From Actinomycetospora termitidis (lineage in GTDB: Bacteria > Actinomycetota > Actinomycetes > Mycobacteriales > Pseudonocardiaceae), in the NCBI RefSeq assembly GCF_030286555.1, contig NZ_JASVWF010000001.1, forward strand, positions 620,001-684,000: a DNA stretch of 64,000 nt, written 5' to 3'. The number at the start of each line of letters is the position of its first letter. Positions within the stretch are counted from its first letter, which is position 1. Shown in pieces: positions 1-64,000 of the stretch. A program made the translations under genes and the position numbers. Under the pieces are notes generated by a model that was not told the DNA's origin, searched no databases, and saw nothing but the letters and a program-made list of their open reading frames with translations.

Positions 1-99
1 TCTATGGTCCTGACGTCGTACCAGGGAAGCCGTAGGTTTCTCGAAGGAGACGCCGGGCACAGGAGTGACACGACCTGTCGTCGGGAAGGGACGTGCCCC

Positions 100-1320
100 A
101 TGGCCATCGAGACTCCGATCGCCGATCCGTCGGGGGCGCCGCACCAGCTGACCGAGGCGCTGGGCACCGACTACTTCTCGGTGCGCTCCCGCTTCACCCC
201 GAAGCAGTGGGACACGTTCATGGCGGTGCGACGGTTCGTCGACCACGAGGTGCTGCCCGCGGCATCGGAGGCCTGGGACGCGGCGCAGATGTCGTGGGAC
301 GTGATCAACAAGCTGCCGCCACTCGGCATCGTCGGTGACGACATCGCGGGCAACGGCTGCCCGGGGCTCGACCCGTTGTCGTGCGGCCTGGTGGCGATGG
401 AGCTCGCTCGCGGCGACGGCAGCCTCGCCACCTTCTTCGCGGTGCAGTCCGGACTGGCCATGAAGGCCATCGACATGCTCGGGTCGGACGAGCAGCGGGC
501 GCGGTTCCTGCCGGGCATGGCGCGCCTGGAGACGATCGGTGCCTTCGGACTGACCGAGCCCGACCACGGGTCCGACTCGGTGGCGCTCGAGACCACGGCG
601 CGCCGGGACGGCGACGACTGGATCCTCGACGGGGCGAAGCGGTGGATCGGCAACGGGTCGGTCGCGCACCGCACCGTGGTCTGGGCCCGCAACACCGACT
701 CGGGGGACGTGCACGGCTTCGTCGTCGACACCACGACCCCGGGCTACGAGGCGTCGGTGATCCCGCGCAAGGGGTCGATGCGGTCGGTGTGGCAGGCCGA
801 CATCCGCCTCGACGGCGTCCGCGTCCCCGAGTCCGACCGGCTGCCCGGCGCGGAGACCTTCCGCGACACCGGCCGCGTCCTCGCGACCACGCGCGGCACG
901 TGCGCGTGGATCGCGCTGGGGCACGCGACCGCGGGCTACGACGCCGCACTGCGCTACACCCTCGAGCGCACACAGTTCGGCAAGCCGCTCGCCGCACTCC
1001 AGATCGTCCAGCAGCGGCTGGTGAAGATGCTCGCCGAGCTGACCGGCATGCAGCTCTACTGCATACAGATCGCCGGGCTCGCCGAGCAGGGCGACATCTC
1101 CCCGACCATCGCCGGGCTGGCGAAGATGAACAACACCTCGAAGGCGCGCTGGATCCTGTCCGAGGCCCGCGACCTGCTGGGCGGCAACGGCATCCTGCTC
1201 GACAACCACGTCATGCGGCACATGGCCGACATCGAGTCGGTGCACACCTTCGAGGGCACCGAGACGATCCAGACGCTCATCGTCGGGCGGGAGATCACCG
1301 GGCTGTCGGCCTTCACCTGA
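100..1320 (+). CDS. Acyl-CoA dehydrogenase, glutaryl-CoA dehydrogenase-like
   Basis: Predicted FAD-dependent acyl-CoA dehydrogenase of 406 aa, oxidising a CoA thioester in the cytoplasm and passing electrons to ETF. Seen: the family motif LTEPDHGSD near residue 151, an RxQFGKPLA helix near 290, and HTFEGTETIQ near 382, where the Glu of FEGT (about residue 385) aligns with the catalytic base of glutaryl-CoA dehydrogenases; the C-terminus GREITGLSAF is also typical of that subgroup. The frame stays open upstream to base 4, but the ATG at 100 follows a GGGAAGGG box at 84-90 and gives the usual family length. Glutaryl-CoA is the best substrate guess, but no lysine-degradation genes are adjacent, so the substrate is unproven. 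Confidence 0.9.
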   Translation: MAIETPIADPSGAPHQLTEALGTDYFSVRSRFTPKQWDTFMAVRRFVDHEVLPAASEAWDAAQMSWDVINKLPPLGIVGDDIAGNGCPGLDPLSCGLVAMELARGDGSLATFFAVQSGLAMKAIDMLGSDEQRARFLPGMARLETIGAFGLTEPDHGSDSVALETTARRDGDDWILDGAKRWIGNGSVAHRTVVWARNTDSGDVHGFVVDTTTPGYEASVIPRKGSMRSVWQADIRLDGVRVPESDRLPGAETFRDTGRVLATTRGTCAWIALGHATAGYDAALRYTLERTQFGKPLAALQIVQQRLVKMLAELTGMQLYCIQIAGLAEQGDISPTIAGLAKMNNTSKARWILSEARDLLGGNGILLDNHVMRHMADIESVHTFEGTETIQTLIVGREITGLSAFT

Positions 1321-1326
1321 GTCGGG

Positions 1327-2028
1327 TCACCGCCACCACTTCGGGCCCTTCACCTCGACCGACCCGAGGGCGACCTTCCCGGTCACGACGACGTGCGGGC
1401 GACCGGAGGCCCGCCCACCGCGCCGCTTGTCCTCGACGCTGCCCGCGGTCGCCGTGACGCCGTCGAGCGAGGCGCTGGCGGTCTCGGGCAACCGCAGCTC
1501 GACCGAGCCGAGGGTCATGTCGACGTCGATCTCCACGACGTCGTGATCGACGACCGCCTCGGTGAGGTCCAGCTCGGCCGAACCCATCCACCCGTCGATC
1601 TCGAGGCGACGCGGGACCGCCCACGCGCCCGAGCGCTTCACCGACGAGAGGGTGGCGTGCAGCGCGACGGTGCCGCTGGTGTCGCCTCCGGCGTAGGGGT
1701 CGCGCGGCGCCTGCCGACGCTCCCGGGACTCGGCCTCGGTGCGGGCGCGGGCCCGGTCCGGGTGCTCGAGCGGCAGGTCGAGCACGAGGGTGTTCAGCTC
1801 GCGGCGGGTGCGGGCGGCGATGGCGAGCCCGGAGCGGCGGTCGAACTCCAGGGTGTCGACGAGCCCGCGGTTCACCGCGTCCTGGAGCAGACCGACGATG
1901 TGCTCCCGGTCGTCGTGGCCGACGGGGAGGTCGGCCGGTGAGGGCGGCAGCTCCTCCCCGGCCGGCGGGCGAGGCCGGTCCTGCGGGGCCTCGCTACTGG
2001 TGGTCTCGGTGCTGGTCTGCTCGTCCAT
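1327..2028 (-). CDS. DUF1707 domain-containing protein
   Basis: Predicted 233-aa cytoplasmic protein. The N-terminal 50 residues are Pro/Glu-rich and probably disordered. Residues about 45-100 (VGHDDREHIVGLLQDAVNRG...LEFDRRSGLAIAARTRRELNTLVLDLP) match the DUF1707 pattern of actinobacterial proteins, in which a short helical domain precedes a beta-rich C-terminal domain. The C-terminal half repeats GSxEL/GSVE-type strands (MGSAELDL, LGSVELRL, AGSVED, LGSVEV), suggesting a beta-solenoid-like fold. No transmembrane segment is visible. The ATG at 2028 has a GAGGG box about 8 bases upstream and is preferred over the longer open frame. Function is unknown; DUF1707 proteins are often discussed as cell-envelope stress or regulatory proteins. 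Confidence 0.8.
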   Translation of the reverse strand: MDEQTSTETTSSEAPQDRPRPPAGEELPPSPADLPVGHDDREHIVGLLQDAVNRGLVDTLEFDRRSGLAIAARTRRELNTLVLDLPLEHPDRARARTEAESRERRQAPRDPYAGGDTSGTVALHATLSSVKRSGAWAVPRRLEIDGWMGSAELDLTEAVVDHDVVEIDVDMTLGSVELRLPETASASLDGVTATAGSVEDKRRGGRASGRPHVVVTGKVALGSVEVKGPKWWR

Positions 2029-2284
2029 ACGCACACCCTCCCGTCCGGGGACACGGCGCACCTCGGGGTCGGACCCTGAACTCCCTCCGGGCCGATCGGG
2101 TTCTCTCGCTGCGTCTCGGAGATGCCGTAGACCGCGGTGGAGAAGAGGAGAGACACGGACGAGTGGCGGTTGCGTGCAACCGACTAACACTTGCGGGGGT
2201 GACGACGATGACAGCGATGTAGCCCGTTCGGCCCAGTGCACCGCCGCCGTCCGTCGGGTCCCGTCCCTTCCCGAGGAGTCCGCC

Positions 2285-2620
2285 GTGCCCGTTCCCGCCC
2301 GTGGCCCCCGCAGCACCGTCGCCCGTGTGCCGCATCCCGCCGTCCCGGCCGCCCGCCGGTCGCCCGAGGAGGCGGCCGCGGCGGTGAGCCCCCGTGACCG
2401 CGCCGTCCTCATGGCGGTCGCCGCCGGACGCTGCACCATGGGCCCCGAGCAGGGCGAGGGCCTCATGGTCGACGGGCGGCCGTGCTCGGACCAGTTCGCC
2501 GGCCACCGTCTGGTCCGGGCGGGCCTGGTGCGTCTCGTCGCCCAGCCGCCCGGACGGCCGAGCACCGTCGTCCTCTCGCCCGCCGGCGTCGCCCTGCTCG
2601 GGCTGCCGATCACCGTGTGA
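2285..2620 (+). CDS. Small winged-helix-like protein
   Basis: Unrecognised 111-aa protein starting with GTG at 2285, transcribed divergently from the DUF1707 gene. After a Pro/Arg-rich leader of about 30 residues, SPRDRAVLMAVAAGRCTM, then GHRLVRAGLVRL, then STVVLSPAGVALLG resemble the helix, recognition helix and wing/last-helix order of small winged-helix proteins; the LSPAG ending is common in MarR/PadR-like domains. No second domain is present. A DNA-binding role is inference. Its 3' end overlaps the 3' end of the convergent P450 gene by 11 bp. The 256 bp upstream to 2029 form a divergent promoter region in which no consensus boxes could be assigned. Confidence 0.6.
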   Translation: MPVPARGPRSTVARVPHPAVPAARRSPEEAAAAVSPRDRAVLMAVAAGRCTMGPEQGEGLMVDGRPCSDQFAGHRLVRAGLVRLVAQPPGRPSTVVLSPAGVALLGLPITV

Positions 2621-3920
2621 CGGCCGTCCGACCCGGCTGGACCGGCATGTGCTCGTACCCGCGCAGGATGCGGGTCGGGCGGCGCACGGCATCGCCCGCC
2701 GGGGCGACGTGCGGGAAGCGCTCGAACAGCGCGCGCAGCGCGACCTCACCCTCCATGCGTGCGAGGGCCGCGCCCAGGCAGTAGTGGATACCGCTGGAGA
2801 AGGCCACGTGGTCGCGGGCGTTGGCCCGCCCGACGTCGAAGACGTCCGGGTCGGCGAACACCTCGGGGTCGCGGTTGGCGGCGGCGATGACGGTGACGAC
2901 GAGCGCGCCCGCGGGGATCTCGCGGCCGGCCAGCACGGTGTCGCGCCGGGCCCGCCGCGCGGTCCGCGAGACCGGCGACTCCATCCGCAGCATCTCGTCG
3001 ACCGCGTTCGCCCAGAGGGTCGGGTCGGCGGCGAGGCGCTCCCGCTGGTCGGGGTGGTCGAAGAGCAGGCGGCTCCCGTTGGCGATCAGGTTCACCGTGG
3101 TCTCGAACCCGGCGGCGAGCACCAGCAGGGCGGTCCCGACGAGCTCGCGCTCGGAGAGTCCCGACCCGTCGTCGTCGGTGGCGCTGACGAGGCCGGAGAG
3201 CAGGTCGTCCCCCGGCTCGGCCCGGAGCCGGCGCAGGTGCGCGGTCATCCACTCGTTCAGCGCCGCCACGTTGGTCTGGACCGTCGCCCAGCGGTGCCGC
3301 GGGAGACCGAGGTCCAGCGAGGCGGCCGCGCCGTCGCCCCAGGCGAGGAACTTCTCGCGCATCGAGGTCGGCACGCCGAGCATCTCGGAGATCACGGTGA
3401 CCGGCAGCAGGCTCGCGTAGCGGGACACGAGGTCCACCGGGCCGGAGTCGTCGGCGAGCCCGTCGAGCAGCTCGGCGGCGATCTCCTCGGTGCGCCCGCG
3501 CAGCGCCGCGACCCGCTTCGCCGTGAACGCCCGGGTCACCAGGCGGCGGTACCGGGTGTGCTCCGGGGCGTCGACGGCCAGCATCGACGGCGGGTCGATC
3601 GGCCCGGGGTGCGGCGGCGGCCCGGCCAGCCGCAGGGCCAGCCGCACCGGTGCCGGCATGGCGGAGTCCCGGTTCGCCACCCCGAGGTCGTCGCTGCGCA
3701 GCACCTCGGTGCACACGTCGTGGTGCACGGTGACCCGGGAGAACGCGCCGTGGGCGAACGGCCGCTCCGCGCGGAGCCGCTCGTACTGGGCGAAGGGGTC
3801 GACGCCCAGCTCGGAATCGAGCAGGAGCGCCGCGTCGGCATTGCCCCGGCGGGCCTGGCGTCGGATCGCGGTCCGCATGACCCCGTGCGTGGCCGCCCAC
3901 CGGAGGGTGTCCCGGATCAT
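2610..3920 (-). CDS. Cytochrome P450
   Basis: Predicted soluble bacterial class I P450 of 436 aa, using O2 and two electrons from a ferredoxin/reductase pair to hydroxylate a small substrate. Seen in order: I-helix AGFETT, where the acid/alcohol pair activates O2; the K-helix ExxR in EMLRMESP; the R of the meander region; and the haem loop FSSGIHYCLG near residue 375-385 with the axial Cys. No signal peptide or membrane anchor is present, as usual in bacteria. No ferredoxin gene lies next to it. ATG at 3920 is chosen; the frame opens further upstream, but that extension would cover the promoter shared with the divergent SRPBCC gene. Substrate cannot be read from the sequence. Confidence 0.92.
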   Translation of the reverse strand: MIRDTLRWAATHGVMRTAIRRQARRGNADAALLLDSELGVDPFAQYERLRAERPFAHGAFSRVTVHHDVCTEVLRSDDLGVANRDSAMPAPVRLALRLAGPPPHPGPIDPPSMLAVDAPEHTRYRRLVTRAFTAKRVAALRGRTEEIAAELLDGLADDSGPVDLVSRYASLLPVTVISEMLGVPTSMREKFLAWGDGAAASLDLGLPRHRWATVQTNVAALNEWMTAHLRRLRAEPGDDLLSGLVSATDDDGSGLSERELVGTALLVLAAGFETTVNLIANGSRLLFDHPDQRERLAADPTLWANAVDEMLRMESPVSRTARRARRDTVLAGREIPAGALVVTVIAAANRDPEVFADPDVFDVGRANARDHVAFSSGIHYCLGAALARMEGEVALRALFERFPHVAPAGDAVRRPTRILRGYEHMPVQPGRTAVTR

Positions 3921-3969
3921 GGCGTAGATGGTACGCGTCTGTACCTGTGGCGCGGGTACACCCCGCAGC

Positions 3970-4353
3970 GTGCGCACCACCGTCGCCGCCCGAGGCCCGC
4001 TGCCCGCCGACCAGGCGTGGGAGCGCTACGCCGACCTCGACGCCTGGCCGCGCTGGGCGCCCCAGCTGACGGGTGCGAGCGCGCCGTCGCGTCGACTCGT
4101 CCCGGGGCTGCAGGGGGTCGTGCGGGCCGTCGGGGTGGTGCACGTGCCGTTCGAGGTGCTGGCGGTCGACGAGGCGGCCCGCACGTGGTCCTGGCGGGTG
4201 CGGGTGGGCCCGGTCCGGCTCGTGCTGCACCACGGCGTCGAGGCCGACGGTGCCGGATCGCGCACCTGGCTCGTCACCGAGGGCCCCGCCGTCGTCGTCG
4301 CGCCCTACACGCCCCTGGCCCTCGTCGCGCTGCACTCCCTGGTGCGGCCGTGA
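3970..4353 (+). CDS. SRPBCC-family protein
   Basis: Predicted 127-aa single-domain START/SRPBCC-like protein. The pattern begins MRTTVAARGPLPADQAWERYADLDAWPRWAPQ, the usual first strand and helix with the W-RWAP signature, followed by alternating strands (VPFEVLAVDEAARTWSWRVRVG; RLVLHHGVEA). Such proteins bind hydrophobic ligands in a deep pocket. GTG at 3970 is preferred over the more upstream GTG in the track frame because it begins directly at the first predicted beta strand. Its stop codon overlaps the start of the next gene as GTGA, so the two are probably translationally coupled. The position opposite a P450 could hint at a shared hydrophobic substrate, but that is speculation. Confidence 0.75.
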   Translation: MRTTVAARGPLPADQAWERYADLDAWPRWAPQLTGASAPSRRLVPGLQGVVRAVGVVHVPFEVLAVDEAARTWSWRVRVGPVRLVLHHGVEADGAGSRTWLVTEGPAVVVAPYTPLALVALHSLVRP

Positions 4354-4880
4354 CCGCGTCGGAGCGCCTCGTGCTCGTCTCCGACACCCACGCCCGCACG
4401 ATCCCGGAGCAGGTCTGGGCCGCGGTGGACGACGCGGACCTCGTCGTGCACGCCGGCGACTGGACCGACGCCGCCACCGTCGACGCGTTCGAGGCCCGGG
4501 CACGACGGCTGGTCGCGTGCTGGGGCAACAACGACGGGCCCGAGCTCCGGGCCCGGATGCCCGAGGTCGCCCGGCTGGTGGTCGGGGGTCTCCGGGTCGC
4601 GGTGCTGCACGAGACCGGTGACGCCCGCGGGCGCGAGCGGCGCTGCGACGCGTGGTTCGGCCCGGGGTCCGACGACCCGGCCGACGTGGTGGTGTTCGGC
4701 CACAGCCACATCCCCTGGGACACCACGACCGCCGGTGGGGTGCGCCTGCTCAATCCCGGATCACCCACGGATCGGCGACGTCAACCCTTCTGTACCTTCA
4801 TGACGGGTGCCGTGCGCGACGGAGCGCTCGCCGTCACCCGCCACGACCTCCCGCCACGCCCCGCCCGAGGGACGCGATGA
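4350..4880 (+). CDS. YfcE/MJ0936-type metallophosphoesterase
   Basis: Predicted 176-aa calcineurin-like phosphodiesterase of the YfcE group. All metal-binding motifs are visible in order: SDTH at residues 11-14 (D-x-H), HAGDW near 36 (GD), WGNND near 62 (GN-H/D), HE in VAVLHETGD, and GHSH near 120, followed by the LLNPGSPTDRR tail typical of the group. Members hydrolyse phosphodiesters with Mn2+ or similar metals; the physiological substrate is usually unknown. The GTG start overlaps the previous stop codon by 4 bases. Between 4881 and 5209 there is no further gene on this strand. Confidence 0.88.
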   Translation: MTASERLVLVSDTHARTIPEQVWAAVDDADLVVHAGDWTDAATVDAFEARARRLVACWGNNDGPELRARMPEVARLVVGGLRVAVLHETGDARGRERRCDAWFGPGSDDPADVVVFGHSHIPWDTTTAGGVRLLNPGSPTDRRRQPFCTFMTGAVRDGALAVTRHDLPPRPARGTR

Positions 4881-5209
4881 TCACGCATCGTCACGTCATC
4901 TGTCCTGCTCCGGGTCGTCAAGACGGTGTGTGATCGGGGATCCGACCCGATTTCCGGCACCGGGGCAACGTCGGGGTGCTCCCGACCGTCCCCCTTCACG
5001 AGCACGGTCAGTGATGCCCGTACCGTTCTCCCGGCACCGCGCGTGCGGGGCGGATGCACGACGCGGGACACGGCGACGACCAGACGACGGGAGGACGGCG
5101 ACCGGCAGGCGCCCCGACTCGGGGCGGTGCGCCGAACGCCACGAACGACGAGGTACCCAGGGACAGCTCGAGTCGCTCCCCGATCCTTGCCTTCGAGACG
5201 AAACGGCCG
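4881..5209. other. Long leader/intergenic region upstream of the glycosyltransferase
   Basis: About 330 bases with no convincing gene. The downstream glycosyltransferase frame stays open from 5054, so an N-terminal extension of 52 residues (Gly/Arg/Thr-rich, without a recognisable domain) cannot be excluded. A short inverted repeat (ATCGGG...CCCGAT near 4936-4954) is present but weak. No known riboswitch could be recognised by eye, and no clear -10/-35 pair was found. Confidence 0.4.
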
Positions 5210-8200
5210 ATGACGCTTCTAGCCGAGAGACCTGCCGACGAGGTCGACGAGAGCGAACTCGTCGTCGGTCGTCGCATCCAGGAGTTCTCGCAGCTCGCCG
5301 GACCGGTCCGGGAGCTGGACGGGGACGGCAGCGACTACCGCGTCTCCTACCGCGGGGTCGACGCCGTGCACGGCAAGGGCCGTGTCTGGCGCTCCCTCCT
5401 CGTCGCCGGCCTGAACTTCGCGTTCGAGGCGCTCTTCTTCCTCTGGCTGCTGCACCCGTCGCACCGCCCCGGGATCGACCCGAACGCTCCGGTGTTCGCG
5501 ACCTACGCGAACTGGGTCGTCATCGGCTCCATCGGCCTGATGGAGCTGCTGCGGCTGATCAACGTCTTCTCGTTGTCGCTCGCCTCGGTGATCTCCCGCG
5601 ATCCCGTCCCGGTGCCTCCGGTGGCGAACCAGCGGATCGCCTTCCTGACGACGATCGTGCCGAGCAAGGAACCCATCGACGTCGTCCGCGGGACGCTGCA
5701 GGCCGCCCTGCGCATCCGCTACCAGGGCATCCTCGACGTCTGGATCCTCGACGAGGGCGACGACCCGGCGGTGCGGGCGATGTGCCGCGAGCTCGGCGTC
5801 AACCACTTCACCCGCAAGGGCATCGAGAAGTACAACCGCAAGAAGGGCGCCTTCAAGGCGAAGACGAAGCACGGCAACTACAACGCCTGGGTCGCGGAGC
5901 ACGGGGACTCCTACGAGATCTTCCTGTCCGTCGACCCGGACCACGTGCCGCTGCCGAACTACGCCGAGCGCATCCTCGGCTACTTCCGCGACCAGGACGT
6001 CGCCTTCGTCGTCGGGCCCCAGTGCTACGCGAACGACGAGACCTTCGTGACCCGCGCCGCGGAGTCCCAGCAGTTCCCGTTCCACTCGCTGATCCAGCGC
6101 GCGGCGAACCGCTACAACGCCGCCATGCTGGTCGGCACGAACAACGCCATGCGGATCAGCGCGCTCAAGGGCATCGGCGGGCTGTCCGACTCGGTCACCG
6201 AGGACATGGCGACCGGGCTGAAGTTCCACGTCCGCCGCAACCCGCAGACGAAGGCCCGCTGGAAGTCGGTCTACACGCCCGACGTCCTCGCCGTCGGTGA
6301 GGGCCCCTCGTCGTGGGGTGACTTCTTCAGCCAGCAGATGCGGTGGTCCCGGGGCACCTTCGAGGTCCTGCTGACCGAGTTCTGGCGGCGCCTGCCGCTG
6401 CTCTCGCCGGGGCGCGCGCTGCACTACATCCTCATCACGACGTTCTACCCGTCGATGGCGATCGGCTGGGTCCTCGGCGCGGTCAACGCGGTGCTCTTCC
6501 TCGCGCTCGGCGTGCAGGGCGTCGTCGTGCCCGTCCAGCTCTGGCTCGCGCTGTACGTCGACGCCACGGCGTTCCAGCTCTGGGTCTACCTGCGCAACCG
6601 CCGCTACAACGTCAGCCCCTACGAGGCCGAGGGCTCCTCGGGCGTCAAGGGCATGCTGATGTCGATCTTCGCGTCGCCGATCTTCGCCGCCTCGCTCATC
6701 GCGACGCTGCTCCGGCTGCCGGCGAAGTTCGTGGTCACGCCCAAGGGCCTCTCCTCGAGCGCCGACCACATCCTCACGTTCCGCCGCCACCTGCAGTGGG
6801 CGGTGCTGCTGCTCGGCGCCATCGTCACGTCGATCTTCATGGGCTACGCGACGCCCGCGGTGCTGCTGTGGCCGGCCGTGGCGCTCTGCGCCTGCCTCGC
6901 GCCGCCGGCGCTGTGGGTCGTGGAGCGCGTCGTCGGTCGCCAGCCGGTGATCACGGCCGAGCCGACCCGCACCTCCACCGGCCGGACCGGCATCACCACC
7001 GAGTCGCTCCAGCGCGCCGCGCTCGACGCGATGATCGCGGAGGGCCCGGCGTCCGCACCGTTCCGTTCGCCGCTGGTCGGCAAGCTCCCCGAGGGCTGGA
7101 TCCGCTCCGGTGGGGACCGCCAGCCGGTCGCCGCCACGGCCGTCGTCGGGGCCGACCGGGGCGGACGCACGGAGGCCGTCGTGCCGCGGGACGGTGGCGG
7201 CGACCGCTACCGCCCCCTGCCGCCCGGCTGGGTGCGCCAGGGTGAGGCGCCGGCCGGACCCGCACCGGTGTCCCCGGCCGTCGGGACCCCCTCGCCGGGC
7301 CCGCGCCCGCCGTCCCCCGGCCCGCGCCCGACCCCACGGCCGACCGCCGACGGTGCTCCGCGCCCGGGAGGACCTCGCCCGCACCCCGGGCCGGCGCAGC
7401 CGCCCGTGACGCCGGGGCAGCCGGCTGCGGCGCAGGCCACCGGCCAGCCGGGCCAGCCGGGCCAGCCGGCCGCCGGCACGCCGGGGCAGCAGAACGGTCA
7501 GCCGGGTCCCGCGGCGCGTCCCGGCGGGCCGGCAAAGCGTCCGACGCCGGTTCCCCGCACGGGGACACCGCGCCCCGGTCCGCAGCCCGGTCAGCCCGTG
7601 CCGCCCGCTCCCGGCCAGCCGCCGCAGGCCGACCGGCCGGCCGCCGAGCAGCCCGGTCCGGGACGTCCCCGCCCGACGCCGCCCCGGCCGGAACAGGCCC
7701 GCCCGGACCAGGCCCGCCCGGACCAGGCTCGTCCGGATCAGGCTCGTCCGGATCAGGCCCGGCCCGAGAAGCCCGCGGCCGAGATGCCTCGCCTGCGTCC
7801 GGCTCCCGCACCCGGGACGACGCCCGAGGCGCCGTCCGAGACGGCGGCGACGGTGCACCGCAACGGGATCGCGCCGCCCGAGCGCCGGTCGCGGCCCGCG
7901 GCGGAGGGTCGTCCCGCGGCCGCCGCCCGCCCGACGCAGAACGGTGCCTCGAACGGTGCGGCCGTGAACGGTGCGGCTCCGAAGAGTACGGCTCCGAAGA
8001 GTGCGGCTCCGAAGAGTGCGGCTCCGAACGGCGTCGTGACGAACGGTGCCTCGGCGGACAGCGGCCCGGAGAACGGGACGAACGGGGTCCGGCACACCGT
8101 GGTCTCACCGGTCGGCGGCGACGATGCCGACGGGCACGACGACGGCCTGACGACGAGCGAGCGTGCCCTGCACGCGTCGACCGTCGCCGTCCGGGTCGTC

Positions 8201-8284
8201 GCGCTCGCCGCCGTGGCGCCGCCCGCCGGGCGGCCGGACGACGCACGTCGCGTCCGCCGGCCGGAGCAGACGGAAGCGAGCTGA
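5210..8284 (+). CDS. Cellulose-synthase-like family 2 glycosyltransferase with long Pro-rich tail
   Basis: Predicted 1024-aa processive inner-membrane beta-glycosyltransferase (CslA/BcsA-like). Two membrane helices (around residues 65-85 and 98-120) precede a GT2 domain with the full D, D, D, Q-x-x-RW set: DEGDD near 181, VDPDHV near 242, SVTED near 331 and QQMRWSRG near 375. Five or so membrane helices follow (about 415-590). The last 430 residues are a Pro/Ala/Gly/Gln-rich, presumably disordered tail containing five tandem ARPDQ-like pentapeptides and APKS repeats. The next gene is a GH6 hydrolase, as in Streptomyces csl loci, but a GlxA-type copper oxidase is absent. ATG 5210 lacks a strong ribosome site, so the start is uncertain; product is probably a beta-1,4-glucan. 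Confidence 0.88.
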   Translation: MTLLAERPADEVDESELVVGRRIQEFSQLAGPVRELDGDGSDYRVSYRGVDAVHGKGRVWRSLLVAGLNFAFEALFFLWLLHPSHRPGIDPNAPVFATYANWVVIGSIGLMELLRLINVFSLSLASVISRDPVPVPPVANQRIAFLTTIVPSKEPIDVVRGTLQAALRIRYQGILDVWILDEGDDPAVRAMCRELGVNHFTRKGIEKYNRKKGAFKAKTKHGNYNAWVAEHGDSYEIFLSVDPDHVPLPNYAERILGYFRDQDVAFVVGPQCYANDETFVTRAAESQQFPFHSLIQRAANRYNAAMLVGTNNAMRISALKGIGGLSDSVTEDMATGLKFHVRRNPQTKARWKSVYTPDVLAVGEGPSSWGDFFSQQMRWSRGTFEVLLTEFWRRLPLLSPGRALHYILITTFYPSMAIGWVLGAVNAVLFLALGVQGVVVPVQLWLALYVDATAFQLWVYLRNRRYNVSPYEAEGSSGVKGMLMSIFASPIFAASLIATLLRLPAKFVVTPKGLSSSADHILTFRRHLQWAVLLLGAIVTSIFMGYATPAVLLWPAVALCACLAPPALWVVERVVGRQPVITAEPTRTSTGRTGITTESLQRAALDAMIAEGPASAPFRSPLVGKLPEGWIRSGGDRQPVAATAVVGADRGGRTEAVVPRDGGGDRYRPLPPGWVRQGEAPAGPAPVSPAVGTPSPGPRPPSPGPRPTPRPTADGAPRPGGPRPHPGPAQPPVTPGQPAAAQATGQPGQPGQPAAGTPGQQNGQPGPAARPGGPAKRPTPVPRTGTPRPGPQPGQPVPPAPGQPPQADRPAAEQPGPGRPRPTPPRPEQARPDQARPDQARPDQARPDQARPEKPAAEMPRLRPAPAPGTTPEAPSETAATVHRNGIAPPERRSRPAAEGRPAAAARPTQNGASNGAAVNGAAPKSTAPKSAAPKSAAPNGVVTNGASADSGPENGTNGVRHTVVSPVGGDDADGHDDGLTTSERALHASTVAVRVVALAAVAPPAGRPDDARRVRRPEQTEAS
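7686..7770 (+). repeat. 15-bp in-frame minisatellite in glycosyltransferase tail
   Basis: Tandem 15-base units encode (E/D)QARP pentapeptides. Two units use the codons GCC CGC CCG GAC CAG and the next two use GCT CGT CCG GAT CAG, so the block looks like two successive duplications rather than selection on each unit. It lies in the low-complexity C-terminal tail, where copy-number change would not break the frame. Confidence 0.8.
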
Positions 8285-8439
8285 TCCGTTCGGTCGCCGC
8301 GTGCGAAGACCGACGGGTACCTCGGCCGGGAGCAGGGGTGCGAGCGGGTCACATCGAGGTGGATGGGACTCTGAGCGGCAGGACTCGACCACGCCGCCGA
8401 CCGGCGGCGACGAACGGACACCGGGGGTGGCTCGGCAGG

Positions 8440-9450
8440 ATGTCGGCACGACGGAGGCACATCGCCGCGGGCGCGCTCGCCATGATCGCGGCGTTGACGC
8501 TCGCCGGATGCTCCGGGGGCGGAGGGTCCGATCAGCCGGCGCCGCCGCAGACGGTCGTCCCGGCCGCCGCCGGGGAGTTCTGGGTGGACCCGGCGTCGAC
8601 CGCGGCCAAGCAGGTCGAGGAGTGGCGCGAGCAGGGCCGGACCGCGGACGCGACGGAGCTGGAGAAGATCGCGCGCCAGCCGGTGGCCCGCTGGATCGGC
8701 AGTGACGGCAACACCGGCGACGAGGTCAAGGGCCTCGTCGGCCAGGCGAAGGCCGCGGGCCGCACGCCCGTCCTGGTCGCCTACAACATCCCCAACCGCG
8801 ACTGCGGGCTCTACTCGCAGGGCGGCGCCTCCGACGAGGGCGCCTACAAGGACTGGATCGGCCAGTTCGCGTCCGGGCTCGGCGGGACGAAGTCGATCGT
8901 CATCCTCGAGCCCGACGCCCTGCCGCAGACGCTCACCAACTGCGAGGGCCAGGGGGAGCAGGACGGCCGGGAGGCGCTGCTCGCCGACGCGGTGCGCACG
9001 CTGTCCCAGGCGGGCGGCGAGGTCTACATCGACGCCGGCAACCCCGGCTTCGTGACGGACACCGGCAAGCTGGCCGACGGCCTGCGCAAGGCCGGCGTCT
9101 CGCAGGCCGCCGGGTTCGCGCTGAACGTGTCCAACTTCCAGGACAACGAGGCGGTCGAGTCCTACGGCAAGAAGGTCTCCGACGAGCTCGGCGGCGCCAA
9201 GTTCGTCATCGACACCAGCCGCAACGGCAACGGGTCCTACGACGGGCCGCAGCAGCCGACGTGGTGCAACCCGCCGGGGCGCGCCCTCGGGACCCCGCCG
9301 ACGCGCGACACCGGTGACTCCCGGGTGGCCGCGTTCCTGTGGGTGAAGGAGCCCGGCGACTCCGACGGCGAGTGCCGGGGGTCGCCCAAGGCGGGCGAGT
9401 GGATGCCGGACTACGCCCTGAGCCTGGCGAAGGCCGCCAAGTCGTCCTGA
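8440..9450 (+). CDS. Secreted GH6 glycoside hydrolase lipoprotein (cellulase family)
   Basis: Predicted 336-aa extracytoplasmic beta-1,4-glucanase. An Arg-rich start, a hydrophobic segment and the lipobox LAGC (Cys about 24) predict a lipid-anchored protein, followed by a Gly/Ser/Pro linker. Both GH6 signatures are visible: VAYNIPNRDCGLYSQGG near residue 112, whose RDC Asp is conserved, and IVILEPDALP near 153, whose Asp is the family's general acid. This matches the CslZ-type GH6 protein paired with CslA in Streptomyces, where it is thought to trim or release nascent glucan. It follows the glycosyltransferase after 155 bp on the same strand and is closed by a strong hairpin terminator. Confidence 0.88.
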   Translation: MSARRRHIAAGALAMIAALTLAGCSGGGGSDQPAPPQTVVPAAAGEFWVDPASTAAKQVEEWREQGRTADATELEKIARQPVARWIGSDGNTGDEVKGLVGQAKAAGRTPVLVAYNIPNRDCGLYSQGGASDEGAYKDWIGQFASGLGGTKSIVILEPDALPQTLTNCEGQGEQDGREALLADAVRTLSQAGGEVYIDAGNPGFVTDTGKLADGLRKAGVSQAAGFALNVSNFQDNEAVESYGKKVSDELGGAKFVIDTSRNGNGSYDGPQQPTWCNPPGRALGTPPTRDTGDSRVAAFLWVKEPGDSDGECRGSPKAGEWMPDYALSLAKAAKSS

Positions 9451-9461
9451 CGACGAGCCTG

Positions 9462-9510
9462 ACCGAAGGGCCCCGTCGCTCGAGTAGATCGAGCGACGGG
9501 GCCCTTCGGT
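9462..9510. terminator. Perfect 22-bp hairpin, probably bidirectional terminator
   Basis: Left arm 9462-9483 (ACCGAAGGGCCCCGTCGCTC...) and right arm 9489-9510 are perfectly complementary over 22 bp, with the loop GTAGA. It lies between the convergent GH6 and dehydrogenase genes and has no U-tract, as is common in high-GC actinobacteria. Confidence 0.85.
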
Positions 9511-9528
9511 CGTCTCCGGGGGACGTCC

Positions 9529-10422
9529 TCAGGTGCTGTAACCGTGGATCACGGCCGCCATGTCCTCGGCGCCGTGTCCCGCGGCGCTGGCGGCCGCGAG
9601 CCGGTCGGCGACGGCGTCGGCCAGCGTGCTCGCCGTGCCCGCCTCGGCGAGCGCGTCGCGGATCAGGTCGGTGTCCTTGATGACGCCGTCGAGCTCGAAC
9701 GAGGGCGTGTAGTCGCCGGTGATCATCGCCTTGCCCTTGAGCTGCACGTAGGGCGAGTCCACGGCCTGCCCGTCGACGGCGTCGAGGAACTGCTGCGGGT
9801 CGAGACCGAGCCCGCGGGCCAGCGCGATCGACTGCGCGGTGCCGTTGACCATGACCCCGATCCAGGCGTTCACGGCCAGCTTGAGCTTGCTCGCGTCGCC
9901 CAGGGTCTCGCTCACCCACTGGGTCCGGGCGCCCATCGCGTCGAACGCCGGGGCGACCTTCTCCCGCAGCGACGACGGGCCCGACGCGAGCATCACCAGC
10001 TTGCCGTTCTCCGCCGGGGCCTTCGTGCCGAGCACCGGGGCGTCGAGCACGTCGATGCCGTGGTCACGGGCCAACGCCTCGACGCGCCGGGTGCCCTCGA
10101 TCCCGATGGTGCTGGCCTGCACCCACACCGCGTCGGGACGCAGCGAGCCGGCGGCGTCGGCCATGACCGAGAGCACGGGCTCGACGTCGAAGAGCATCGT
10201 GACGACGACGTCGGCACCCGAGACGGCCTCGGCCGCGGTGCCGGCGACGGTCGCGCCGTCGTCGGCCAGCGGCTTCGCCTTCTCGGGGCTGCGGTTCCAC
10301 ACGGTGACGTCGAGGCCCTCGCGCAGGAGGCTGCGCGCCATCCCCGCGCCCATGATCCCGGTGCCGAGTACTGCCACTCTCGACGGTCGAGCTCCGCTCC
10401 GCTCCGTCTCCGAAGATGTCAT
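9529..10422 (-). CDS. NAD(P)-dependent beta-hydroxyacid dehydrogenase (HIBADH/GLYR family)
   Basis: Predicted 297-aa cytosolic oxidoreductase. An N-terminal Rossmann domain shows VAVLGTGIMGAGMA near residue 15-29 and the NRSPEK segment that selects NADP(H). The substrate motif DAPVLGTKAPAE occupies the position of the family's DAPVSGG near residue 125, and the catalytic lysine region KLKLAVNAWIG lies near 180. These enzymes oxidise 3-hydroxyisobutyrate or reduce succinic semialdehyde/glyoxylate-type substrates. The deviation from DAPVSGG suggests a GLYR-like or uncharacterised branch. The downstream AhpD-like gene is on the same strand, 15 bp away, so the two could be co-transcribed. Confidence 0.87.
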   Translation of the reverse strand: MTSSETERSGARPSRVAVLGTGIMGAGMARSLLREGLDVTVWNRSPEKAKPLADDGATVAGTAAEAVSGADVVVTMLFDVEPVLSVMADAAGSLRPDAVWVQASTIGIEGTRRVEALARDHGIDVLDAPVLGTKAPAENGKLVMLASGPSSLREKVAPAFDAMGARTQWVSETLGDASKLKLAVNAWIGVMVNGTAQSIALARGLGLDPQQFLDAVDGQAVDSPYVQLKGKAMITGDYTPSFELDGVIKDTDLIRDALAEAGTASTLADAVADRLAAASAAGHGAEDMAAVIHGYST

Positions 10423-10437
10423 GGACGTCGGTTACCC

Positions 10438-11004
10438 CTACCGACCCATGGTGAAGAACTCCGCGTTGGGTCGCAGCGCCGTGAGATGGGCCAGGCGGTT
10501 GGACATCGCGAACAGGGCCGTGATGGACCCGACGTCCCAGATCTCGTCGTCCGAGAGCCCGGCCTCGCGGGCCGCGTCGACGTCGTCGTCGGTGAAGGAC
10601 GCGGAGTCGACGGCCAGCGCGAGCGCGAGGTCCACGATCGCCCGGTGCCGCCCCGTGAGCTCGGCGCCGTAGGGGTTGGTGCCGACGAGGTCCGCCAGCT
10701 CCGGGTCCTTCGTGCGCACCCGCAGGATCGCCCCGTGGGCGATGATGCAGTAGCTGCAGTGGTTCGCCCCCGACGTCGCGACGACGACCAGCTCGCGCTC
10801 GGCCTTGGACAGCCCGTCGTTCGAGTCCATCAGTGCGTCGTGGTAGTCGAGGAACGCCCGCAGCTCGCGGGGGCGACGCCCGAGCGCGCGGAAGATGTTC
10901 GGCACGAAGCCGGACTTCTCGGCGATCGCACCGACCCGCTCACGCAGGTCGTCGGGCAGGTCCTCGAGCTCCGTCACGCCGAAGCGGCTCACCTGGTCGG
11001 CCAT
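10438..11004 (-). CDS. AhpD-like/carboxymuconolactone decarboxylase family protein
   Basis: Predicted 188-aa all-helical protein of the alkylhydroperoxidase D superfamily (peroxidase-related group). The redox motif HCSYCIIAHG (CxxC followed by a His four residues on) sits near residue 87-96, with preceding ERELVVVATSG helix and the distal DEIWDVGSITALFAMSNRLA helix. Such proteins use the Cys pair to reduce peroxides with help from a thiol donor. The start ATG is at 11004. It is upstream of, and probably transcribed with, the HIBADH-like gene. Confidence 0.85.
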   Translation of the reverse strand: MADQVSRFGVTELEDLPDDLRERVGAIAEKSGFVPNIFRALGRRPRELRAFLDYHDALMDSNDGLSKAERELVVVATSGANHCSYCIIAHGAILRVRTKDPELADLVGTNPYGAELTGRHRAIVDLALALAVDSASFTDDDVDAAREAGLSDDEIWDVGSITALFAMSNRLAHLTALRPNAEFFTMGR

Positions 11005-11030
11005 GCCCCGAACCTAGTGCGCGGAGCCTC

Positions 11031-11471
11031 CTATGCCGACGGCCGGAACGTGACGTGGCAGCGGGCCGCGGTCACGTCCTTGATGCGCTGGACCGCGGGC
11101 TGCGACTGCTGCTCGAGCCGGGTGAGCGCGGCGCGGTCGATCCGGTTGGGGTCGCCCCTCGTCGCGGCGAGCGAGGACAACGCCTCGTCGTTCAGGTCCT
11201 TGACGGTGCGCCAGTCCGCAACCAGCTCGGGCGGCGCGGTCGCGACCAGGTCGGTGACCTGCTTGCGCGCCGCGTCGCCGGCCACCTGCACGCCGCCCTG
11301 ACCGGCCTGCGGGGAGGTCTGCTCGGCCTGCACGCGCACGACGGTGTCGCAGTAGGACTTCACGGCGGGGTCGACCGGCGGCGGCCCGGCCGCCTCGTCG
11401 GTGCCGCCGCACCCGGTGAGCAGCAGCGCACCCACCGCGCACCACCCGGCCAGCACCCGTCGTCGCACCAT
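11031..11471 (-). CDS. Small secreted lipoprotein
   Basis: Unrecognised 146-aa protein. The start MVRRRVLAGWCAVGALLLTGC contains a typical n-region, hydrophobic core and lipobox LTGC with Cys at 21, predicting membrane anchoring outside the cell. The mature part is helical, contains two more Cys (in SYCDTVV near 40 and ARCHV near 137) that could form a disulfide, and carries no enzymatic motif. Pattern resembles small actinobacterial lipoproteins with a single helical-bundle domain. About 225 bp of gene-free sequence separates it from the divergent DUF3024 gene. Confidence 0.75.
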   Translation of the reverse strand: MVRRRVLAGWCAVGALLLTGCGGTDEAAGPPPVDPAVKSYCDTVVRVQAEQTSPQAGQGGVQVAGDAARKQVTDLVATAPPELVADWRTVKDLNDEALSSLAATRGDPNRIDRAALTRLEQQSQPAVQRIKDVTAARCHVTFRPSA

Positions 11472-11697
11472 CGCCGCCTCCCGCTCGCGTGACCCGTTCG
11501 AGATCGTGTCAGCCTCCCCGTCCGGTTCCGTCGCCGGGCTGCCGTCGGCGGTGGCCCGGAGCGCGGCGAGGGTGACGAGGAGGGGACGGGGCTCCCGCGC
11601 GGAAGGGTGGCCGTGTCACAGTGACCCCGTGCAGCCCGTGGCCGCGCGACACGGAGCGTGGTCGACGCCAGGGACGAGGAGAAGGGGCCGAGCCGAC

Positions 11698-12036
11698 GTG
11701 CAGGTGACCGACGAGCACCGTGCGATCGTCCGCCGCTGGTGCGTGGCGCGGGTGCCGGACGCGCAGCGCGACTCCGTACAGATCTCCTACTCGGAGCGCG
11801 CCGGGCGGATCACGCTGTCGTGCCGCCGGGCGCCGGTGTTCCCCGAGCTCGACACCGAGTGGTCCACCGCCCCGATCGCGCAGCTGCGCTTCGACGCCGC
11901 CGACCAGCGCTGGGTGCTGCTCTGGCCGGACTCCGGCGGCCGCTGGCACCGCTACCCGGACGAGACCAAGGCCGCCACGCCGGCGCCGCTGCTCGACATC
12001 GTCGACGCGGACCCGACCGGCATCTTCTGGGGGTGA
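11698..12036 (+). CDS. DUF3024 family protein
   Basis: Predicted 112-aa cytosolic protein of the DUF3024 type, mostly beta, with the ending LLWPDSGGRWHRYPDE followed by IVDADPTGIFWG that is characteristic of this small family. GTG at 11698 follows a strong GAGGAGAAGGGG box (11676-11688). No enzymatic residues are recognisable and the function is unknown. Its stop overlaps the start of the Nudix gene as GTGA, suggesting coupled translation. Confidence 0.78.
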   Translation: MQVTDEHRAIVRRWCVARVPDAQRDSVQISYSERAGRITLSCRRAPVFPELDTEWSTAPIAQLRFDAADQRWVLLWPDSGGRWHRYPDETKAATPAPLLDIVDADPTGIFWG

Positions 12037-12719
12037 GTGGGGCGAGCGGAGCGACGGGGGAGCCGGGCCCTCCCGATCCGGCGACCGTCGCCGCCCGCGT
12101 CGCCGCGTTCTCCTCCCGGTCCCGACGGCGGGTCGACCCGGCCGGGCTGCCCGAGGTCCCGTCCCGGGACGGCTCGATGCGCCCGGTGCGGCGGGCCGCC
12201 GTGGCGGTCGTCGTGCTCGACGACCCGGAGCGCGGGCCCGGCGTCCTCCTCACGCGGCGCACCTCGAAGCTCCGCGACCACCCGGGCCAGTTCGCCCTGC
12301 CCGGTGGCTCGCTCGATCCCGGCGAGGACGAGGTCACCGCCGCCCTGCGGGAGCTCGACGAGGAGCTCGGCCTGCCGCTCGCCGCCCCGGACGTGGTGGG
12401 CCTGCTCGACGACTACCCGACCCGGTCGGGCTTCGTCATGACCCCCGTCGTCATGACCAGCACCGCGCCGCTGGACTCCCTGGTGCCCTCCCCGGACGAG
12501 GTCGCCCGGATCTTCCACGTGACGTTCGACGAGCTCGACGTCGAGCCGTACTACCTGGACATCCCGGAGTCCGACCGGCCCGTGGTGCAGCTGCCGATCG
12601 TCGGGCACCGGGTGCACGCGCCGACCGCGGCGGTCCTGCTGCAGTTCACCGAGGTGGCCCTGCGCGACCGCCCGACGCGGGTCGACGGGCTCGAACAGCC
12701 GGTGTTCGCCTGGCGGTGA
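12033..12719 (+). CDS. Nudix hydrolase, CoA pyrophosphatase-like
   Basis: Predicted 228-aa Nudix enzyme. The box is complete: GGSLDPGEDEVTAALREL then DEELGL, i.e. G-x5-E-x7-RE-U-x-EE-x-G-U, near residues 95-117. Directly before it, LLTRRTSKLRDHPGQFALPGG matches the extra NuCoA motif (LLTxRSxxLRxHxGQ) of CoA diphosphatases, which cleave CoA or acyl-CoA to phosphopantetheine compounds and 3',5'-ADP with Mg2+/Mn2+. The N-terminal 55 residues are basic and variable. GTG 12033 overlaps the previous stop by 4 bases. CoA hydrolysis is a family-based inference. Confidence 0.87.
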   Translation: MSGASGATGEPGPPDPATVAARVAAFSSRSRRRVDPAGLPEVPSRDGSMRPVRRAAVAVVVLDDPERGPGVLLTRRTSKLRDHPGQFALPGGSLDPGEDEVTAALRELDEELGLPLAAPDVVGLLDDYPTRSGFVMTPVVMTSTAPLDSLVPSPDEVARIFHVTFDELDVEPYYLDIPESDRPVVQLPIVGHRVHAPTAAVLLQFTEVALRDRPTRVDGLEQPVFAWR

Positions 12720-12864
12720 CGGCGGGCCGACGAGGAGTACCCGTTCCGTCCGGGTTTTCGTCCTGGACCGTTAACGATGCGTGACGAGCGCCCCGATCTG
12801 AGGCGTCGCGGGAGCCACCCGTGTATCTGTGGTCAGGCACCCTGACGAAGGAAGCGTGACGCTC

Positions 12865-14424
12865 GTGTGCGGAATCGTCGCTGCGTACGGTGACATCGAC
12901 CCCGACAAGTGCGAGCGCATGCTCGCCCGGATCAACCACCGGGGCCCGGACGACTCCGGTCGGATCCAGCTGGAGAACGCGTGGCTCGGCCACCAGCGTC
13001 TCTCGATCATGGACGTGACCGGCGGCAAGCAGCCCATCGCCGACGAGACCGACTCGGCCTACGTGGTCGGGAACGGCGAGATCTACAACCACGAGGACAT
13101 CCGGGAGGCGCTCTCCGAGGTCCGCTTCGCCACCGACTCGGACACCGAGTCGGCCTTCCGCCTGGTCCTGCGGGACGGCTCGGCCGCGCTGCACGACCTG
13201 CGCGGGATGTACGCGCTCGCGATGGCCCACACCGACGGGCACGGCGTCGTCGCCCGCGACCCGATCGGCATCAAGCCGCTCTACTGGGCCAAGCTGCCCG
13301 GGGTCACCCTGTTCGCCTCCGAGCTGCGCGCCTTCGACGAGGCCGACCAGCCCTTCGTCGAGGCCTTCCCGCCCGGGTACGTCTGGAGCCCGGGCCTGCC
13401 CGGTACCGAGGTGGCCGACGGCACGATGGTCCGCTTCGCCGACGCGGTTCCGGTCCACGTCCGCCCGGCGCGCTACGCGCCGGACAAGGACTGGGACGAG
13501 GCCGTGCTCTCGCACGTCCGGATGGTCCTGATGGACTCGGTGCGCCGGCACATGATGTCCGACGTGCCCGTGGGCGTGTTCCTCTCCGGGGGCCTGGACT
13601 CCGCGATCGTCGCCGCGGTCGCCGCGAAGGTCGCCGCCGAGAAGGGCGAGACGCTGCCGACGTTCGCCGTCGGCACCGAGGGCAGCGGGGACCTGCTCGC
13701 CGCGCGGGCCGTCGCGAAGTACCTCGGCACGGACCACCACGAGATCGTGCCCACCGCAGAGGACCTCGAGGAGGCCCTCGACGAGGCGGTGACGGTCATC
13801 GAGCACTTCGACCCGGCCCTGGTCCGCTCGGCCGTGCCGAACCTGCTGCTCGCCCGCGAGGCGGTCAAGCACGTCAAGGTCGTGCTCACCGGTGAGGGCG
13901 CCGACGAGCTCTTCGCCGGCTACAGCTACGTCCACACCGACCCGGCCTTCGCCACCCCGGACGCGCTGCAGGCCGAACTGGTCCGCTCGATCGAGACGCT
14001 GCACGAGCTCAACCTGCAGCGCTGCGACCGCACCACCATGAACTACGGCCTCGAGGCCCGCGTGCCGTTCCTCGACGCCACCGTCATGGAGGAGATGCTC
14101 GCGATCCCGGCCGAGTGGAAGCTCATGGGCGAGGGACGCACCGAGAAGCAGCTGCTGCGCGAGGCGTTCCAGGACATGGTCCTCGACGACATCCTCTGGC
14201 GCGGCAAGGAGCAGTTCGGCGACGGCTCCGGCGCCGGCGACGTCCTGGCGAAGCTGGTCGAGAAGGAGAAGGCCAAGGAGGGCGCGCAGGGCGCCGAGCC
14301 ACCCGCCGTCGAGAACGGGTGGGATCTGCGCAGCGACGAGGAGATCGCGTACTACCGGACGTGGTACCGGTCGTTCTCCGGCGTGAAGCCGAACGCCACG
14401 CTCGGGGCCTTCGCCACGGCGTGA
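12865..14424 (+). CDS. asnB: Asparagine synthetase (glutamine-hydrolysing)
   Basis: Predicted 519-aa class II amidotransferase/ATP-pyrophosphatase that converts aspartate, glutamine and ATP to asparagine. The start is decided by chemistry: the GTG at 12865 gives M-CGIVAAYG, so that removal of Met exposes the nucleophilic Cys; the GTG nine bases upstream would block it. GAAGGAAG at 12847-12854 gives 10-base spacing. Seen: RGPDDSG, QRLSIMD and NGEIYNH of the glutaminase domain; VFLSGGLDS, the P-loop of the synthetase domain, near residue 233; GEGADELFAGY near 343. The length matches short AsnB rather than the longer ~600-aa proteins. Confidence 0.93.
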   Translation: MCGIVAAYGDIDPDKCERMLARINHRGPDDSGRIQLENAWLGHQRLSIMDVTGGKQPIADETDSAYVVGNGEIYNHEDIREALSEVRFATDSDTESAFRLVLRDGSAALHDLRGMYALAMAHTDGHGVVARDPIGIKPLYWAKLPGVTLFASELRAFDEADQPFVEAFPPGYVWSPGLPGTEVADGTMVRFADAVPVHVRPARYAPDKDWDEAVLSHVRMVLMDSVRRHMMSDVPVGVFLSGGLDSAIVAAVAAKVAAEKGETLPTFAVGTEGSGDLLAARAVAKYLGTDHHEIVPTAEDLEEALDEAVTVIEHFDPALVRSAVPNLLLAREAVKHVKVVLTGEGADELFAGYSYVHTDPAFATPDALQAELVRSIETLHELNLQRCDRTTMNYGLEARVPFLDATVMEEMLAIPAEWKLMGEGRTEKQLLREAFQDMVLDDILWRGKEQFGDGSGAGDVLAKLVEKEKAKEGAQGAEPPAVENGWDLRSDEEIAYYRTWYRSFSGVKPNATLGAFATA

Positions 14425-14480
14425 CGCGATCCGCGGGCGCGTCGCGGTTGACGCCGCGACGCGCCCGGGTATGCGCAGGT

Positions 14481-15311
14481 ATGACCAACGTTCCCGGCAT
14501 CGAGCTCAACAGCGGCGCGACCATCCCGCAGCTCGGGTTCGGCGTCTTCCAGATCGACCCGTCGGACACGGCCGAGACCGTGCAGAAGGCGCTGGAGATC
14601 GGCTACCGCCACATCGACACCGCCCAGATGTACGGCAACGAGGCCGAGGTCGGCCAGGGCATTCGGACGTCCGGCATCGACCGCGGCGAGATCTTCGTGA
14701 CGACGAAGTGCAACAACTCGAACCACGGGCGTCTCGACGCGCAGAAGGCACTCGACGAGAGCCTCCAGAAGCTCGGCCTCGACTTCGTCGACCTCTACCT
14801 CATCCACTGGCCGCTCCCCGGCAAGGACCTCTACGTCGACACGTGGAAGGGCTTCGAGGAGGCCGCGGCCGACGGCAAGGCCCGCTCCATCGGGGTGTCC
14901 AACTTCCAGGACCACCACCTCGACCGGCTCGCCCAGGAGTCCGACACGGTCCCCGCGGTGAACCAGATCGAGCTGCACCCGCACCTGCAGCAGATGGCGA
15001 TGCGCTCGTACGACCAGCGGCACGGCATCGCCACCGAGGCCTGGAGCCCGATCGGCCAGGGCAAGGGCGTCATCGACGAGCCGACGATCGAGGGCATCGC
15101 GAAGAAGCACGACAAGAGCGGTGCGCAGGTGACGCTGCGCTGGCACATCCAGCTCGGCAACATCGTCTTCCCGAAGTCGGTGACGCCGTCGCGCATCCAG
15201 GAGAACTTCGAGATCTTCGACTTCGAGCTGTCCGACGAGGAGATGTCGTCGATCGCCGAGCTCGAGCGGGCCGAGCGCCTGGGTCCGGACCCCGACCAGT
15301 TCGACCGCTGA
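14481..15311 (+). CDS. Aldo/keto reductase (2,5-diketogluconate reductase-like)
   Basis: Predicted 276-aa NADPH-dependent aldo-keto reductase with a TIM-barrel fold. Visible: GYRHIDTAQMYGNE near residue 38, carrying the catalytic Asp and Tyr; VTTKCNN with the Lys; LYLIHWPLP with the His; GVSNFQ; and the NADP-binding VFPKSVTPSRIQEN near 235. The set is complete, so an active enzyme that reduces aldehydes or ketones is expected. It starts 56 bp after asnB and ends at a hairpin. Confidence 0.9.
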   Translation: MTNVPGIELNSGATIPQLGFGVFQIDPSDTAETVQKALEIGYRHIDTAQMYGNEAEVGQGIRTSGIDRGEIFVTTKCNNSNHGRLDAQKALDESLQKLGLDFVDLYLIHWPLPGKDLYVDTWKGFEEAAADGKARSIGVSNFQDHHLDRLAQESDTVPAVNQIELHPHLQQMAMRSYDQRHGIATEAWSPIGQGKGVIDEPTIEGIAKKHDKSGAQVTLRWHIQLGNIVFPKSVTPSRIQENFEIFDFELSDEEMSSIAELERAERLGPDPDQFDR

Positions 15312-15316
15312 GGCCT

Positions 15317-15347
15317 GTCCTCCTCGCACTCCCTCGTCGAGGAGGAC
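15317..15347 (+). terminator. GC-rich hairpin after aldo/keto reductase
   Basis: GTCCTCCTCG (15317-15326) pairs perfectly with CGAGGAGGAC (15338-15347) across an 11-base loop, six bases after the stop codon. No U-tract follows. Confidence 0.65.
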
Positions 15348-15461
15348 CCCTGATCGGCCCGGGCACCGCCGTCGCCCCCACGTCGGTGTCCGGGCCGATC
15401 CATGTCCGCACCACCCGCCGGTGGCAGCAGAGCCCTATCGGCGTGCTCCCCTTGATTTGCA

Positions 15462-15487
15462 TCCAGTGGCAGAGAACCCGCATCGTC
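15462..15487 (+). repeat. Dispersed repeat family D, copy 1
   Basis: TCCAGTGGCAG and CGCATCGTC are separated by six bases here, and the same two blocks with the same overall length occur at 30955-30980. Both copies lie in short intergenic gaps. The homology is short, so chance cannot be excluded; a wider genome search is needed to call it a family. Confidence 0.4.
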
Positions 15488-15494
15488 GGTCGCC

Positions 15495-16097
15495 ATGATC
15501 ACGAGTGCTGACCTGCGCCACCGGCACGCCGAGGTCTGGGACGCGGCCGTGCGGCACCGGTTCGTCGACGAGCTGTGGGCCGGCACCGTCGACGACGCGG
15601 TGATGGCGCGCTACCTGGCCCAGGACGCGCTGTTCCTCGACGCGTTCGTGGCCCTGCTCGGTGCGGCGGTGTCGTCGGCGGACGAGCCCGGGGCGCGCAT
15701 GGCGGTCGCCCGGCAGCTCGGTCTGGTCGCGGGCGACGAGGACGACTACTTCACGCGTGCCCTGGCGCGCCTCGATGCGGCCGGGCCGGTCGAGCCGCTG
15801 CCCCCGACGGCGGGATTCCTGACGCTGATGGAGTCCGCCCGCCGCTCCGGGGAGTACGCGACGATCATGACGGTGCTCCTGGTCGCGGAGTGGCTATACC
15901 TCGACTGGGCCGACCGCCCCGACCCCGCGCCGACCGACTGGCTGCACGCCGAGTGGATCGAGCTGCACCGCGGGCCCGCGTTCGCCGCCTGGGTGGCGCT
16001 CCTCCGGACCGAGGTCGACCGGGTCGGCGCGGACGAGGCGGTCTTCGCGCGGGCCGTCGACCTGGAGCGGGCGTTCTTCGACGCGGCCTACGGCTGA
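15495..16097 (+). CDS. TenA/thiaminase II-like protein lacking cysteine (TenA_E type)
   Basis: Predicted 200-aa helical protein of the TenA/THI-4/heme-oxygenase-like fold. Helices such as VARYLAQDALFLDAFVALLG near residue 40 and YATIMTVLLVAEWLYLDWA near 120-140 (with the acidic and aromatic residues of the active pocket) are typical. There is no Cys in the whole protein, so the classical TenA catalytic Cys is missing. That fits the TenA_E class, in which a Glu replaces it and the substrate is a thiamin-breakdown pyrimidine. A different role is possible. Genes for thiamin metabolism are not adjacent. Confidence 0.8.
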   Translation: MITSADLRHRHAEVWDAAVRHRFVDELWAGTVDDAVMARYLAQDALFLDAFVALLGAAVSSADEPGARMAVARQLGLVAGDEDDYFTRALARLDAAGPVEPLPPTAGFLTLMESARRSGEYATIMTVLLVAEWLYLDWADRPDPAPTDWLHAEWIELHRGPAFAAWVALLRTEVDRVGADEAVFARAVDLERAFFDAAYG

Positions 16098-16122
16098 CCG
16101 GCCGGCCGCGAGTGCGACGTGG

Positions 16123-16150
16123 CGCAGGTTCCCGGGCGCCGGGACCTGCG
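16123..16150. terminator. Bidirectional hairpin between tenA-like and HNH genes
   Basis: CGCAGGTTCCCGG (16123-16135) pairs with CCGGGACCTGCG (16139-16150) with one bulged T and a 3-base loop. It lies between two convergent genes. Confidence 0.65.
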
Positions 16151-16182
16151 TGGTGTCGACCTCGCGGAGCCGAGCCGGCCCC

Positions 16183-16566
16183 TCAGGCCGCCCGGTCGGT
16201 CCGCTTCGCCAACCGGCGGCGCTGGGCGTCGAGGTGCGGGCGGGCGCGCCGTTGACCACCGCGGTCGGCGATGGCGGCCTCCAGGTCGTCCAGGACGCGG
16301 GCGAGTCGCCCGACGTCCGGGGTCCACCCGCGTCGTTCGCACTCCTCGAGCCAGTCCACCGCGCCCCGGTGCCCCCGCTCACCGTTGCACCGCCGGCACG
16401 CCGCGACCTCGTTCTCCAACCACGACGGCCCGCCCTTGACCTTCGGGATGACGTGGTCGGTCGTGGCGGTCACCCGCCCGTCGAGCGGGCGCCCGCACCA
16501 CAGGCACGTCGACCCGTCACGCGCGTGCGCGGCCACGAGACGGGCCGCCCGACCGGGTTGTCGCAT
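16183..16566 (-). CDS. HNH endonuclease
   Basis: Predicted 127-aa single-domain HNH nuclease. The zinc-supported core is complete: CLWCGRPLDG (first CxxC), TTDHVIPKVKGG with the catalytic His in DHV, NEVAACRRCNGERGHR (second CxxC and the Asn/His positions). A Leu/Arg-rich helix follows. ATG at 16566 is taken because upstream open frame belongs to shadow sequence. No methylase or phage gene is adjacent, so the role (repair, restriction-like or domesticated) is open. Confidence 0.82.
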   Translation of the reverse strand: MRQPGRAARLVAAHARDGSTCLWCGRPLDGRVTATTDHVIPKVKGGPSWLENEVAACRRCNGERGHRGAVDWLEECERRGWTPDVGRLARVLDDLEAAIADRGGQRRARPHLDAQRRRLAKRTDRAA

Positions 16567-16614
16567 CGCCCTCCAGCATCCCCCGCCGAGCACGAGATCG
16601 CCTGTCCTCGTTCG

Positions 16615-16630
16615 CCGCAAGCGCTTGCGG
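16615..16630. promoter_or_regulatory. LacI-type operator O1 (GH13 gene)
   Basis: CCGCAAGCGCTTGCGG is a perfect 16-bp palindrome that ends 32 bases before the GTG of the GH13 gene. GCAAGCGCTTGC is the classic centre-CpG operator type of LacI-family repressors. Near-identical sites occur at 20716-20731 and 20846-20861 around the LacI-family gene, so they very likely form one regulon. Confidence 0.85.
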
Positions 16631-16662
16631 TCCGCCCCGTCACGACCCGTACGCTCGACGTC

Positions 16663-18309
16663 GTGACTCCCGAGACCTCCGAGGCTCCGTGGTGGCGCGA
16701 GGCCGTCATCTACCAGGTCTACATCCGCAGTTTCGCGGACGGCGACGGCGACGGGATCGGGGACCTCGCCGGCCTGCGGGACCGGCTGCCCTGCCTGCGC
16801 GACCTCGGCGTCGACGCGCTGTGGATCAACCCGTGGTACGCCTCCCCGCAGGCCGACGCCGGCTACGACGTCGCCGACTACCGGGCCATCGAGCCCGCGT
16901 ACGGCACGCTCGCCGACGCGGAGAAGCTGATCACCGACGCCCACGAGTACGGGCTGCGGATCATCCCGGACATCGTCCCGAACCACCTCTCCGACCACCA
17001 CGTGTGGTTCGTCGAGGCGCTCGCCGCCGGGCGCGGGTCGGCGGCCCGCGAGCGGTTCGTGTTCCGCGAGGGTCGGGGTCCCGACGGTGCGGAGCCCCCG
17101 AACAACTGGCTCTCGCACTTCGGCGGGCCGGCGTGGACGCGCGTCGAGGACGGGCAGTGGTACCTGCACCTCTTCGCGCCCGGGCAGCCCGACGTGAACT
17201 GGGAGGACCCCGACGTCGCCGCCGAGTTCGAGGCGGTGCTCCGCTTCTGGTTCGACCGCGGGGTGGACGGGTTCCGCATCGACGTCGCCCACGGTCTGGT
17301 CAAGGACGTCGACCTCCCCGACCTGGAGGACCCGCACGACTTCGGCGGTACCTCGGTGGGCTCCGGGCAGCACCCGTACGTCGACCGCGAGGCCGTCGTC
17401 GACGTCTACGAGTCGTGGCGCCGGATCGCCGACGAGTACCCGGGCTCCCGGATGTTCGTCGCGGAGGCCTGGACGCCGAGCCCCGAGCGGCTGTCGCGCT
17501 ACGTCGCGTCGGGCCGGCTGCACACCGCGTTCAACTTCGACTACCTCGTCGCCCCGTGGGACCCGACCGCGCTGCGGGAAGCCATCGACACGACCACCGG
17601 GTACCTGCACGCCGTCGGCGCGCCGGCGACGTGGGTGCTGGAGAACCACGACGTCGTGCGCGCCCCGAGCCGCTACGGCCGTCCCGCGACCGACCGTCGG
17701 GGCAACGTCACCTTCGACGAGTCCGACCCGGTCGACGTCGAGCTCGGCGTCCGCCGTGCCCGCGCCGCGTTCCTGCTCTACTCCGCGCTGCCCGGCGGCA
17801 TGTACGTCTACCAGGGCCAGGAGCTCGGCCTGCCGCAGGTCGACGACATCCCCGACGACGCCCTGCAGGACCCGACCTGGGAGCGCTCCGGGCACACCGA
17901 CCGGGGGCGCGACGGGTGCCGGGTGCCGATCCCGTGGACGGCGTCCGGCTCGACGTACGGGTTCGGTCCCGACGGCGGGGCGCGCCCCTGGCTCCCGCAG
18001 CCGGACTGGTTCGGCGCCTACGCGGTCGACGCGGAGACCGGGGTGGACGGCTCGTTCCTCGAGCTCGCCCGGGCCGCGCTCGCGACCCGACGTCGGCACC
18101 CGGCCCTGGGCGAGGGCGACCTGAGCTGGGAGTCCGCCCCGGGGGACGCGGTGCTGGTGTTCCGGCGGTCGCCGGCGTTCTGCTGCGTGGTCAACCTGTC
18201 GGACGCCCCGGTCGACCTGCCCGACCACGACGGCGTGCTGCTGGCCAGCGGCCCGCTCGACGACCGGCGGCTCCCGCCCGACACGGCCGTCTGGCTCGCC
18301 GCCCACTGA
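16663..18309 (+). CDS. GH13 alpha-glucosidase
   Basis: Predicted 548-aa cytoplasmic retaining alpha-glucosidase. Family motifs in order: VDALWINPWYASP; DIVPNH near residue 108; GFRIDVAHG near 206, with Asp as nucleophile; VAEAW near 267, with Glu as acid/base; and ENHDVVR near 327, with Asp stabilising the transition state. Its domain set is like actinobacterial AglA/oligo-glucosidases (GH13_30-like). GTG at 16663 follows the perfect LacI-type operator O1. With the importer at 20.9-25.3 kb sharing the same operator, the enzyme most likely hydrolyses an imported alpha-glucoside, for example maltose or trehalose. The exact substrate is not proven. Confidence 0.9.
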   Translation: MTPETSEAPWWREAVIYQVYIRSFADGDGDGIGDLAGLRDRLPCLRDLGVDALWINPWYASPQADAGYDVADYRAIEPAYGTLADAEKLITDAHEYGLRIIPDIVPNHLSDHHVWFVEALAAGRGSAARERFVFREGRGPDGAEPPNNWLSHFGGPAWTRVEDGQWYLHLFAPGQPDVNWEDPDVAAEFEAVLRFWFDRGVDGFRIDVAHGLVKDVDLPDLEDPHDFGGTSVGSGQHPYVDREAVVDVYESWRRIADEYPGSRMFVAEAWTPSPERLSRYVASGRLHTAFNFDYLVAPWDPTALREAIDTTTGYLHAVGAPATWVLENHDVVRAPSRYGRPATDRRGNVTFDESDPVDVELGVRRARAAFLLYSALPGGMYVYQGQELGLPQVDDIPDDALQDPTWERSGHTDRGRDGCRVPIPWTASGSTYGFGPDGGARPWLPQPDWFGAYAVDAETGVDGSFLELARAALATRRRHPALGEGDLSWESAPGDAVLVFRRSPAFCCVVNLSDAPVDLPDHDGVLLASGPLDDRRLPPDTAVWLAAH

Positions 18310-18338
18310 GGCGCCGCCCGGATTCGAGCGGCCCCGTG

Positions 18339-18393
18339 GTGAACGAGCGGCACCCTCGCAGCTTCTACGTGCGCGAGAGTGCCGTTCGTTCAC
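18339..18393. repeat. Dispersed palindromic repeat family B, copy 1 (terminator-like)
   Basis: GTGAACGAGCGGCACCCTCG (18339-18358 plus C) pairs with GCGAGAGTGCCGTTCGTTCAC (18373-18393) at 19 of 21 positions, loop 13 bases. It lies between convergent GH13 and DUF4032 genes, and the right arm overlaps the stop codon of the latter. The reverse complement of the right arm is identical over 21 bases to the left arm of the copy at 39230. Confidence 0.8.
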
Positions 18394-19649
18394 TCCGGGC
18401 GGGGGCCCACCACCGGCAGATCGTTCGCCGTGTCGGCGACGAGCGCCCGGGCGGCCGAGTCGGTCGGGGCCTTCTCGGCGAGGGCCTCCAGCGCCGCGTC
18501 GGTGCCCACGTCGTGGCCCGCGTTCTCGGAGAGCAGCCAGCGCACCTCGAGGAGGTCGCACCAGGCCTGCACCGCCGTCCCCACGTGCCCCACCGCCGCG
18601 TGGGCGCGGCGCATGCCGGGGGTGAGCACGTCGTGCAGCCAGCTCGGCGCGGCCTCGTCCTCGTTGACCGCACGCCCCTGCTCGCGGGCGAGCGCCCCGC
18701 GGTGGGCCTGCAGGTCGCCGAGGAGCACCCGCGCCTGCCCCTCCCCGACGTCGAGCCCGGTCAGCTCGCGCAGCCGCTGGGCGTGGAACCGGCGGTCGCC
18801 GACCCCCACCCGCAGCCGCACCCCGCCCCCGTCGACCGGCGCCAGCGTGACCTCGTCGACCACGAAGCCGAGCTCCTCGAGGCCGCGCACCGTGCTCTCC
18901 ACCCGGTACCGGTCGGAGAACGCGAACTGCGGCTCGGCGTGCAGGGCGTCCCACAGCGCGCGGTAGCGCTCCGGCACGCCCAGGGCCTCCTCGATCAGAC
19001 GCGGCTCGATCTCGGGGGGCCGCCCCAGCTCGGCGGCGACGTCGATCAGCCCCGAGGCCACGTTCTCGACGAGGATGTCGAGGTCGTGCTGCCGCTGCCC
19101 GTCGGACAGCGTCTCGTGGATCTCGGTGGTCTCGGCGTCGACGAGCTGGGCGGCGAGGGCCTGCCCGTCGCGGGAGAAGAGGGTGTTCGCGAGCGAGCAG
19201 TCGCCCCAGAACACCCCGTGCCGGTGCAGCTCCACGAGCAGGCCGGCCATCGCGTCGAGCAGGCGCGCGCGGTGCGCGGCGCGGTCCGGGGGAAGGCGGG
19301 CGAACAGCCGGCGGTACTGCCACGAGCCGGTGAGGAAGCGTGTGACCAGCACCGCCGAGTCCTCCGCGACCGACCGGACGACGAGGCCGGCGGCCCGCAC
19401 CGACGGCAGCCCCATCGCCTCCATCCGCCGCAGGGCCGCGTACTCCTTGTCGGCGAGCCGGACCGGGAGCTCCTTCATCGCCCACAGGACGCCGTCGGCC
19501 ACCACGAAGCGGACGAGATGCCGGCTCGGCCCGACGGCGAGCTCGCGCAGCGCGACCCGGTCCGGGTCCCACTCGACCAGAGGGACCTCCCAGGGCAGGG
19601 CCAGCAGCTGCGGGGACGGCCGCCGCAGCCGCAGCTCGGGGTCGGTCAC
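18390..19649 (-). CDS. DUF4032 protein with kinase-like (LPS kinase/InaA-type) fold
   Basis: Predicted 419-aa cytosolic protein. The N-terminal half shows a protein-kinase-like pattern: VVADGVLWAMKELP, where Lys of MKEL resembles the ATP-binding Lys (near residue 56); LVELHRHGVFWGDCSLANTLF near 130, an HxxGVxWGD-x-x-x-N catalytic-loop analogue; and QLVDAETTEIH near 160 in the DFG place. The rest matches the actinobacterial DUF4032 pattern. GTG 19649 overlaps the LacI stop as GTGA, so the two are coupled. A substrate is unknown. Linking it to sugar control is inference from this coupling. Confidence 0.75.
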   Translation of the reverse strand: MTDPELRLRRPSPQLLALPWEVPLVEWDPDRVALRELAVGPSRHLVRFVVADGVLWAMKELPVRLADKEYAALRRMEAMGLPSVRAAGLVVRSVAEDSAVLVTRFLTGSWQYRRLFARLPPDRAAHRARLLDAMAGLLVELHRHGVFWGDCSLANTLFSRDGQALAAQLVDAETTEIHETLSDGQRQHDLDILVENVASGLIDVAAELGRPPEIEPRLIEEALGVPERYRALWDALHAEPQFAFSDRYRVESTVRGLEELGFVVDEVTLAPVDGGGVRLRVGVGDRRFHAQRLRELTGLDVGEGQARVLLGDLQAHRGALAREQGRAVNEDEAAPSWLHDVLTPGMRRAHAAVGHVGTAVQAWCDLLEVRWLLSENAGHDVGTDAALEALAEKAPTDSAARALVADTANDLPVVGPRPE

Positions 19650-20695
19650 GGCGCCGCCTCCCGCGGGGGCGCGGTCGTGCCGCGGAGCACCAGCTGGGTG
19701 GGCAGGACGCGCGACGGGGGCGGCTCGCCGCCCGCCAGCAGCGTCCGCACCATCCGCCCGGCGACCACGCCCTGCTCGTGGACCGGCTGTGCGACGGTGG
19801 TGAGGTCGAGGAGCTCGGCGATCGGGTGGTCGTCGATCCCGACCACCGACACGTCCTCGGGCACCCGCAGGCCGGCCCGCCGCAGGGTCCGGACGGCGCC
19901 GGCGGCGATCTCGTCGGAGTAGGCGAAGACCGCCGTCGGTGGGCGGCGCAGACCGAGCAGCCGGCTCATCCCGTCGGCACCCCCCGGGGCGCCGAACGCG
20001 ACCCGGACGAGGAGCTCGGGATCGTCGGGGACCCCGGCGTCGACGAGGGCGGTCCGGTAGGCCTGCGTCCGGCGGTCCGGGCCGCGGTCGGCGGGATCGA
20101 GGGTGGCGAGCATCCCGATGCGCCGGTGGCCGAGGTGCACGAGGTGGTCGACGGCCTGCCGTCCGGCCCGGTGGTCGTCCACGGTGACCGACGGGAACGG
20201 CTCGGACGGCCCGCCGGCGGACACGATCGACACCCCCAGCAGCTCGAGCCGGCGCTGTTCGGCCTCGTCCACCTCGAACCCGACGACGACGGCCGCGTCG
20301 ACCCGCCGTCGGGCCGGGAGGTCCTCGAAGAACGCCCGGCGCCCGGCCACGTCGCCGACCAGGAACAGCAGCTGGTCCACGCCGCGGGGATCGTCGCCGC
20401 GCAGGCCGACCTCGAGCCCCTCGAGCAGCCGCCCGAAGAACCACCGGGACAGGTGCGGCACGACGACGGCGACCCGCGCCCGGGAGCTGCCGCCGGCGAG
20501 CCGGGACGCGTCCGGCGACACGACGTAGTCGAGTCCCGCCGCGGCGGCGAGCACGCGCTCGCGGGTGGCTGCCGCGACCTGCGGGTGGTTGTTCAGCGCC
20601 CGCGACGCGGTCGACAGGGACACGCCCGCCAGCCGGGCGACGTCGTCGAGCCCTGCCCCGCCGGCCGCGCCGGTCCGTCCACCATGGTGAACCAC
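19646..20695 (-). CDS. LacI-family transcriptional repressor of the alpha-glucoside/trehalose unit
   Basis: Predicted 349-aa regulator. An N-terminal HTH (LDDVARLAGVSLSTASRALNN, residues about 15-35) is followed by the hinge ERVLAAAAGLDYV and a periplasmic-binding-protein-like effector domain (VAVVVPHLSRWFFGRLLEGLE; PTAVFAYSDEIAAGAVRTLR; VSVVGIDDHPIAELLDLTTV). It should bind three operators of the GCAAGCGCTT type and be released by a sugar. The GTG at 20695 is chosen because it leaves operator O2 upstream by 20 bases; the in-frame ATG at 20740 would put the operator inside the gene. Neither start has a strong ribosome site. Confidence 0.85.
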   Translation of the reverse strand: MVHHGGRTGAAGGAGLDDVARLAGVSLSTASRALNNHPQVAAATRERVLAAAAGLDYVVSPDASRLAGGSSRARVAVVVPHLSRWFFGRLLEGLEVGLRGDDPRGVDQLLFLVGDVAGRRAFFEDLPARRRVDAAVVVGFEVDEAEQRRLELLGVSIVSAGGPSEPFPSVTVDDHRAGRQAVDHLVHLGHRRIGMLATLDPADRGPDRRTQAYRTALVDAGVPDDPELLVRVAFGAPGGADGMSRLLGLRRPPTAVFAYSDEIAAGAVRTLRRAGLRVPEDVSVVGIDDHPIAELLDLTTVAQPVHEQGVVAGRMVRTLLAGGEPPPSRVLPTQLVLRGTTAPPREAAP

Positions 20696-20715
20696 GTCAC
20701 TCAGCCTAGAGGGTT

Positions 20716-20731
20716 CCGCAAGCGCTTCCGG
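20716..20731. promoter_or_regulatory. LacI-type operator O2 (autoregulatory)
   Basis: CCGCAAGCGCTTCCGG has one mismatch from a perfect palindrome and shares the core with O1 and O3. It ends about 20 bases upstream of the LacI GTG, on the minus strand, which fits negative autoregulation. Confidence 0.8.
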
Positions 20732-20845
20732 ATCGATCATCCTGCAGATCGCCCTGAGCACCGGAGCTGGTGCGGTGGGTGACGTCTGCGTCCTTCTGTG
20801 CCGTTCGGACGCTTGACACCTGAGACCTGGGTCACCAAAGTTCCA

Positions 20846-20861
20846 CCGCAAGCGCTTTCAC
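20846..20861. promoter_or_regulatory. LacI-type operator O3 (lpqY-sugABC)
   Basis: CCGCAAGCGCTTTCAC carries the same AAGCGCTT core. It lies 33 bases upstream of the ATG of the binding-protein gene, as O1 does for GH13. Confidence 0.8.
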
Positions 20862-20894
20862 GACGGCGGACGACGGCTGCGAGGAGAGACGGTG

Positions 20895-22208
20895 ATGCGC
20901 CTCCAACGGTGGCGGCGGGGACGATCCGGAGCGGCCGCGGCCGTCCTGGTGCTGTCCGTGCTGGCCCTGCTCGGCGGGTGTGCGAGCGGGCCGGTCGGCC
21001 CGCCGACCCTGACCTGGTACATCAATCCCGACGACGGCGGCCAGGCCGAGATCGCGAAGCGGTGCACCGACGCCGCCGGCGGCCGGTACACGATCGCGAC
21101 GTCCACGCTGCCCCGCGACTCCGGCGACCAGCGTCAGGAGCTCGTCCGCCGCCTCGCCGCGAACGACTCGTCGATCGACATCATGAGCCTCGACCCGCCC
21201 TACATCCCGGAGTTCGCCGAGGCGGGCTTCCTGGCGCCGCTGCCACCGGGGACGGCCGCGCGGGTCAGCGAGGGCGTCGTGCCGTCGGCCATCGAGGGTG
21301 CGTCCTGGCAGGGCCAGCTCGTGACGGTGCCGTTCTGGGCGAACACCCAGCTGCTCTGGTACCGCAAGTCGCTCGTCGCCGACATGGGGCTCGACCTCAC
21401 GAGGCCGGTCACCTGGGACCAGATCATCGACGCCGCCGTCGCGAAGGGCACCAAGGTCGCCGCGCAGGGCAAGCGGGCCGAGTCCCTCATGGTGTGGACC
21501 AACGCGCTCATCCGCTCCGGCGGCGGGCAGATCATCACCAACCCCGGGGAGTCCAACCCCAAGCTCGTCCAGCTCGGCCTGACCGACCCGCCCGCCGTCG
21601 AGGCGGCCCGGATCATGAGCAAGCTGGCGAAGTCCCCGGCGGCGCCGCCGGCCTTCTCGACCGCGGACGAGGACGCGAACTCCGAGTCGCTCCAGGCCGG
21701 CGAGGCCGCGTTCATGGTCAACTGGCCGTTCGTCTGGTCCAAGGTCACGAAGGCCGCGGAGGAGGGTTCCGTCCCCGCCGACGTGCCGAACGACTACGGC
21801 TGGACGCTCTTCCCGTCGGTCCGCCCGGACCTGCCGTCGGCCCCGCCCTACGGCGGTATCAACCTCGGCGTCGGCCACTCGAGCCTGCACCCCGACCTCG
21901 CGTACGCGGCCACGGAGTGCATCACCAGCGCCCAGAACACCGCCTACTACTTCGAGAGCAACGGCAACCCGTCGGCGCGCGTCGCGAGCTACTCCGACCC
22001 CGCCGTCCTCGCGAAGTACCCGATGGCGCCGGTGATCCTGCAGTCGCTGACCCAGGCCAAGCCGCGTCCGCAGACCGCGTACTACGCCGAGGTGTCCGGC
22101 GGGCTGCAGCGCACGTTCCACCCGCCGGAGGCGATCGTCCCCGGCCCGACCAACCAGGCGGCCCAGGACCTGATCCTCGGCGTGCTGCGGAAGGACAGGC
22201 TGCTGTGA
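20895..22208 (+). CDS. lpqY: LpqY-like trehalose/alpha-glucoside substrate-binding lipoprotein
   Basis: Predicted 437-aa lipid-anchored solute-binding protein. The signal MRLQRWRRGR...LALLGGC ends in a lipobox with Cys near 28. Mature sequence parallels mycobacterial LpqY: RCTDAAGGRYTIATSTLPRD, RRLAANDSSIDIMSLD, VPFWANTQLLWYRKSLV, LMVWTNALIRSGG, GGINLGVG and the YSDPAVLAKYPM region. It delivers the sugar to the permease pair downstream; in mycobacteria the ligand is trehalose. ATG 20895 sits six bases after GAGGAGAG; a GTG three bases earlier is possible. Operator O3 lies just upstream, and its stop overlaps the sugA start. LpqY homology is recognised by eye; trehalose as ligand is inference. 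Confidence 0.87.
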   Translation: MRLQRWRRGRSGAAAAVLVLSVLALLGGCASGPVGPPTLTWYINPDDGGQAEIAKRCTDAAGGRYTIATSTLPRDSGDQRQELVRRLAANDSSIDIMSLDPPYIPEFAEAGFLAPLPPGTAARVSEGVVPSAIEGASWQGQLVTVPFWANTQLLWYRKSLVADMGLDLTRPVTWDQIIDAAVAKGTKVAAQGKRAESLMVWTNALIRSGGGQIITNPGESNPKLVQLGLTDPPAVEAARIMSKLAKSPAAPPAFSTADEDANSESLQAGEAAFMVNWPFVWSKVTKAAEEGSVPADVPNDYGWTLFPSVRPDLPSAPPYGGINLGVGHSSLHPDLAYAATECITSAQNTAYYFESNGNPSARVASYSDPAVLAKYPMAPVILQSLTQAKPRPQTAYYAEVSGGLQRTFHPPEAIVPGPTNQAAQDLILGVLRKDRLL

Positions 22209-23149
22209 CCGCGATCCAGGACCGTCCGGCCGCCCCGACGGCCCCGAAGCACGCGGCGAGCGACAAGTCCCGGTCCGAGGCCCGCCTCGCCTGGATGCTC
22301 GCCGGACCGGCGTTCGCGGTGATGCTGCTGGTCACCGCCTACCCGATCCTGCAGGCCTTCTACGAGTCGCTGTTCGACTACCGGCTCACCGACCCCGCGA
22401 ACCGGTCCTTCACCGGGCTGACGAACTACGGCGTGATCCTCACCGACCCGGTGTGGTGGGACGCCTTCGGCGTGACCGTGCTGATCACCGTCGTGACGGT
22501 GGCGGTGGAGCTCGTCCTCGGGTTCGCCCTCGCGCTGGTGATGGTGCAGGCGCTCAAGGGCCTGCGTCCGGTCCTGCGGGCCGCGATCCTGATCCCCTAC
22601 GCGGTGATCACCGTGGTCTCGGCGTTCGCGTGGCAGTTCGCGTTCGCGCCGGACTCGGGCTTCGTGAACTCGTGGTTCTCCTTCCTCGGGGTCGCGCCGG
22701 ACACCGACTGGTTCGGCAGCCCGGGCTCGGCGATCTTCGTGATCTGTCTGGCCGAGATCTGGAAGACCACGCCGTTCATCTCGCTGCTGCTGCTCGCGGG
22801 CCTCGCGCAGGTGCCCGAGGTGCTGCAGGAGGCCGCGAAGGTCGACGGCGCGACCTGGTGGCAGCGGATGCGCAAGGTGACGATCCCGAACATGAAGGCG
22901 GCGATCATGGTCGCCCTGCTGTTCCGGACCCTGGACGCCTTCCGCGTCTTCGACTCGGTCTACGTCATGACGGCGGGTGCGAACGGCACCGAGGTGCTCT
23001 CGTTCCTCGCCTACCGGCAGACGATCGCGCGCCTGGAGATCGGGCTCGGGTCGGCGGTGTCGGTGCTGTTGTTCATCTCGGTCGTCCTGATCTGCGCCCT
23101 GTTCGTCAAGGGCTTCAAGGTCGACCTGTCGCAGGCCCGAGGGGAGTGA
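22205..23149 (+). CDS. sugA: Sugar ABC transporter permease SugA-like
   Basis: Predicted 314-aa integral membrane permease with about six helices (for example LAWMLAGPAFAVMLLVTAYPI, WDAFGVTVLITVVTVAVELVLGFALALVM, VLRAAILIPYAVITVVSAFAW). The EAA loop that contacts the ATPase is seen as EAAKVDGATWWQRMRKVTIPNM near residue 213. It belongs to the MalF-like group by order and length. GTG start overlaps the lpqY stop as GTGA; it is followed directly by sugB. Confidence 0.88.
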   Translation: MTAIQDRPAAPTAPKHAASDKSRSEARLAWMLAGPAFAVMLLVTAYPILQAFYESLFDYRLTDPANRSFTGLTNYGVILTDPVWWDAFGVTVLITVVTVAVELVLGFALALVMVQALKGLRPVLRAAILIPYAVITVVSAFAWQFAFAPDSGFVNSWFSFLGVAPDTDWFGSPGSAIFVICLAEIWKTTPFISLLLLAGLAQVPEVLQEAAKVDGATWWQRMRKVTIPNMKAAIMVALLFRTLDAFRVFDSVYVMTAGANGTEVLSFLAYRQTIARLEIGLGSAVSVLLFISVVLICALFVKGFKVDLSQARGE

Positions 23150-23154
23150 GCGCC

Positions 23155-23988
23155 ATGTCCACACGGGAGAAGGTCGGCTGGGGGATCGGCGGCCTGCTGA
23201 TCATCGTCTACTGCCTGTTCCCCATCGCCTGGATCGTCTCGCTGTCGTTCAAGTCGTCCGCGGACATCTCGAACGGTGAGTTCCTGCCGACCACGGCCAC
23301 GTCGGAGAACTACGACACGATCCTGACCGGGGACGCGGCGGAACTGTTCCTGCCGGCGCTGCGGAACTCGTTCGGCATCTGTCTCATCGCGACGGCGCTC
23401 GCGTGTCTGCTCGCGATGTTCGCGGCCTACGCGATCGCCCGCCTCGACTTCCGGGGCAAGAAGCTCATCCTGTCGACGGCGCTGGCCGTCGCCATCTTCC
23501 CGGTGATCTCCATCGTGACGCCGCTGTTCAACCTGTGGCGCGAGATCGGGCTCTACGACACCTGGCTCGGGCTGATCCTGCCCTACCTGTCGCTGACCCT
23601 GCCGATCTCGATCTGGACGCTCTCGGCGTTCTTCCGCGAGATCCCCTGGGAGATGGAGCAGGCGGCCCAGGTGGACGGGGCCACGCCGTGGCAGGCGTTC
23701 CGGAAGGTGATCGTGCCGCTCGCCGCGCCCGGCGTGTTCACGACGGCGATCATCGCCTTCTTCCTCGCCTGGAACGACTTCGTCTACGGCATCTCGCTGA
23801 CCTCGACGAGCGCGTCGCGACCGGTGCCCGCCGCCCTGGGCCTGTTCACCGGGGCCTCGCAGTTCGAGTCGCCGACGGGTCCGATCGCGGCCGCCGCCGT
23901 GATCGTGACGATCCCCGTCGTCGTCCTCGTCCTGATCTTCCAACGGCGCATCGTCGCCGGTCTGACCAACGGCGCCGTGAAGGGCTGA
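23155..23988 (+). CDS. sugB: Sugar ABC transporter permease SugB-like
   Basis: Predicted 277-aa MalG-like permease, about six helices, beginning WGIGGLLIIVYCLFPIAWIVS. The EAA loop reads EQAAQVDGATPWQAFRKVIVP near residue 165. It pairs with the SugA-like subunit and couples to the SugC-like ATPase. A GAGGGGAG box lies 10-17 bases before the ATG at 23155. Only a short gap of 27 bases separates it from the next gene, so the operon is continuous. Confidence 0.88.
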   Translation: MSTREKVGWGIGGLLIIVYCLFPIAWIVSLSFKSSADISNGEFLPTTATSENYDTILTGDAAELFLPALRNSFGICLIATALACLLAMFAAYAIARLDFRGKKLILSTALAVAIFPVISIVTPLFNLWREIGLYDTWLGLILPYLSLTLPISIWTLSAFFREIPWEMEQAAQVDGATPWQAFRKVIVPLAAPGVFTTAIIAFFLAWNDFVYGISLTSTSASRPVPAALGLFTGASQFESPTGPIAAAAVIVTIPVVVLVLIFQRRIVAGLTNGAVKG

Positions 23989-24015
23989 ATTCTTCTCCGA
24001 AAGGAACTATTGGCC

Positions 24016-25260
24016 ATGGCCGCGATCGAGATGAGCCACATCGTCAAGCGGTACGGCGACGGGTTCCCCGCCGTCAACGACGTCTCGCTGGACATCGCCG
24101 ACGGGGAGTTCATGATCCTCGTCGGGCCGTCGGGCTGCGGGAAGTCGACGCTGCTGCGGATGATCGTCGGCCTGGAGGACATCACCTCCGGCGACATGGT
24201 CATCGGCGGCACGCGCGTCAACGACAAGGCGCCGCGCGACCGGAACCTGTCGATGGTGTTCCAGAACTACGCGCTCTACCCGCACCTGTCGGTCTACGAG
24301 AACATCGCCTTCCCGCTGCGGCTGGCGAAGGTCCCCGACGAGGAGGTGCGCCGCAAGGTCGAGGAGTCGGCCAACATCCTCGAGCTGCACGAGCACCTGC
24401 AGCGCAAGCCGGCCAACCTCTCCGGCGGGCAGCGCCAGCGCGTGGCCATGGGCCGGGCGATCGTGCGTCAGGCGGACGCGTTCCTCTTCGACGAGCCGCT
24501 GTCCAACCTCGACGCCAAGCTCCGTGGCCAGATGCGCGCCGAGATCGCCCGCCTCCAGCGCCGGCTCGGGATCACCACGGTCTACGTCACCCACGACCAG
24601 ACCGAGGCCATGACCCTCGGCGACCGCGTCTGCGTGCTCAAGAAGGGCATCATCCAGCAGGTCGCGTCCCCCCGGGAGCTCTACGAACAGCCCGCCAACC
24701 TGTTCGTGGCCGGGTTCATCGGCTCGCCGCCGATGAACTTCCTGCCCGCGTCGGCGTCGGGCGGGAAGCTCGACACCCCGTTCGGTTCGATCCAGCTCGA
24801 CGAGACCCGGGCGTCGAAGGTCGGCGACCGGGACCTCGTGCTCGTCGGCGTCCGTCCGGAGATGTTCGAGGACGCGTCGCTGGTCGACGAGGCCCTGCTC
24901 GACAAGGGTGCGCGGTTCACCGCGCAGGTCGACGTCACCGAGTGGCTGGGCGACTCGCAGTACGCCTACATCCCGTACGAGTCCTCCCCGGAGGCGGCGG
25001 CGAAGCTCAAGGAGCTCGCCCAGGAGCTCGACGGCGACCAGCTGCGCACCCAGGCGATCGTGTCGATCGACTCGACGTCGCGGATCCGCGAGGGCAACGA
25101 GGCCGAGTTCTGGTTCGACACCCGCAAGATCCACGTGTTCGACCCGCAGAGCGGCGAGAACCTGACGCGGGACGTCGAGGCGGGCGCCGAGCTCACCCGG
25201 CAGGCGAGCGAGGACCGGAAGGCCCAGGTCGAGCGGGCGCGGGCGAAGGCCTCCGCCTGA
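24016..25260 (+). CDS. sugC: Sugar ABC transporter ATP-binding protein SugC/MalK-like
   Basis: Predicted 414-aa ATPase that powers the importer. Seen: Walker A GPSGCGKST near residue 38, Q-loop region FQNYALYPHLSV, signature LSGGQRQRVAMGRA near 135, Walker B AFLFDEPLSNLD near 155 and switch His in VTHDQTEAM. The C-terminal 170 residues form the regulatory OB/TOBE-type domain of MalK/MsmK/UgpC proteins (GVRPEMFEDA). ATG at 24016 follows a GAAAGGA box; a TTG six bases earlier is less likely. It is the last gene before a hairpin. Confidence 0.9.
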   Translation: MAAIEMSHIVKRYGDGFPAVNDVSLDIADGEFMILVGPSGCGKSTLLRMIVGLEDITSGDMVIGGTRVNDKAPRDRNLSMVFQNYALYPHLSVYENIAFPLRLAKVPDEEVRRKVEESANILELHEHLQRKPANLSGGQRQRVAMGRAIVRQADAFLFDEPLSNLDAKLRGQMRAEIARLQRRLGITTVYVTHDQTEAMTLGDRVCVLKKGIIQQVASPRELYEQPANLFVAGFIGSPPMNFLPASASGGKLDTPFGSIQLDETRASKVGDRDLVLVGVRPEMFEDASLVDEALLDKGARFTAQVDVTEWLGDSQYAYIPYESSPEAAAKLKELAQELDGDQLRTQAIVSIDSTSRIREGNEAEFWFDTRKIHVFDPQSGENLTRDVEAGAELTRQASEDRKAQVERARAKASA

Positions 25261-25270
25261 CACCCCGGCC

Positions 25271-25313
25271 GGGAACGGCCCTCCCGCTCAGCGCGGCGTG
25301 AGGGCCCGTTCCC
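25271..25313. terminator. Hairpin ending sugC operon and the convergent small gene
   Basis: GGGAACGGCCCTC (25271-25283) pairs with GAGGGCCCGTTCCC (25300-25313) with a single bulge. The stem brackets the last codons of the convergent small membrane-protein gene. Confidence 0.6.
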
Positions 25314-25521
25314 GCCGGGCCGGGACCCGGACCCCGGACAGGAACAGCACCCGGGCGAGCAGGAACACCACGACCGAGATCAGGTCGGCCGCCGTGACGC
25401 CGTGCGTGGCGTCGATGACGAACAGGGTCGGTCCCTCGATCGCGTGGTTCAGCGGCAGCCACGCGATCGCCGCCACGACCAGCAGGACGGCGACGACCTG
25501 GCGGGCACGTCGGGACCTCAT
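25288..25521 (-). CDS. Small two-helix membrane protein
   Basis: Unrecognised 77-aa protein with two hydrophobic segments (ARQVVAVLLVVAAIAWLPLN near residue 8-25 and ADLISVVVFLLARVLFLSGV near 45-64) and basic ends, so it is predicted to span the inner membrane twice. There is no enzymatic motif. Codon use matches the neighbours. A role in the transporter is not indicated by strand or spacing. Confidence 0.6.
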   Translation of the reverse strand: MRSRRARQVVAVLLVVAAIAWLPLNHAIEGPTLFVIDATHGVTAADLISVVVFLLARVLFLSGVRVPARRERALTPR

Positions 25522-25612
25522 GGCGGTGGGACGCCGGCCACGGCGGGGTCCTGACGGCGGGTCGTGCGGGCTTCACCCGACGGGGTCGCCGCCGTTGATC
25601 ACGTGCCGGCGC

Positions 25613-26344
25613 TCAGAGCGTCAGCAGCGGGATCACGCCGGCGGCGATCGCGGCGACACCGACGACGACCCCGGTCGCGGCCAGCCGACGCCGCCGACGC
25701 TGGCGGCCGAGACCGAGCGCCGCGGTCCCCGTGCCGAGGACGGCGAGCCCGAGCTCGATCAGCAACGTCACGTGGGAGGCCCCGCGCGCCGCGGCGACGG
25801 CGGTGACCAGGGCCGCGACGAGCGCCACCACGGACACGACGAGTCCGACCAGCGCCGGTGCCGCGCCGGTGCCGGGTCCGTCCGGCAACGCGTTCCGCCC
25901 GGGGCGGGCGACGAGGTCGGTGACGGCCTCCTCGGCGGGCTCGTCGGTCGGCGTCCCGGTCACGACGACGGGTGCGGTGGGTTCCGCGGGCCGCGACGGC
26001 GCCGTGGGCACGGCCGACACCGCGGCCGACACCGCGGACGGGTCCCGACGGGCCACGCCCGGCCGGGACGCCGCGGCCCGGGCCGCCTCGACCCGGGCGA
26101 GCGACCGCGCCGGCAGCCCACCCGGCCCCGGGCCGTCGTCGGCGGTGTCGGGCCGGGCCCGGCGGTGTCGCGGCGGCCCGACCAGCGCCGCGGCGGCGAG
26201 CACCGGTCCGCCGTCGGTGGCGTCGGGGCTGCGGTGCCGGCCCCTCGTCGGCACCTCGGCGTCCCCGGCCGGCGCACCGCCGCCGGGCCTCGCCACCTGG
26301 ACGGACACCCGACCCGGATCACGGCGGGTCGGTGGACGCGACAT
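25613..26344 (-). CDS. Hypothetical protein with disordered N-terminus and membrane C-terminus
   Basis: Unrecognised 243-aa protein. The first 140 residues are Pro/Arg/Ala-rich and probably disordered in the cytoplasm. The C-terminal 100 residues contain three hydrophobic segments (LVGLVVSVVALVAALVTAVA, VTLLIELGLAVLGTGTAALGL, LAATGVVVGVAAIAAGVIPLL). A GGGAG box lies 10 bases before the ATG. Similar Pro-rich plus short membrane-domain proteins are widespread and variable in actinobacteria. It may be a lineage-specific envelope protein; no function can be given. Confidence 0.55.
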   Translation of the reverse strand: MSRPPTRRDPGRVSVQVARPGGGAPAGDAEVPTRGRHRSPDATDGGPVLAAAALVGPPRHRRARPDTADDGPGPGGLPARSLARVEAARAAASRPGVARRDPSAVSAAVSAVPTAPSRPAEPTAPVVVTGTPTDEPAEEAVTDLVARPGRNALPDGPGTGAAPALVGLVVSVVALVAALVTAVAAARGASHVTLLIELGLAVLGTGTAALGLGRQRRRRRLAATGVVVGVAAIAAGVIPLLTL

Positions 26345-26409
26345 GGGCGAGGACTCCCGGGAGCCGGCGGACGAGGGCGTACGGAAGATCGACCCGGCCG
26401 CGCGCCGTG

Positions 26410-27426
26410 TTACCCGACCGTGACGGAGCGGGGTGCGGCGTCGTCCTGCATCCGGTGCCACGCCATCGCGAGCTGGGTCGCGATCGGGCGGATCACCCGG
26501 ACGTCGTTCCAGTAGAACGGGTGTGCCAGCGGGGTCCAGCCGAGCCACCACGGGGCGACGTGCACGGTCCGGTCCTCGGCCACCGCGTCGCCGTAGGCGC
26601 CGTTGAGGGGACGCAGCGGCGAGGAGATGACGTCGTCGGGGTCCCAGACGTTGACCCACTCGCCGCCCACCCGGGGGTGGCGCTGCGCGAGCGCCGGGTG
26701 GGGCACCGTGAGCGGCGTCCCGAAGTCGGGGTGGCGCTGGGCGAACAGCGCCAGCGGCGAGCCGAGCGTGTGGAACCACCCGAGCGTCTCGCCCCGCTCG
26801 AGCGGGGTGTCGTCCAGCTCGTCGGCCACCTCCGGGGAGACCCCCGCCGAGCCGGAGGTGTGCAGCCCGCCCGCGACCTGCAGGTCGTAGAAGAAGTTGC
26901 TCGCCACCACGGTGCCCAGGGAGTGCGCCAGCACGCACAGCGGGGCATCGGTGCCCGCCTCGCCCGCGAGGTCGTGCAGGCACTGGGCGAGGTGCCGATG
27001 GACGCCGTCGTACAGCGTCCGGTCCACCGCGCCCGCCTGGTAGCTGATCGCGTCGCCGAGGTAGTGCACGATCAGCCACCGCAGCGTCGGGAAGTGGAAG
27101 TCCGGGGTGCCCGGCAGGCTGCGGACGAGGCCCGACGCGACCAGCCCGAGCAGCGCCCCGACCGAGCCGCGGTCGGCGGCGCCGCCCAGCGAGTCGAGCA
27201 GGTCGAACACCCCCTCGGCGCGGGCGCCGCCCATGCGGCGCAGCAGGGTGTCCTGGCGCCGCTCGTACTCCGGGGCCCAGAACGCCGTGTGCAGCGCGAG
27301 GGCGTCGTCGGCGTCCACCCCGGCGATGCGGGTGAACTCCTCGCGCAGCAGGGCGATCGAGGTGTCCGCGAAGCGGGAGTCCGCGATCTCGACGCCGTGC
27401 ACCCACATCACGGCCAGCTTCGTCAC
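26410..27426 (-). CDS. Alpha/beta-hydrolase-like protein
   Basis: Predicted 338-aa cytosolic protein. The beginning VTKLAVMWVHGVEIAD resembles the first strand and oxyanion-hole HG turn of alpha/beta hydrolases, and LCVLAHSLGTVVASNFFYDL near residue 165 is a nucleophile elbow with the GxSxG-like AHSLG. WFHTLGSPLALF and EWVNVWDPDDVIS lie where lipase-like families carry the acid. The set is that of PGAP1/lipase-like serine hydrolases; the His of the triad could not be fixed. Its GTG start overlaps the antiporter stop as GTGA. Substrate unknown. Confidence 0.7.
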   Translation of the reverse strand: MTKLAVMWVHGVEIADSRFADTSIALLREEFTRIAGVDADDALALHTAFWAPEYERRQDTLLRRMGGARAEGVFDLLDSLGGAADRGSVGALLGLVASGLVRSLPGTPDFHFPTLRWLIVHYLGDAISYQAGAVDRTLYDGVHRHLAQCLHDLAGEAGTDAPLCVLAHSLGTVVASNFFYDLQVAGGLHTSGSAGVSPEVADELDDTPLERGETLGWFHTLGSPLALFAQRHPDFGTPLTVPHPALAQRHPRVGGEWVNVWDPDDVISSPLRPLNGAYGDAVAEDRTVHVAPWWLGWTPLAHPFYWNDVRVIRPIATQLAMAWHRMQDDAAPRSVTVG

Positions 27427-28760
27427 GCGTTCTCCTTGGCGAGCTCCGAGTAGGGCGTCCGCAGCCCGTCGCGGACCAATCCCACCAGAGCCTTCCGCTG
27501 CCGGACGAAGAGGATGATCGCGAGCACCAGGTACACCCCGGAGAGGATGAGCAGCTCGGTCTCCTGGAGCGGCGCGGGCAGGAAGGCCGCGAGCAGGAAC
27601 TGGGCGACGAACAGACCGAGGAGCGCCAGGGCGCCCTTCACCGAGATCGACAGGGTGACCAGCAGCGCCACCGCGAACAGCGACTGGGCGGCGGTGAGCA
27701 GCAGCTCCTCGCGCTGGTCGACGTCGATCGGCAGGCCGTTGAACGAGCCCGCCGCGATCGCGAAGACCAGCGGCAGCGTGCCCACCAGCAGCGACCACTG
27801 GTTGACCTTCGAGGAGACCAGGGTGGCCAGCGCGTCCGTCGTCTTCAGCCGCCACGCGTAGAGGCCCGCGACGAGCAGCTCCGGAGCCTCCGAGGCGAGC
27901 GGCGCGAGCCACTGGACGAGGAAGAACTGGCTGATCCCGAGTTCGGTGCCGGTCTCGACGAGGGCGTCGGCGAAGTGCTCGGCGCACGCGATGATGATCG
28001 CGGCCGCGAGGACGAACAGCCCGATGTACCAGGTGCGCCGCGGCGTGGTGGTCTTCTCCCCGATCCACGCCGACGGCCCGATGAGGTCCGGGTCCTCGGC
28101 GGGGGCCCGCGCGACCCGGATGCTGTAGGCCACGAAGATCCCGACGAGCACCACCAGGTCGACGAACGTGATGCTCACCCGCAGCGGCAGCGTCAGCGAG
28201 TAGAGGGTGGCGAGCAGCAGGAACATCAGCGGCACCGAGTCCGTGCGGCTGAGCGTGACGCGGGTGGCGTGACCCTCGCGATGGCTCGTCCCGCCGTCAC
28301 CGATCGCGCCGTTGCGGCCGGCGGAGGTGCGCAGCCGGATCGCGGCCAGCAGCACGACCAGCGCCCAGCCCACGCCGACGAGGATCCGGTTCGCGCCGGT
28401 CATGTTGGCCAGCGCGAGGCCGCAGGGCGACTGCTCGGTGGAGCCCGGTGGCAGGCAGGTCGGGCCGAACTCGGCGTAGGCGTTGCCGCCCTGGATGGTG
28501 AAGACGAAGTCGACCGCGTACTCGGGCAGCACCGCGACGAGGGCGAGCAGGGCGATCGCGAGCCCGGCGGAGATGTCGACCTGGGCCGCCTCGGCCGCCC
28601 ACGAGAGCAGGAAGGCGGCCCCGACGATCGCGAGGCCGTAGAGCAGGGCGTCGACGGGCGGGGTCAGCGACAGCCCCCCGAGACTCATCACGACGCCGGG
28701 TACGGCGACGAGGACGGCGCCCCCCACGAGCAGGGGCGAGCTGTTGCGGGCGGCCGACAT
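27423..28760 (-). CDS. Ca2+/cation antiporter (CaCA/YrbG-like)
   Basis: Predicted 445-aa integral membrane exchanger with about 11 helices. The two inverted alpha repeats are recognisable: ALLALVAVLPEYAVDFVF near residue 78 and QWLAPLASEAPELLVAG near 290 (the EAPE/LPE acidic residues coordinate the cation). The region between is soluble and variable. Members exchange Ca2+ or Na+ for H+ or Na+. It is upstream of, and overlaps by 4 bases, the alpha/beta-hydrolase gene. A 138-bp divergent region separates it from mscS. Ion specificity is unknown. Confidence 0.87.
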   Translation of the reverse strand: MSAARNSSPLLVGGAVLVAVPGVVMSLGGLSLTPPVDALLYGLAIVGAAFLLSWAAEAAQVDISAGLAIALLALVAVLPEYAVDFVFTIQGGNAYAEFGPTCLPPGSTEQSPCGLALANMTGANRILVGVGWALVVLLAAIRLRTSAGRNGAIGDGGTSHREGHATRVTLSRTDSVPLMFLLLATLYSLTLPLRVSITFVDLVVLVGIFVAYSIRVARAPAEDPDLIGPSAWIGEKTTTPRRTWYIGLFVLAAAIIIACAEHFADALVETGTELGISQFFLVQWLAPLASEAPELLVAGLYAWRLKTTDALATLVSSKVNQWSLLVGTLPLVFAIAAGSFNGLPIDVDQREELLLTAAQSLFAVALLVTLSISVKGALALLGLFVAQFLLAAFLPAPLQETELLILSGVYLVLAIILFVRQRKALVGLVRDGLRTPYSELAKENA

Positions 28761-28898
28761 GTCCGAATCACTACCCGAGTCGGGGCAGGTCCACCCGCCG
28801 GGCGCGCCGGAGCCCCCCGGTGTCCGTGCACCCGGCGTGGTCGGGCACCGTGGCGAGGCCTGCACATCAGCTCCCCGATCTGCACGCCGAGGTGATCC

Positions 28899-29831
28899 GT
28901 GCTCGCCCAGGCTCCCGGAATCCCTGCTCCGGACTGCGTCGCCGACGCCGGCTCCTGGTGCGCCCGCGTCTACTCCTGGACCGGAGTGGCGTGGCTCTCC
29001 CGCGACGCCGACTCGACGATCTCGGTCCTGGTGTCGGTGGTCCTGATCGTCGCCGTCGCCGCCCTCGTGCGGCTCGTGGTCAACCGCGTCATCACGCACG
29101 TCGCGACCGGGGCCGGCGTCCCCGGTCTCCTGTCGTTGCTCCGCCGACGGCGCGGGATGAGCGACGCCGAGCGGATCGAGGCCTTCGGGTCCGCCCGCCG
29201 CGCCCAGCGGGCCCGCACGGTCGCGTCCGTGCTGCGCTCGGCCGCGAGCATCCTGATCCTGGGGACCGCCTTCATGATGGTGCTCTCCCGGTTCGGGGTG
29301 AACCTCGCGCCGGTCCTGGCGTCGGCCGGGGTGCTCGGCCTCGCGGTCGGCTTCGGGGCGCAGAACCTCGTCAAGGACTTCCTCTCCGGGATCTTCATGC
29401 TGCTGGAGGACCAGTACGGGGTCGGTGACCACGTCGACCTCGGCGACGCCGTCGGGACGATCGAGCGGGTCGGGCTGCGGACGACGTCGGTCCGCGACGA
29501 CGCCGGCGTGGTCTGGTACGTCCGCAACGGCACGATCGAGCGCGTCGGCAACGCGTCGCAGGACCACGCGGTCGCCGTCGTCGACGTGCCGCTGGAGCTC
29601 GACGCGGACGTCGAGGAGGCCGGCCGCGTCGCGGCGGAGGCCGCGCGGGAGGCGGTCGGTGCCGGCCTGGCCCACGACGTCCTCGAGCCGCCGCGCGTGC
29701 TCGGCGTGCAGTCGGTCACCGAGAGCGGCATGACGCTGCGGCTGACCACGAAGACCCGTCCGAACCGGCAGTGGGCGGTCAAGCGCGCCGTGACCGAGCG
29801 CGTCGTCAGCGACCTACGCACCGCCGCCTGA
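28899..29831 (+). CDS. MscS-family mechanosensitive channel
   Basis: Predicted 310-aa inner-membrane channel that releases solutes on osmotic downshift. An N-terminal helix (ISVLVSVVLIVAVAALVRLVV) is followed by a charged linker, then the pore-lining helix region LAPVLASAGVLGLAVGFGAQNLVKDFLSGIFMLLEDQYGVGDHV near residue 145-190, the defining MscS sequence, and the beta domain. The C-terminal domain is short. GTG at 28899 follows a GAGG box at 28889-28892. Confidence 0.9.
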   Translation: MLAQAPGIPAPDCVADAGSWCARVYSWTGVAWLSRDADSTISVLVSVVLIVAVAALVRLVVNRVITHVATGAGVPGLLSLLRRRRGMSDAERIEAFGSARRAQRARTVASVLRSAASILILGTAFMMVLSRFGVNLAPVLASAGVLGLAVGFGAQNLVKDFLSGIFMLLEDQYGVGDHVDLGDAVGTIERVGLRTTSVRDDAGVVWYVRNGTIERVGNASQDHAVAVVDVPLELDADVEEAGRVAAEAAREAVGAGLAHDVLEPPRVLGVQSVTESGMTLRLTTKTRPNRQWAVKRAVTERVVSDLRTAA

Positions 29832-29921
29832 CCCAGCCCACCGATGACCCTGCTGTCCGATCGCTCACGTTCCGCCGCCACCGGTGTACGGAACGGACAC
29901 GGGCGCGGGCATCATCGGGGG

Positions 29922-30917
29922 GTGACTCGCGCGCGGTCCCGCTCGGCCGGGCGCCGCGCCGCGCCGTCCCGACGGCGGGGACTGCTCCGTCCGTCGCGCC
30001 GTCCCGGGTTCCGCCGGTCGGGCGGACTCCTGCTGACGGCGGCCGTCGTCGCGGTGCTCGTCGTCGGCGGACCCCTCCTGCTCGGGCTGCTCGACCCCCG
30101 GGTGGAGACCGAGCAGGTCGCCCCGGCCCCGACGCCGGTGGCGGCGCCCGCCCCCGTCCCGACGGTCACGCCGCCCCCGGCCGCGGCCCCCGCCCCGTCA
30201 CCGGCGCAGGCCGCGGTGGAGGCGGCCGACGCGACCGTGACCCGGCGGGGCGCCGACGTGGGCATCGCCGTCCTGGACCGTGCCACCGGAGCGCTGGCGC
30301 TCAACGACGAGGCGGACGAGGCGATGAACTCGGCGTCGCTGTCCAAGCTGCTCACGGTCGTCGACCTGCTCGACCGGGGTGCGGAGGGCCGCGAGACGGT
30401 CACCGCCGGGGACCGGCGGCTGATCCGCGCCGCCCTCGGACCGAGCGACGACCCGTCGATGAACGCGCTGTGGAGCCGCTTCGGCGGGCAGTCGGGGATC
30501 ACCCGGGTCGTGGAGCGGCTCGACCTGCAGGACACGGCCGTCCCGGACGACCCGTCGCAGTGGGGCGAGGTCCAGCTCTCCGCCCGGGACATGACCACGG
30601 TGTTCCGGCACGTCCTGGAGACGATGGCACCCGCCGACCGCGACCTGGTGCTCGGCGCCATGTCCGACGCCCCCACCACCGCCTCGGACGGTTTCGACCA
30701 GGGTTTCGGCCTGCTGGCCCCCGACCAGCGCGGTGTCGCGGCGAAGCAGGGCTGGCTGTGCTGCCTGCAGAGCTCGATCGACCTGCACAGCGCGGGCGTG
30801 CTCGATCCGCAGGGGCGCTTCGTCGTGGCGGTGCTGTCCAACCAGCCGTTCGGCTACGGCGCCGCGCGCGCGGTGATCGACGACGCCGTCGGCGCGCTGC
30901 GGGCGGCGCTGGTCTGA
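29922..30917 (+). CDS. Membrane-anchored class A-like serine hydrolase (D,D-peptidase/beta-lactamase fold)
   Basis: Predicted 331-aa protein. A very basic 35-residue start is followed by a transmembrane helix (SGGLLLTAAVVAVLVVGGPLLLGLL) and a Pro-rich stalk, so the enzyme domain is outside. SASLSKLLTVVDLL near residue 118 is the S-x-x-K nucleophile motif, and DPSMNALW holds an S-x-N element. The third box reads KQGWLCC rather than KTG. A peptidoglycan D,D-peptidase/endopeptidase-like or inactive role is possible. GTG 29922 is preferred to the ATG at 29844 because it lies next to GGGG. Confidence 0.72.
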   Translation: MTRARSRSAGRRAAPSRRRGLLRPSRRPGFRRSGGLLLTAAVVAVLVVGGPLLLGLLDPRVETEQVAPAPTPVAAPAPVPTVTPPPAAAPAPSPAQAAVEAADATVTRRGADVGIAVLDRATGALALNDEADEAMNSASLSKLLTVVDLLDRGAEGRETVTAGDRRLIRAALGPSDDPSMNALWSRFGGQSGITRVVERLDLQDTAVPDDPSQWGEVQLSARDMTTVFRHVLETMAPADRDLVLGAMSDAPTTASDGFDQGFGLLAPDQRGVAAKQGWLCCLQSSIDLHSAGVLDPQGRFVVAVLSNQPFGYGAARAVIDDAVGALRAALV

Positions 30918-30954
30918 GCGGCGTCGGTGTGGCGGCAAAGCGTCGTTGCTGTCG

Positions 30955-30980
30955 TCCAGTGGCAGGATCGCCGCATCGTC
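30955..30980 (+). repeat. Dispersed repeat family D, copy 2
   Basis: TCCAGTGGCAG...CGCATCGTC with the same 26-base length as the copy at 15462-15487. It lies between convergent serine-hydrolase genes and touches the stop of the next one. Confidence 0.4.
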
Positions 30981-31788
30981 AGGAACGGATCTCGGCCAGG
31001 ACCGCGTCCGTGAAGGGTGGCCACGCCTCCTTCGCCCAGTCGCCGAAGTCGCGGTCGGTCAGGACCACACTCGCGGCGCGCACGTCCGGGTCGACCCACA
31101 GGAACGTGCCCGACTGCCCGAAGTGGCCGAAGGTGGACGGCGAGCTGTCCGCGCCGGTCCAGTGCGGCGACTTGTGGTCGCGCAGCTCGAAGCCCAGGCC
31201 CCAGTCGTTCGGCTTCTGGTAGCCGAGCCCGGGCAGCACGCCGGTGAGGCCGGGGAACTGCACCGAGGTCGCGTCGGCGAGGGTCTCGGGCGCGAGCAGG
31301 GACGGGGCGAGCAGCTCCCGGGCCAGGAGCACGAGGTCGTCGACCGTCGAGGTGGCGCCGTGGCCGGCCGAGCCCTCGAGCGTCGTCGACGTCATCCCGA
31401 GCGGCGCACAGACGGCCTCGTCGAGGTACTCGGGGAACGCGATGCCGGTGCGCTCCGCGATGTGGTCGGCGAGCACCTCGAACCCGGCCGAGGAGTACAG
31501 CCGCCGCTTCCCGGGCTCGGCCATCACCTTCTGCTCGTTGAACGCCAGGCCCGAGGTGTGCGCGAGCAGGTGGCGGACGGTGGATCCCTCCGGCCCGGCC
31601 GGCTCGTCGAGGGTGATCGCCTCCTCCTCGACGGCGAGCAACGCGGCCACGGCGACCAGGGGCTTGGTCACCGAGGCGAGGCGGAAGGCCCGGTCGGTCG
31701 GTCCGTGGGTGGTGGTCCCGTCCGCCGTCACGACCGCCGCTGCCACGTGGTCCACCGGCCAGTCGTCCACCCGCGCGAGGCTGTCCAC
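30979..31788 (-). CDS. Serine hydrolase (beta-lactamase/class C-like family)
   Basis: Predicted 269-aa cytosolic protein (no signal peptide). The class C-type motifs are SVTK near residue 37 (S-x-x-K nucleophile), HTSGL, and YSSAGFEVL near 105, where Tyr opens a Y-x-N/S motif. The C-terminal box is GHFGQSGTFLW. The likely chemistry is ester or D-amino-acid amide hydrolysis. GTG at 31788 is chosen because the in-frame ATG at 31830 is part of a dispersed repeat that also exists at 40470, where it starts nothing; the longer start remains possible. Confidence 0.8.
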   Translation of the reverse strand: MDSLARVDDWPVDHVAAAVVTADGTTTHGPTDRAFRLASVTKPLVAVAALLAVEEEAITLDEPAGPEGSTVRHLLAHTSGLAFNEQKVMAEPGKRRLYSSAGFEVLADHIAERTGIAFPEYLDEAVCAPLGMTSTTLEGSAGHGATSTVDDLVLLARELLAPSLLAPETLADATSVQFPGLTGVLPGLGYQKPNDWGLGFELRDHKSPHWTGADSSPSTFGHFGQSGTFLWVDPDVRAASVVLTDRDFGDWAKEAWPPFTDAVLAEIRS

Positions 31789-31808
31789 GGCGGGCCACCC
31801 TAGAGGAG

Positions 31809-31848
31809 CTGATGTCAGCGGTGCGGCCATGCTGACACCGGACGTCAC
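31809..31848 (+). repeat. Dispersed repeat family A, copy 1
   Basis: Forty bases that match 40470-40509 at 38 positions, in the same orientation. The core is a short stem, TGTCAGC..GCTGACA around GTGCGGCCAT, and continues ACCGGACGTCAC. It lies upstream of, and overlaps the alternative start of, the serine hydrolase gene. Confidence 0.85.
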
Positions 31849-31862
31849 GGACGTCGGCGGTA

Positions 31863-32594
31863 TCAGCGCGGCACGACGAGGAGCAGCGACGTCTCGCCGG
31901 CCCGCTCCACCCGCAGCCCCGCGTCGGCGAGCACCGCGAGGACGGCGCCGGTGTCCTTCGGGCGACGGCGGGTCGAGGCGAGCAGCCGGGCGGCGCGCCC
32001 CTTGAACGACTTGTTCGCGTGGCTGACCGTGCTCCGCGACCCGTCGGGCGCCTCGGAGACGACGTCCAGCGTGGTGGCGCCGCGGGCGGGCGCGAGGGCC
32101 ATGTACCCGCCGGATCGCAGGTCGACCACGTGCTCGTCGAGATCGGCCAGCACCGGGCCCAGCACCGGCCGCCACACCGTGCGCAGCCCGCCGTACCCGG
32201 GCACGGCGGAGTCGGCGGACAGCCGGTAGGCCGGGATCGGGTCGGTACCCATGACGAGGCCGAACAGCGCCGAGCACACCGCGATCCGCCCACGGGCGCC
32301 CGGCGTCAGGGACGGGGCGTCCAGCGCGTCGTAGAGCACCCCGGTGTAGCGCCGCAGCGCCGGGGCCGTCCGGGCGGTCCACAGCGCGGCGTTGCGCTCG
32401 ATCTCGTCGTCCTGGCGCTCGCTCACGCCGAGGGCGGTCCGCGAGGCGGGGACGTCGTCGGCGAGGGCGACGACGGCGTCGACGAGCTTCGCGCGGGTGT
32501 CGGTCAACGACGGGAACGACAGTGCATCCAGGTCGAGCGGCGTCCCGCGGCCGCCGGACGCCTTCGTCTCGGAGGGTGGGAGGACGACGAGCAC
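31863..32594 (-). CDS. yaaA: Peroxide stress protein YaaA (UPF0246)
   Basis: Predicted 243-aa cytosolic protein of the YaaA/DUF328 family. The start MLVVLPPSETK and the internal RIAVCSALFGLV, DPIPAYRLSADSAVPG and NKSFKGRAARLL segments are characteristic. In Escherichia coli, YaaA limits free iron and Fenton damage during peroxide stress; the same role here is inference. GTG 32594 is used as start. The divergent phosphotransferase begins only 38 bases away. Confidence 0.85.
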   Translation of the reverse strand: MLVVLPPSETKASGGRGTPLDLDALSFPSLTDTRAKLVDAVVALADDVPASRTALGVSERQDDEIERNAALWTARTAPALRRYTGVLYDALDAPSLTPGARGRIAVCSALFGLVMGTDPIPAYRLSADSAVPGYGGLRTVWRPVLGPVLADLDEHVVDLRSGGYMALAPARGATTLDVVSEAPDGSRSTVSHANKSFKGRAARLLASTRRRPKDTGAVLAVLADAGLRVERAGETSLLLVVPR

Positions 32595-32632
32595 CCCGGC
32601 ATGATTCCTCCCCGGGCAGCGGGAGGTGACCG

Positions 32633-33538
32633 ATGGGTGGGGTGGAGCAGCGGTTCGCGGCCGAACTCGCGTGGGCCGACGCCCGCACCACGCGCACGGG
32701 ACCGCCCACGGCGCGTGAACGGTCCTGGGCCTCCGTGCTGCGCCTGCCGACCGCGGACGGCCCGGTGTGGCTGAAGGTCACGACGCCGCCCACGCGCCCC
32801 GAGGTCGGCCTGTACCGACTCCTGGCCGCGACGGTGCCGGACGCGGTCCTCGTCCCCCTGGCCCTCGACGAGGGTCGGGGGCTGCTCCTCCTTCCCGACG
32901 GCGGATCGACGCTCGCGGACGGTCCGCGCGAGCGGCTCGCGCCCGATCTCGCGGAGGCGTTCGCGGCGTACGGGCGGCTGCAGCGCGCCATGGCCCCGCA
33001 CCGGGCGGAGCTGGTCGCGATCGGGCTCCCGGACGCCGCGCCCGCCGCGCTCGACGCGCGCTGCGCCGAGGCGGTGGCCGTGACGGGCCTTCCCGACGCC
33101 GAGGCCTGCCGGGCCGCCGTCGCCGGCTGGGCCCGCGTGTTGGCCACCGCGCCGGCTGCGGACCTCGTCAGTGTCGACCACCAGGACCTGCACCCGGGCA
33201 ACGTGCTCACCTCGGGCCGCTTCTACGACTGGGGCGACGCGGTCGTCGCGCACCCCTTCGCGAGCATGCTCGTCGGGCTCGGCGCCCTGGCCCGGACACT
33301 CGGGGTCGATCCGGACGACCGCGCGGTGCGCCGGGTACGGGACGCCTACCTGGACGTGTTCGCCGACCTGGCCCCGCACGCCGAGCTGGTCGCGACCTGC
33401 ACGCTGGCGTGCCGGGCCGCCGTCGTCGCCCGCGCGTTGGTCTGGCACCGCGCGGTCGGCGGGGAGGGGCCCTACGCCGACGCGGCCCGCGAGACCCTGG
33501 CGACGTACTCGGCGCCGTCGCCCTTCGCAGGCGCCTGA
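32633..33538 (+). CDS. Phosphotransferase/kinase-like protein (APH fold)
   Basis: Predicted 301-aa cytosolic protein of the aminoglycoside-phosphotransferase-like kinase superfamily. VWLKVTTPP near residue 44 holds the ATP-binding Lys. SVDHQDLHPGNVL near 180 is the Brenner-type catalytic loop (HxDLxxxN), and FYDWGDAVVAHPF near 198 replaces DFG with DWG, as often in this group. A GGGAGG box precedes the ATG. Substrate is unknown; resistance cannot be inferred. It lies 24 bases before jetC on the same strand, so it may be co-transcribed with it. Confidence 0.78.
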   Translation: MGGVEQRFAAELAWADARTTRTGPPTARERSWASVLRLPTADGPVWLKVTTPPTRPEVGLYRLLAATVPDAVLVPLALDEGRGLLLLPDGGSTLADGPRERLAPDLAEAFAAYGRLQRAMAPHRAELVAIGLPDAAPAALDARCAEAVAVTGLPDAEACRAAVAGWARVLATAPAADLVSVDHQDLHPGNVLTSGRFYDWGDAVVAHPFASMLVGLGALARTLGVDPDDRAVRRVRDAYLDVFADLAPHAELVATCTLACRAAVVARALVWHRAVGGEGPYADAARETLATYSAPSPFAGA

Positions 33539-33562
33539 GAGGGGTTCCGTACCCTCCTCCGG

Positions 33563-36500
33563 GTGGATTCCCCTGCCCGGTGGCAGCCGTCGCGCGCCGG
33601 GATCCTGAACGTCTACCAGTACCAGGACGAGGTGCTGGACTTCGGCGGCGGCCGTCTGCTGCTGCGCGGGGTGAACGGCTCGGGCAAGTCGACGGCGATG
33701 AACATGCTGCTGCCGTTCCTGCTCGAGGCCGACGTGCGCAAGATCGACGCGGCCGGGGAGCAGCGCGGGGTGCTCCGCTCCTGGATGCTCTCGGACAACG
33801 AGGACACCCAGCGGACCGGCTACCTGTGGATCGAGTTCGTGCGGGCCGGGGAGTACCGCACGGTCGGCTGCGGGATCCGCGCCAACCGGTCGACCGACCG
33901 CGTCACCACCTGGTGGTTCTCCACCGACCGGCGGGCGAGGCTGGACTTCCGGCTCACCGAGGCCGACGTGCCGTTCTCGGCGGACGCGCTGCGCTCCGAG
34001 CTCGGCACCCGAGGGCAGGTGTTCACCTCCACCGCCGAGTACCGCGCCGAGGTCGCCCGCCGGTTCTTCGGCGGCACCGACCCGACGGCGTACTTCCGGC
34101 TGCTCCACCAGGTCCGCAACCCGCGCGTCGGTGACCGTATCGACACCGACCTGCCCCGCACCCTGCGCGAGGCCCTGCCCCCGGTGCCCGAGGACGCGGT
34201 CAACGACGCCGCGCAGCCCCTCGAGGACCTCGAGGACCACCGGCGCAACGTCACCGACCTGGCCACGACCGCTGAGGCGCTCGACGGGGTCGTGGAGGTC
34301 TACACCGACTACGCGCGCCGCGTGCTGATGACCGCGGTCGAGGGCGCCGCGGCCGCGGTCGACGCGGCCCGGACCGCGACCCGGCGCGTGGAGCGCGAGC
34401 GGAACGCCGCGCAGCGGGCCACGACCGCCCGCGACGAGGCCGTCCGCGTCGTCGGCGAGCTGACCGACGAGCACGCCCGCGCCACCTCCGAGCGGCAGGG
34501 CCTGGTGAGCCTGCCGGAGTACTCCGCGCACGCCGACCTCGTCCGCCGTCGCGACGAGCTGTCCCGCGCCGACGAGGCGGCGGGCACCCTGGACGGCGTC
34601 CGCGGCCGCGCGCTCGCGCGGGTCACCACGGCCGCCGGGAGCGCCGCCGGGGCGAAGGGGCAGGTGGAATCGGACCTCGCCGGGGTCGCGGAGCACCTGC
34701 GTGAGGTGGCGACGGCGGCCCGGGCGGCCTCCGCGCCGGTCCGGCTCCCCGACCCGCCGGCGCTCGTCACCGAACCCCGCGACGACGCCGCGAGCGGGAC
34801 CTCGCTGGACGTCCCGGAGGACGGCGGCACCGAGCCCGCCGAGGACCTCCCCGCCGCGCTCGTCGGGGTGGCCGACGGGCTGCGTACGCACCGCACGACC
34901 ATCCGCGACCTGCGTGAACGCGCCGGCGCGGCCGATCGCGAGACCGCCTCCGCCGCCCGCGCCGAGGACGAGGCGGCCGAGGCGGGCGAGCGCGCGGCCG
35001 AGGCCGCCGAGCAGGCCGACGTCGCCCGCCGGGCCGCGCGGGTGGCGGCCGACGAGCACACCGAGGCCGTTGCGGCCTGGCAGGAGCGGTTCCGGGCGCA
35101 CCTCGCAGCGGTCCCCGCGGCCGAGCCGGGCGGCACCGCCGGCTGGCTGCCGGCCCCGGCCCGCGAGGCCGAGGGCGAGCCGGTCGACGACCTCCGGGCC
35201 CGCGCCGAGGCCCTCGTCGGCGCCGCCCGGCGTGCGGCCGACGACGCCTCCGGCGCACTGTCCGCGGCGCGGGCCCGCGCGACCGGCCGGGTCGGCGAGG
35301 TCGACGACGAGCTCGCCGCGCTACGCGCCGAGCACGCCCGGGTCGAGGCCGCCGGGGAACTGCCGCTGCCCCGTGAGCCGTGGCGGACGGATGCAGGCGT
35401 CGACGACGCCGTGCTGTTCGCGTCGCTGGTCGACTTCGCCGACGACCTCGACGACGCCGCCCGCGCGGGCCTCGAGGCGGCCCTGGAGGCCTCGGGTCTG
35501 CTCGCCGCCCGGGTCGACCCGGACGGGCAGCTGCGCGGGGAGGGTGGCGAGCTGCTCGTGACGGCGGGTCATCCCGTCGGCCCGGGACCCCGGCTGGTGC
35601 CCGTCGACACCGGCACGGTGCCCGTGGAGGTCGTGGCGGGCGTGCTCGGGGCCCTCGGGACGGCGCCGGGCGCGGCGCTGTGGGTCGGCGAGGACGGGTC
35701 GTTCGGGGCGGGCCCGCTGCGCGGCCGGCACACGAAGCCCGCCGCGGAGTACGTCGGCGCCGGAGCGCGCGAACAGGCCCGCGCCCGGCGGCTCGCCGAG
35801 CTGGCGGCGCAGGTGGACGACGCCGAGTCGCGCCTCGCGGCCGCCCGGGGGGTCGCTGAGGCCCTCGACGAGCACGCCGAGACCCTCCGGCGCCTGGTCC
35901 GCGAGCTGCCCGGCACCCGCACCGTGGACGACGCGGTGGTCGCCGCGACCGGCGCCGACCGCTACGCGCAGGAGGCCCGCGGCCGCGCCGCGGAGCGGAC
36001 CGCGGCGGCCGCCGAGGCACGCCGTCGGGCGGACGATGCCGTCGCCCGGCTGCAGCAGGAGGCCGCGGAGACCGGCCTGCCCACCGACCCCGAGCGGCTC
36101 GAGGGCCTGCTCGAGGCGATCACGGACGCCGAACGGGCCCTGGCGGCCGTGGAGGCGGCCGGGGAGCGGGTGCGGCGCAGCACCCGGTCGTGGCGCGAGG
36201 CGATCACGGCGTGGGAGCGCGAGGTCACGGACCTGGGCGCGGCCGTGGCGGACCACCGCGCCGCCGCCGGCCACGCGGCGTCGGTGCGCACGGAGCTCGA
36301 GACCGCCGAGTCGGCCCTGGGCGAGGAACCGGCCAAGGTCGCGGCCCGGGTCACCGAGCTCGACGGGCACCTGCGGGAGACCGCGGGCCGGGTGGACGCG
36401 GCCCGCGAGGAGCAGACGACCGCGACGGTCGCCGTGCGGGAGGCGGAGCTGCGCGTGGAGTCCGCCCGCGAGACGCTCGCCGAGCGCGAGAAGGCCGCCG

Positions 36501-37747
36501 TCGGCGCGCGCGCCCGGCTGGTCGATGCGCTCGAGGTACCGGGGCTGCTGGCGGCGGCGGAGCGCGAGCCTGCTGCCGGTGGCGACCCCGCTCCTTCTGC
36601 ACGAACGGGCCGTTCGTCACCTTCTTCCGTGACGAACGGCCCGTTCGTGCCGGAGGGCGGGGACGGCGAGAGCGCGGACAGCGCAGCCGACTGGTCCGAG
36701 GAGCCGATGCCGGTCACACCGGACACGGTCGAGGGTGCCGCGGAGCTGGTCGACGCCCTGCGCGAGCGGCTGCCCGCGCCGCGGCGTCAGGTCACCGAGG
36801 ACGCGCTGGAGAAGGCGCTGCGCGAGACGCGCGACCGGCTGGCGTCGGGCTGGGACATCGAGTCCCGGCGCGGCCGGGACGGTGCCGACGGCACCCCGCT
36901 CGCCGTGCACGTCACCGGCCCGACGCGTGCGGTGCTCGCGCAGATGGTGCACCGGGTCGCGGTCCAGCGGCGGCGGGCGACGAGCCTGCTCTCGGCGCAA
37001 CAGGACCAGGCGCTGCGCAACCTGCTGCACGGCCGCATCGCCCGCGAGGTCGCGGACGCACTGTTCGCGGCCGGTGAGCTGGTCGAGCGGATGAACCGGA
37101 TCCTGCGCGGGGTCACGTCCAGCCAGGGGATCGGCGTCCGGCTCCAGTGGCGCCCGCGGGGCGATCTCGAGTCGGAGACGGCGACGGCTCTCGAGCTGCT
37201 CGGCAAGCACCCCGACCTCCGGTCCCCCGAGGAGGACGACCAGGTCCGCGAGGCGGTGAAGACCCTCGTCGAGCAGGCCCGCGCGGCCGACCCGGAGGCG
37301 TCCTACCGCACCGTCATCTCCGACGTCCTGGACTACCGGACCTGGCACGAGATGCGCATCTACCTGCGCCGTCCGGGGCGCAACGACGAGCTGCTGACGC
37401 GGCGCACGACGCTGTCCGAGGGCGAGAAGAAGCTGGTCACGGTGCTGCCGATGGCCAGCGCGGCCGCCGCGAGCGCCGCCGCCCACGACCCGCACGCGGT
37501 CGGTGCGCCGCGCCTGGTGCTGCTCGACGACGCGTTCGCGAAGGTCTCCGAGGACAACCACGCGAAGCTGTTCGGGCTCCTCGTGGACCTGGACGTGGAC
37601 TTCGTCGTCACCTCCGAGCGGCTCTGGGGCACGCACCCCAACGTCCCCGAGCTCGCGATCACCGAGGTGCTGCGCGACCCGGAGCTGCGCGCGATCGCGC
37701 TGGTGCACTACCGCTGGAACGGCCACGAGCTGTCCGTGGGGGCCTGA
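33563..37747 (+). CDS. jetC: Wadjet type II JetC, SMC/MukB-like ATPase (TIGR02680 family)
   Basis: Predicted 1394-aa SMC-like motor of the JetABCD anti-plasmid complex, which extrudes plasmid DNA for cleavage by JetD. Walker A GVNGSGKST is at residues 36-44, in RLLLRGVNGSGKSTAMNMLL. Signature LSEGEKKL is near 1282 and Walker B RLVLLDDAF near 1316, then VTSERLWG. Between them are long Ala/Glu/Arg-rich coiled coils. The N-terminal 200 residues (YQYQDEVLDFGGG; LSDNEDTQRTGYLWIEF; FFGGTDPTAYFRLLHQVRNP) match TIGR02680. A 52-bp perfect palindrome lies in frame at residues 1013-1029, in a linker. The GTG start is 24 bases after the phosphotransferase; the next gene, jetA, begins one base after the stop. 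Confidence 0.9.
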   Translation: MDSPARWQPSRAGILNVYQYQDEVLDFGGGRLLLRGVNGSGKSTAMNMLLPFLLEADVRKIDAAGEQRGVLRSWMLSDNEDTQRTGYLWIEFVRAGEYRTVGCGIRANRSTDRVTTWWFSTDRRARLDFRLTEADVPFSADALRSELGTRGQVFTSTAEYRAEVARRFFGGTDPTAYFRLLHQVRNPRVGDRIDTDLPRTLREALPPVPEDAVNDAAQPLEDLEDHRRNVTDLATTAEALDGVVEVYTDYARRVLMTAVEGAAAAVDAARTATRRVERERNAAQRATTARDEAVRVVGELTDEHARATSERQGLVSLPEYSAHADLVRRRDELSRADEAAGTLDGVRGRALARVTTAAGSAAGAKGQVESDLAGVAEHLREVATAARAASAPVRLPDPPALVTEPRDDAASGTSLDVPEDGGTEPAEDLPAALVGVADGLRTHRTTIRDLRERAGAADRETASAARAEDEAAEAGERAAEAAEQADVARRAARVAADEHTEAVAAWQERFRAHLAAVPAAEPGGTAGWLPAPAREAEGEPVDDLRARAEALVGAARRAADDASGALSAARARATGRVGEVDDELAALRAEHARVEAAGELPLPREPWRTDAGVDDAVLFASLVDFADDLDDAARAGLEAALEASGLLAARVDPDGQLRGEGGELLVTAGHPVGPGPRLVPVDTGTVPVEVVAGVLGALGTAPGAALWVGEDGSFGAGPLRGRHTKPAAEYVGAGAREQARARRLAELAAQVDDAESRLAAARGVAEALDEHAETLRRLVRELPGTRTVDDAVVAATGADRYAQEARGRAAERTAAAAEARRRADDAVARLQQEAAETGLPTDPERLEGLLEAITDAERALAAVEAAGERVRRSTRSWREAITAWEREVTDLGAAVADHRAAAGHAASVRTELETAESALGEEPAKVAARVTELDGHLRETAGRVDAAREEQTTATVAVREAELRVESARETLAEREKAAVGARARLVDALEVPGLLAAAEREPAAGGDPAPSARTGRSSPSSVTNGPFVPEGGDGESADSAADWSEEPMPVTPDTVEGAAELVDALRERLPAPRRQVTEDALEKALRETRDRLASGWDIESRRGRDGADGTPLAVHVTGPTRAVLAQMVHRVAVQRRRATSLLSAQQDQALRNLLHGRIAREVADALFAAGELVERMNRILRGVTSSQGIGVRLQWRPRGDLESETATALELLGKHPDLRSPEEDDQVREAVKTLVEQARAADPEASYRTVISDVLDYRTWHEMRIYLRRPGRNDELLTRRTTLSEGEKKLVTVLPMASAAAASAAAHDPHAVGAPRLVLLDDAFAKVSEDNHAKLFGLLVDLDVDFVVTSERLWGTHPNVPELAITEVLRDPELRAIALVHYRWNGHELSVGA
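36599..36650. repeat. Perfect palindromic element inside jetC (family C)
   Basis: Arms 36599-36620 and 36629-36650 are perfectly complementary over 22 bp around the 8-base loop CTTCTTCC. Each arm also contains the near-palindrome ACGAACGGGCCGTTCGT. The element is a multiple of three minus two bases long but read in frame as ARTGRSSPSSVTNGPFV. It shares the words ACGAACGG and CCGTTCGT with family B at 18339 and 39230, so it may be an inserted or captured intergenic repeat. Confidence 0.85.
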
Positions 37748-37748
37748 C

Positions 37749-39218
37749 GTGGGCACCACGATCCGGCCGGTCGTCTTCTCCTACGTCACCGAGTCGCCGG
37801 AGTACCGGTGGATCCTGGCCGTCTTCGCGGGCACGTTCTTCGCGGAGCTGACGCCGGGGGAGGTCGCCGCGCGGCTGGCCGAGGCCGGGCACGAGCTGGA
37901 CGAGGCCACCGTCAAGATCCGCCTCGACCAGCTGCGGACGTGGGGCAACCTCGAGGTTTCCGCGTCGGTCGGGCAGGTCGGCACGGTCGAGGACTACTAC
38001 CGCCGTCGGGACCGCTACCTGATCACGCGGGTCGGCCAGGAGGTGCACGACCTCGTCGAGGGGGTCCTCGCGCAGGTCGACGACGTCCGGGACGTCTCGC
38101 TGGGCCGCCTCGAGCAGCTCCGCGCCGCGCTGGATACGCTGTCCGGGCTGGACGCCGCGACCGCCCCGCCGGACCGGCTCGCCGAGGCCGTCCGTGCGGT
38201 GTTCGACCCGCACGTCGCGTTCTCGGCCGAGATCACCCAGTTCTTCGCGGCGATCAACCAGTGGCAGTCGCGGTTCGACCTCGACGAGGACGAGTTCGCG
38301 TTCTTCTCCGAGGTGCTGATCGGCTACGTCGGCGAGCGGCTGGAGACGCTGCGGCGGTCCGCGCGCCCGATCGCGGGCCTGCTCGTCGAGCTCGGACCCG
38401 TCGTCGGGACGATCGTGGACCGGGCGGCCGACGGCCTGGCCGCCCGCGTCGCCGCGGCCGGCCTGTCGGCGGTGCGGGTCCGGCGGGAGCCCGGTGGGGC
38501 GACCGCGGACTGGGACAACCTCGCCTCGTGGTTCGTGTCCACCCCGGGCCGCCCGAGCCGGGTCCAGACGCTGGAACGGGACGCGGTCGACGCCGTCCGG
38601 ACCCTCACCCAGAACCTGACCCGCCTCTCCCGCACCGGGACGGCGGGATCGTCGCGGCGGGTGGACTTCCTGCGGCTCGCGGGGTTCTTCGCGCACGCCC
38701 CCGCGCCGCGCGCGCACGAGCTGGCCGCCGCCGCGTTCGGGCTCTACGGCGCCCGGCACCTCGGTGTCGCCGGCGGCGACGACACCGATCCCGTCGACCC
38801 CACCGTGTCGTGGTGGGACGCGCCGGTCGCGACGGTGCCGGTGTCGCTGCGCGAGCGCGGCGACACGACCAGCCGTGGCCGGACCTCCCGCGTGCAGGAC
38901 CGCACCCAGGAGCGTCGGCACCTGCTGGCCCGCAAGGCCGAGGTCGAGAAGCGGGCCGCCGCGGCGCGGGCGGAGCTGCTCGAGAGCGGTGCGGACGGGT
39001 TCGCCGCCCGCCTCTCCGAACCGGCGCTGCGCGAGCTGCAGCGGGTGCTCACCCGCGCGGTGGCGGACCTGGGCCCGGACTCGTCGTCGGGAAGCATCGT
39101 CCTCGACGGCGTGCGCTGCGAGGTCCGGCGGGAGCCGGGGACGACGACGTCCGTGCCGACCCACGCGGGCGCGCTGCGGGTGGAGGGTCTGGTGCTGACG
39201 GTCGAGGCGGCGCCGTGA
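37749..39218 (+). CDS. jetA: Wadjet type II JetA, kleisin-like subunit (DUF2397/TIGR02677)
   Basis: Predicted 489-aa protein of the DUF2397 family. Hallmarks are the start RPVVFSYVTESPEYRWILAVFAGTFF, then the winged-helix-like ATVKIRLDQLRTWGNLEV, RRDRYLITRVGQEVHDLVE, the FSAEITQFFAAINQWQSRFDLDEDEFAFFSEVLIGYV segment near 160-200, and VEALAW-type C-terminal helices. In Wadjet systems JetA bridges the two JetC heads. GTG 37749 begins one base after the jetC stop. The 82-bp gap to jetB holds a family B repeat, 39230-39283. Confidence 0.88.
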   Translation: MGTTIRPVVFSYVTESPEYRWILAVFAGTFFAELTPGEVAARLAEAGHELDEATVKIRLDQLRTWGNLEVSASVGQVGTVEDYYRRRDRYLITRVGQEVHDLVEGVLAQVDDVRDVSLGRLEQLRAALDTLSGLDAATAPPDRLAEAVRAVFDPHVAFSAEITQFFAAINQWQSRFDLDEDEFAFFSEVLIGYVGERLETLRRSARPIAGLLVELGPVVGTIVDRAADGLAARVAAAGLSAVRVRREPGGATADWDNLASWFVSTPGRPSRVQTLERDAVDAVRTLTQNLTRLSRTGTAGSSRRVDFLRLAGFFAHAPAPRAHELAAAAFGLYGARHLGVAGGDDTDPVDPTVSWWDAPVATVPVSLRERGDTTSRGRTSRVQDRTQERRHLLARKAEVEKRAAAARAELLESGADGFAARLSEPALRELQRVLTRAVADLGPDSSSGSIVLDGVRCEVRREPGTTTSVPTHAGALRVEGLVLTVEAAP

Positions 39219-39229
39219 GCGCATCCGGG

Positions 39230-39283
39230 GTGAACGAACGGCACTCTCGCGCGCCTGGAGGTTGCGAGAGTGCCGTTCGCTCC
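39230..39283. repeat. Dispersed palindromic repeat family B, copy 2 (jetA-jetB gap)
   Basis: GTGAACGAACGGCACTCTCG plus C (39230-39250) faces GCGAGAGTGCCGTTCGCTC (39264-39282). The left arm is the exact complement of the right arm at 18373-18393. Lying between two operon genes, it could act as a partial terminator or mRNA stabiliser. Confidence 0.8.
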
Positions 39284-39300
39284 GGACGAGGCAGTGCCCC

Positions 39301-40461
39301 GTGAGCGCGCCGGCCACCGACCCGCAGCGCGACGGCGAGCTCGTCGCGGCGACGCGGGCCCTGCTCGCGCGGCCGTGGCGCACCGCGGAGACCGACCCGG
39401 ACCTCGTCGCCCTGATCCGGCGGCACGCCGACGCCCTCGACGCGTGGTTCACGCAGGAGCTGAACTACCGGCTCGTCGTCACCGCGGACACCGTGCGGCT
39501 GGTGAAGACGGGGCACGTCCCGGCGGACCGCCCGCTGCGCACGGTGTCCGCCTCGCCGCGGCCGTTCACCTCGGCCGAGTACACCGCGTTGGCGCTGGTC
39601 CTGGCGGCGACGACGTCGGGTCCGGACCGCACCAGCCTGCGCGACCTGGTCAACGCGGTGCACTCCGCGGCAGCGGAGGCGGGGGTCGTGCTCGACACCG
39701 ACGCCGCGTCGCGGCGGGCCCTGGTGACGGCGCTGCGCTGGCTGATCGCGCAGGGGATGATCCGCGAGCTCGACCGCGGGGTCGCGGTCTACGAGCACGA
39801 CGCGGACGCGGATGCGCTGCTCGAGGTGCGTCAGGACCGGATGGCGCTGCTCCCGACGGGGGCCGTCGTGGGCGCGGAGACGCCGGACGAGCTCGTCGAC
39901 CGGGCGCGGGAGCGGGGCTCGGCGGCCACGGCGGCGCGGCGGCGGCTGGTCGAGGACCCGGTCGTGCTGGCGTCGGACCTGGACACCGCGCGGTTCGCCG
40001 AGCTGCGTCGCCGCGCCGGGGACGAGGGCCGCCGGATCGAGGCGCGCACCGGTCTCGTGCTCGAGGCGCGCGCGGAGGGGCTCGCGGCGCTCGACGTCGA
40101 CGGTGGGTGCTCCGACGTCGCGTTCCCGACCGGCGGCACCGTCCCGCACGCGGCGTTGCTGCTGGTCAGCGAGCTGGTGTACCAGTTCCGGCCCGCCGAG
40201 GACCCGGAGCCGATCCCCTGGGCCTCCGTGCGCGAGGTCCTCGACGAGCTGGTCGCCGAGCACGGCCGGTACTGGTCGAAGGCCGCGCTCGCCGATCGCG
40301 ACCGGTTCGCCGCCGACGTGCTCGCCCTGCTGGTGTCGATGCGCCTGGTCGGGGTGGCCGACGACGGCGCCGTCCGGGTGCTGCCGCCGGCCGCGCGGTA
40401 CACGCCGGACGTCATAGTCGTCGAGGGCGAGGACGTCGAGGAGCAGCCGACGCTGCTGTAG
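39301..40461 (+). CDS. jetB: Wadjet type II JetB (DUF2398/TIGR02678)
   Basis: Predicted 386-aa protein of the DUF2398 family. Recognisable parts are LVAATRALLARPW, DPDLVALIRRHADALDAWFTQELNYRLVVTADTVRLVK (near residue 25-60), FTSAEYTALALVLAA, LRWLIAQGMIRELDRGV and the acidic end VIVVEGEDVEEQ. In type II Wadjet, JetB is the second accessory (winged-helix, MukE-like) subunit of the loop-extruding complex. GTG at 39301 comes after the family B element, whereas the frame is open further into it. The next gene on this strand is the WYL regulator. Confidence 0.88.
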   Translation: MSAPATDPQRDGELVAATRALLARPWRTAETDPDLVALIRRHADALDAWFTQELNYRLVVTADTVRLVKTGHVPADRPLRTVSASPRPFTSAEYTALALVLAATTSGPDRTSLRDLVNAVHSAAAEAGVVLDTDAASRRALVTALRWLIAQGMIRELDRGVAVYEHDADADALLEVRQDRMALLPTGAVVGAETPDELVDRARERGSAATAARRRLVEDPVVLASDLDTARFAELRRRAGDEGRRIEARTGLVLEARAEGLAALDVDGGCSDVAFPTGGTVPHAALLLVSELVYQFRPAEDPEPIPWASVREVLDELVAEHGRYWSKAALADRDRFAADVLALLVSMRLVGVADDGAVRVLPPAARYTPDVIVVEGEDVEEQPTLL

Positions 40462-40469
40462 CCGTCGCC

Positions 40470-40509
40470 CTGGTGTCAGCAGTGCGGCCATGCTGACACC
40501 GGACGTCAC
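40470..40509 (+). repeat. Dispersed repeat family A, copy 2
   Basis: Direct repeat of 31809-31848 with 38 of 40 identical bases. GTGTCAGCA pairs with TGCTGACAC around GTGCGGCCA (9-bp perfect stem). It lies between the stops of jetB and the convergent VOC gene, so it may be a bidirectional terminator. Confidence 0.85.
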
Positions 40510-40523
40510 ACATGCCGCCATGA

Positions 40524-40943
40524 TCACGGCGCCCGGTGGCACACCGCCTCCAGGTTCACGCCCTCCGGGTCGCGGACGAACGCGCCGTAGTAGTCCGGGT
40601 GGTACTCCGGGCACACGCCCGGCTCGCGCAGCACCGTGGCCCCGGCGGCGAGCGCGGCCGCGAAGAACGCGTCGACCACGTCGCGGTCCGGGGCCGTGAA
40701 CGCCACGTGGGTGTCGCTGTCGTGGTGCACCTCCCGCCCGGCGTCGATCACCCAGAAGAAGGGCTTCGCGTCGACGCCGAACGCGTGCATCGCCTTCTGC
40801 CCCGACGCCGGGTCGGGCAGGACGTGCAGGAGGCTCGTGATCCCGAGCGGTGCGAGCGCGGCGGTGTGGAACGCGATCGCGCGGTCGAGGTCGGCGACGG
40901 GCAGGTTCAGGTGGTCGATCGACGATCCTTCGAGGCTGGTCAT
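40524..40943 (-). CDS. VOC (glyoxalase/bleomycin-resistance fold) protein
   Basis: Predicted 139-aa single VOC domain with two beta-alpha-beta-beta-beta modules: SIDHLNLPVADLDRAIAFHTAAL, then THVAFTAPDRDVVDAFFAAAL. HLN and the final DPEGVNLEAV give the His/Glu metal positions. The family includes glyoxalase-, dioxygenase- and antibiotic-binding proteins; catalytic activity cannot be fixed. It is divergent from the WYL regulator with only 62 bases between starts. VOC/WYL-type pairs like this are common in actinobacteria, so the pair may be a unit that inserted into the Wadjet locus. Confidence 0.82.
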   Translation of the reverse strand: MTSLEGSSIDHLNLPVADLDRAIAFHTAALAPLGITSLLHVLPDPASGQKAMHAFGVDAKPFFWVIDAGREVHHDSDTHVAFTAPDRDVVDAFFAAALAAGATVLREPGVCPEYHPDYYGAFVRDPEGVNLEAVCHRAP

Positions 40944-41005
40944 GTCCGCACGATGGCAGCAGGAGCGGCCGCCGGATGGCCGCTTGTCCGGCAGGATGCA
41001 GGATC

Positions 41006-41968
41006 GTGGCCACCACCTCGGCGAGGACCCTGCGCCTGCTGTCGATGCTCGGTGCGGGACGGACGTGGTCGGGGCCGGAACTGTGCGACCGGCTGGGCGT
41101 CTCGCCACGGACCCTGCGCCGCGACGTCGAGGTGCTGCGCGAGATGGGGTACGCCGTCGACCCGGTCAAGGGCATCGGCGGCGGCTACCGGCTCGGCCCC
41201 GGCGGGGCGCTGCCGCCCGTCGTGCTGGATGAGGACCAGGTCGTCGCGGTCGTGGTGGCGCTGCAGACCGCGTCGACGGCGTTACGGGGGATCGAGGAGT
41301 CCGCGCAGCGCGCACTCGCCGCGCTGCGCCACGTCATGCCGCGCCGGCTGCGGACGGACGCCGACCTGCCGATCATCCCCGTCGTCAACCAGTGGGAGTT
41401 CCCGGCCGAGCCGATCGAGGCCGCGCTCGTGCGCGAGGTCGGGGCGGCGGTCCGCCGCCGGCAGGTGCTGCGCCTGGACGACGACGGGGACCCCCTGCGG
41501 GTCGAACCCCACCACCTCGTGGTCTGGGCCGCCCGCTGGTACCTGGTCGCCTTCGACCTGTGGGCCGCACGGTGGCGGGTCCTGCGGCTCGACCGGATCA
41601 CGGTGCACCCCCCGACCGGGGCCGGGTTCGCCGAGCGACCCCTTCCCGACGGCGGGCCCGTCGAGTTCGTGCGCCACACCGCCGACCGCGGCGACCGGCC
41701 GGCGCCCTGGCCCTGCCTGGGCCACGTCGAGCTGGCGCTGCCCGCCGCGGTGGTCGCGGAGTTCGCGCCGGGAGGGGCCGTCGTCGAGGCGGTCTCGACG
41801 ACGAGTTGCCGCCTCACGATGGGCGCGTGGTCCTGGAGCGGGCTCGCCGGGTTGTACCTGACCTTCGGAGCGGAGATGACCCACGTCGAGCCCGCGGAGC
41901 TGCGGGAGGCGTTCGGCGCGGCGCACGCACGTCTCGCGCGGGCCGTGGTCGTCGGGGGGTCGTCCTAG
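41006..41968 (+). CDS. HTH-WYL (YafY/DeoR-like) transcriptional regulator
   Basis: Predicted 320-aa regulator. The N-terminal HTH is TLRLLSMLGAGRTWSGPELCDRLGVSPRTLRRDVEVLREMGYAVD with GGGYRL as wing. The WYL-domain sequence is VEPHHLVVWAARWYLVAFDLWAARWRVLRLDRI near residue 175-210, which here carries WYL as RWYLVAFD. C-terminal helices resemble WCX. WYL proteins bind nucleic-acid or nucleotide ligands and often control defence loci. Here it lies between jetB and jetD and is followed closely by the TPR-like gene and jetD on the same strand. Its target (VOC gene or jet genes) is inference. Confidence 0.85.
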   Translation: MATTSARTLRLLSMLGAGRTWSGPELCDRLGVSPRTLRRDVEVLREMGYAVDPVKGIGGGYRLGPGGALPPVVLDEDQVVAVVVALQTASTALRGIEESAQRALAALRHVMPRRLRTDADLPIIPVVNQWEFPAEPIEAALVREVGAAVRRRQVLRLDDDGDPLRVEPHHLVVWAARWYLVAFDLWAARWRVLRLDRITVHPPTGAGFAERPLPDGGPVEFVRHTADRGDRPAPWPCLGHVELALPAAVVAEFAPGGAVVEAVSTTSCRLTMGAWSWSGLAGLYLTFGAEMTHVEPAELREAFGAAHARLARAVVVGGSS

Positions 41969-41987
41969 TGTGCGGGGCGTGGACGTG

Positions 41988-42437
41988 ATGGCGGAGGTCG
42001 GGGCGGCGGTCGAGCAGGGGCGGGCGGGCGAGGCGGCCGAGGCACGGCGTCGGCTGACGCAGCTGTGGCACGACCCGGCGGCGCAGGCCGACCCGTTCCG
42101 CCGGTGCGCGCTGGCCCACTACGCCGCCGACCTCGAGGAGGACGTCCTCGACGAGATCCGTTGGGACCTCCGGGCGCTCGACGCGGCCGACGCGATCCCA
42201 CCGGACCACGGGACCCCGGTCGACGTCGCGGCCATGTACCCGTCGTTGCACCTCAACCTGGGCGACGCCTACCTCCGGGCCCGGGATCTGCCGAGCGCCG
42301 TCCACCACCTCGAGCGTGCGCGGGCCGCGGTGGGCGCCCTTCCCGACGACGGGTACGGCCGCATGATCCGCGGTGGCATCGACGGCCTGGCGGAACGCGT
42401 CGCGGACGAGCACGCACGTCAGGGTCGTCGCTGGTGA
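41988..42437 (+). CDS. TPR-like small protein in the jetD operon
   Basis: Predicted 149-aa helical protein. The segment MYPSLHLNLGDAYLRARDLPSAVHHLERARAAVGAL near residue 90-120 is a clear TPR-type helix pair; the rest (ALAHYAADLEEDVLDEIRWDLRALDAAD) is helical. No catalytic motif. Start is uncertain among GTG 41979, GTG 41985 and ATG 41988. The WYL gene ends 19 bases upstream and jetD begins 49 bases downstream, so the three are probably one operon. Widespread TPR-like proteins of this type are of unknown function. Confidence 0.72.
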   Translation: MAEVGAAVEQGRAGEAAEARRRLTQLWHDPAAQADPFRRCALAHYAADLEEDVLDEIRWDLRALDAADAIPPDHGTPVDVAAMYPSLHLNLGDAYLRARDLPSAVHHLERARAAVGALPDDGYGRMIRGGIDGLAERVADEHARQGRRW

Positions 42438-42486
42438 ACCGGTCGCTCGGTGAGGAGCCGGACCACACCGCGGTGGTGCACCCGGG

Positions 42487-43665
42487 ATGACGCTTCCGCC
42501 GGTCCTGCTGCAACCTGAATTCCTCCCGCTGTGGCAGCACGTGTCGGCAACGCTCGACCGGCGTGGCCTGCACGATCGTGGCTGGGTGTCCCTGCCCGAC
42601 GGACTCCCGCCGGCCGTCCGCGCCCGCCTCCGGGAACTGGTGCCCGGCCGCTCGACCCGCCGTCTGGACCTCGCCCAGCTCGACCGCGCGCTCGATCGCC
42701 ACGGCGCCGACCTGCTCACCCTGCTCGTGGCCGCGGGCTGCTCGCCGACGGGCCGGCGCGAGGCACGCGATGCCGACCGCGATCGGCGGGCCCGGCGCGA
42801 CGGCGCACTCGTGGACGCCGCGCGGGCGTCGCTCGGGGAGCAGCCGTGGGTGACGGCGTGGGTCGAGGTGGTCCGTCCGGGGCTCCCCGACGACGAGGCG
42901 GCCCGGGCCGCCGTCGACACGGTCGCCCGCGTGCTCGCCGTCGCCGGCGAGCCGGGACCGCGCAGCCGGGCCGAGGTCGCCGCGCAGGCGCTGGGCGACG
43001 CCCACGAGCTCGACCGCGGCACGCCCTCGCGCCGGCTGGTCGGCCAGGCGCTCGCGTGCCGATCGGGTCGGGACCGCTGGGACGACCCGGCCCTCTGGGA
43101 GGACGCCGGGCTGCCCGGGGACCTCGTCGCGACCCCGGTCCTCACCTGGGGGCTGCCGCTGCTGGGCGGCGGCCTCGCGGCCGCGACCCGGGCGGCCACC
43201 GGAGCCGGCGCACCGAGCTACCTGTCGACGCTGAACCTCCGGGACCTCGCCGTCGACGTCCCGCCCGGCACGGTCGTGCTCGGCGTGGAGAATCCCCGGC
43301 TGCTCGAGGCGGCCGTCCAGCGCGGACTGGACGTGCCGATGCTGTGCACCCTCGGCAACCCGACGACCGCGCCGCTGACGCTGATCCGGGCCCTGCTCGA
43401 GGCCGGCGCGGAGGTGCGCCACCACGGCGACTTCGACCCGGCCGGCGTCGCGATCACGGCCCGCCTGGCGCAGCTCGGCGTCGTCCCGTGGCACATGACC
43501 GCGGCCGACTACCGGCAGGCGCTGACCCCCGACCTGCGTCGCTTCACCGACCCGGTCCCGCCGACGCCGTGGGATCCGGAGCTGCAGCGCGCCATGACCG
43601 AGCACGGCCGTGCCGTGGACGAGGAGCGGGTGATGGACGAGCTGCTGGCGAGCATCGACGGGTGA
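42487..43665 (+). CDS. jetD: Wadjet type II JetD, Toprim-type nuclease (DUF3323-DUF2399/TIGR02679)
   Basis: Predicted 392-aa nuclease subunit that cuts the extruded plasmid. The N-terminal half has the DUF3323 pattern (LDLAQLDRALDRHGADLLTLLVAAGC). The C-terminal half is DUF2399, topoisomerase VI-like Toprim: VVLGVENPRLLEAAV near residue 260, with the Glu of VEN, and HHGDFDPAGVAITARLAQLG near 316, with the DxD of GDFDPAG, then the WHMTAADY segment. All expected acidic residues are there, so it looks active. It lies 2 kb from jetB, in a WYL-TPR-jetD operon, which is unusual. Confidence 0.88.
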   Translation: MTLPPVLLQPEFLPLWQHVSATLDRRGLHDRGWVSLPDGLPPAVRARLRELVPGRSTRRLDLAQLDRALDRHGADLLTLLVAAGCSPTGRREARDADRDRRARRDGALVDAARASLGEQPWVTAWVEVVRPGLPDDEAARAAVDTVARVLAVAGEPGPRSRAEVAAQALGDAHELDRGTPSRRLVGQALACRSGRDRWDDPALWEDAGLPGDLVATPVLTWGLPLLGGGLAAATRAATGAGAPSYLSTLNLRDLAVDVPPGTVVLGVENPRLLEAAVQRGLDVPMLCTLGNPTTAPLTLIRALLEAGAEVRHHGDFDPAGVAITARLAQLGVVPWHMTAADYRQALTPDLRRFTDPVPPTPWDPELQRAMTEHGRAVDEERVMDELLASIDG

Positions 43666-43696
43666 CCGGGACCGGTCGTCGTGCCACGCTCACCGG

Positions 43697-44185
43697 ATGG
43701 GGGATGCGCAGGCGGCGATGGCCTTCTACCAGCTGCTCGCCTCGGTCAGCTTCACGCTGCTCGGGCTGTGGTTCACGGCGCTCAACCTCGCGCACGCCGA
43801 CTGGCGGCACCCGGGTCGACATCGCGAACGGCTCCACGTGGCGCTGCTGTTCCTGCTGCCCGGAACCCTCGGTCTGACCTCGGTGCTCGCCGGCTCCAAC
43901 CCGATCGCGTGGCGGGTGGTGTTCGTCCTCGGGGGCGTCATCGGGCTGGGGGAGTCGCTGGTCTTCCTGATCCGGCGCCGCGGGCTCCCCGGCGCCGGTG
44001 AACGGGTGCTCGCCGTCCTCGCCCCGGTGCTGTACGCCCTGGTGGTGGCGACGGCGTTCGTGCCCACCCCGGTGGCGGGACTCGTGCCCCTGCAGATCGA
44101 GGGGTTCGTGGTCGCGGCCGTGTTCCTCGTCGGTCTGACGCACGTGTGGCGCGCCTTCGCCGAACGTCCGGCGCCGGCCACCTGA
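43697..44185 (+). CDS. Small multi-pass membrane protein
   Basis: Unrecognised 162-aa protein with about five hydrophobic helices: FYQLLASVSFTLLGLWFTALNL, LHVALLFLLPGTLGLTSVL, VFVLGGVIGLGESLVFLI, VLAVLAPVLYALVVATAFV and FVVAAVFLVGLTHVWRAF. It starts 31 bases after the jetD stop on the same strand. It has no enzymatic motif. Coupling to the Wadjet operon is possible by position only. Confidence 0.65.
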   Translation: MGDAQAAMAFYQLLASVSFTLLGLWFTALNLAHADWRHPGRHRERLHVALLFLLPGTLGLTSVLAGSNPIAWRVVFVLGGVIGLGESLVFLIRRRGLPGAGERVLAVLAPVLYALVVATAFVPTPVAGLVPLQIEGFVVAAVFLVGLTHVWRAFAERPAPAT

Positions 44186-44223
44186 CCGTCCGCTCCGTCC
44201 GGCGGTGGGCGCCCACGGCCCGC

Positions 44224-45024
44224 CTAATCGACTGAGGGGGCCCTCCGCTCGACGGGTGGCGGCGCGGGGCGGGCCGGGACGCCCGTCGGCTCGCCGAGCA
44301 TCTCCCGGGCCACCAACGTCGCCGCGGCCGCACCGATCGGCACCGCGACGATGCCGACCAGCGGGATCAGGCAGAGCAGGTAGGTCGGCACCCCGACCGC
44401 CCAGCCGAGCACCCGACGGGACCGCACGACCCGTCGTCGGGACCCGAACCCGACGCCCCGCCGCTCCAGGGCGGGCGCCGTCAGCTCCAGGACGAGCAGG
44501 CGTCCCCCGACCAGCGCCGCGACCACCGGCACGACCGTCTGCCCCACGACCGGCAGGAACCCGGCGGCGAACAGCGGGATCGCCACCAGCACCGACATCC
44601 CCACCAGCAGCAGCCCGTCGCGCGCGCCGCGGGCCAGAGCCACCGCCCACGACCGCTCCGGCCCGGCCGGCACCCCGCCCACCGTGTCGTCCACGATCTC
44701 GGAGAGCTTCTCGTAGAACGGTCCGCCGATCGCGAGGGTCACGGCGACGAACGTCAGCACCGCGACCAGCGCCACCGCCGCGAGCACCGCGATCCCGACG
44801 ACGACCTCGGTCGCCTCCCGCGCAGTGGGGGACCACGCGTCCGCGAACCCCGTGAGCACGCCGACGAGGTCGCCGAGGTACCGGACGAGCACGACCAGGG
44901 CGACGGCGTAGAGCAGCGCCGTCACCACCGCGGGCAGGGCCCCGAGCCGCAGCAGCCGCGGCGAGCGCAGCACCATCCCGGCCGCCCGCAGGTAGAGGCG
45001 GACACCGAGCGCGAGGTCGGACAC
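44224..45024 (-). CDS. EI24/CysZ-family membrane protein
   Basis: Predicted 266-aa integral membrane protein of the EI24 (CysZ) superfamily: LYLRAAGMVLRSPRLLRLGALPAVVTALLYAVALVVLVRY, GGPFYEKLSEIVDD near residue 100, AVLVFELGAPALE-like and the late helix VPTYLLCLIPLVGIVAVPIGAAAATLVA. Five to six helices are seen. CysZ transports sulfate in enterobacteria; actinobacterial members are mostly uncharacterised. GTG 45024 is chosen because it starts directly before DLALGVRLY. Confidence 0.8.
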   Translation of the reverse strand: MSDLALGVRLYLRAAGMVLRSPRLLRLGALPAVVTALLYAVALVVLVRYLGDLVGVLTGFADAWSPTAREATEVVVGIAVLAAVALVAVLTFVAVTLAIGGPFYEKLSEIVDDTVGGVPAGPERSWAVALARGARDGLLLVGMSVLVAIPLFAAGFLPVVGQTVVPVVAALVGGRLLVLELTAPALERRGVGFGSRRRVVRSRRVLGWAVGVPTYLLCLIPLVGIVAVPIGAAAATLVAREMLGEPTGVPARPAPPPVERRAPSVD

Positions 45025-45085
45025 GTCCCGGATCGTCCCACCCGCGCAACTCGGGTGACGGGCGGCGCGGGCGCGTGCTTGCCTG

Positions 45086-45631
45086 GTGGGCGTGGAGGTC
45101 GAGTTCACCAGGCGGGCCGACGGCGGATCGGTCGCCGAGATCGCCCGCGTCGACGGGGTCCGCCTGCGCATGCGCTCCTACGACGTGACCAACCAGGTCC
45201 CGCACGACGCCATCCACCTGATCGGCGAACGCGCGCTCGGCATGTCCGACGGCCTCTTCGGCTCGATCGCCGCCGGGGCGGTGTTCGAGTCCATGGAGGT
45301 GGTCGGGGGGAGGCAGCGGCACGACCGCCGGCAGCGCTCCGAGGAGATCCGCCGTCGGCACGCGGGGTCGCTGCGCCTCGCGGAGACGCTGGTGGGCGCG
45401 CTGCAGGGCAGCCTGGACGCCGACGCGGCAGGGGCGAAGGACCGGCTCGACGCCGCCTGGGGGATCACGCGCACCGGCGCGAGCCCGTTCTCCGCCGAGC
45501 AGGCCGACCGTGCGGTCCGGGAACTGCGCCGGCTGCGCACCGAGTGGGCCGGGCTCGCCGTGGGCGGTCCGGGTGTCCGCTACACGTGGCCGGAACCCGC
45601 AGGGCGACGCCGGCCCCGGGGGTCGAACTAG
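45086..45631 (+). CDS. Hypothetical actinobacterial protein
   Basis: Unrecognised 181-aa soluble protein. Beta-rich start (VEVEFTRRADGGSVAEIARVDGVRLRMRSYD), then NQVPHDAIHLIGERALGMSDGLFGSIAAGAVFESM, then a long Arg/Glu-rich helix and a C-terminal WPEPAGRRRPR. No catalytic motif is evident. GTG 45086 or 45092 can be the start. It precedes the binding-protein gene by only 11 bases, so both could be co-transcribed. Confidence 0.55.
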   Translation: MGVEVEFTRRADGGSVAEIARVDGVRLRMRSYDVTNQVPHDAIHLIGERALGMSDGLFGSIAAGAVFESMEVVGGRQRHDRRQRSEEIRRRHAGSLRLAETLVGALQGSLDADAAGAKDRLDAAWGITRTGASPFSAEQADRAVRELRRLRTEWAGLAVGGPGVRYTWPEPAGRRRPRGSN

Positions 45632-45642
45632 CCTCGACGGTC

Positions 45643-46559
45643 ATGCGGATCGCGTCGCTGCTGCCGGCCACCACCGAGATCGTGGGCGCCCTCGGCCGCG
45701 CCGACGACCTCGTCGCGATCACCTTCGAGTGCGACCACCCGCCGGGCCTGACCGCGCCCGTCGTCGTCCGGTCGGCACTCGCCGGCGACCTGACCCCGGG
45801 CGAGATCGACCGCACCGTGCGGGAGCGGGCCGCGGCCGGGCTGCCGATGTACGACCTCGACCGCGAGGCGCTCCGCGCGGCCGCCCCGGACGTCGTCCTC
45901 ACCCAGGACCTCTGCGGGGTCTGCGCCCTGCCCGGCCACACCGTCACCGAGGTGCTGGCCGAGATCGGCCTGCCCGACGTCGCGGTCCACTCCTTCGACC
46001 CGCACACCTTCGACGAGGTCCTCGGCGGGATCGCCGACCTCGCCGCGGCGATCGACGCCGACGCGGGCCCGCTGCTGTCCGACCTGCGTCGACGCCTCGC
46101 CGCCGTCGAGACCGCGCTCGTCGACGGCCGCGTCCGCGCACCCTCGTGCTGGAGTGGACCGACCCGCCGTTCCTCCCCGGCCACTGGGTCCCCGAGCTCG
46201 TCCGCCGCGCCGGGGCCGTCCCGACGGCCGGTGCGGACGGCGGGCGGAGCCGCGCGGTGGCGTGGGAGGACCTGGACGTCCCGGACGCGGTGATCGTCAC
46301 CCCGTGCGGCTACGACCTCGACGGGGCGGTGGCGCAGGCCGGCCCGATCGTCGAGCGCTACCCGGAGGTGCCGGTGATCGCGATCGACTCGGCGTCCTAC
46401 GTGGTGCGGGCCGGCCCGCGTCTGGTGGACGGGGTCGAGGCGCTCGCGCGCGCCCTGCACCCGGCGTGCTTCGCCGACGGGCCGTCCGACCACGCCGTGC
46501 TCACGTGCCGAGCACCCGCGGCCCCGGGCCCGCCTCCCCGAGCCGGTCGCCCGGGTTGA
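45643..46559 (+). pseudogene. BtuF-like cobalamin/metal-binding protein, frameshifted
   Basis: Encodes a cobalamin-type periplasmic-binding fold in two frames. Frame 1 from ATG 45643 gives MRIASLLPATTEIVGALG, ITFECDHPPG, LTQDLCGVCALPG, and ends with VDGRVRAPS. The same family continues in another frame with TLVLEWTDPPFLPGHWVPELVRRAG, VTPCGYDLDGAV and YVVRAGPRLVDGVEALARALHP, to the stop at 46559. The switch falls at 46132-46142, in CGCGTCCGCGCACCC. Removing two bases (GC) there restores one frame. So the gene is either broken, mis-sequenced or read by frameshifting. No lipobox is seen at its start. Confidence 0.85.
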
Positions 46560-46944
46560 CCATCTGACAGCGGTCGATGGACAGGCAGCCGCAGCCGATG
46601 CACCCGCTGAAGTCGTCCCGGAGCTGGGTCAGGCGCCGGATGCGCTCGTCGAGCTCGGCCCGCCACGACGCGGAGAGCCTCTCCCAGTCCGCGCGGGTCG
46701 GGGTCCGGCCGTCCGGGAGCGCCTCCAGCGCCTCGCGCACCTGCGCCAGGGGCACGCCCACGCGCTGGGCGATCCGGATGAACGCGATCCGGCGCAGCAC
46801 GTCCCGCCGGAAGCGGCGCTGGTTGCCCGCGGTCCGGCGGCTGGAGATGAGCCCCTCGCGCTCGTAGAAGTGCAGCGCCGAGACGGCCACCCCGCTGCGC
46901 GCCGCGACCTCCCCGACGGACAGCTCGCCGGCGCCTGGCGTCAT
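46501..46944 (-). CDS. soxR: SoxR-type redox sensor (MerR family)
   Basis: Predicted 147-aa activator. An N-terminal MerR HTH ([25 protein letters not shown], with [19 protein letters not shown] wing) is followed by a dimerisation coil, then [12 protein letters not shown] near residue 118-129, the [2Fe-2S] ligand set C-x2-C-x-C-x5-C. In actinobacteria SoxR responds to redox-active compounds. The gene overlaps the end of the frameshifted binding protein by 59 bases. A candidate SoxR operator lies 13 bases upstream. Confidence 0.92.
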
Positions 46945-47258
46945 GATCCGACGGTGGACCTCGAGAATGGTCCAGGTCAAGGGGGACGCGTCACCACGCG
47001 TCGCGCACCGGGTTCCGGCCGGGAGGGCGGACGCACCACACGCCCGCCCTCCCGGACCGGTCGGACGGGGGAACGGACCCCCCGGTCCCGACCCCGTCCG
47101 ATCCGCCGTCGCCGGCGGAGGTCCCCCGCGGGCGGCGTGCCGCCCACACGGGTCCCAACGGCCGGGCCGCCCGCGGAGCACGGCTGCGCGCCACGAACCC
47201 CCTCGAACGGATGAGTCGAGTCGTACGGCAGACGTGTCGCGCGTCGGTCGGCGCGGGA
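46945..47258. other. Gene-free region between soxR and the next minus-strand gene
   Basis: Apart from the soxR operator, nothing convincing. Plus-strand frames here have Arg/Pro-rich translations typical of GC-rich non-coding sequence. A divergent SoxR target, which would be usual, was not found. Confidence 0.5.
46957..46978 (-). promoter_or_regulatory. Candidate SoxR operator/promoter
   Basis: GACCTCGAG-AATG-GTCCAGGTC is an imperfect dyad (7 of 9 positions) upstream of soxR. On the gene strand it begins in TTGACC (46980-46975), a good -35 that overlaps the dyad, as in MerR-family promoters. No clear -10 was found, so this is tentative. Confidence 0.5.
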
Positions 47259-47657
47259 TCAGCCCCGTCCCGCGAGCACCCGCACGGTCGCGACGGCGGC
47301 CTCCTCGGTGGTGACCCCCTCCGCCTCGGCCCAGTGCGAGGCGGGGCGCTCACCGCCGAGGGCGGCACCGAGCCCCGGTCCGGGCGTCGGGTCGAGTCCG
47401 GCGAGCACGGTGTCGCACGCGGCGAGGATCTCGGGTCGACGGCGGGCCAGGTGCTCGGCGAGCAGGTGGCGCAGCTCGGTGAGGGCCTCCTCGCGACCGT
47501 CGGCGAGGTCGGCCCCGGCGCGGCGCAGGAGGCGCTCGAGGGTCTCGGCCGGGAGGCCCCGGCCCAGGTCGGCGTCGGCGGGCCGCGACGTCACGCCGCG
47601 ACGCCGGTCCCGCTGGCGTTGCTTGGCGGCCCGACGCTCCCGGTTCGACAGACCCAT
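47259..47657 (-). CDS. Small Arg-rich hypothetical protein
   Basis: Unrecognised 132-aa protein. It begins [21 protein letters not shown], a basic nucleic-acid-binding-like tail, followed by a helical domain ([44 protein letters not shown]) and an acidic end. The ATG at 47657 lies 17 bases after the DUF2786 gene on the same strand. It may bind nucleic acid, by composition only. Confidence 0.6.
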
Positions 47658-47674
47658 GGCGACGATGGTGGCAC

Positions 47675-48841
47675 CTACTCCCGCAGCGCCTCCCGGCCCA
47701 CCCGCAGGCTCGCGGCGTCGGCGGCGTCCCGGCCCGCCCGCCACCCGGCGGCGTTGCCGACCGAGAAGCGCTTGGTGGTCAGGCGCGGGAACAGCTCGGA
47801 CACCGTGCGCTCCACCACCTCCCCGCGCGCGGCCAGCACCGGCAACAGGGCGTCGCCGCTCTCCGCCCGCGCCGCCGCCTCGGCGGCCGCGCCGGCCTCG
47901 CGCAGGCGCTCGCCGATCCGCGTCGCGTAGGAGAGCAGGAAGGCGTGCCGGAACGAGCGGGTACGCGAGCCCGGGCCGGCGCCCGCCATCGCCCGGCCGG
48001 CCTGCACGAGCAGGGAGGTGGTGAGCAGCTCGACGGTGTCCAGGTCGGTCGGGTGCCCGACCACGGTGACCAGGTCCAGCGCGGTCAGGCCGACCGCGCG
48101 GCACCGGTTCGCGACGGCGACCTGGTGGACCAGGCTCGACTTGGCCGAGACGTAGGGCGCGTCGAGCCAGAGCCGCCGCACGCCCGCCGTCGGGACCGAG
48201 GGGGAGTCCGCCCCGACGACGGCCGCGGCCAGGGCGTGCCGGGCCATCAGCTCCTGCGCCTTGGCCGAGAGCGCCTCCGCCTCCTCGGCGAACGTGGTCG
48301 ACTCCGCCTTCGCGAGCAGGCCGCGCACCCGCGCGAGCACCCGGGGGTCGATGCCGGTGGCGTCCGGCTCCTCGGCGGGCACGGCCGGCAGTGCGGGCAG
48401 GACGAGCAGGGTCCCGACGAGGCGCACGACGGCCGCGCTCGCCTCGGCTCCGGTCAGTCCGCGCACCGCCCACGCGGACAGCATCGGTGCCGCGTCGTCC
48501 CACCAGACCCGCGCCTCGACCCCTGCGGTCGACCAGGTGGCCGGCCGGCGCACGGCGTCGGCCGCGACCAGGTCCTCGGCCAGCGGCACCGTCGCGGACC
48601 CCAGCCGCCGCCGGACGACCTCGACCACGTCGTGCGGGGTCCAGCCCCGGTCCCACAGCGGGTCGATCGCGTCGAGGAGGGCACGGTCGGCCCCCGGTCC
48701 GAGGGCGGCCGGCGGCACCCGCTCCGCGAGCAGCGCCACCGCCCGGGTCACGGCGTCGGGCGCCACCCCGCCCCGGGCGAGCTCGGTGATCAGCGAGGCC
48801 GCCACGGCGACCTGGTCTCGGGACATCAGGGCTCCGATCAT
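47675..48841 (-). CDS. DUF2786 domain protein
   Basis: Predicted 388-aa protein. A helical N-terminal half is followed by DPRVLARVRGLLAKAESTTFAEEAEALSAKAQELMARHALAAA near residue 195, which is the DUF2786 signature (RVRxLLAKAxSTxFxxEAxALxxKAQELM). The rest is SSLVHQVAVANRCRAVGL and a C-terminal SELFPRLTTKRFSVGNAAGWRAGRDAAD segment, also typical. DUF2786 proteins are uncharacterised and occur in phages and bacteria. ATG 48841 sits behind GGGGG; ATG 48826 is possible. It is divergent from the helicase-like gene over 121 bp. Confidence 0.8.
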   Translation of the reverse strand: MIGALMSRDQVAVAASLITELARGGVAPDAVTRAVALLAERVPPAALGPGADRALLDAIDPLWDRGWTPHDVVEVVRRRLGSATVPLAEDLVAADAVRRPATWSTAGVEARVWWDDAAPMLSAWAVRGLTGAEASAAVVRLVGTLLVLPALPAVPAEEPDATGIDPRVLARVRGLLAKAESTTFAEEAEALSAKAQELMARHALAAAVVGADSPSVPTAGVRRLWLDAPYVSAKSSLVHQVAVANRCRAVGLTALDLVTVVGHPTDLDTVELLTTSLLVQAGRAMAGAGPGSRTRSFRHAFLLSYATRIGERLREAGAAAEAAARAESGDALLPVLAARGEVVERTVSELFPRLTTKRFSVGNAAGWRAGRDAADAASLRVGREALRE

Positions 48842-48962
48842 CGTCGTCACCCCCTTGGAGGGGACGGCGGCCCCCGCGGTTCCCGCGGATGATGAACTTG
48901 GGCCGAACCGCAGCGCCCACTGCGCCGTTGAGCCCCCGGGAGGTGGAGCAGGAGTGACGGCC

Positions 48963-50852
48963 ATGGCGGAGCGGGGTCCCTCGCCAGACACGGGGGACGA
49001 CGGACCCCGACCGGGTGGGTCGAGCCCCGCCGCGGAGCTGGCGGCTCCCACCACCGCGGTGCGTCCCGGACCCCCGCCGCCCCCGCATCGGACGGTCGCC
49101 GACCGCCTGCGCGCGGAGCCGGGCGGCCTCGTCGTCACCGGCCTCGACGACGAGCACCGCACCGCCCTCGTCGACGGGCTGCGCACCGCCGGGCACCGGC
49201 CGCTCGTGCTCGCCCCGACCCCCGCGGCGGCGCGGGCCTGGCGCGAGCGCCTCGGGGAGGCCCCGCTGCACTCCCACCGGGTCGCCGCGGGCGTGGTCGG
49301 GACCCTCGACGAGATCGCCGAGCAGCTCGCCGCCACAGCTCAGGACGCGTGGCTGACCGACCTGCTCGGGCCCGACGACCCCCTGGATCCGCCCACCGCG
49401 ACCGGTCCGACGCCGCCCCTCGAGGCCCGCGAGCTCGCCACGCTGCGCCGGCTCCTGCTCGCCGAGCACGGCTCGCGCGCCCTCGACCCGGCGCGCCGCC
49501 GGCAGGTCCTGCCGCCGCCCGCCGAGCTGCCGCCCGAGCAGCACGTCGAGCAGCTCGCCGCGGAACTCCTCGACGTGGCCGGGCCGGCCGGCTCGCCCGC
49601 CCGCGAGGCCGCCCGCCCGCTCCTCGCCGCGCTCGCCGGGCTGCCCCCGGACTCCGCGGCCGCCCTCGGGCCGACCCTGGGCCGCATCGACGAGACCGTC
49701 CTCGCCCTCGGGCGCGGCGGTGAGGACGCCGCGTGGGCGCGGGCCACCGTCGACGCGGTCCTCGGCGGCCGGGCGGCCCCGGCCTGGGCCCGTGCGGTGG
49801 CCGCGCTCGCCACGGTGGACGACGTCGCCGACCACGACCGGCGCAGCGGCTCGGCCCAGGTGCGCGTCACCGACGACGCCCTCGACCTCGACGCCGCGGC
49901 CGACACCGTGGAGCGCTTCGCGGCCTTCCTGACGGCGGGTGGCTCGCTGCGGCGGATGTTCAAGTCCGAGGAGCAGCGGGCGGTGGAGTCCGTGCTGCCC
50001 GCGCTCGCGGTGAACCGGGTCGACCCGATGACCGCCGAGGGCGCCGACGCCGTGGCCCACCACCTGCGGCTCCGCTCGATCGAGGCGACGGTCGGTGCGG
50101 CGCTGGCGCCGCTCGGGCGGGTCGTGCGGCCCGCCGAGGCGCGGGCGCTGCTGGTGCACCGGCTCCTGTCGGTGCGCGAGGTCGTCCGCCGGGTCGGGGA
50201 CGTCCTCGACGCCGTCGGCCGGCTGCGCGGTCTGCTGGTGGGCCTGCCCGCCGACGTCCGTCCCCCGACGGACACGCTGCCCGCGGTCGGGCGCGTCGTC
50301 GCGACCGGCCGGCGGATGACGTCCCGGCCCTCCGCCGACCTCGCCCGTCGGGAGCTCGGCGAGGTGCTCGTCCGCCTCGGCGACGGGGCGCTCCCCGCCG
50401 AGCAGGCCCCGGAGCTGCGGGTCACGATCGCCGCGTTGCGACGCCTGGACACCGCCGGCTACGCCGAGGCGGTCGAGGCCGTGGACGCCGCCCGCGTCGA
50501 GCAACGGGACCTGCGCCGCTCCGACGCGCTGGCCGCCCGGCTCGCGGAGTGGCCCGCCCTGCTCGAGGCGCTCGACCGGGACACCTCCGACGAGACCTGG
50601 GTGCCGCGCGAGGAGCGCTGGTCGCAGGCGTGGTCGTACCGCCGGGCCGCCGCGTGGCTCGCGCACCAGGACCGGGCCGGGTCGGCGGTCACCGTGCCGG
50701 CGCTGCTGGCCACCGTCGAGGGGCACGACCTGCTCGTCGTCGGCCCCCTGCGCGACGAGGTGCCGGCCGGGATCGAGGTCCCCGAGCGGGTCGCCGACCT
50801 GGCGGGCTTCCCCGACGACGGACGCCGCCTGTTGGTCCTGCCGGTCGTCTGA
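48963..50852 (+). CDS. Large protein, possible helicase relative with degenerate P-loop
   Basis: Not securely recognised; 629 aa. After a Pro-rich leader, RLRAEPGGLVVTGLDDEHRTALVDGLRTAGHRPLVLAPTPAAARAWRERL (residues about 45-95) has the shape of an SF1/AAA helicase N-terminus, GLVVTGPPGxGKS...VLVxAxTxxA, but GLDDEHRT replaces the P-loop, so ATP binding there is unlikely. The rest is helical, with RMFKSEEQRAVESVLPAL and ADAVAHHLRLRSIEATVGAALAPLG. No DEAD-box-like or nuclease motif was found. GTG 48954 is an alternative start. It may be a non-enzymatic partner; it lies between Wadjet and RecBCD genes. Confidence 0.55.
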   Translation: MAERGPSPDTGDDGPRPGGSSPAAELAAPTTAVRPGPPPPPHRTVADRLRAEPGGLVVTGLDDEHRTALVDGLRTAGHRPLVLAPTPAAARAWRERLGEAPLHSHRVAAGVVGTLDEIAEQLAATAQDAWLTDLLGPDDPLDPPTATGPTPPLEARELATLRRLLLAEHGSRALDPARRRQVLPPPAELPPEQHVEQLAAELLDVAGPAGSPAREAARPLLAALAGLPPDSAAALGPTLGRIDETVLALGRGGEDAAWARATVDAVLGGRAAPAWARAVAALATVDDVADHDRRSGSAQVRVTDDALDLDAAADTVERFAAFLTAGGSLRRMFKSEEQRAVESVLPALAVNRVDPMTAEGADAVAHHLRLRSIEATVGAALAPLGRVVRPAEARALLVHRLLSVREVVRRVGDVLDAVGRLRGLLVGLPADVRPPTDTLPAVGRVVATGRRMTSRPSADLARRELGEVLVRLGDGALPAEQAPELRVTIAALRRLDTAGYAEAVEAVDAARVEQRDLRRSDALAARLAEWPALLEALDRDTSDETWVPREERWSQAWSYRRAAAWLAHQDRAGSAVTVPALLATVEGHDLLVVGPLRDEVPAGIEVPERVADLAGFPDDGRRLLVLPVV

Positions 50853-50859
50853 GCGGCGC

Positions 50860-51090
50860 CTACGCCCAGCCGTCGGGGTCCAGCCCGGCCGTGCGGGCGA
50901 GCCGCCGGTGGTGCCCGGTCCGGCGCGCGAGGCGGGCGAGCCCGCCGAACACGGCCCGCTGGACGGCGGGCGGGATCCCGACGACGTAGCCGTCCTGGAG
51001 GTCCCAGAGCAGCCCCAGGGCCAGTGGGTCCCACGGGATCCCGCCGGGTCCGAGCCGCCCCGCGCGGTCGAGCGCGTCCCGTGAGTCCAC
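50860..51090 (-). CDS. Small hypothetical protein
   Basis: Unrecognised 76-aa protein, MDSRDALDRAGRLGPGGIPW... with hydrophobic and Arg-rich helical parts (GIPPAVQRAVFGGLARLARRTG). Stop lies eight bases from the convergent gene's stop. It is nine bases after the EcsC gene and could be its operon partner. Could be spurious, though codon use looks coding. Confidence 0.45.
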   Translation of the reverse strand: MDSRDALDRAGRLGPGGIPWDPLALGLLWDLQDGYVVGIPPAVQRAVFGGLARLARRTGHHRRLARTAGLDPDGWA

Positions 51091-51099
51091 GCCGACCTC

Positions 51100-51864
51100 C
51101 TACGACGCAGCGTAGGAGACCAGCTCGTCGTCGGGAAGGGCGTACTTCTCGCGGAGGAAGCGCTCGGTGTAGAGGTGCTCGGCGGTCTCCAGGACCCGCG
51201 CGACCTGGCGGCCCGACAGCCACACGCCCAGGCCGATCCCGATCGCCGGCAGGGGCTTCACGACGACCGGTGGGGCCGGGGCGAGCCCGGCCGCCAGCAC
51301 GGCGAGGGCGAACTCGCGCTCGGAGGGTTCGGCGGTGTCGTAGCCGTAGTGCGCGGCGACGCGGGCGACCGCGCGGGCGCAGGTCGCGGCGGTGAGCACG
51401 CTGTCCAGCGCGAGGGCCGCGAGCCCCGCGGTCAGTCCGATCGCGGCGCTCGAGGCCCCGGCGGCCGCCCCCGCGGCCGCGCCGGTGAGCCCACCGCGCA
51501 GCCCGGCCGCGGCGACGTGCACCCGCTCCAGGGACCCGCGGGCGGCGCGGAGCACGTCGACGTCGAGGTGGCGGAGGTCGTCCAGCGCGACGACCTCGTG
51601 ACCGGCGGCGGCCAGGACGGCGACGACGCGGTCCGCCCGACCCGCCGTCCACCAGCCGAGGGCGAGGCCGGCGTCGCGCAGCGGGTCGCCGACCACCCCG
51701 AACACGCTCGTCTCGACGACCTGGTCGACCAGCCCGGCACCCGGGAGGTGCCGCAGCCCGGTGACGACCCAGGACCCGAGCCGACCCCACCAGCCGGGTC
51801 CCCGATCGGCCGTGGCCCGCCAGCGCTCGACGGCCTCCCACGCGCGCGCGTCGCCGTCGGACAT
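51100..51864 (-). CDS. EcsC-family protein, paralogue 1
   Basis: Predicted 254-aa protein with the EcsC pattern: an N-terminal AWEAVERWRA, a helical middle with hydrophobic segments (LRGGLTGAAAGAAAGASSAAIGLTAGLAALALDSVLTAATCARAVARVAAHYGYD) and the ending GIGLGVWLSGRQVARVLETAEHLYTERFLREKY. EcsC in Bacillus affects exoprotein processing; actinobacterial EcsC-like proteins are unstudied. ATG 51864 fits better than 51891, which adds an Ala-rich stretch. The next upstream gene is a second EcsC protein with the same ending. Confidence 0.75.
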   Translation of the reverse strand: MSDGDARAWEAVERWRATADRGPGWWGRLGSWVVTGLRHLPGAGLVDQVVETSVFGVVGDPLRDAGLALGWWTAGRADRVVAVLAAAGHEVVALDDLRHLDVDVLRAARGSLERVHVAAAGLRGGLTGAAAGAAAGASSAAIGLTAGLAALALDSVLTAATCARAVARVAAHYGYDTAEPSEREFALAVLAAGLAPAPPVVVKPLPAIGIGLGVWLSGRQVARVLETAEHLYTERFLREKYALPDDELVSYAAS

Positions 51865-51932
51865 GCAGCCGGAGAGTGCCGCCGCGGTCATCTACGCGAC
51901 GGTAGGGACACCGGTGGGCGACGTCGTGGAGA

Positions 51933-52934
51933 TCACATGGACGGCGGGTGAATCAGCGGTATCGGTCGGGCGGAGTCGTCCGCGACCCACTCCGGGGGAT
52001 CGTCGGTGAACGGGACGTCGTACTTCTCGTACAGGAACCGTTCGCGGTAGAGGTGCTCGGCCGCGTCGACGACCCGGGCCAGCAGTCGCGCGGACAGCAC
52101 GGCGCCGATCCCGATCCCCGCGAACGGGACGAGTTGGGCGAGCTCGCGCTGACCGATCTGCGAGAGCAGCCGCTGGTGCACCGCGGTGGCGAGGCGCCGG
52201 AGCTGGCGCTGGCGCCGCTTCTTCTTGCCACCCTCGGCGACCTGCGTGATCAGCGACGAGACCTCCTCGTACGCCTCCGGAGCGTCGGCGTCGCTCGACA
52301 GCCCGACCGCGAGGATCGCGAGCGCCAGGATCTGCTCGGAGCGCCTGGTGACGTCGTAGCCGTAGTAGGCGCCGACGTGCGCGACCGCGCGGGTGCACGC
52401 GCCGACGGTGAGCAGCGCGTCGGCCGTGAGCGACGACGCGATCACCGCGACGCCGGGCAGCCCGCCGATCCCGAGCAGCGACGACCCGCCCGTGGCCGCC
52501 GTGGCGCCCGAGGTCATGAGCAGCGAGGTCGTCCCGCCCTGCACGGCCGCGAACACCGGGTAGGCGAGGTCGAGCCGCGGCATCGCGGCCTGGACGTCGG
52601 TGACCTCGAGGCGGCGGATGTCCTTGAAGTCGCGGACGTCGTGGCCGAGGTCGCGGAAGCGGGCGAACACGGCGTCGCGGCGCAGCGTGGCCGCCCCGGC
52701 GCCCGCTCCGGCCGCCGCGATCTGGTGCAGGACGTCGTGCACCCCGTCGTCGACCTGCTGGATGCCCGGCACCCGCCGCAGGAGGGACTGCAGGCCGGCC
52801 CGCACCTCACCGACGGAGTCGCGCAGCGGGGAGAGCAGCGGGTTCGAGGACTGGACCCGTTCCTTCCACTGCTCGACCTCGCGCCACTGGTCGGCGTCGG
52901 TGCTGACCGGGGCCTCGGTCGTTTCGGCCGTCAC
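51933..52934 (-). CDS. EcsC-family protein, paralogue 2
   Basis: Predicted 333-aa protein, related to the previous one along its length: REVEQWKERVQ, helical middle (LTADALLTVGACTRAVAHVGAYYGYDVTRRSEQ), and the ending GIGIGAVLSARLLARVVDAAEHLYRERFLYEKYDVPF. It is longer because of an N-terminal coiled part and an insertion with GGKKKRRQRQLRRLA. GTG 52934 overlaps the stop of the kinase-like gene as GTGA, which settles the start. Tandem arrangement suggests duplication. Confidence 0.78.
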   Translation of the reverse strand: MTAETTEAPVSTDADQWREVEQWKERVQSSNPLLSPLRDSVGEVRAGLQSLLRRVPGIQQVDDGVHDVLHQIAAAGAGAGAATLRRDAVFARFRDLGHDVRDFKDIRRLEVTDVQAAMPRLDLAYPVFAAVQGGTTSLLMTSGATAATGGSSLLGIGGLPGVAVIASSLTADALLTVGACTRAVAHVGAYYGYDVTRRSEQILALAILAVGLSSDADAPEAYEEVSSLITQVAEGGKKKRRQRQLRRLATAVHQRLLSQIGQRELAQLVPFAGIGIGAVLSARLLARVVDAAEHLYRERFLYEKYDVPFTDDPPEWVADDSARPIPLIHPPSM

Positions 52935-53491
52935 ACCGGGCAACGTACCCACTCACGGCCGTCGCGCCGCACGATCACGTCCACCGCGGCCCGCGTGCCC
53001 TGTCTCGCCTCGAGGTCCCGCTCCTGGCGTTCGAAGGCGGCGCGGTGCGGCGCGTAGTCCGCCCAGTCGCCGCGGGCGTGCAGCCGGGCCTCCCGCTCGG
53101 CGGGCGTGGCGTCCACCCAGACCGAGAGCGCCGCGACGTCGCGCAGCGGGCGGGCGGCGGCGCCGACCCCCTCGAGGACGAGCGGACCGGGCACGACCCG
53201 CCGTCGGGACGGGGCGATCTCGTCGCGGCGCCAGTCCCACACCGCGACGACGGGCACCTCGCCCCGCAGCAGCGGGGCCACGAGCTGCTCGAACGCCCGT
53301 CGCGGCCCGGCCGCGAGCCCGTCCCACCCGAGGTAGAACTCCTCGATCGACTGGACCGTCACCGCGGGGTCGGCACGGCGCAACTCGTCGGCCAGGGTCG
53401 TCTTCCCGGCCCCGGAGAACCCGTCGACCAGGACGACGGGCCGGTCGGCGCGGGCGCGGGCGAGCGCCAGCAGGTCGGCGGCGGTGATCAC
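52931..53491 (-). CDS. P-loop nucleoside/uridine kinase-like protein
   Basis: Predicted 186-aa P-loop kinase. Walker A is VLVDGFSGAGKTTLADEL near residue 19-36; EFYLGWDGL follows, then VPGPLVLEGVGAA and the LSVWVDATPAEREARLHARGDWADY lid region near 125. It resembles uridine kinase/AAA-type small kinases. Substrate unknown. GTG 53491 start is next to a GAG box. Its stop overlaps the EcsC gene start. The P-type ATPase is divergent 56 bp away. Confidence 0.8.
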   Translation of the reverse strand: MITAADLLALARARADRPVVLVDGFSGAGKTTLADELRRADPAVTVQSIEEFYLGWDGLAAGPRRAFEQLVAPLLRGEVPVVAVWDWRRDEIAPSRRRVVPGPLVLEGVGAAARPLRDVAALSVWVDATPAEREARLHARGDWADYAPHRAAFERQERDLEARQGTRAAVDVIVRRDGREWVRCPV

Positions 53492-53547
53492 CTCGATGCC
53501 CGCAGGGTAATCGGTGGGGACCGCGCGGCTCTGCCACGATCACGTCC

Positions 53548-56085
53548 ATGACCACCGTGACGACGGCGGGTCTCTCCGCCGCCGAGGCGGCGCGGCGTGC
53601 CCGGGACGGGCGGGCCAACACGCCGGTCCGCGGCTCGAGCCGCACCACCGCGACGATCCTGCGGACGACCGTCTTCTCCTTCTACAACAACGTCCTGTTC
53701 GTCATCGGCATCGCGCTGCTCGCGCTCGGCCGGTACTCGGACGCGCTGGTCAGCGTCGGACTCGGCATCATCAACGCCGCGCTGGCCGCGGTGCAGGAGC
53801 TGCGGGCCCGCCGGGCCCTGGACCGCCTCCAGCTCCTCGCCCGGGAGCCGGTGACGGTGCTGCGCGGCGACGTCGAGGTCGACCTCTCCCCGGCGGAGGT
53901 GGTGGAGGGGGACCTGCTGCGCGTGCGCGGCGGGACCCAGGTGGTGGTCGACGGGCCCCTGGTCGAGGGGGCCGTCGAGGCCGACGAGGCGCTGCTGACC
54001 GGGGAGTCGGACCCGGTGCCGAAGCCCGTGGGGGCGACGCTGCTGTCGGGGAGCGCGATCTCCTCGGGGGAGGGGTGGCAGCGGGCGGAGGCGGTGGGTC
54101 CGGCGAGCCACGCGGGGCGGCTCACGCTGGCCGCGCGGGCGGACACGACCGACGTCACGCCGCTGCAGTGGCGCATCGACCTCGTCGTGCGGCTGGTCAT
54201 CCTGCTCGTGGTGCTGATGAGCGGCGCGATCCTCGCGCAGGCGCTGCTCGACGGCTCGACCGTGCTGCGCTTCGTGCAGACCTCTGCCGTGCTCTCCGGG
54301 CTGGTGCCCTACGGGCTGTTCTTCCTCATCGCCGTCGCCTACGCGGTGGGCGGCGCGCGCATCGCCGGCCGGGGGGCGTTGGTCCAGCAGACCAACGCGG
54401 TCGAGGCGATCAGCCGCGTCGACGTCGTCTGCACCGACAAGACCGGCACGCTGACGAGCGGGAACCTGGGCCTGGTGGAGGTCGTCGCGATCTCCGACTC
54501 GCCGGTGCGCGAGCTGCTCGGCACCCTCGCGCGGTCGGTGCGGAGCACGAACGCCACCACGGCCGCGCTGACGGGCCTCCCCGGCCGGCCGGTGGAACCG
54601 GTCGACGAGGTCGAGTTCCGGTCCGCGCTGCGCTGGAGCGGCCTCGGGCTGCCCGTCGAGGCCGCGCCCTCCGCGTCCGCCCGGCGCACCCTGGTCCTGG
54701 GCGCGCCCTCGGTGGTGGTCGACCGGCTCGCCGACGACGAGGTCACCGTCGATCTGGTCCGGCGCGAGTCGCGGGCGCGGGCCGAGCGGGGGTTCCGGGT
54801 GCTGGTGCTGGCCTCGTCGTCGGGACCCCTCCGGGACGCCGGGGGCCGGCCGCAGCTGCCCCGGCTGCGCGCCGAGGGCCTCGTCGTGCTGGGTGACGAG
54901 CTGCGGCCGGGCGTGGAGGAGACGCTCGCCGGGCTCGCCGCGGACGGGGTCGCGGTGAAGGTCATCTCCGGTGACGACCCGGTCACCGTGGCCGCGCTGG
55001 CCCGCCGCGCCGGACTGGTCGGTGCGGCCCTCGGGGGCGCCGAGCTGGCCGAGCTGACCGGGGAGGCCTTCGACGACGCCGTCGACGCCACCACCGTGTT
55101 CGGCCGGGTCGCGCCGGAGCAGAAGGAGGAGATCGTCGCCGCCCTGCGCCGCCGCGGCCACCACGTCGCGATGGTCGGCGACGGGGTGAACGACGCCCGG
55201 GCGCTCAAGCGCGCGCACGTCGGCGTCGCGATGCGCTCGGGCAGCTCGGTGACCCGCGACGTCGCCGACATCGTGCTGCTCGACGACTCGTTCGCGACGC
55301 TGCCGCCCGCCCGGACCGAGGGCCGGCGCATCGTCGCCGGCGTCGGCTCGTCGATGTACCTGTTCCTGGCCAGGGTGGTTACCCAGATGCTGGTCATCCT
55401 CACGGTGACCCTGCTCGGGCTGGGCTTCCCCTACACCCCGACCCAGGTGGGCCTGACGCTGTTCACCGTCGGGCTCCCGACCTTCTTCCTGACGATGTGG
55501 GCGCGCCCGGCCCCGCCGTCGGAGGACCTGCTCGTCTCGCTCGCCCGCTTCGTGCTGCCGGTCGGCGTCCTGACGGCGGGCTTCGCGACCGCGGTCTACG
55601 CCTACCTGTTCCGCCTGGTCTCCGACGGCCTGTCCGACGGCGGGTCCCGGGGGGTGGCGATGTGGGAGCAGTACACCGGGCTGGCCGCCGACGACCCGGA
55701 CTTCGTCACCGCCGCGGCGACGCTCGGCGGGCAGAGCGGGCTCTCGGTGTTCGTCTCGACGACGGCGATCGTGCTGATCCTGCTGCTCGAACCGCCGCAC
55801 CGGGTCTTCACCGCGTGGCGGCCGGTGTCGGAGGACCGGCGGCCGACCTGGCTCGCGCTCGGTCTGTTCGTGGCCTTCGTCGTCGTGCTCGTAGTCCCGG
55901 CGACGCGCAGCTACTTCGGCCTGACCGCGCCGGATCCGCCCGTCGTCTACGTGAGCCTCGTGGCGCTCGTCGCCTGGTTCGTGGTGCTCACGCTCGCCCT
56001 GCGCTACCGCCTGCTCGAGCGGGCGATCGGGCTGACGCCGCCCGGCCGGGAACGGGCCGGGACGCGGACCCACCACGCGGGGTGA
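53548..56085 (+). CDS. Cation-transporting P-type ATPase, CtpE-like
   Basis: Predicted 845-aa P-type ATPase. Seen: LTGESDPV (actuator TGES) near residue 150, VCTDKTGTLTSGNL (phosphorylated Asp) near 295, and MVGDGVNDARALKRAHVGVAM (hinge) near 545. About ten helices, with M7-M10 in the last 250 residues. The M4 segment reads LVPYGLFFLIAVAYAVG, where most Ca2+/H+ type pumps have PEGL, so the ion may differ. The best relatives are mycobacterial CtpE (calcium) proteins. An ATP-binding KGA motif is not obvious: here the N-domain has VLGAPSVV. ATG 53548 lacks a clear ribosome site. Confidence 0.87.
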   Translation: MTTVTTAGLSAAEAARRARDGRANTPVRGSSRTTATILRTTVFSFYNNVLFVIGIALLALGRYSDALVSVGLGIINAALAAVQELRARRALDRLQLLAREPVTVLRGDVEVDLSPAEVVEGDLLRVRGGTQVVVDGPLVEGAVEADEALLTGESDPVPKPVGATLLSGSAISSGEGWQRAEAVGPASHAGRLTLAARADTTDVTPLQWRIDLVVRLVILLVVLMSGAILAQALLDGSTVLRFVQTSAVLSGLVPYGLFFLIAVAYAVGGARIAGRGALVQQTNAVEAISRVDVVCTDKTGTLTSGNLGLVEVVAISDSPVRELLGTLARSVRSTNATTAALTGLPGRPVEPVDEVEFRSALRWSGLGLPVEAAPSASARRTLVLGAPSVVVDRLADDEVTVDLVRRESRARAERGFRVLVLASSSGPLRDAGGRPQLPRLRAEGLVVLGDELRPGVEETLAGLAADGVAVKVISGDDPVTVAALARRAGLVGAALGGAELAELTGEAFDDAVDATTVFGRVAPEQKEEIVAALRRRGHHVAMVGDGVNDARALKRAHVGVAMRSGSSVTRDVADIVLLDDSFATLPPARTEGRRIVAGVGSSMYLFLARVVTQMLVILTVTLLGLGFPYTPTQVGLTLFTVGLPTFFLTMWARPAPPSEDLLVSLARFVLPVGVLTAGFATAVYAYLFRLVSDGLSDGGSRGVAMWEQYTGLAADDPDFVTAAATLGGQSGLSVFVSTTAIVLILLLEPPHRVFTAWRPVSEDRRPTWLALGLFVAFVVVLVVPATRSYFGLTAPDPPVVYVSLVALVAWFVVLTLALRYRLLERAIGLTPPGRERAGTRTHHAG

Positions 56086-56089
56086 GCGC

Positions 56090-56767
56090 TCAGAAGACGG
56101 TGACCCCGTCGCCGATGCGCAGGTGGTCGAAGAACGCCGTCGCGTCGGCCGCGGAGAGGTGGATGCAGCCGTTCGACGACGTCGTCAGGCTGCCCTCGTG
56201 GAAGGCGATCCCGCCCGGCGCGAAGTAGACGGCGTGGTTCATCGGCTCGTCGAACTCCGAGCTGTATCCGTCCGCGTCCTTGCGGAGCACGTGGAAGGCG
56301 CCGGTCGGGGTGGCCGAGGAGGTCGGCCCCGGCGGCCGCTTGAAGGTGTCCGCGCCCGGCAGCATCGGCACCGGTCCGAGGACCACCTGCCCGTCGCGCT
56401 GCAGCCACGCCGTGCGGGCGGCGAGGTCGACGCACGCGCCGGCCGTGGCTCCGCACCGCGCCGCCTCGGCGGGGGTGACGACGTCGGGTGCCGGCCGGGG
56501 CTCCTGCGCGACCGCGGGTGCGACGGGTGCTGCGGGCACGGCCGTCACCGCCGCGGCGGCCGGCGCGACGGCGGTGTGCGTGGTGGCGACCAGGGCGATC
56601 ACCGTGCCCATCGCGAGCAGCACGCCGAGGGCCGCGAGCAGGGCCGGGGCGCCGCGCCGGCGGGGGCGGGCGGCCCGGGAGGCGTGACGGGGTGCGATGG
56701 CACGACTCCTCTCCGCACGGCGACCGACCGGCTCACGGTAGCCAGCTGCCCGTCCGGGGTGCGGCAC
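56090..56767 (-). CDS. L,D-transpeptidase (YkuD family), membrane-anchored
   Basis: Predicted 225-aa cell-wall cross-linking enzyme. A basic start, then a helix (APALLAALGVLLAMGTVIALVA) and Ala/Pro-rich stalk precede a YkuD domain. The catalytic motif is FHEGSLTTSSNGCIHLS, in which His and Cys of SxGC are the active residues, near residue 190. It also has the PTGAFHVLRKD and MNHAVYFAPGGIAFH parts. GTG 56767 is the only usual start in frame before the helix. A GAGAGGAG box lies before an ATC at 56698, so a non-standard ATC start is possible. Its end is four bases from the ATPase stop. Confidence 0.82.
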   Translation of the reverse strand: MPHPGRAAGYREPVGRRAERSRAIAPRHASRAARPRRRGAPALLAALGVLLAMGTVIALVATTHTAVAPAAAAVTAVPAAPVAPAVAQEPRPAPDVVTPAEAARCGATAGACVDLAARTAWLQRDGQVVLGPVPMLPGADTFKRPPGPTSSATPTGAFHVLRKDADGYSSEFDEPMNHAVYFAPGGIAFHEGSLTTSSNGCIHLSAADATAFFDHLRIGDGVTVF

Positions 56768-56819
56768 GGGTGCCCGCGCCGCGCCCCGGACAGGGGGACG
56801 AACACCCCTCTCGGGACGA

Positions 56820-57236
56820 TCAGCGCCTCTCGAGCAGCACGACCGGGATGGTGCGCGTCGTCTTCGACTCGTAGTCGGCGAATCCGGGGTAGCGCTGCTT
56901 CTGGGTCTCCCACACCGGGTCGCGCTCGTCGGCGGGCAGGTCCCGGGCGTGGACGTCCACGGTGTCGATGCGCGTGCCGTCCCCGAGCTCGACCGCGACG
57001 TCGGGCTGCGCGAGCAGGTTGTGGTACCAGTCCGGGTTGTCCGGCGCGCCGGCCTTGGATGCAAAGACCGCCCACGCGTCGCCGACCTGCTGGTACATCA
57101 TCGGCGTGAGACGGTCGGCGCCGGTCCGACGCCCCACGTGGTGCAGCAGGAGGAGCGGAGCGCCCTCGAACTGCCCGCCGACGTGTCCGCCGTTCGAACG
57201 GAACTCCTCGATGATCTGCTGGTTCCAGTCGCTCAT
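56820..57236 (-). CDS. Deazaflavin(F420)-dependent nitroreductase-family protein
   Basis: Predicted 138-aa protein of the DDN/FDOR-A split-barrel family. Features: SDWNQQIIEEFRSNGG, GAPLLLLHHVGRRTGADRLTPMMYQ near residue 26-48 (the cofactor phosphate site), DNPDWYHNLLAQPDVAVELGDG near 70-90, and the RIDTVDVHARDL strand. F420H2 is the usual cofactor in actinobacteria. ATG 57236 gives the standard length; the ATG at 57302 adds a basic extension that lies over the divergent gene. Confidence 0.87.
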   Translation of the reverse strand: MSDWNQQIIEEFRSNGGHVGGQFEGAPLLLLHHVGRRTGADRLTPMMYQQVGDAWAVFASKAGAPDNPDWYHNLLAQPDVAVELGDGTRIDTVDVHARDLPADERDPVWETQKQRYPGFADYESKTTRTIPVVLLERR

Positions 57237-57265
57237 GACGTCAGTGTGGCCTCGGGCGTGGCCTC

Positions 57266-57895
57266 GTGGCTGACGTGCTCGCCGGAACGGTGGATGCGGC
57301 ACTGCTCGCGGAGTTCGGGGAGCTGGAGCTCTGGACGGCGACCGCCACGGTGGCCCGGGCCGCCACGGCCGCCGGGCACGCGCGCCTGGGCCGGCTCTCC
57401 GGCTCCTTCCACGCGGCCGAGCGGATCCGGGAACGCGCGGGCCGGCTGCTCGACCCGGCCTACCCCGCCTTCGAGCGGCAGACCGGCCTCGACGCGACGG
57501 TGCCGCCCACGGCGCTGGAACGGGACGCGCGGGAGGTGGTGGTGACCGGGGCCCTGCGGGCCGACCACGCGGTCGACGCCGCCCGGCTCGCCGTCCTCGC
57601 CGAGGTCGGGGTGCCGCTGATGGCCCTCGACGCGGGCCGCACCGACGGGCCCTGGCGCCTGACCGCCACCGCCGGCGAGCCCTACCGGGACGGGACCGGC
57701 TCGGCGCCGGGCGACCTGGTGGTGGCGGACGCGGTCGGGCCGGTCGCGCCGGTCGTCGGGGACCCGCCGGGTCGGCTGGTGGCGGGCGCGAAGGCGCGGA
57801 CGGTGCTGCTCTACGCGGTGCGGGTCCCGGGCGTCGCGAGCTGGGAGGTCAGCGAGGCGGTCTGGCGGGCGGTGCACTACCTGGCCGCGACCTGA
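57266..57895 (+). CDS. B3/B4 (tRNA-binding-like) domain protein
   Basis: Predicted 209-aa cytosolic protein. AYPAFERQTGLDATVPPTALERDA, VDAARLAVLAEVGVPLMALDAGR and GDLVVADAVGPVAPVVGDPPG follow the B3/4-domain pattern also found in PheRS beta chains and in stand-alone proteins. No synthetase domain is attached. Function is unknown; editing or tRNA-related roles are speculation. GTG 57266 is the start; the DDN-type gene is divergent 29 bp away. Confidence 0.72.
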   Translation: MADVLAGTVDAALLAEFGELELWTATATVARAATAAGHARLGRLSGSFHAAERIRERAGRLLDPAYPAFERQTGLDATVPPTALERDAREVVVTGALRADHAVDAARLAVLAEVGVPLMALDAGRTDGPWRLTATAGEPYRDGTGSAPGDLVVADAVGPVAPVVGDPPGRLVAGAKARTVLLYAVRVPGVASWEVSEAVWRAVHYLAAT

Positions 57896-57954
57896 CCTGG
57901 CGCTCACGCGCGGCGACGCGCACACTCTCCGGGGTCCCACCGAGGGAGGTGCAC

Positions 57955-58434
57955 GTGACCTCGACCGAACCCCGCCCGGATCTCGCCCTGGAGATCCTCG
58001 AGGGCCTCGACGCGTCCGAGACGGCCGCCTCCCGGCGCGGGCTGCGCGAGCAGGTCGCGTTCCTGTCCGAACGGCTGCGGACGGTGCTCGAGGCGGACTG
58101 GGCCCCGGAGGTGCTGGCCGCGGCGGCCGTGTCGCCGGTGGCCGAGCGCCCTCGGCTGCTCGACCTCGGTGAGCTCGAGCGGGTGCGCGACGAGCTCGTG
58201 ACCTGCCTCGACGCGGTCCGGGTCGCCGCACTCGCCCGCCGCGAGCGGCAGGCCGCGAACCGCGCCCTGCTCGAGCGGATGTACGCCGACCCGGACGCCC
58301 ACCGCGGGATCCGGCTCACCACCGACGACCTGGGCCTGCCCGGGTGCTGCCGCTGGCAGGTGAGCCCGGTGCTCGGCGTCGTCGGGCGACTCGCCGGCTG
58401 GTGGCGGGTGAAGGTCTCCTCCGGCTGCCCTTGA
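57955..58434 (+). CDS. Small hypothetical protein upstream of recC
   Basis: Unrecognised 159-aa protein, helical, with two Arg-rich helices (LREQVAFLSERLRTVLEADW; ALARRERQAANRALLERMY) and a C-terminal CCRWQ and SSGCP with four Cys in total. GTG 57955 follows a strong GAGGGAGG box. It ends 66 bases before recC on the same strand. Its role is unknown; a link to RecBCD is positional. Confidence 0.6.
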   Translation: MTSTEPRPDLALEILEGLDASETAASRRGLREQVAFLSERLRTVLEADWAPEVLAAAAVSPVAERPRLLDLGELERVRDELVTCLDAVRVAALARRERQAANRALLERMYADPDAHRGIRLTTDDLGLPGCCRWQVSPVLGVVGRLAGWWRVKVSSGCP

Positions 58435-58500
58435 CGTCGCCCGGGGTGCTCCGGGTGGGCCTCCACGAGACTGTCGGAGGGCGCGGCTAGCGTGCCGGGC

Positions 58501-61500
58501 ATGGCGCTCCTGGTCCACCGCGCGGAACGGGCGGACACCCTCGCGGAGGCGCTGGCGGACGTCCTGGCGGTGCCGCCGGACGACCCGTTCACCCCCGACG
58601 TGGTCGCGGTGCCGACACGCGGGGTGGAGCGCTGGCTGGCCCAGCGGCTCTCCCACCACCTGGGCGCGCGGGCGGGCGACGACGGGGTCTGCGCCAACGT
58701 CGTGTTCCCCCCGCCCGCCGAGCTGGTCCGCACCGCCCGCGGGTCGCAGGACGAGCCCTGGCGCCCGGAGCGGCTGGTGTGGCCGCTGCTGGAGACGATC
58801 GACGCGTGCGCCGGCGAGGCGTGGCTCGCGCCGCTGAACACCTACCTCGGCGTGGTCGGGGACACCGCCGGGACCCGGGCAGGGCGGCGGTTCGCGGCCG
58901 CGCGCCACCTCGCCCGGCTGTTCGACGCCTACGCCGAGCACCGGCCGGCCACGGTGCGGGCGTGGGCCGCGAAGGACGACGAGGGCGTCCCGGCCGACCT
59001 GGCCTGGCAGCCCGAGCTCTGGCGGCGCCTCCGGGAGCGGCTGGGGGTCGCCGGGCCGGCCGAGACGCTGCCCGAGGTCGCCGGTCGCGTCGCGGACGCC
59101 GACCTGCCGGCCCGCCTGTCGGTGTTCGGGCCGACCCGCCTCTCGACCACCGAGCTCACCGTCCTCGAGGCGCTCGCCGCCGACCGCGAGGTGCACCTCT
59201 GGCTCCCGCACCCGTCGCCGGCCCTGTGGGATGCCGTGCGGGGCACGCGCGGGGTCCTGCGCCGCCGCGACGACCCGACGGCCGACGCCGCGGCCCACCC
59301 GCTGCTGCGCTCGCTGGCGCGCGACGCCCGCGAGCTGCAGCTGCGCCTCCCGGCCGACACCGTCGACCGGCACCACGCCCCGGCCGGCCCCGCCCCCGCG
59401 ACGCTGCTGGGGCGGCTGCAGGACGACCTGCGCCACGACCGGGCGCCGGCCCTGGCCGACCTGCCGTCCGACGAGAGCGTCGTCGTGCACTCCTGCCACG
59501 GGCCCGACCGGCAGGTCGAGGTGCTGCGCGAGGCCGTCCTCGGGCTGCTCACCGACGACCCCACGCTCGAGCCGCGGGACATCGTCGTCATGTGCCCGGA
59601 CGTCGAGACGTTCGCCCCGCTGGTCACGGCGGCGTTCGGCGGCTCCGCGGAGGACGGCGGGCACCCGGGGCACCGGCTGCAGGTCCGTGTCGCCGACCGG
59701 TCGCTCACCCAGGTCAACCCCGTCCTCGGCGTGCTCGCCACGGTGCTCGACCTCGCCGACGCGCGGCTCACCGCGAGCGAGCTGCTCGACCTCGCGGAGA
59801 GCGAGCCGGTGCGGCACCGTTTCCACCTCGACGACGAGGCGTGCGAGCGGCTGCGCGTCCTCGTCGGCCGCGCCGGGGTGCGCTGGGGCCTCGACCGCGA
59901 GCACCGCGCGGAGTACAAGCTCGGCCGGGTCGGGGAGAACACCTGGGAGGCGGGCCTCGACCGGCTGCTCGTCGGCGTGGCGATGTCCGGCGACGAGCAG
60001 GTGTGGCTGGACTCGGCCCTCCCGCTCGACGAGGTCGACTCCCGCGACGCCGACCTCGTCGGCCGGCTCGCGGAGTTCGTCGACCGGGTCGCCGAGGTCC
60101 TGGGCCGGCTCCGGGGTGAGCAGCCGCTCTCCGCGTGGCTCGACGCGCTCACCCTCGCGCTCGACGCGCTGACCGCGACCGTCCCGGCCGACGTCTGGCA
60201 GCTGACCCAGGCGCGGGCGGTGCTCGCGGAGGTGCGCGGGTCCGCGGCGGGCTCGGACGAACCGCCCCGGCTGACGCTGCACGACGTCCGGGCGGTCCTG
60301 TCCGACCACCTCGCCGGGCGCCCCACCCGCGCGAACTTCCGCACCGGGACGCTGACGGTCGCCACCCTGCTGCCGATGCGCAGCGTCCCGCACCGCGTGG
60401 TCTGCCTGCTCGGCCTCGACGACCAGGTGTTCCCCCGCGACACCCGCACCGACGGCGACGACGTCCTCGCCCGTGACCCGCGGGTCGGCGAGCGCGACGC
60501 CGCGTCCGAGGACCGCCAGCTCCTCCTCGACGCGATCACCGCCGCGACCGAGCGCCTCGTCGTCGTGCACGCCGGGGCCGACGAGCGCACCGGCGCCACG
60601 CGCCCGCCCGCGGTCCCGGTCGGCGAGCTGCTCGACACCCTCGACGCCACCGCGACCCTCGACGGGCGCCCGGCCCGCGAGCACGTCGTCCGCCGCCACC
60701 CGCTGCAGCCGTTCTCCCCGGCGAACTTCCGGACGACGGGTCGGTCGGTCCGCCCGTTCAGCTTCGACGCGACCGCCCGCGACGGCGCCCGCTCGCTCGT
60801 GACCGGACGGACGACCCCGCCGGCGTTCCTCGCCGGGCCGCTGCCCGAGCGCCCCGCGGCCGAGGTGGACCTGGCCGACCTGGTCGCGTTCGTGGAGCAC
60901 CCGGTGCGGGCGTTCCTGCGCCAGCGGCTCGCGCTCGTCACACGCGGCGACGAGGAGGAACCCGACGAGGCGCTGCCCGTCGAACCCGACTCCCTCGCGC
61001 GCTGGTCGATCGGCGAGCGCCTGCTCGCCGACCGGCTCGCGGGCCACGACGTCACGGCGTGCATGGAGGCCGAGCGCCGGCGCGGGAGCCTGCCGCCGGG
61101 TCGGCTCGGCGTCCGCCTGCTGCGCTCGGTGGGGCGGCAGGCCGAGGAGCTCAAGCGCGCGGCCGACCCGCTCTGGGCCGAACCCGCGCACGACCGCACG
61201 GTCTCGGTCACCCTCGACACCGGCATCACGGTCGTCGGGACCGTGTCCGGGGTGCGTGGCTCGACGCTGGCCGCGGTGAGCTTCTCCCGGCTCGCGCCGA
61301 AGCACCGGGCGGCGGCGTGGGTGCAGCTGCTCGCGCTCGCGGCCGCGTACCCCGACCGGGCCTGGTCGTCGACGACGATCGGCAAGGGCGGCAAGGACTC
61401 TCCCACCGCCCGGGCCACCGTCGCGCAGATCGACCTGGCGCACGCACGGGCCGTGCTGGCCGACCTCGTCGCCCTGCACGCCGAGGGCATGCGCGAGCCG

Positions 61501-61776
61501 CTGCCGCTGTTCGCCAAATGCTCCGAGCGCTACGTGAGCGAACGCGGACGGCGGACGACGAAGCAGGCGTTCGACTCCGCGCGCCGCGAGTGGTCGGGGC
61601 GGTTCGGCGAGGCCCTCGACCCGCCGCACGTCCTCGTCTGGGGCCGCGCCCGGGCCCTGGACGACGTGGCGGGTCCGGCCGGTGCCGTCGAGTCGACCCG
61701 GTTCGGGGAGCTCGCGGTGCGGTTCTGGAAGCCGCTGCGCGAGGCCGAGAGCGGCCGTGAGGAGCACTACCGGTGA
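58501..61776 (+). CDS. recC: Exodeoxyribonuclease V subunit gamma
   Basis: Predicted 1091-aa RecC subunit of RecBCD, the DNA end-processing helicase-nuclease. The N-terminus is MALLVHRAERADTLAEALADVL...FTPDVVAVPTRGVERWLAQRLSHHLG, the RecC signature, then RLVWPLLETID, RARHLARLFDAYAEHRP. The middle has SVVVHSCHGPDRQVEVLREAVLGLL...DIVVMCPDVETFAPLVTAAFG near residue 325-385. The C-terminal third has RSVPHRVVCLLGLDD and VEHPVRAFLRQRLAL. The canonical ATP motifs are absent, as expected for RecC. It overlaps recB by 4 bases (GTGA). Confidence 0.92.
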   Translation: MALLVHRAERADTLAEALADVLAVPPDDPFTPDVVAVPTRGVERWLAQRLSHHLGARAGDDGVCANVVFPPPAELVRTARGSQDEPWRPERLVWPLLETIDACAGEAWLAPLNTYLGVVGDTAGTRAGRRFAAARHLARLFDAYAEHRPATVRAWAAKDDEGVPADLAWQPELWRRLRERLGVAGPAETLPEVAGRVADADLPARLSVFGPTRLSTTELTVLEALAADREVHLWLPHPSPALWDAVRGTRGVLRRRDDPTADAAAHPLLRSLARDARELQLRLPADTVDRHHAPAGPAPATLLGRLQDDLRHDRAPALADLPSDESVVVHSCHGPDRQVEVLREAVLGLLTDDPTLEPRDIVVMCPDVETFAPLVTAAFGGSAEDGGHPGHRLQVRVADRSLTQVNPVLGVLATVLDLADARLTASELLDLAESEPVRHRFHLDDEACERLRVLVGRAGVRWGLDREHRAEYKLGRVGENTWEAGLDRLLVGVAMSGDEQVWLDSALPLDEVDSRDADLVGRLAEFVDRVAEVLGRLRGEQPLSAWLDALTLALDALTATVPADVWQLTQARAVLAEVRGSAAGSDEPPRLTLHDVRAVLSDHLAGRPTRANFRTGTLTVATLLPMRSVPHRVVCLLGLDDQVFPRDTRTDGDDVLARDPRVGERDAASEDRQLLLDAITAATERLVVVHAGADERTGATRPPAVPVGELLDTLDATATLDGRPAREHVVRRHPLQPFSPANFRTTGRSVRPFSFDATARDGARSLVTGRTTPPAFLAGPLPERPAAEVDLADLVAFVEHPVRAFLRQRLALVTRGDEEEPDEALPVEPDSLARWSIGERLLADRLAGHDVTACMEAERRRGSLPPGRLGVRLLRSVGRQAEELKRAADPLWAEPAHDRTVSVTLDTGITVVGTVSGVRGSTLAAVSFSRLAPKHRAAAWVQLLALAAAYPDRAWSSTTIGKGGKDSPTARATVAQIDLAHARAVLADLVALHAEGMREPLPLFAKCSERYVSERGRRTTKQAFDSARREWSGRFGEALDPPHVLVWGRARALDDVAGPAGAVESTRFGELAVRFWKPLREAESGREEHYR

Positions 61777-64000
61777 CGACGACCCTCGAGGAGGCCCCGG
61801 CGTTCGACGTGTGCGGTCCGCTGCCCGACGGCACGACCGTGCTCGAGGCGAGCGCGGGCACCGGCAAGACCTACACGATCGCGGCGCTCGCCGTGCGCTA
61901 CGTCGCCGAGGGCCGGGCGGGCCTCGACGAGCTCATGCTCGTCACGTTCGGTCGTGAGGCCACCCGCGAGCTGCGGGAGCGGGTGCGCGAGCGCTTCGTG
62001 GCCGTGGAGCGGGCGCTGCGCAGTCCCGGCGACCCGACCGACGCGGTGACGGCCCTGATCACGGAGGTCGACGACACCGAGCGGGCGCGGCGCCGCCGCC
62101 GGCTCGCGCACGCCCTGGCGCACTTCGACACCGCGACCATCGCCACCACCCACCAGTTCTGCCAGGACATGCTGGCCGGGCTGGGGGTCGCGGGCGACAC
62201 CGATGCCGACGCGGTGTTCGTCGAGACCATCGACGACGTCGTCACCGAGGTCGTCGACGACTTCTACGTCCGCGCCTACGCCCCCGAGTCGGCGGGCGAC
62301 CCCCCGTTCGACCGGGCGACCGCGCTCACGCTGGGCCGCGCCGCCGTCGGGGACCCGACGGCCCGGCTCGCACCCGCCCCGGGCGAGACCACCGGCACCG
62401 CCGACGTCCGTGCCCGCTTCGCGGCGGCCGTGCGCGAGGAGGTCGAGCGGCGCAAGCGCCGCCGTCGGCTGTTCACCTTCGACGACATGCTCACCCGCCT
62501 GCACGCCGCGCTGACCGACCCCGCCCTGGGCGAGGCGGCCTGCGCGCGGCTGCGGGAGCGCTACCGCGTGGTGCTCGTCGACGAGTTCCAGGACACCGAC
62601 CCGATGCAGTGGGACATCCTGCGGGCCGCGTTCCACGGGCACGTGGCGCTCACCGTGATCGGCGACCCCAAGCAGGCCATCTACGCCTTCCGCGGCGCGG
62701 ACGTCGTCAGCTACCTCGCGGCCGCCCGGTCCGCGGGCACCCGCGCCACGCTCGCCGTCAACCACCGTAGCGACGCCGGGCTGCTCACCGCCCTCGAGCG
62801 CGTCTTCGACGGCGCCGCCCTGGGCGACGACCGCATCGTCGTGCACCCGGTCGGCGCGGCCCACGAGCACGCCCGGCTCGCGGGCGCCCCCGACCCGACG
62901 CCGTTCCGGCTCCGGGTGCTGCCGCGAGGGGGCCTCCGGGCGAACTACCGCACCGGGCTGCCGGAGATCGGCCCGGCGCGGGCGAAGGTCGTCGCCGACC
63001 TCGCCGCCGAGATCGGCACGTTGCTCGCCGCCGACTCGACGTGGGACGGCCGCCCGCTCGGGCCGGGTGACCTCGCGGTGCTCGTGCGCACGAACGCGCA
63101 GGCCGACCTGGTCCGCGACGCCCTCGCCGCCACCGGGGTGCCCGTCGTGCTCGCGGGCGCGGCCGGCGTCTTCGCCACGGACGCCGCGCGGGAGTGGCTG
63201 ACGCTTCTGGAGGCCCTGGAGCAGCCCGGGCGAGTCACCCGGGTCCGGGCGGCGGCGCTGACCTGCTTCGTCGGGCGGCGGGCCGCCGACCTGGACGCCG
63301 CCGGATCGGACGCCGGGGCCGCGTCCGAGGTGCTCGCCGACGTCGGTGAGCACCTGCGGCGGTGGGGGACCGTCCTGCGGGAGCGGGGCGTGGCGGCCCT
63401 GCTCGAGGCCGTCTCGACGGCCACCGACCTCACCCGGCGCGTGCTGGCGACGACCGGCGGGGAGCGCCTGCTCACCGACGTCCGCCACGTCGGCGAGGTG
63501 CTGCACGCCGAGGCGTCCGCGCACCGGCTCGGCGTCGTCGCCGTCGCCGAGTGGCTGCGGCTGCGGATCGCCGAGACCAGCGGCTCCGCCCGCGAGGCCC
63601 GGCCCGAGCGCACCCGCCGTCTCGAGTCGGACGCGGACGCCGTGCAGATCCTGACCGTCCACAAGTGCAAGGGCCTGGAGTTCCCGGTCGTCTACGTGCC
63701 CTTCGGCTGGGACCGCTGGACGCGGGACGCGCCGGAGGAGGTGCTCCACCACGACACCGCGGGCACGCGGGTCCGGGCGGTCGGCGGGTCGACGGACCCG
63801 GCGTGGGTGGAGCACTGCACCGCGCAGCGCCGGGAGGACGACGGCGAGGACCTGCGGCTGCTCTACGTCGCTCTCACGCGCGCCCGCAGTCAGGTCGTCG
63901 CCTGGTGGGCCCCGTCGTCGCAGACCGCGCCGTCGGCGTTGAACCGCCTGCTCCGCGGAGCGCGGCCGGGCGCCGAGCCGGACCCGGTCGTCACCCTCGC
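61773..64000 (+). CDS. recB: Exodeoxyribonuclease V subunit beta, partial
   Basis: Predicted RecB helicase-nuclease; 742 codons are visible and the gene runs past the window end. Motifs: VLEASAGTGKTYTIAALAVRY (Walker A) near residue 24, TFGREATRELRERVR (Ia), VVLVDEFQDTDPMQWDIL (Walker B) near 268, VIGDPKQAIYAFRGAD (III) near 296, NHRSD, VQILTVHKCKGLEFPVVYVP near 627 (V) and LLYVALTRARSQVV (VI) near 700. The C-terminal nuclease domain is beyond the window. The GTG start overlaps the recC stop. recD would be expected downstream. Confidence 0.92.
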   Translation, partial: MTTTLEEAPAFDVCGPLPDGTTVLEASAGTGKTYTIAALAVRYVAEGRAGLDELMLVTFGREATRELRERVRERFVAVERALRSPGDPTDAVTALITEVDDTERARRRRRLAHALAHFDTATIATTHQFCQDMLAGLGVAGDTDADAVFVETIDDVVTEVVDDFYVRAYAPESAGDPPFDRATALTLGRAAVGDPTARLAPAPGETTGTADVRARFAAAVREEVERRKRRRRLFTFDDMLTRLHAALTDPALGEAACARLRERYRVVLVDEFQDTDPMQWDILRAAFHGHVALTVIGDPKQAIYAFRGADVVSYLAAARSAGTRATLAVNHRSDAGLLTALERVFDGAALGDDRIVVHPVGAAHEHARLAGAPDPTPFRLRVLPRGGLRANYRTGLPEIGPARAKVVADLAAEIGTLLAADSTWDGRPLGPGDLAVLVRTNAQADLVRDALAATGVPVVLAGAAGVFATDAAREWLTLLEALEQPGRVTRVRAAALTCFVGRRAADLDAAGSDAGAASEVLADVGEHLRRWGTVLRERGVAALLEAVSTATDLTRRVLATTGGERLLTDVRHVGEVLHAEASAHRLGVVAVAEWLRLRIAETSGSAREARPERTRRLESDADAVQILTVHKCKGLEFPVVYVPFGWDRWTRDAPEEVLHHDTAGTRVRAVGGSTDPAWVEHCTAQRREDDGEDLRLLYVALTRARSQVVAWWAPSSQTAPSALNRLLRGARPGAEPDPVVTL

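What the first reader, a model, noticed from the sequence alone, without database searches (positions are those of the whole stretch)
33563..43665. Wadjet type II system with rearranged order and detached jetD
jetC-jetA-jetB (TIGR02680, TIGR02677, TIGR02678) are adjacent, but jetD (TIGR02679) is 2.0 kb away behind a convergent VOC gene, a WYL regulator and a TPR-like gene. All key residues of the ATPase and nuclease are visible, so the system looks complete. The TIGR02677-02680 families are described as a conserved four-gene neighbourhood, so a split locus with jetD in another transcription unit is unusual. It could put the nuclease under separate control.
Basis: partly seen in the sequence, partly recalled or inferred. 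Interest (0 to 1): 0.78.

Follow-up and report, generated by a model that had tools for sequence, protein, structure and literature searches.

The report
Plasmid-cutting system with a disposable nuclease
The window carries a complete bacterial anti-plasmid machine of a known kind (type II Wadjet); comparison with relatives shows that its DNA-cutting part is often missing, while the DNA-looping motor is kept at a fixed place on the chromosome, as if the motor had a job of its own.

Summary
In detail: jetC-jetA-jetB-(2.0 kb)-jetD is a complete type II Wadjet locus with intact ATPase and nuclease motifs, in an Actinomycetospora. C-A-B-D is this lineage's normal order: in 12 of 12 loci found outside the genus jetD directly follows jetB. 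Only the block between jetB and jetD is particular to the window. A hairpin and a convergent gene make a separate jetD transcript likely, but WYL control has no support: the nearest orthologues lie elsewhere.

The larger result lies outside the window. All 15 good Actinomycetospora genomes carry jetCAB at one chromosomal site, under purifying selection in the pairs tested, but jetD is at that site in only 6. The state of jetD changes at least five times on the JetCAB tree, and the congruent JetD tree points to losses. A second, cobD-linked jetABC locus shows the same: 14 loci (7 genera) with intact JetD fall on one side of one branch, 59 (19 genera) with dead, truncated or undetected JetD on the other; JetABC is full length in 56 of the 59. 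The likeliest reading is a nuclease-independent, MksBEF-like function of JetABC. That is inferred, not shown. JetD-less type I loci are already in print.

The parts
33563..37747 (+). jetC, SMC ATPase (1394 aa)
   Evidence: TIGR02680 684 bits, PADLOC JetC2 1025 bits; Walker A GVNGSGKST, signature LSEGEKKL, Walker B LVLLDDAF
37749..39218 (+). jetA, kleisin (489 aa)
   Evidence: TIGR02677 209.9 bits, cut-off 165.85; PF09660 378 bits
39301..40461 (+). jetB, KITE subunit (386 aa; open frame starts at 39262)
   Evidence: TIGR02678 134.9 bits, cut-off 124.65; PF09661 285 bits
40463..40510 (.). hairpin right after jetB (10-bp stem, -22.6 kcal/mol), possible terminator between convergent jetB and VOC gene
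   Evidence: sequence and fold; the palindrome lies at 40473-40509, a second copy at 31812-31848
40524..40943 (-). VOC/glyoxalase-fold gene, convergent to jetB; insert, not part of Wadjet
   Evidence: PF00903 35.9 bits; no homologue found in the other jet loci of the genus
41006..41968 (+). WYL-domain regulator (HTH_11-WYL-WCX); insert
   Evidence: nearest orthologues in congeners lie at other loci
41970..42437 (+). small gene of 155 aa, no family match; insert (homologue behind jetB in A. chiangmaiensis, behind jetD in G042)
42487..43665 (+). jetD, Toprim nuclease (392 aa), catalytic Glu (GVENPRLLE) and DxD (GDFDPAG) present
   Evidence: PF09664/PF11796, PADLOC JetD2 278 bits, motifs, model matches MksG 8b7f, JetD 7til and Topo VI A
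31863..32594 (-). yaaA-like flank gene, conserved left neighbour of the jet locus in the genus
   Evidence: PF03883, synteny
44224..45024 (-). EI24/CysZ-like flank gene, conserved right neighbour of the jet locus in the genus
   Evidence: PF07264, synteny

Best explanation
The window holds a complete type II Wadjet. JetC (SMC), JetA (kleisin) and JetB (KITE) form a loop-extruding motor; JetD is the Toprim nuclease that cuts small circular DNA once the motor has recognised it. In this genus the jetC-A-B part has become a fixed, vertically inherited chromosomal locus with a use of its own, and jetD is a loosely attached accessory: retained in the window species, probably pushed into a separate transcription unit by an inserted VOC-WYL-small-gene block, and missing in most sister species. 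Shown here: gene identities, intact motifs, fixed site, jetD absence, congruent trees, purifying selection on CAB in pairs of species without jetD. Inferred: that the complex extrudes DNA and cuts plasmids as studied Wadjets do, that jetD is transcribed separately, that absence means loss, and that nuclease-free JetCAB acts on DNA by itself, as MksBEF does in chromosome organisation.
For: Family models and motifs. JetB in 16 of 18 Actinomycetospora genomes, 15 of 15 good ones; shared flanks in the 16 loci read. The window's kind of jetD is in 7 of 18 genomes: 6 of 15 loci with intact CAB, plus G204 with collapsed CAB. PF09983 finds no other JetD; the housekeeping Smc is present in 15 of 15 good genomes, so JetCAB is no substitute. 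D state changes at least 5 times on the JetCAB tree (18 rows) and 6 on the flank-gene tree (16 rows). The JetD tree has the same main groups, and all 12 loci found outside the genus have jetD behind jetB: repeated loss is likelier than gain. Sister loci L033/L075 differ by a clean presence/absence of 1.3 kb with jetD. dN/dS between D-less loci of the genus: C 0.13-0.27, A 0.12-0.17, B 0.05-0.20, bootstrap upper bounds 0.33 or less for the four pairs bootstrapped. Parallel case at the cobD site: 14 intact and 59 non-intact loci, one change, 19 genera, JetABC in single full-length frames in 56 of 59.
Against: No functional data; 'own function' rests on conservation. JetC dN/dS is somewhat higher between D-less loci of the deep clade (0.24-0.27) than between D-bearing pairs of the other clade (0.16-0.18), though the D/noD pair L092/L094 gives 0.25 and the D-bearing Pseudonocardia pair 0.22. 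In G204 the reverse happened: CAB collapsed, jetD kept. Three of 59 cobD-site D-less loci have a jetC not read in one full frame. In Stenotrophomonas the authors took conserved jetD-less Wadjet I to be probably inactive (PMC11680222, passages). No promoter or terminator was found by consensus scan (uninformative at this G+C). The WYL, VOC and small gene may still affect jetD expression in this species.
Confidence: 0.66

Rival explanations
1. One reading: the split locus is an adaptation that puts the nuclease under separate (WYL) control.
For: jetB is followed by a hairpin and a convergent VOC gene; WYL, small gene and jetD are co-oriented with gaps of 1 and 49 bp, so jetD is probably in the WYL unit. 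WYL regulators occur in other defence loci (recalled; PADLOC lists WYL as CRISPR-associated).
Against: The three nearest orthologues of the WYL gene in congeners sit elsewhere, and none was found in the other 15 genus jet loci. Other congeners have different or no genes between jetB and jetD. The block looks like a chance insertion into a permissive gap.
Confidence: 0.2
2. JetCAB without jetD is a leftover: the nuclease was lost and the motor is decaying without a function.
For: In the genus some absences are recent (L033/L075 are close sisters); G204 shows collapse of CAB. A paper on Stenotrophomonas judges its common jetD-less Wadjet I probably inactive, while finding jetA-C over 95% conserved (PMC11680222, passages).
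Against: dN/dS well below 1 in pairs whose inferred common ancestor already lacked jetD; at the cobD site the non-intact state spans 19 genera yet JetABC is full length in 56 of 59 loci and the ATPase motifs are present.
Confidence: 0.12
3. JetCAB still restricts plasmids in D-less species, with another nuclease acting in trans or by compaction and silencing without cutting (Smc5/6-like).
For: Motor intact. A review states that Smc5/6 could compact circular DNA and prevent expression of viral genes (PMC10586767, passages). Some D-less genomes hold a second, complete Wadjet (for example G166, G019).
Against: 31 family genomes have full-length jetA and no PF09664 match anywhere (PF09983 was not searched outside the genus); in the genus PF09983 adds none. 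No replacement gene is conserved behind the D-less loci.
Confidence: 0.25
4. jetD was not lost but repeatedly gained or exchanged by horizontal transfer onto a nuclease-free core.
For: Parsimony counts cannot tell gain from loss.
Against: The JetD tree has the same main groups as the JetCAB tree within the genus, and the outgroups found carry jetD at the same place; eroded remnants in the same slot at the cobD site point to loss.
Confidence: 0.08

Closest known systems
Type II Wadjet (JetA2-B2-C2-D2; TIGR02677, 02678, 02680, 02679)
   Same: All four proteins match the type II models; JetC and JetA match PDB 9qe0/9qe1 'JetC' and 'JetA' by sequence (JetD finds no PDB sequence); the JetD model matches MksG, JetD and Topo VI A.
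   Different: Order C-A-B-D with 2.0 kb between B and D; JetD below NCBI's TIGR02679 cut-off; the locus is fixed in the genus and jetD is often missing.
MksBEF, the nuclease-free relative of MksBEFG / type I Wadjet
   Same: SMC-kleisin-KITE kept without the Toprim nuclease. A review says MksBEF of P. [quoted passage not shown]
   Different: Here it is the type II lineage, the nuclease decay can be seen in steps among relatives, and the window itself still has its nuclease. No chromosome role is shown.
jetD-less Wadjet I of Stenotrophomonas maltophilia
   Same: jetA, jetB, jetC without jetD, conserved at one site beside RecBCD, over 95% alike across strains (PMC11680222, passages read).
   Different: Type I, one species; the authors call it probably inactive and conserved for DNA recognition. 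Here type II, many genera, and remnants of jetD.
EptABCD of Mycobacterium smegmatis
   Same: An actinobacterial Wadjet whose null mutant takes up plasmids better (PMC10586767, passage).
   Different: Not compared by sequence here.

Membership tests
Type II Wadjet | JetA, JetB, JetC of type II (TIGR02677, 02678, 02680) above curated cut-offs | tested here: met
   209.9/165.85, 134.9/124.65, 684.3/462.85 bits
Type II Wadjet | JetD of type II with Toprim Glu and DxD | tested here: met
   Glu and DxD present, PF09664 and PADLOC JetD2 matched, fold matches MksG/JetD/Topo VI A (model pLDDT 82, TM about 0.3, so domain-level only)
Type II Wadjet | JetD above the curated cut-off of TIGR02679 | tested here: not met
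   170.3 against 196 bits; the A. chibensis orthologue scores 171.6, so the lineage as tested lies below that cut-off; I do not take this as excluding it, given the PF09664 and PADLOC JetD2 matches
Type II Wadjet | four genes as neighbours in one locus | tested here: met
   same strand within 10.1 kb, but 2,025 bp and three other genes between jetB and jetD
Type II Wadjet | restricts plasmids / cuts circular DNA | not testable with these tools
   needs a transformation or cleavage assay
MksBEF-like nuclease-free SMC complex (for the D-less relatives, not the window) | no JetD/MksG at the locus or in the genome | tested here: met
   9 of 15 intact jetCAB loci in the genus without jetD; PF09664, JetD-protein and PF09983 searches. 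Exception G166, which has a second complete system. Of the other 8 D-less species, PF09664 was run on 5; G201, G202 and G207 only by JetD protein and PF09983
MksBEF-like nuclease-free SMC complex (for the D-less relatives, not the window) | acts in chromosome organisation | not testable with these tools
   needs Hi-C, segregation assays or localisation

The most novel reading that the evidence does not exclude
Type II Wadjet has been turned into a nuclease-free, chromosomally fixed SMC complex in Pseudonocardiaceae at least twice: once anciently at the cobD site (19 genera, with catalytically dead or half JetDs as surviving intermediates) and again, still in progress, in Actinomycetospora, where the window species still has the nuclease but probably already outside the motor's transcription unit. 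A third, small case may be genus code g16. This would be a direct view of an immune machine becoming a chromosome-handling machine, a step that the review passages I saw only conjecture for MksBEF.
Probability: 0.5. Interest if true: 0.8.

Novelty: new variant of a known kind. Interest (0 to 1): 0.57.

Why it matters
[quoted passage not shown] Here are sister species that differ in jetD while keeping the same motor at the same site, plus a graded series of dead and truncated JetDs. That makes the question testable by comparing closely related species. It also means that jetABC loci without jetD should not be dismissed as broken defence systems (as probably inactive, PMC11680222), and that presence of jetC does not by itself imply anti-plasmid immunity.

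Tried and rejected
Unique rearrangement: rejected, C-A-B-D is the lineage order. WYL as a Wadjet regulator: no conserved link. JetD in trans of the type I/III kind: PF09983 in the genus matches only the lineage's own jetDs in G118, G204 and G205. Missing housekeeping SMC: rejected. A replacement effector behind D-less loci: none conserved in the loci read. A relaxed JetD-docking patch in JetA/B/C of the cobD clade: no sharp patch; mean pairwise identity intact/non-intact 0.76/0.73 (A), 0.71/0.68 (B), 0.68/0.60 (C) (14 intact and 30 of 59 non-intact loci, at most two per genus). Clean JetC-JetA fusion in A. lutea: the long frame comes with a frameshift near the jetC 3' end. Plasmid origin: in PLSDB the best JetB matches are under 60% identity. 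Promoter scan: empty.

Literature: nine searches of open PMC papers. I saw the listings and, of six papers, passages only. In what I saw nothing reports nuclease-free type II Wadjet; jetD-less type I is reported (PMC11680222). Subscription papers and preprints are mostly not held, and the N. vireti type II structure paper (reference seen) was not read.

Limits: the 73 cobD-site loci were chosen by me from the match tables, not drawn at random. The PF09664 list was cut at about 4e-15, so 'no jetD within 12 kb' (78 of 218 jetA matches) includes degenerate jetDs. jetA matches of 150 bits or less were left out of that count. In 'intact' means over 300 bits with my own HMM and 'absent' means no match with it; L088, so labelled absent, has a 235-aa remnant. 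Trees are quick searches. dN/dS is Nei-Gojobori on pairs that I picked. PF09983 was not searched outside the genus.

Changed on checking: confidence from 0.68 to 0.66, the leftover rival from 0.10 to 0.12, interest from 0.60 to 0.57 and interest if true from 0.82 to 0.80, because one search showed jetD-less type I loci in print and judged probably inactive.
Full report
What is there. The window lies in a 6.56-Mb genome (G000:C1:620001-684000). Its genus code g1 is Actinomycetospora, family Pseudonocardiaceae: contigs of held g1 genomes have the same lengths as named Actinomycetospora records. jetC, jetA, jetB and jetD match the type II Wadjet models in the stated places; JetD falls below the TIGR02679 cut-off. 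Three genes stand between jetB and jetD: a convergent VOC gene, a WYL regulator and a 155-aa gene without a family match. JetC has Walker A, signature and Walker B motifs, and JetD has the Toprim Glu and DxD. The Walker B of this lineage reads LLDD (MLDD in Pseudonocardia) where nearly all other JetCs of the family read so far have LDE; RecF is recalled to read LLDD too. An AlphaFold model of JetD (pLDDT 82, pTM 0.57) finds MksG of C. glutamicum (8b7f), JetD of P. aeruginosa (7til) and Topo VI A first among PDB structures, with TM-scores near 0.3, so this supports the domains rather than their arrangement.

Transcription. jetB and the VOC gene converge. A 10-bp-stem hairpin (-22.6 kcal/mol) follows jetB within 50 bases. 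WYL, the small gene and jetD are co-oriented with gaps of 1 and 49 bp. Separate transcription of jetD is therefore likely but not shown; the consensus scan found no promoter or terminator.

Gene order. The order C-A-B-D is not special to the window. Of 25 loci that the named-genome scan with JetB returned, 13 are Actinomycetospora and 12 are not (two Pseudonocardiales MAGs, two Pseudonocardia, seven Frankia of which two MAGs, one Geodermatophilus; L177-L188). In all 12 jetD lies directly behind jetB; in L184 it is cut by the contig end and in L183 it is read in two frames. Other family loci are A-B-C-D or D-A-B-C.

The genus. All 18 held genomes were searched. JetB is in 16 of 18 and in 15 of 15 good ones. 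A JetD of the window's kind is in 7 of 18; an eighth match, in G166, belongs to a second system about 50 kb away. I read 16 loci. They share flanks (a YaaA-like gene, not called in G205, and an EI24/CysZ-like gene). In 15, jetC-A-B is intact (in G201 with a frameshift near the jetC end); jetD is present in six of these (window, G042, G118 A. chibensis, G135 A. soli, G200 A. endophytica, G205) and absent in nine (G075, G098 A. chiangmaiensis, G151 A. lemnae, G166 A. cinnamomea, G178 A. callitridis, G189 A. straminea, G201 A. lutea, G202, G207 A. succinea). In G204 (84% complete) jetCAB has collapsed to remnants but jetD is whole. Of the seven jetDs, two follow jetB directly and five do not; what stands between differs. 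PF09983, the JetD_C family, gives no further nuclease in the genus, and the housekeeping Smc is present in 15 of 15 good genomes.

Loss rather than gain. On the JetCAB tree (15 genus loci and 3 outgroups) the state of jetD changes at least 5 times; on a tree of seven flank genes (16 loci) at least 6 times. The two trees agree in most groups; G205 falls with the other main group in the flank tree. The JetD tree has the main groups of the flank tree, G205 with G118 and G204 included, so jetD most likely travelled with the locus. The sister species G118 (jetD) and G178 (none) differ by a clean presence/absence of 1.3 kb; G042 and G075 by about 2.1 kb.

Selection. Nei-Gojobori dN/dS between D-less loci of the genus is 0.13-0.27 for jetC, 0.12-0.17 for jetA and 0.05-0.20 for jetB; codon-bootstrap upper bounds are 0.33 or less in the four pairs bootstrapped. 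Four of these loci (L074, L076, L093, L097) share an inferred D-less ancestor. Two genus pairs with jetD give 0.16-0.18, 0.07-0.12 and 0.07-0.08, and jetD itself 0.27-0.31; the D-bearing Pseudonocardia pair gives 0.22, 0.20, 0.25 and for jetD 0.18. So jetD evolves faster than the motor in the genus, but not in every pair tested. At the cobD site D-less or eroded pairs give 0.07-0.35 (C), 0.03-0.24 (A) and 0.06-0.35 (B), and two D-intact pairs 0.26-0.29, 0.20-0.22 and 0.26-0.38. No codon-model test was run.

The wider family. In a 200-genome sample of the family PF09664 matches 118. PF09660 (jetA) matches 146 of the same 200 (no handle twice or missing), with 218 matches above 150 bits in 143 genomes. 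Of these 218, 78 (in 73 genomes) have no listed PF09664 within 12 kb (the list is cut at about 4e-15). 31 genomes with full-length jetA have no PF09664 match at E 0.001. In a sample of the order, of 23 genomes outside the family with jetA, 19 have PF09664.

The cobD-site locus. Most of the unpaired jetAs that I read belong to one orthologous locus: RNase H/CobC, Zn-ribbon, NIF3, aminotransferase, then LMW phosphatase, fructosamine kinase, SURF1, CobD and jetA-jetB-jetC(-jetD). Of the 72 loci of this lineage shown, 68 have at least one of these neighbours and four (g32) have none. With L066 there are 73 loci from 26 genera. 14 loci (7 genera) have intact JetD; 59 (19 genera) do not, and no genus has both. 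On the JetA+JetB tree the two sets lie on the two sides of one branch. The states of decay are graded: in the seven g45 and g33 loci the DxD is kept but the catalytic Glu is replaced in six (not in L164); in the nine g8 loci DxD has become DFT or DFS and the Glu is gone in the one that could be aligned there; in g2 and g11 the Toprim half is missing; in g23 and one g22 locus only fragments were found; elsewhere my HMM found nothing. JetABC reads in single full-length frames in 56 of 59 non-intact and 14 of 14 intact loci. Walker A, signature and Walker B were found in all 59 non-intact loci, in three of them on two frames. The dead JetD of g8 itself has dN/dS 0.11-0.23 over about 287 codons in two pairs, which hints that even the dead subunit may be kept for a structural role. 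A possible third case is genus code g16, where two loci (L091, L144) with a different JetC lack jetD and share some flank genes.

How it most likely works. In the window species all parts for loop extrusion and cutting are present, so plasmid restriction as in studied Wadjets is the default expectation (inferred). Across the genus and the family the motor is what selection keeps, so it probably does something without the nuclease. [quoted passage not shown] Nuclease-free restriction by compaction remains an alternative.

Against this reading. There is no functional evidence. JetC dN/dS is slightly higher in the deep D-less clade. G204 shows the opposite loss. Three D-less cobD-site loci have jetC not in one full frame. 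The cobD-site loci were picked by me from match tables. For Stenotrophomonas, where jetD-less Wadjet I is common and conserved at one site, the authors judged it probably inactive (PMC11680222, passages).

Known or new. Complete type II Wadjet is known, and Wadjet is common in Actinobacteria (42% of genomes; PMC10482375, passages). jetD-less type I loci are in print. In nine searches of open PMC papers (listings and passages seen) I met no report of nuclease-free type II loci. I file the window's system as a member of type II Wadjet and the pattern around it as a new variant.

Noticed in passing
L155-L159, L164, L150 and g8 loci (L090, L112-L114, L118-L122): JetD relatives that have lost catalytic residues (L164 keeps the Glu) yet persist behind jetC; in two g8 pairs dN/dS is 0.11-0.23, a hint of a structural pseudo-nuclease.
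   Followed up: partly
window 31812-31848 and 40473-40509; L033 near 11033: A palindromic intergenic repeat ([A/G]TGTCAGC[A/G]GTGCGGCCATGCTGACACCGGACGTCAC) in two direct copies flanking yaaA-APH-jetC-A-B; a similar one in A. chibensis before jetD. Other congeners carry a different repeat (GTGGCAGGAAAGCGTCGTTGCTGTC) behind jetB and elsewhere.
   Followed up: partly
L093 (A. lutea): jetC and jetA read as one 1857-aa frame because of a frameshift near the jetC 3' end; real or assembly error unknown.
   Followed up: partly
L095 (G204): jetCAB collapsed (jetC 5' fragments and a jetB remnant) while jetD is whole: the reverse of the usual loss.
   Followed up: no
window JetC Walker B, 33563-37747: LLDD instead of LDE in this C-A-B-D lineage (also L103), a RecF-like Walker B (RecF recalled); effect on ATP hydrolysis unknown.
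   Followed up: no
L091, L144 (genus code g16): A third jetABC lineage without jetD, with partly shared flanks such as an MsrA-like gene (name recalled from sequence).
   Followed up: partly
window 44428-44500 (-): ARAGORN calls a 73-nt tRNA-Ser(gga) inside the EI24/CysZ-like coding frame; likely a false positive.
   Followed up: no
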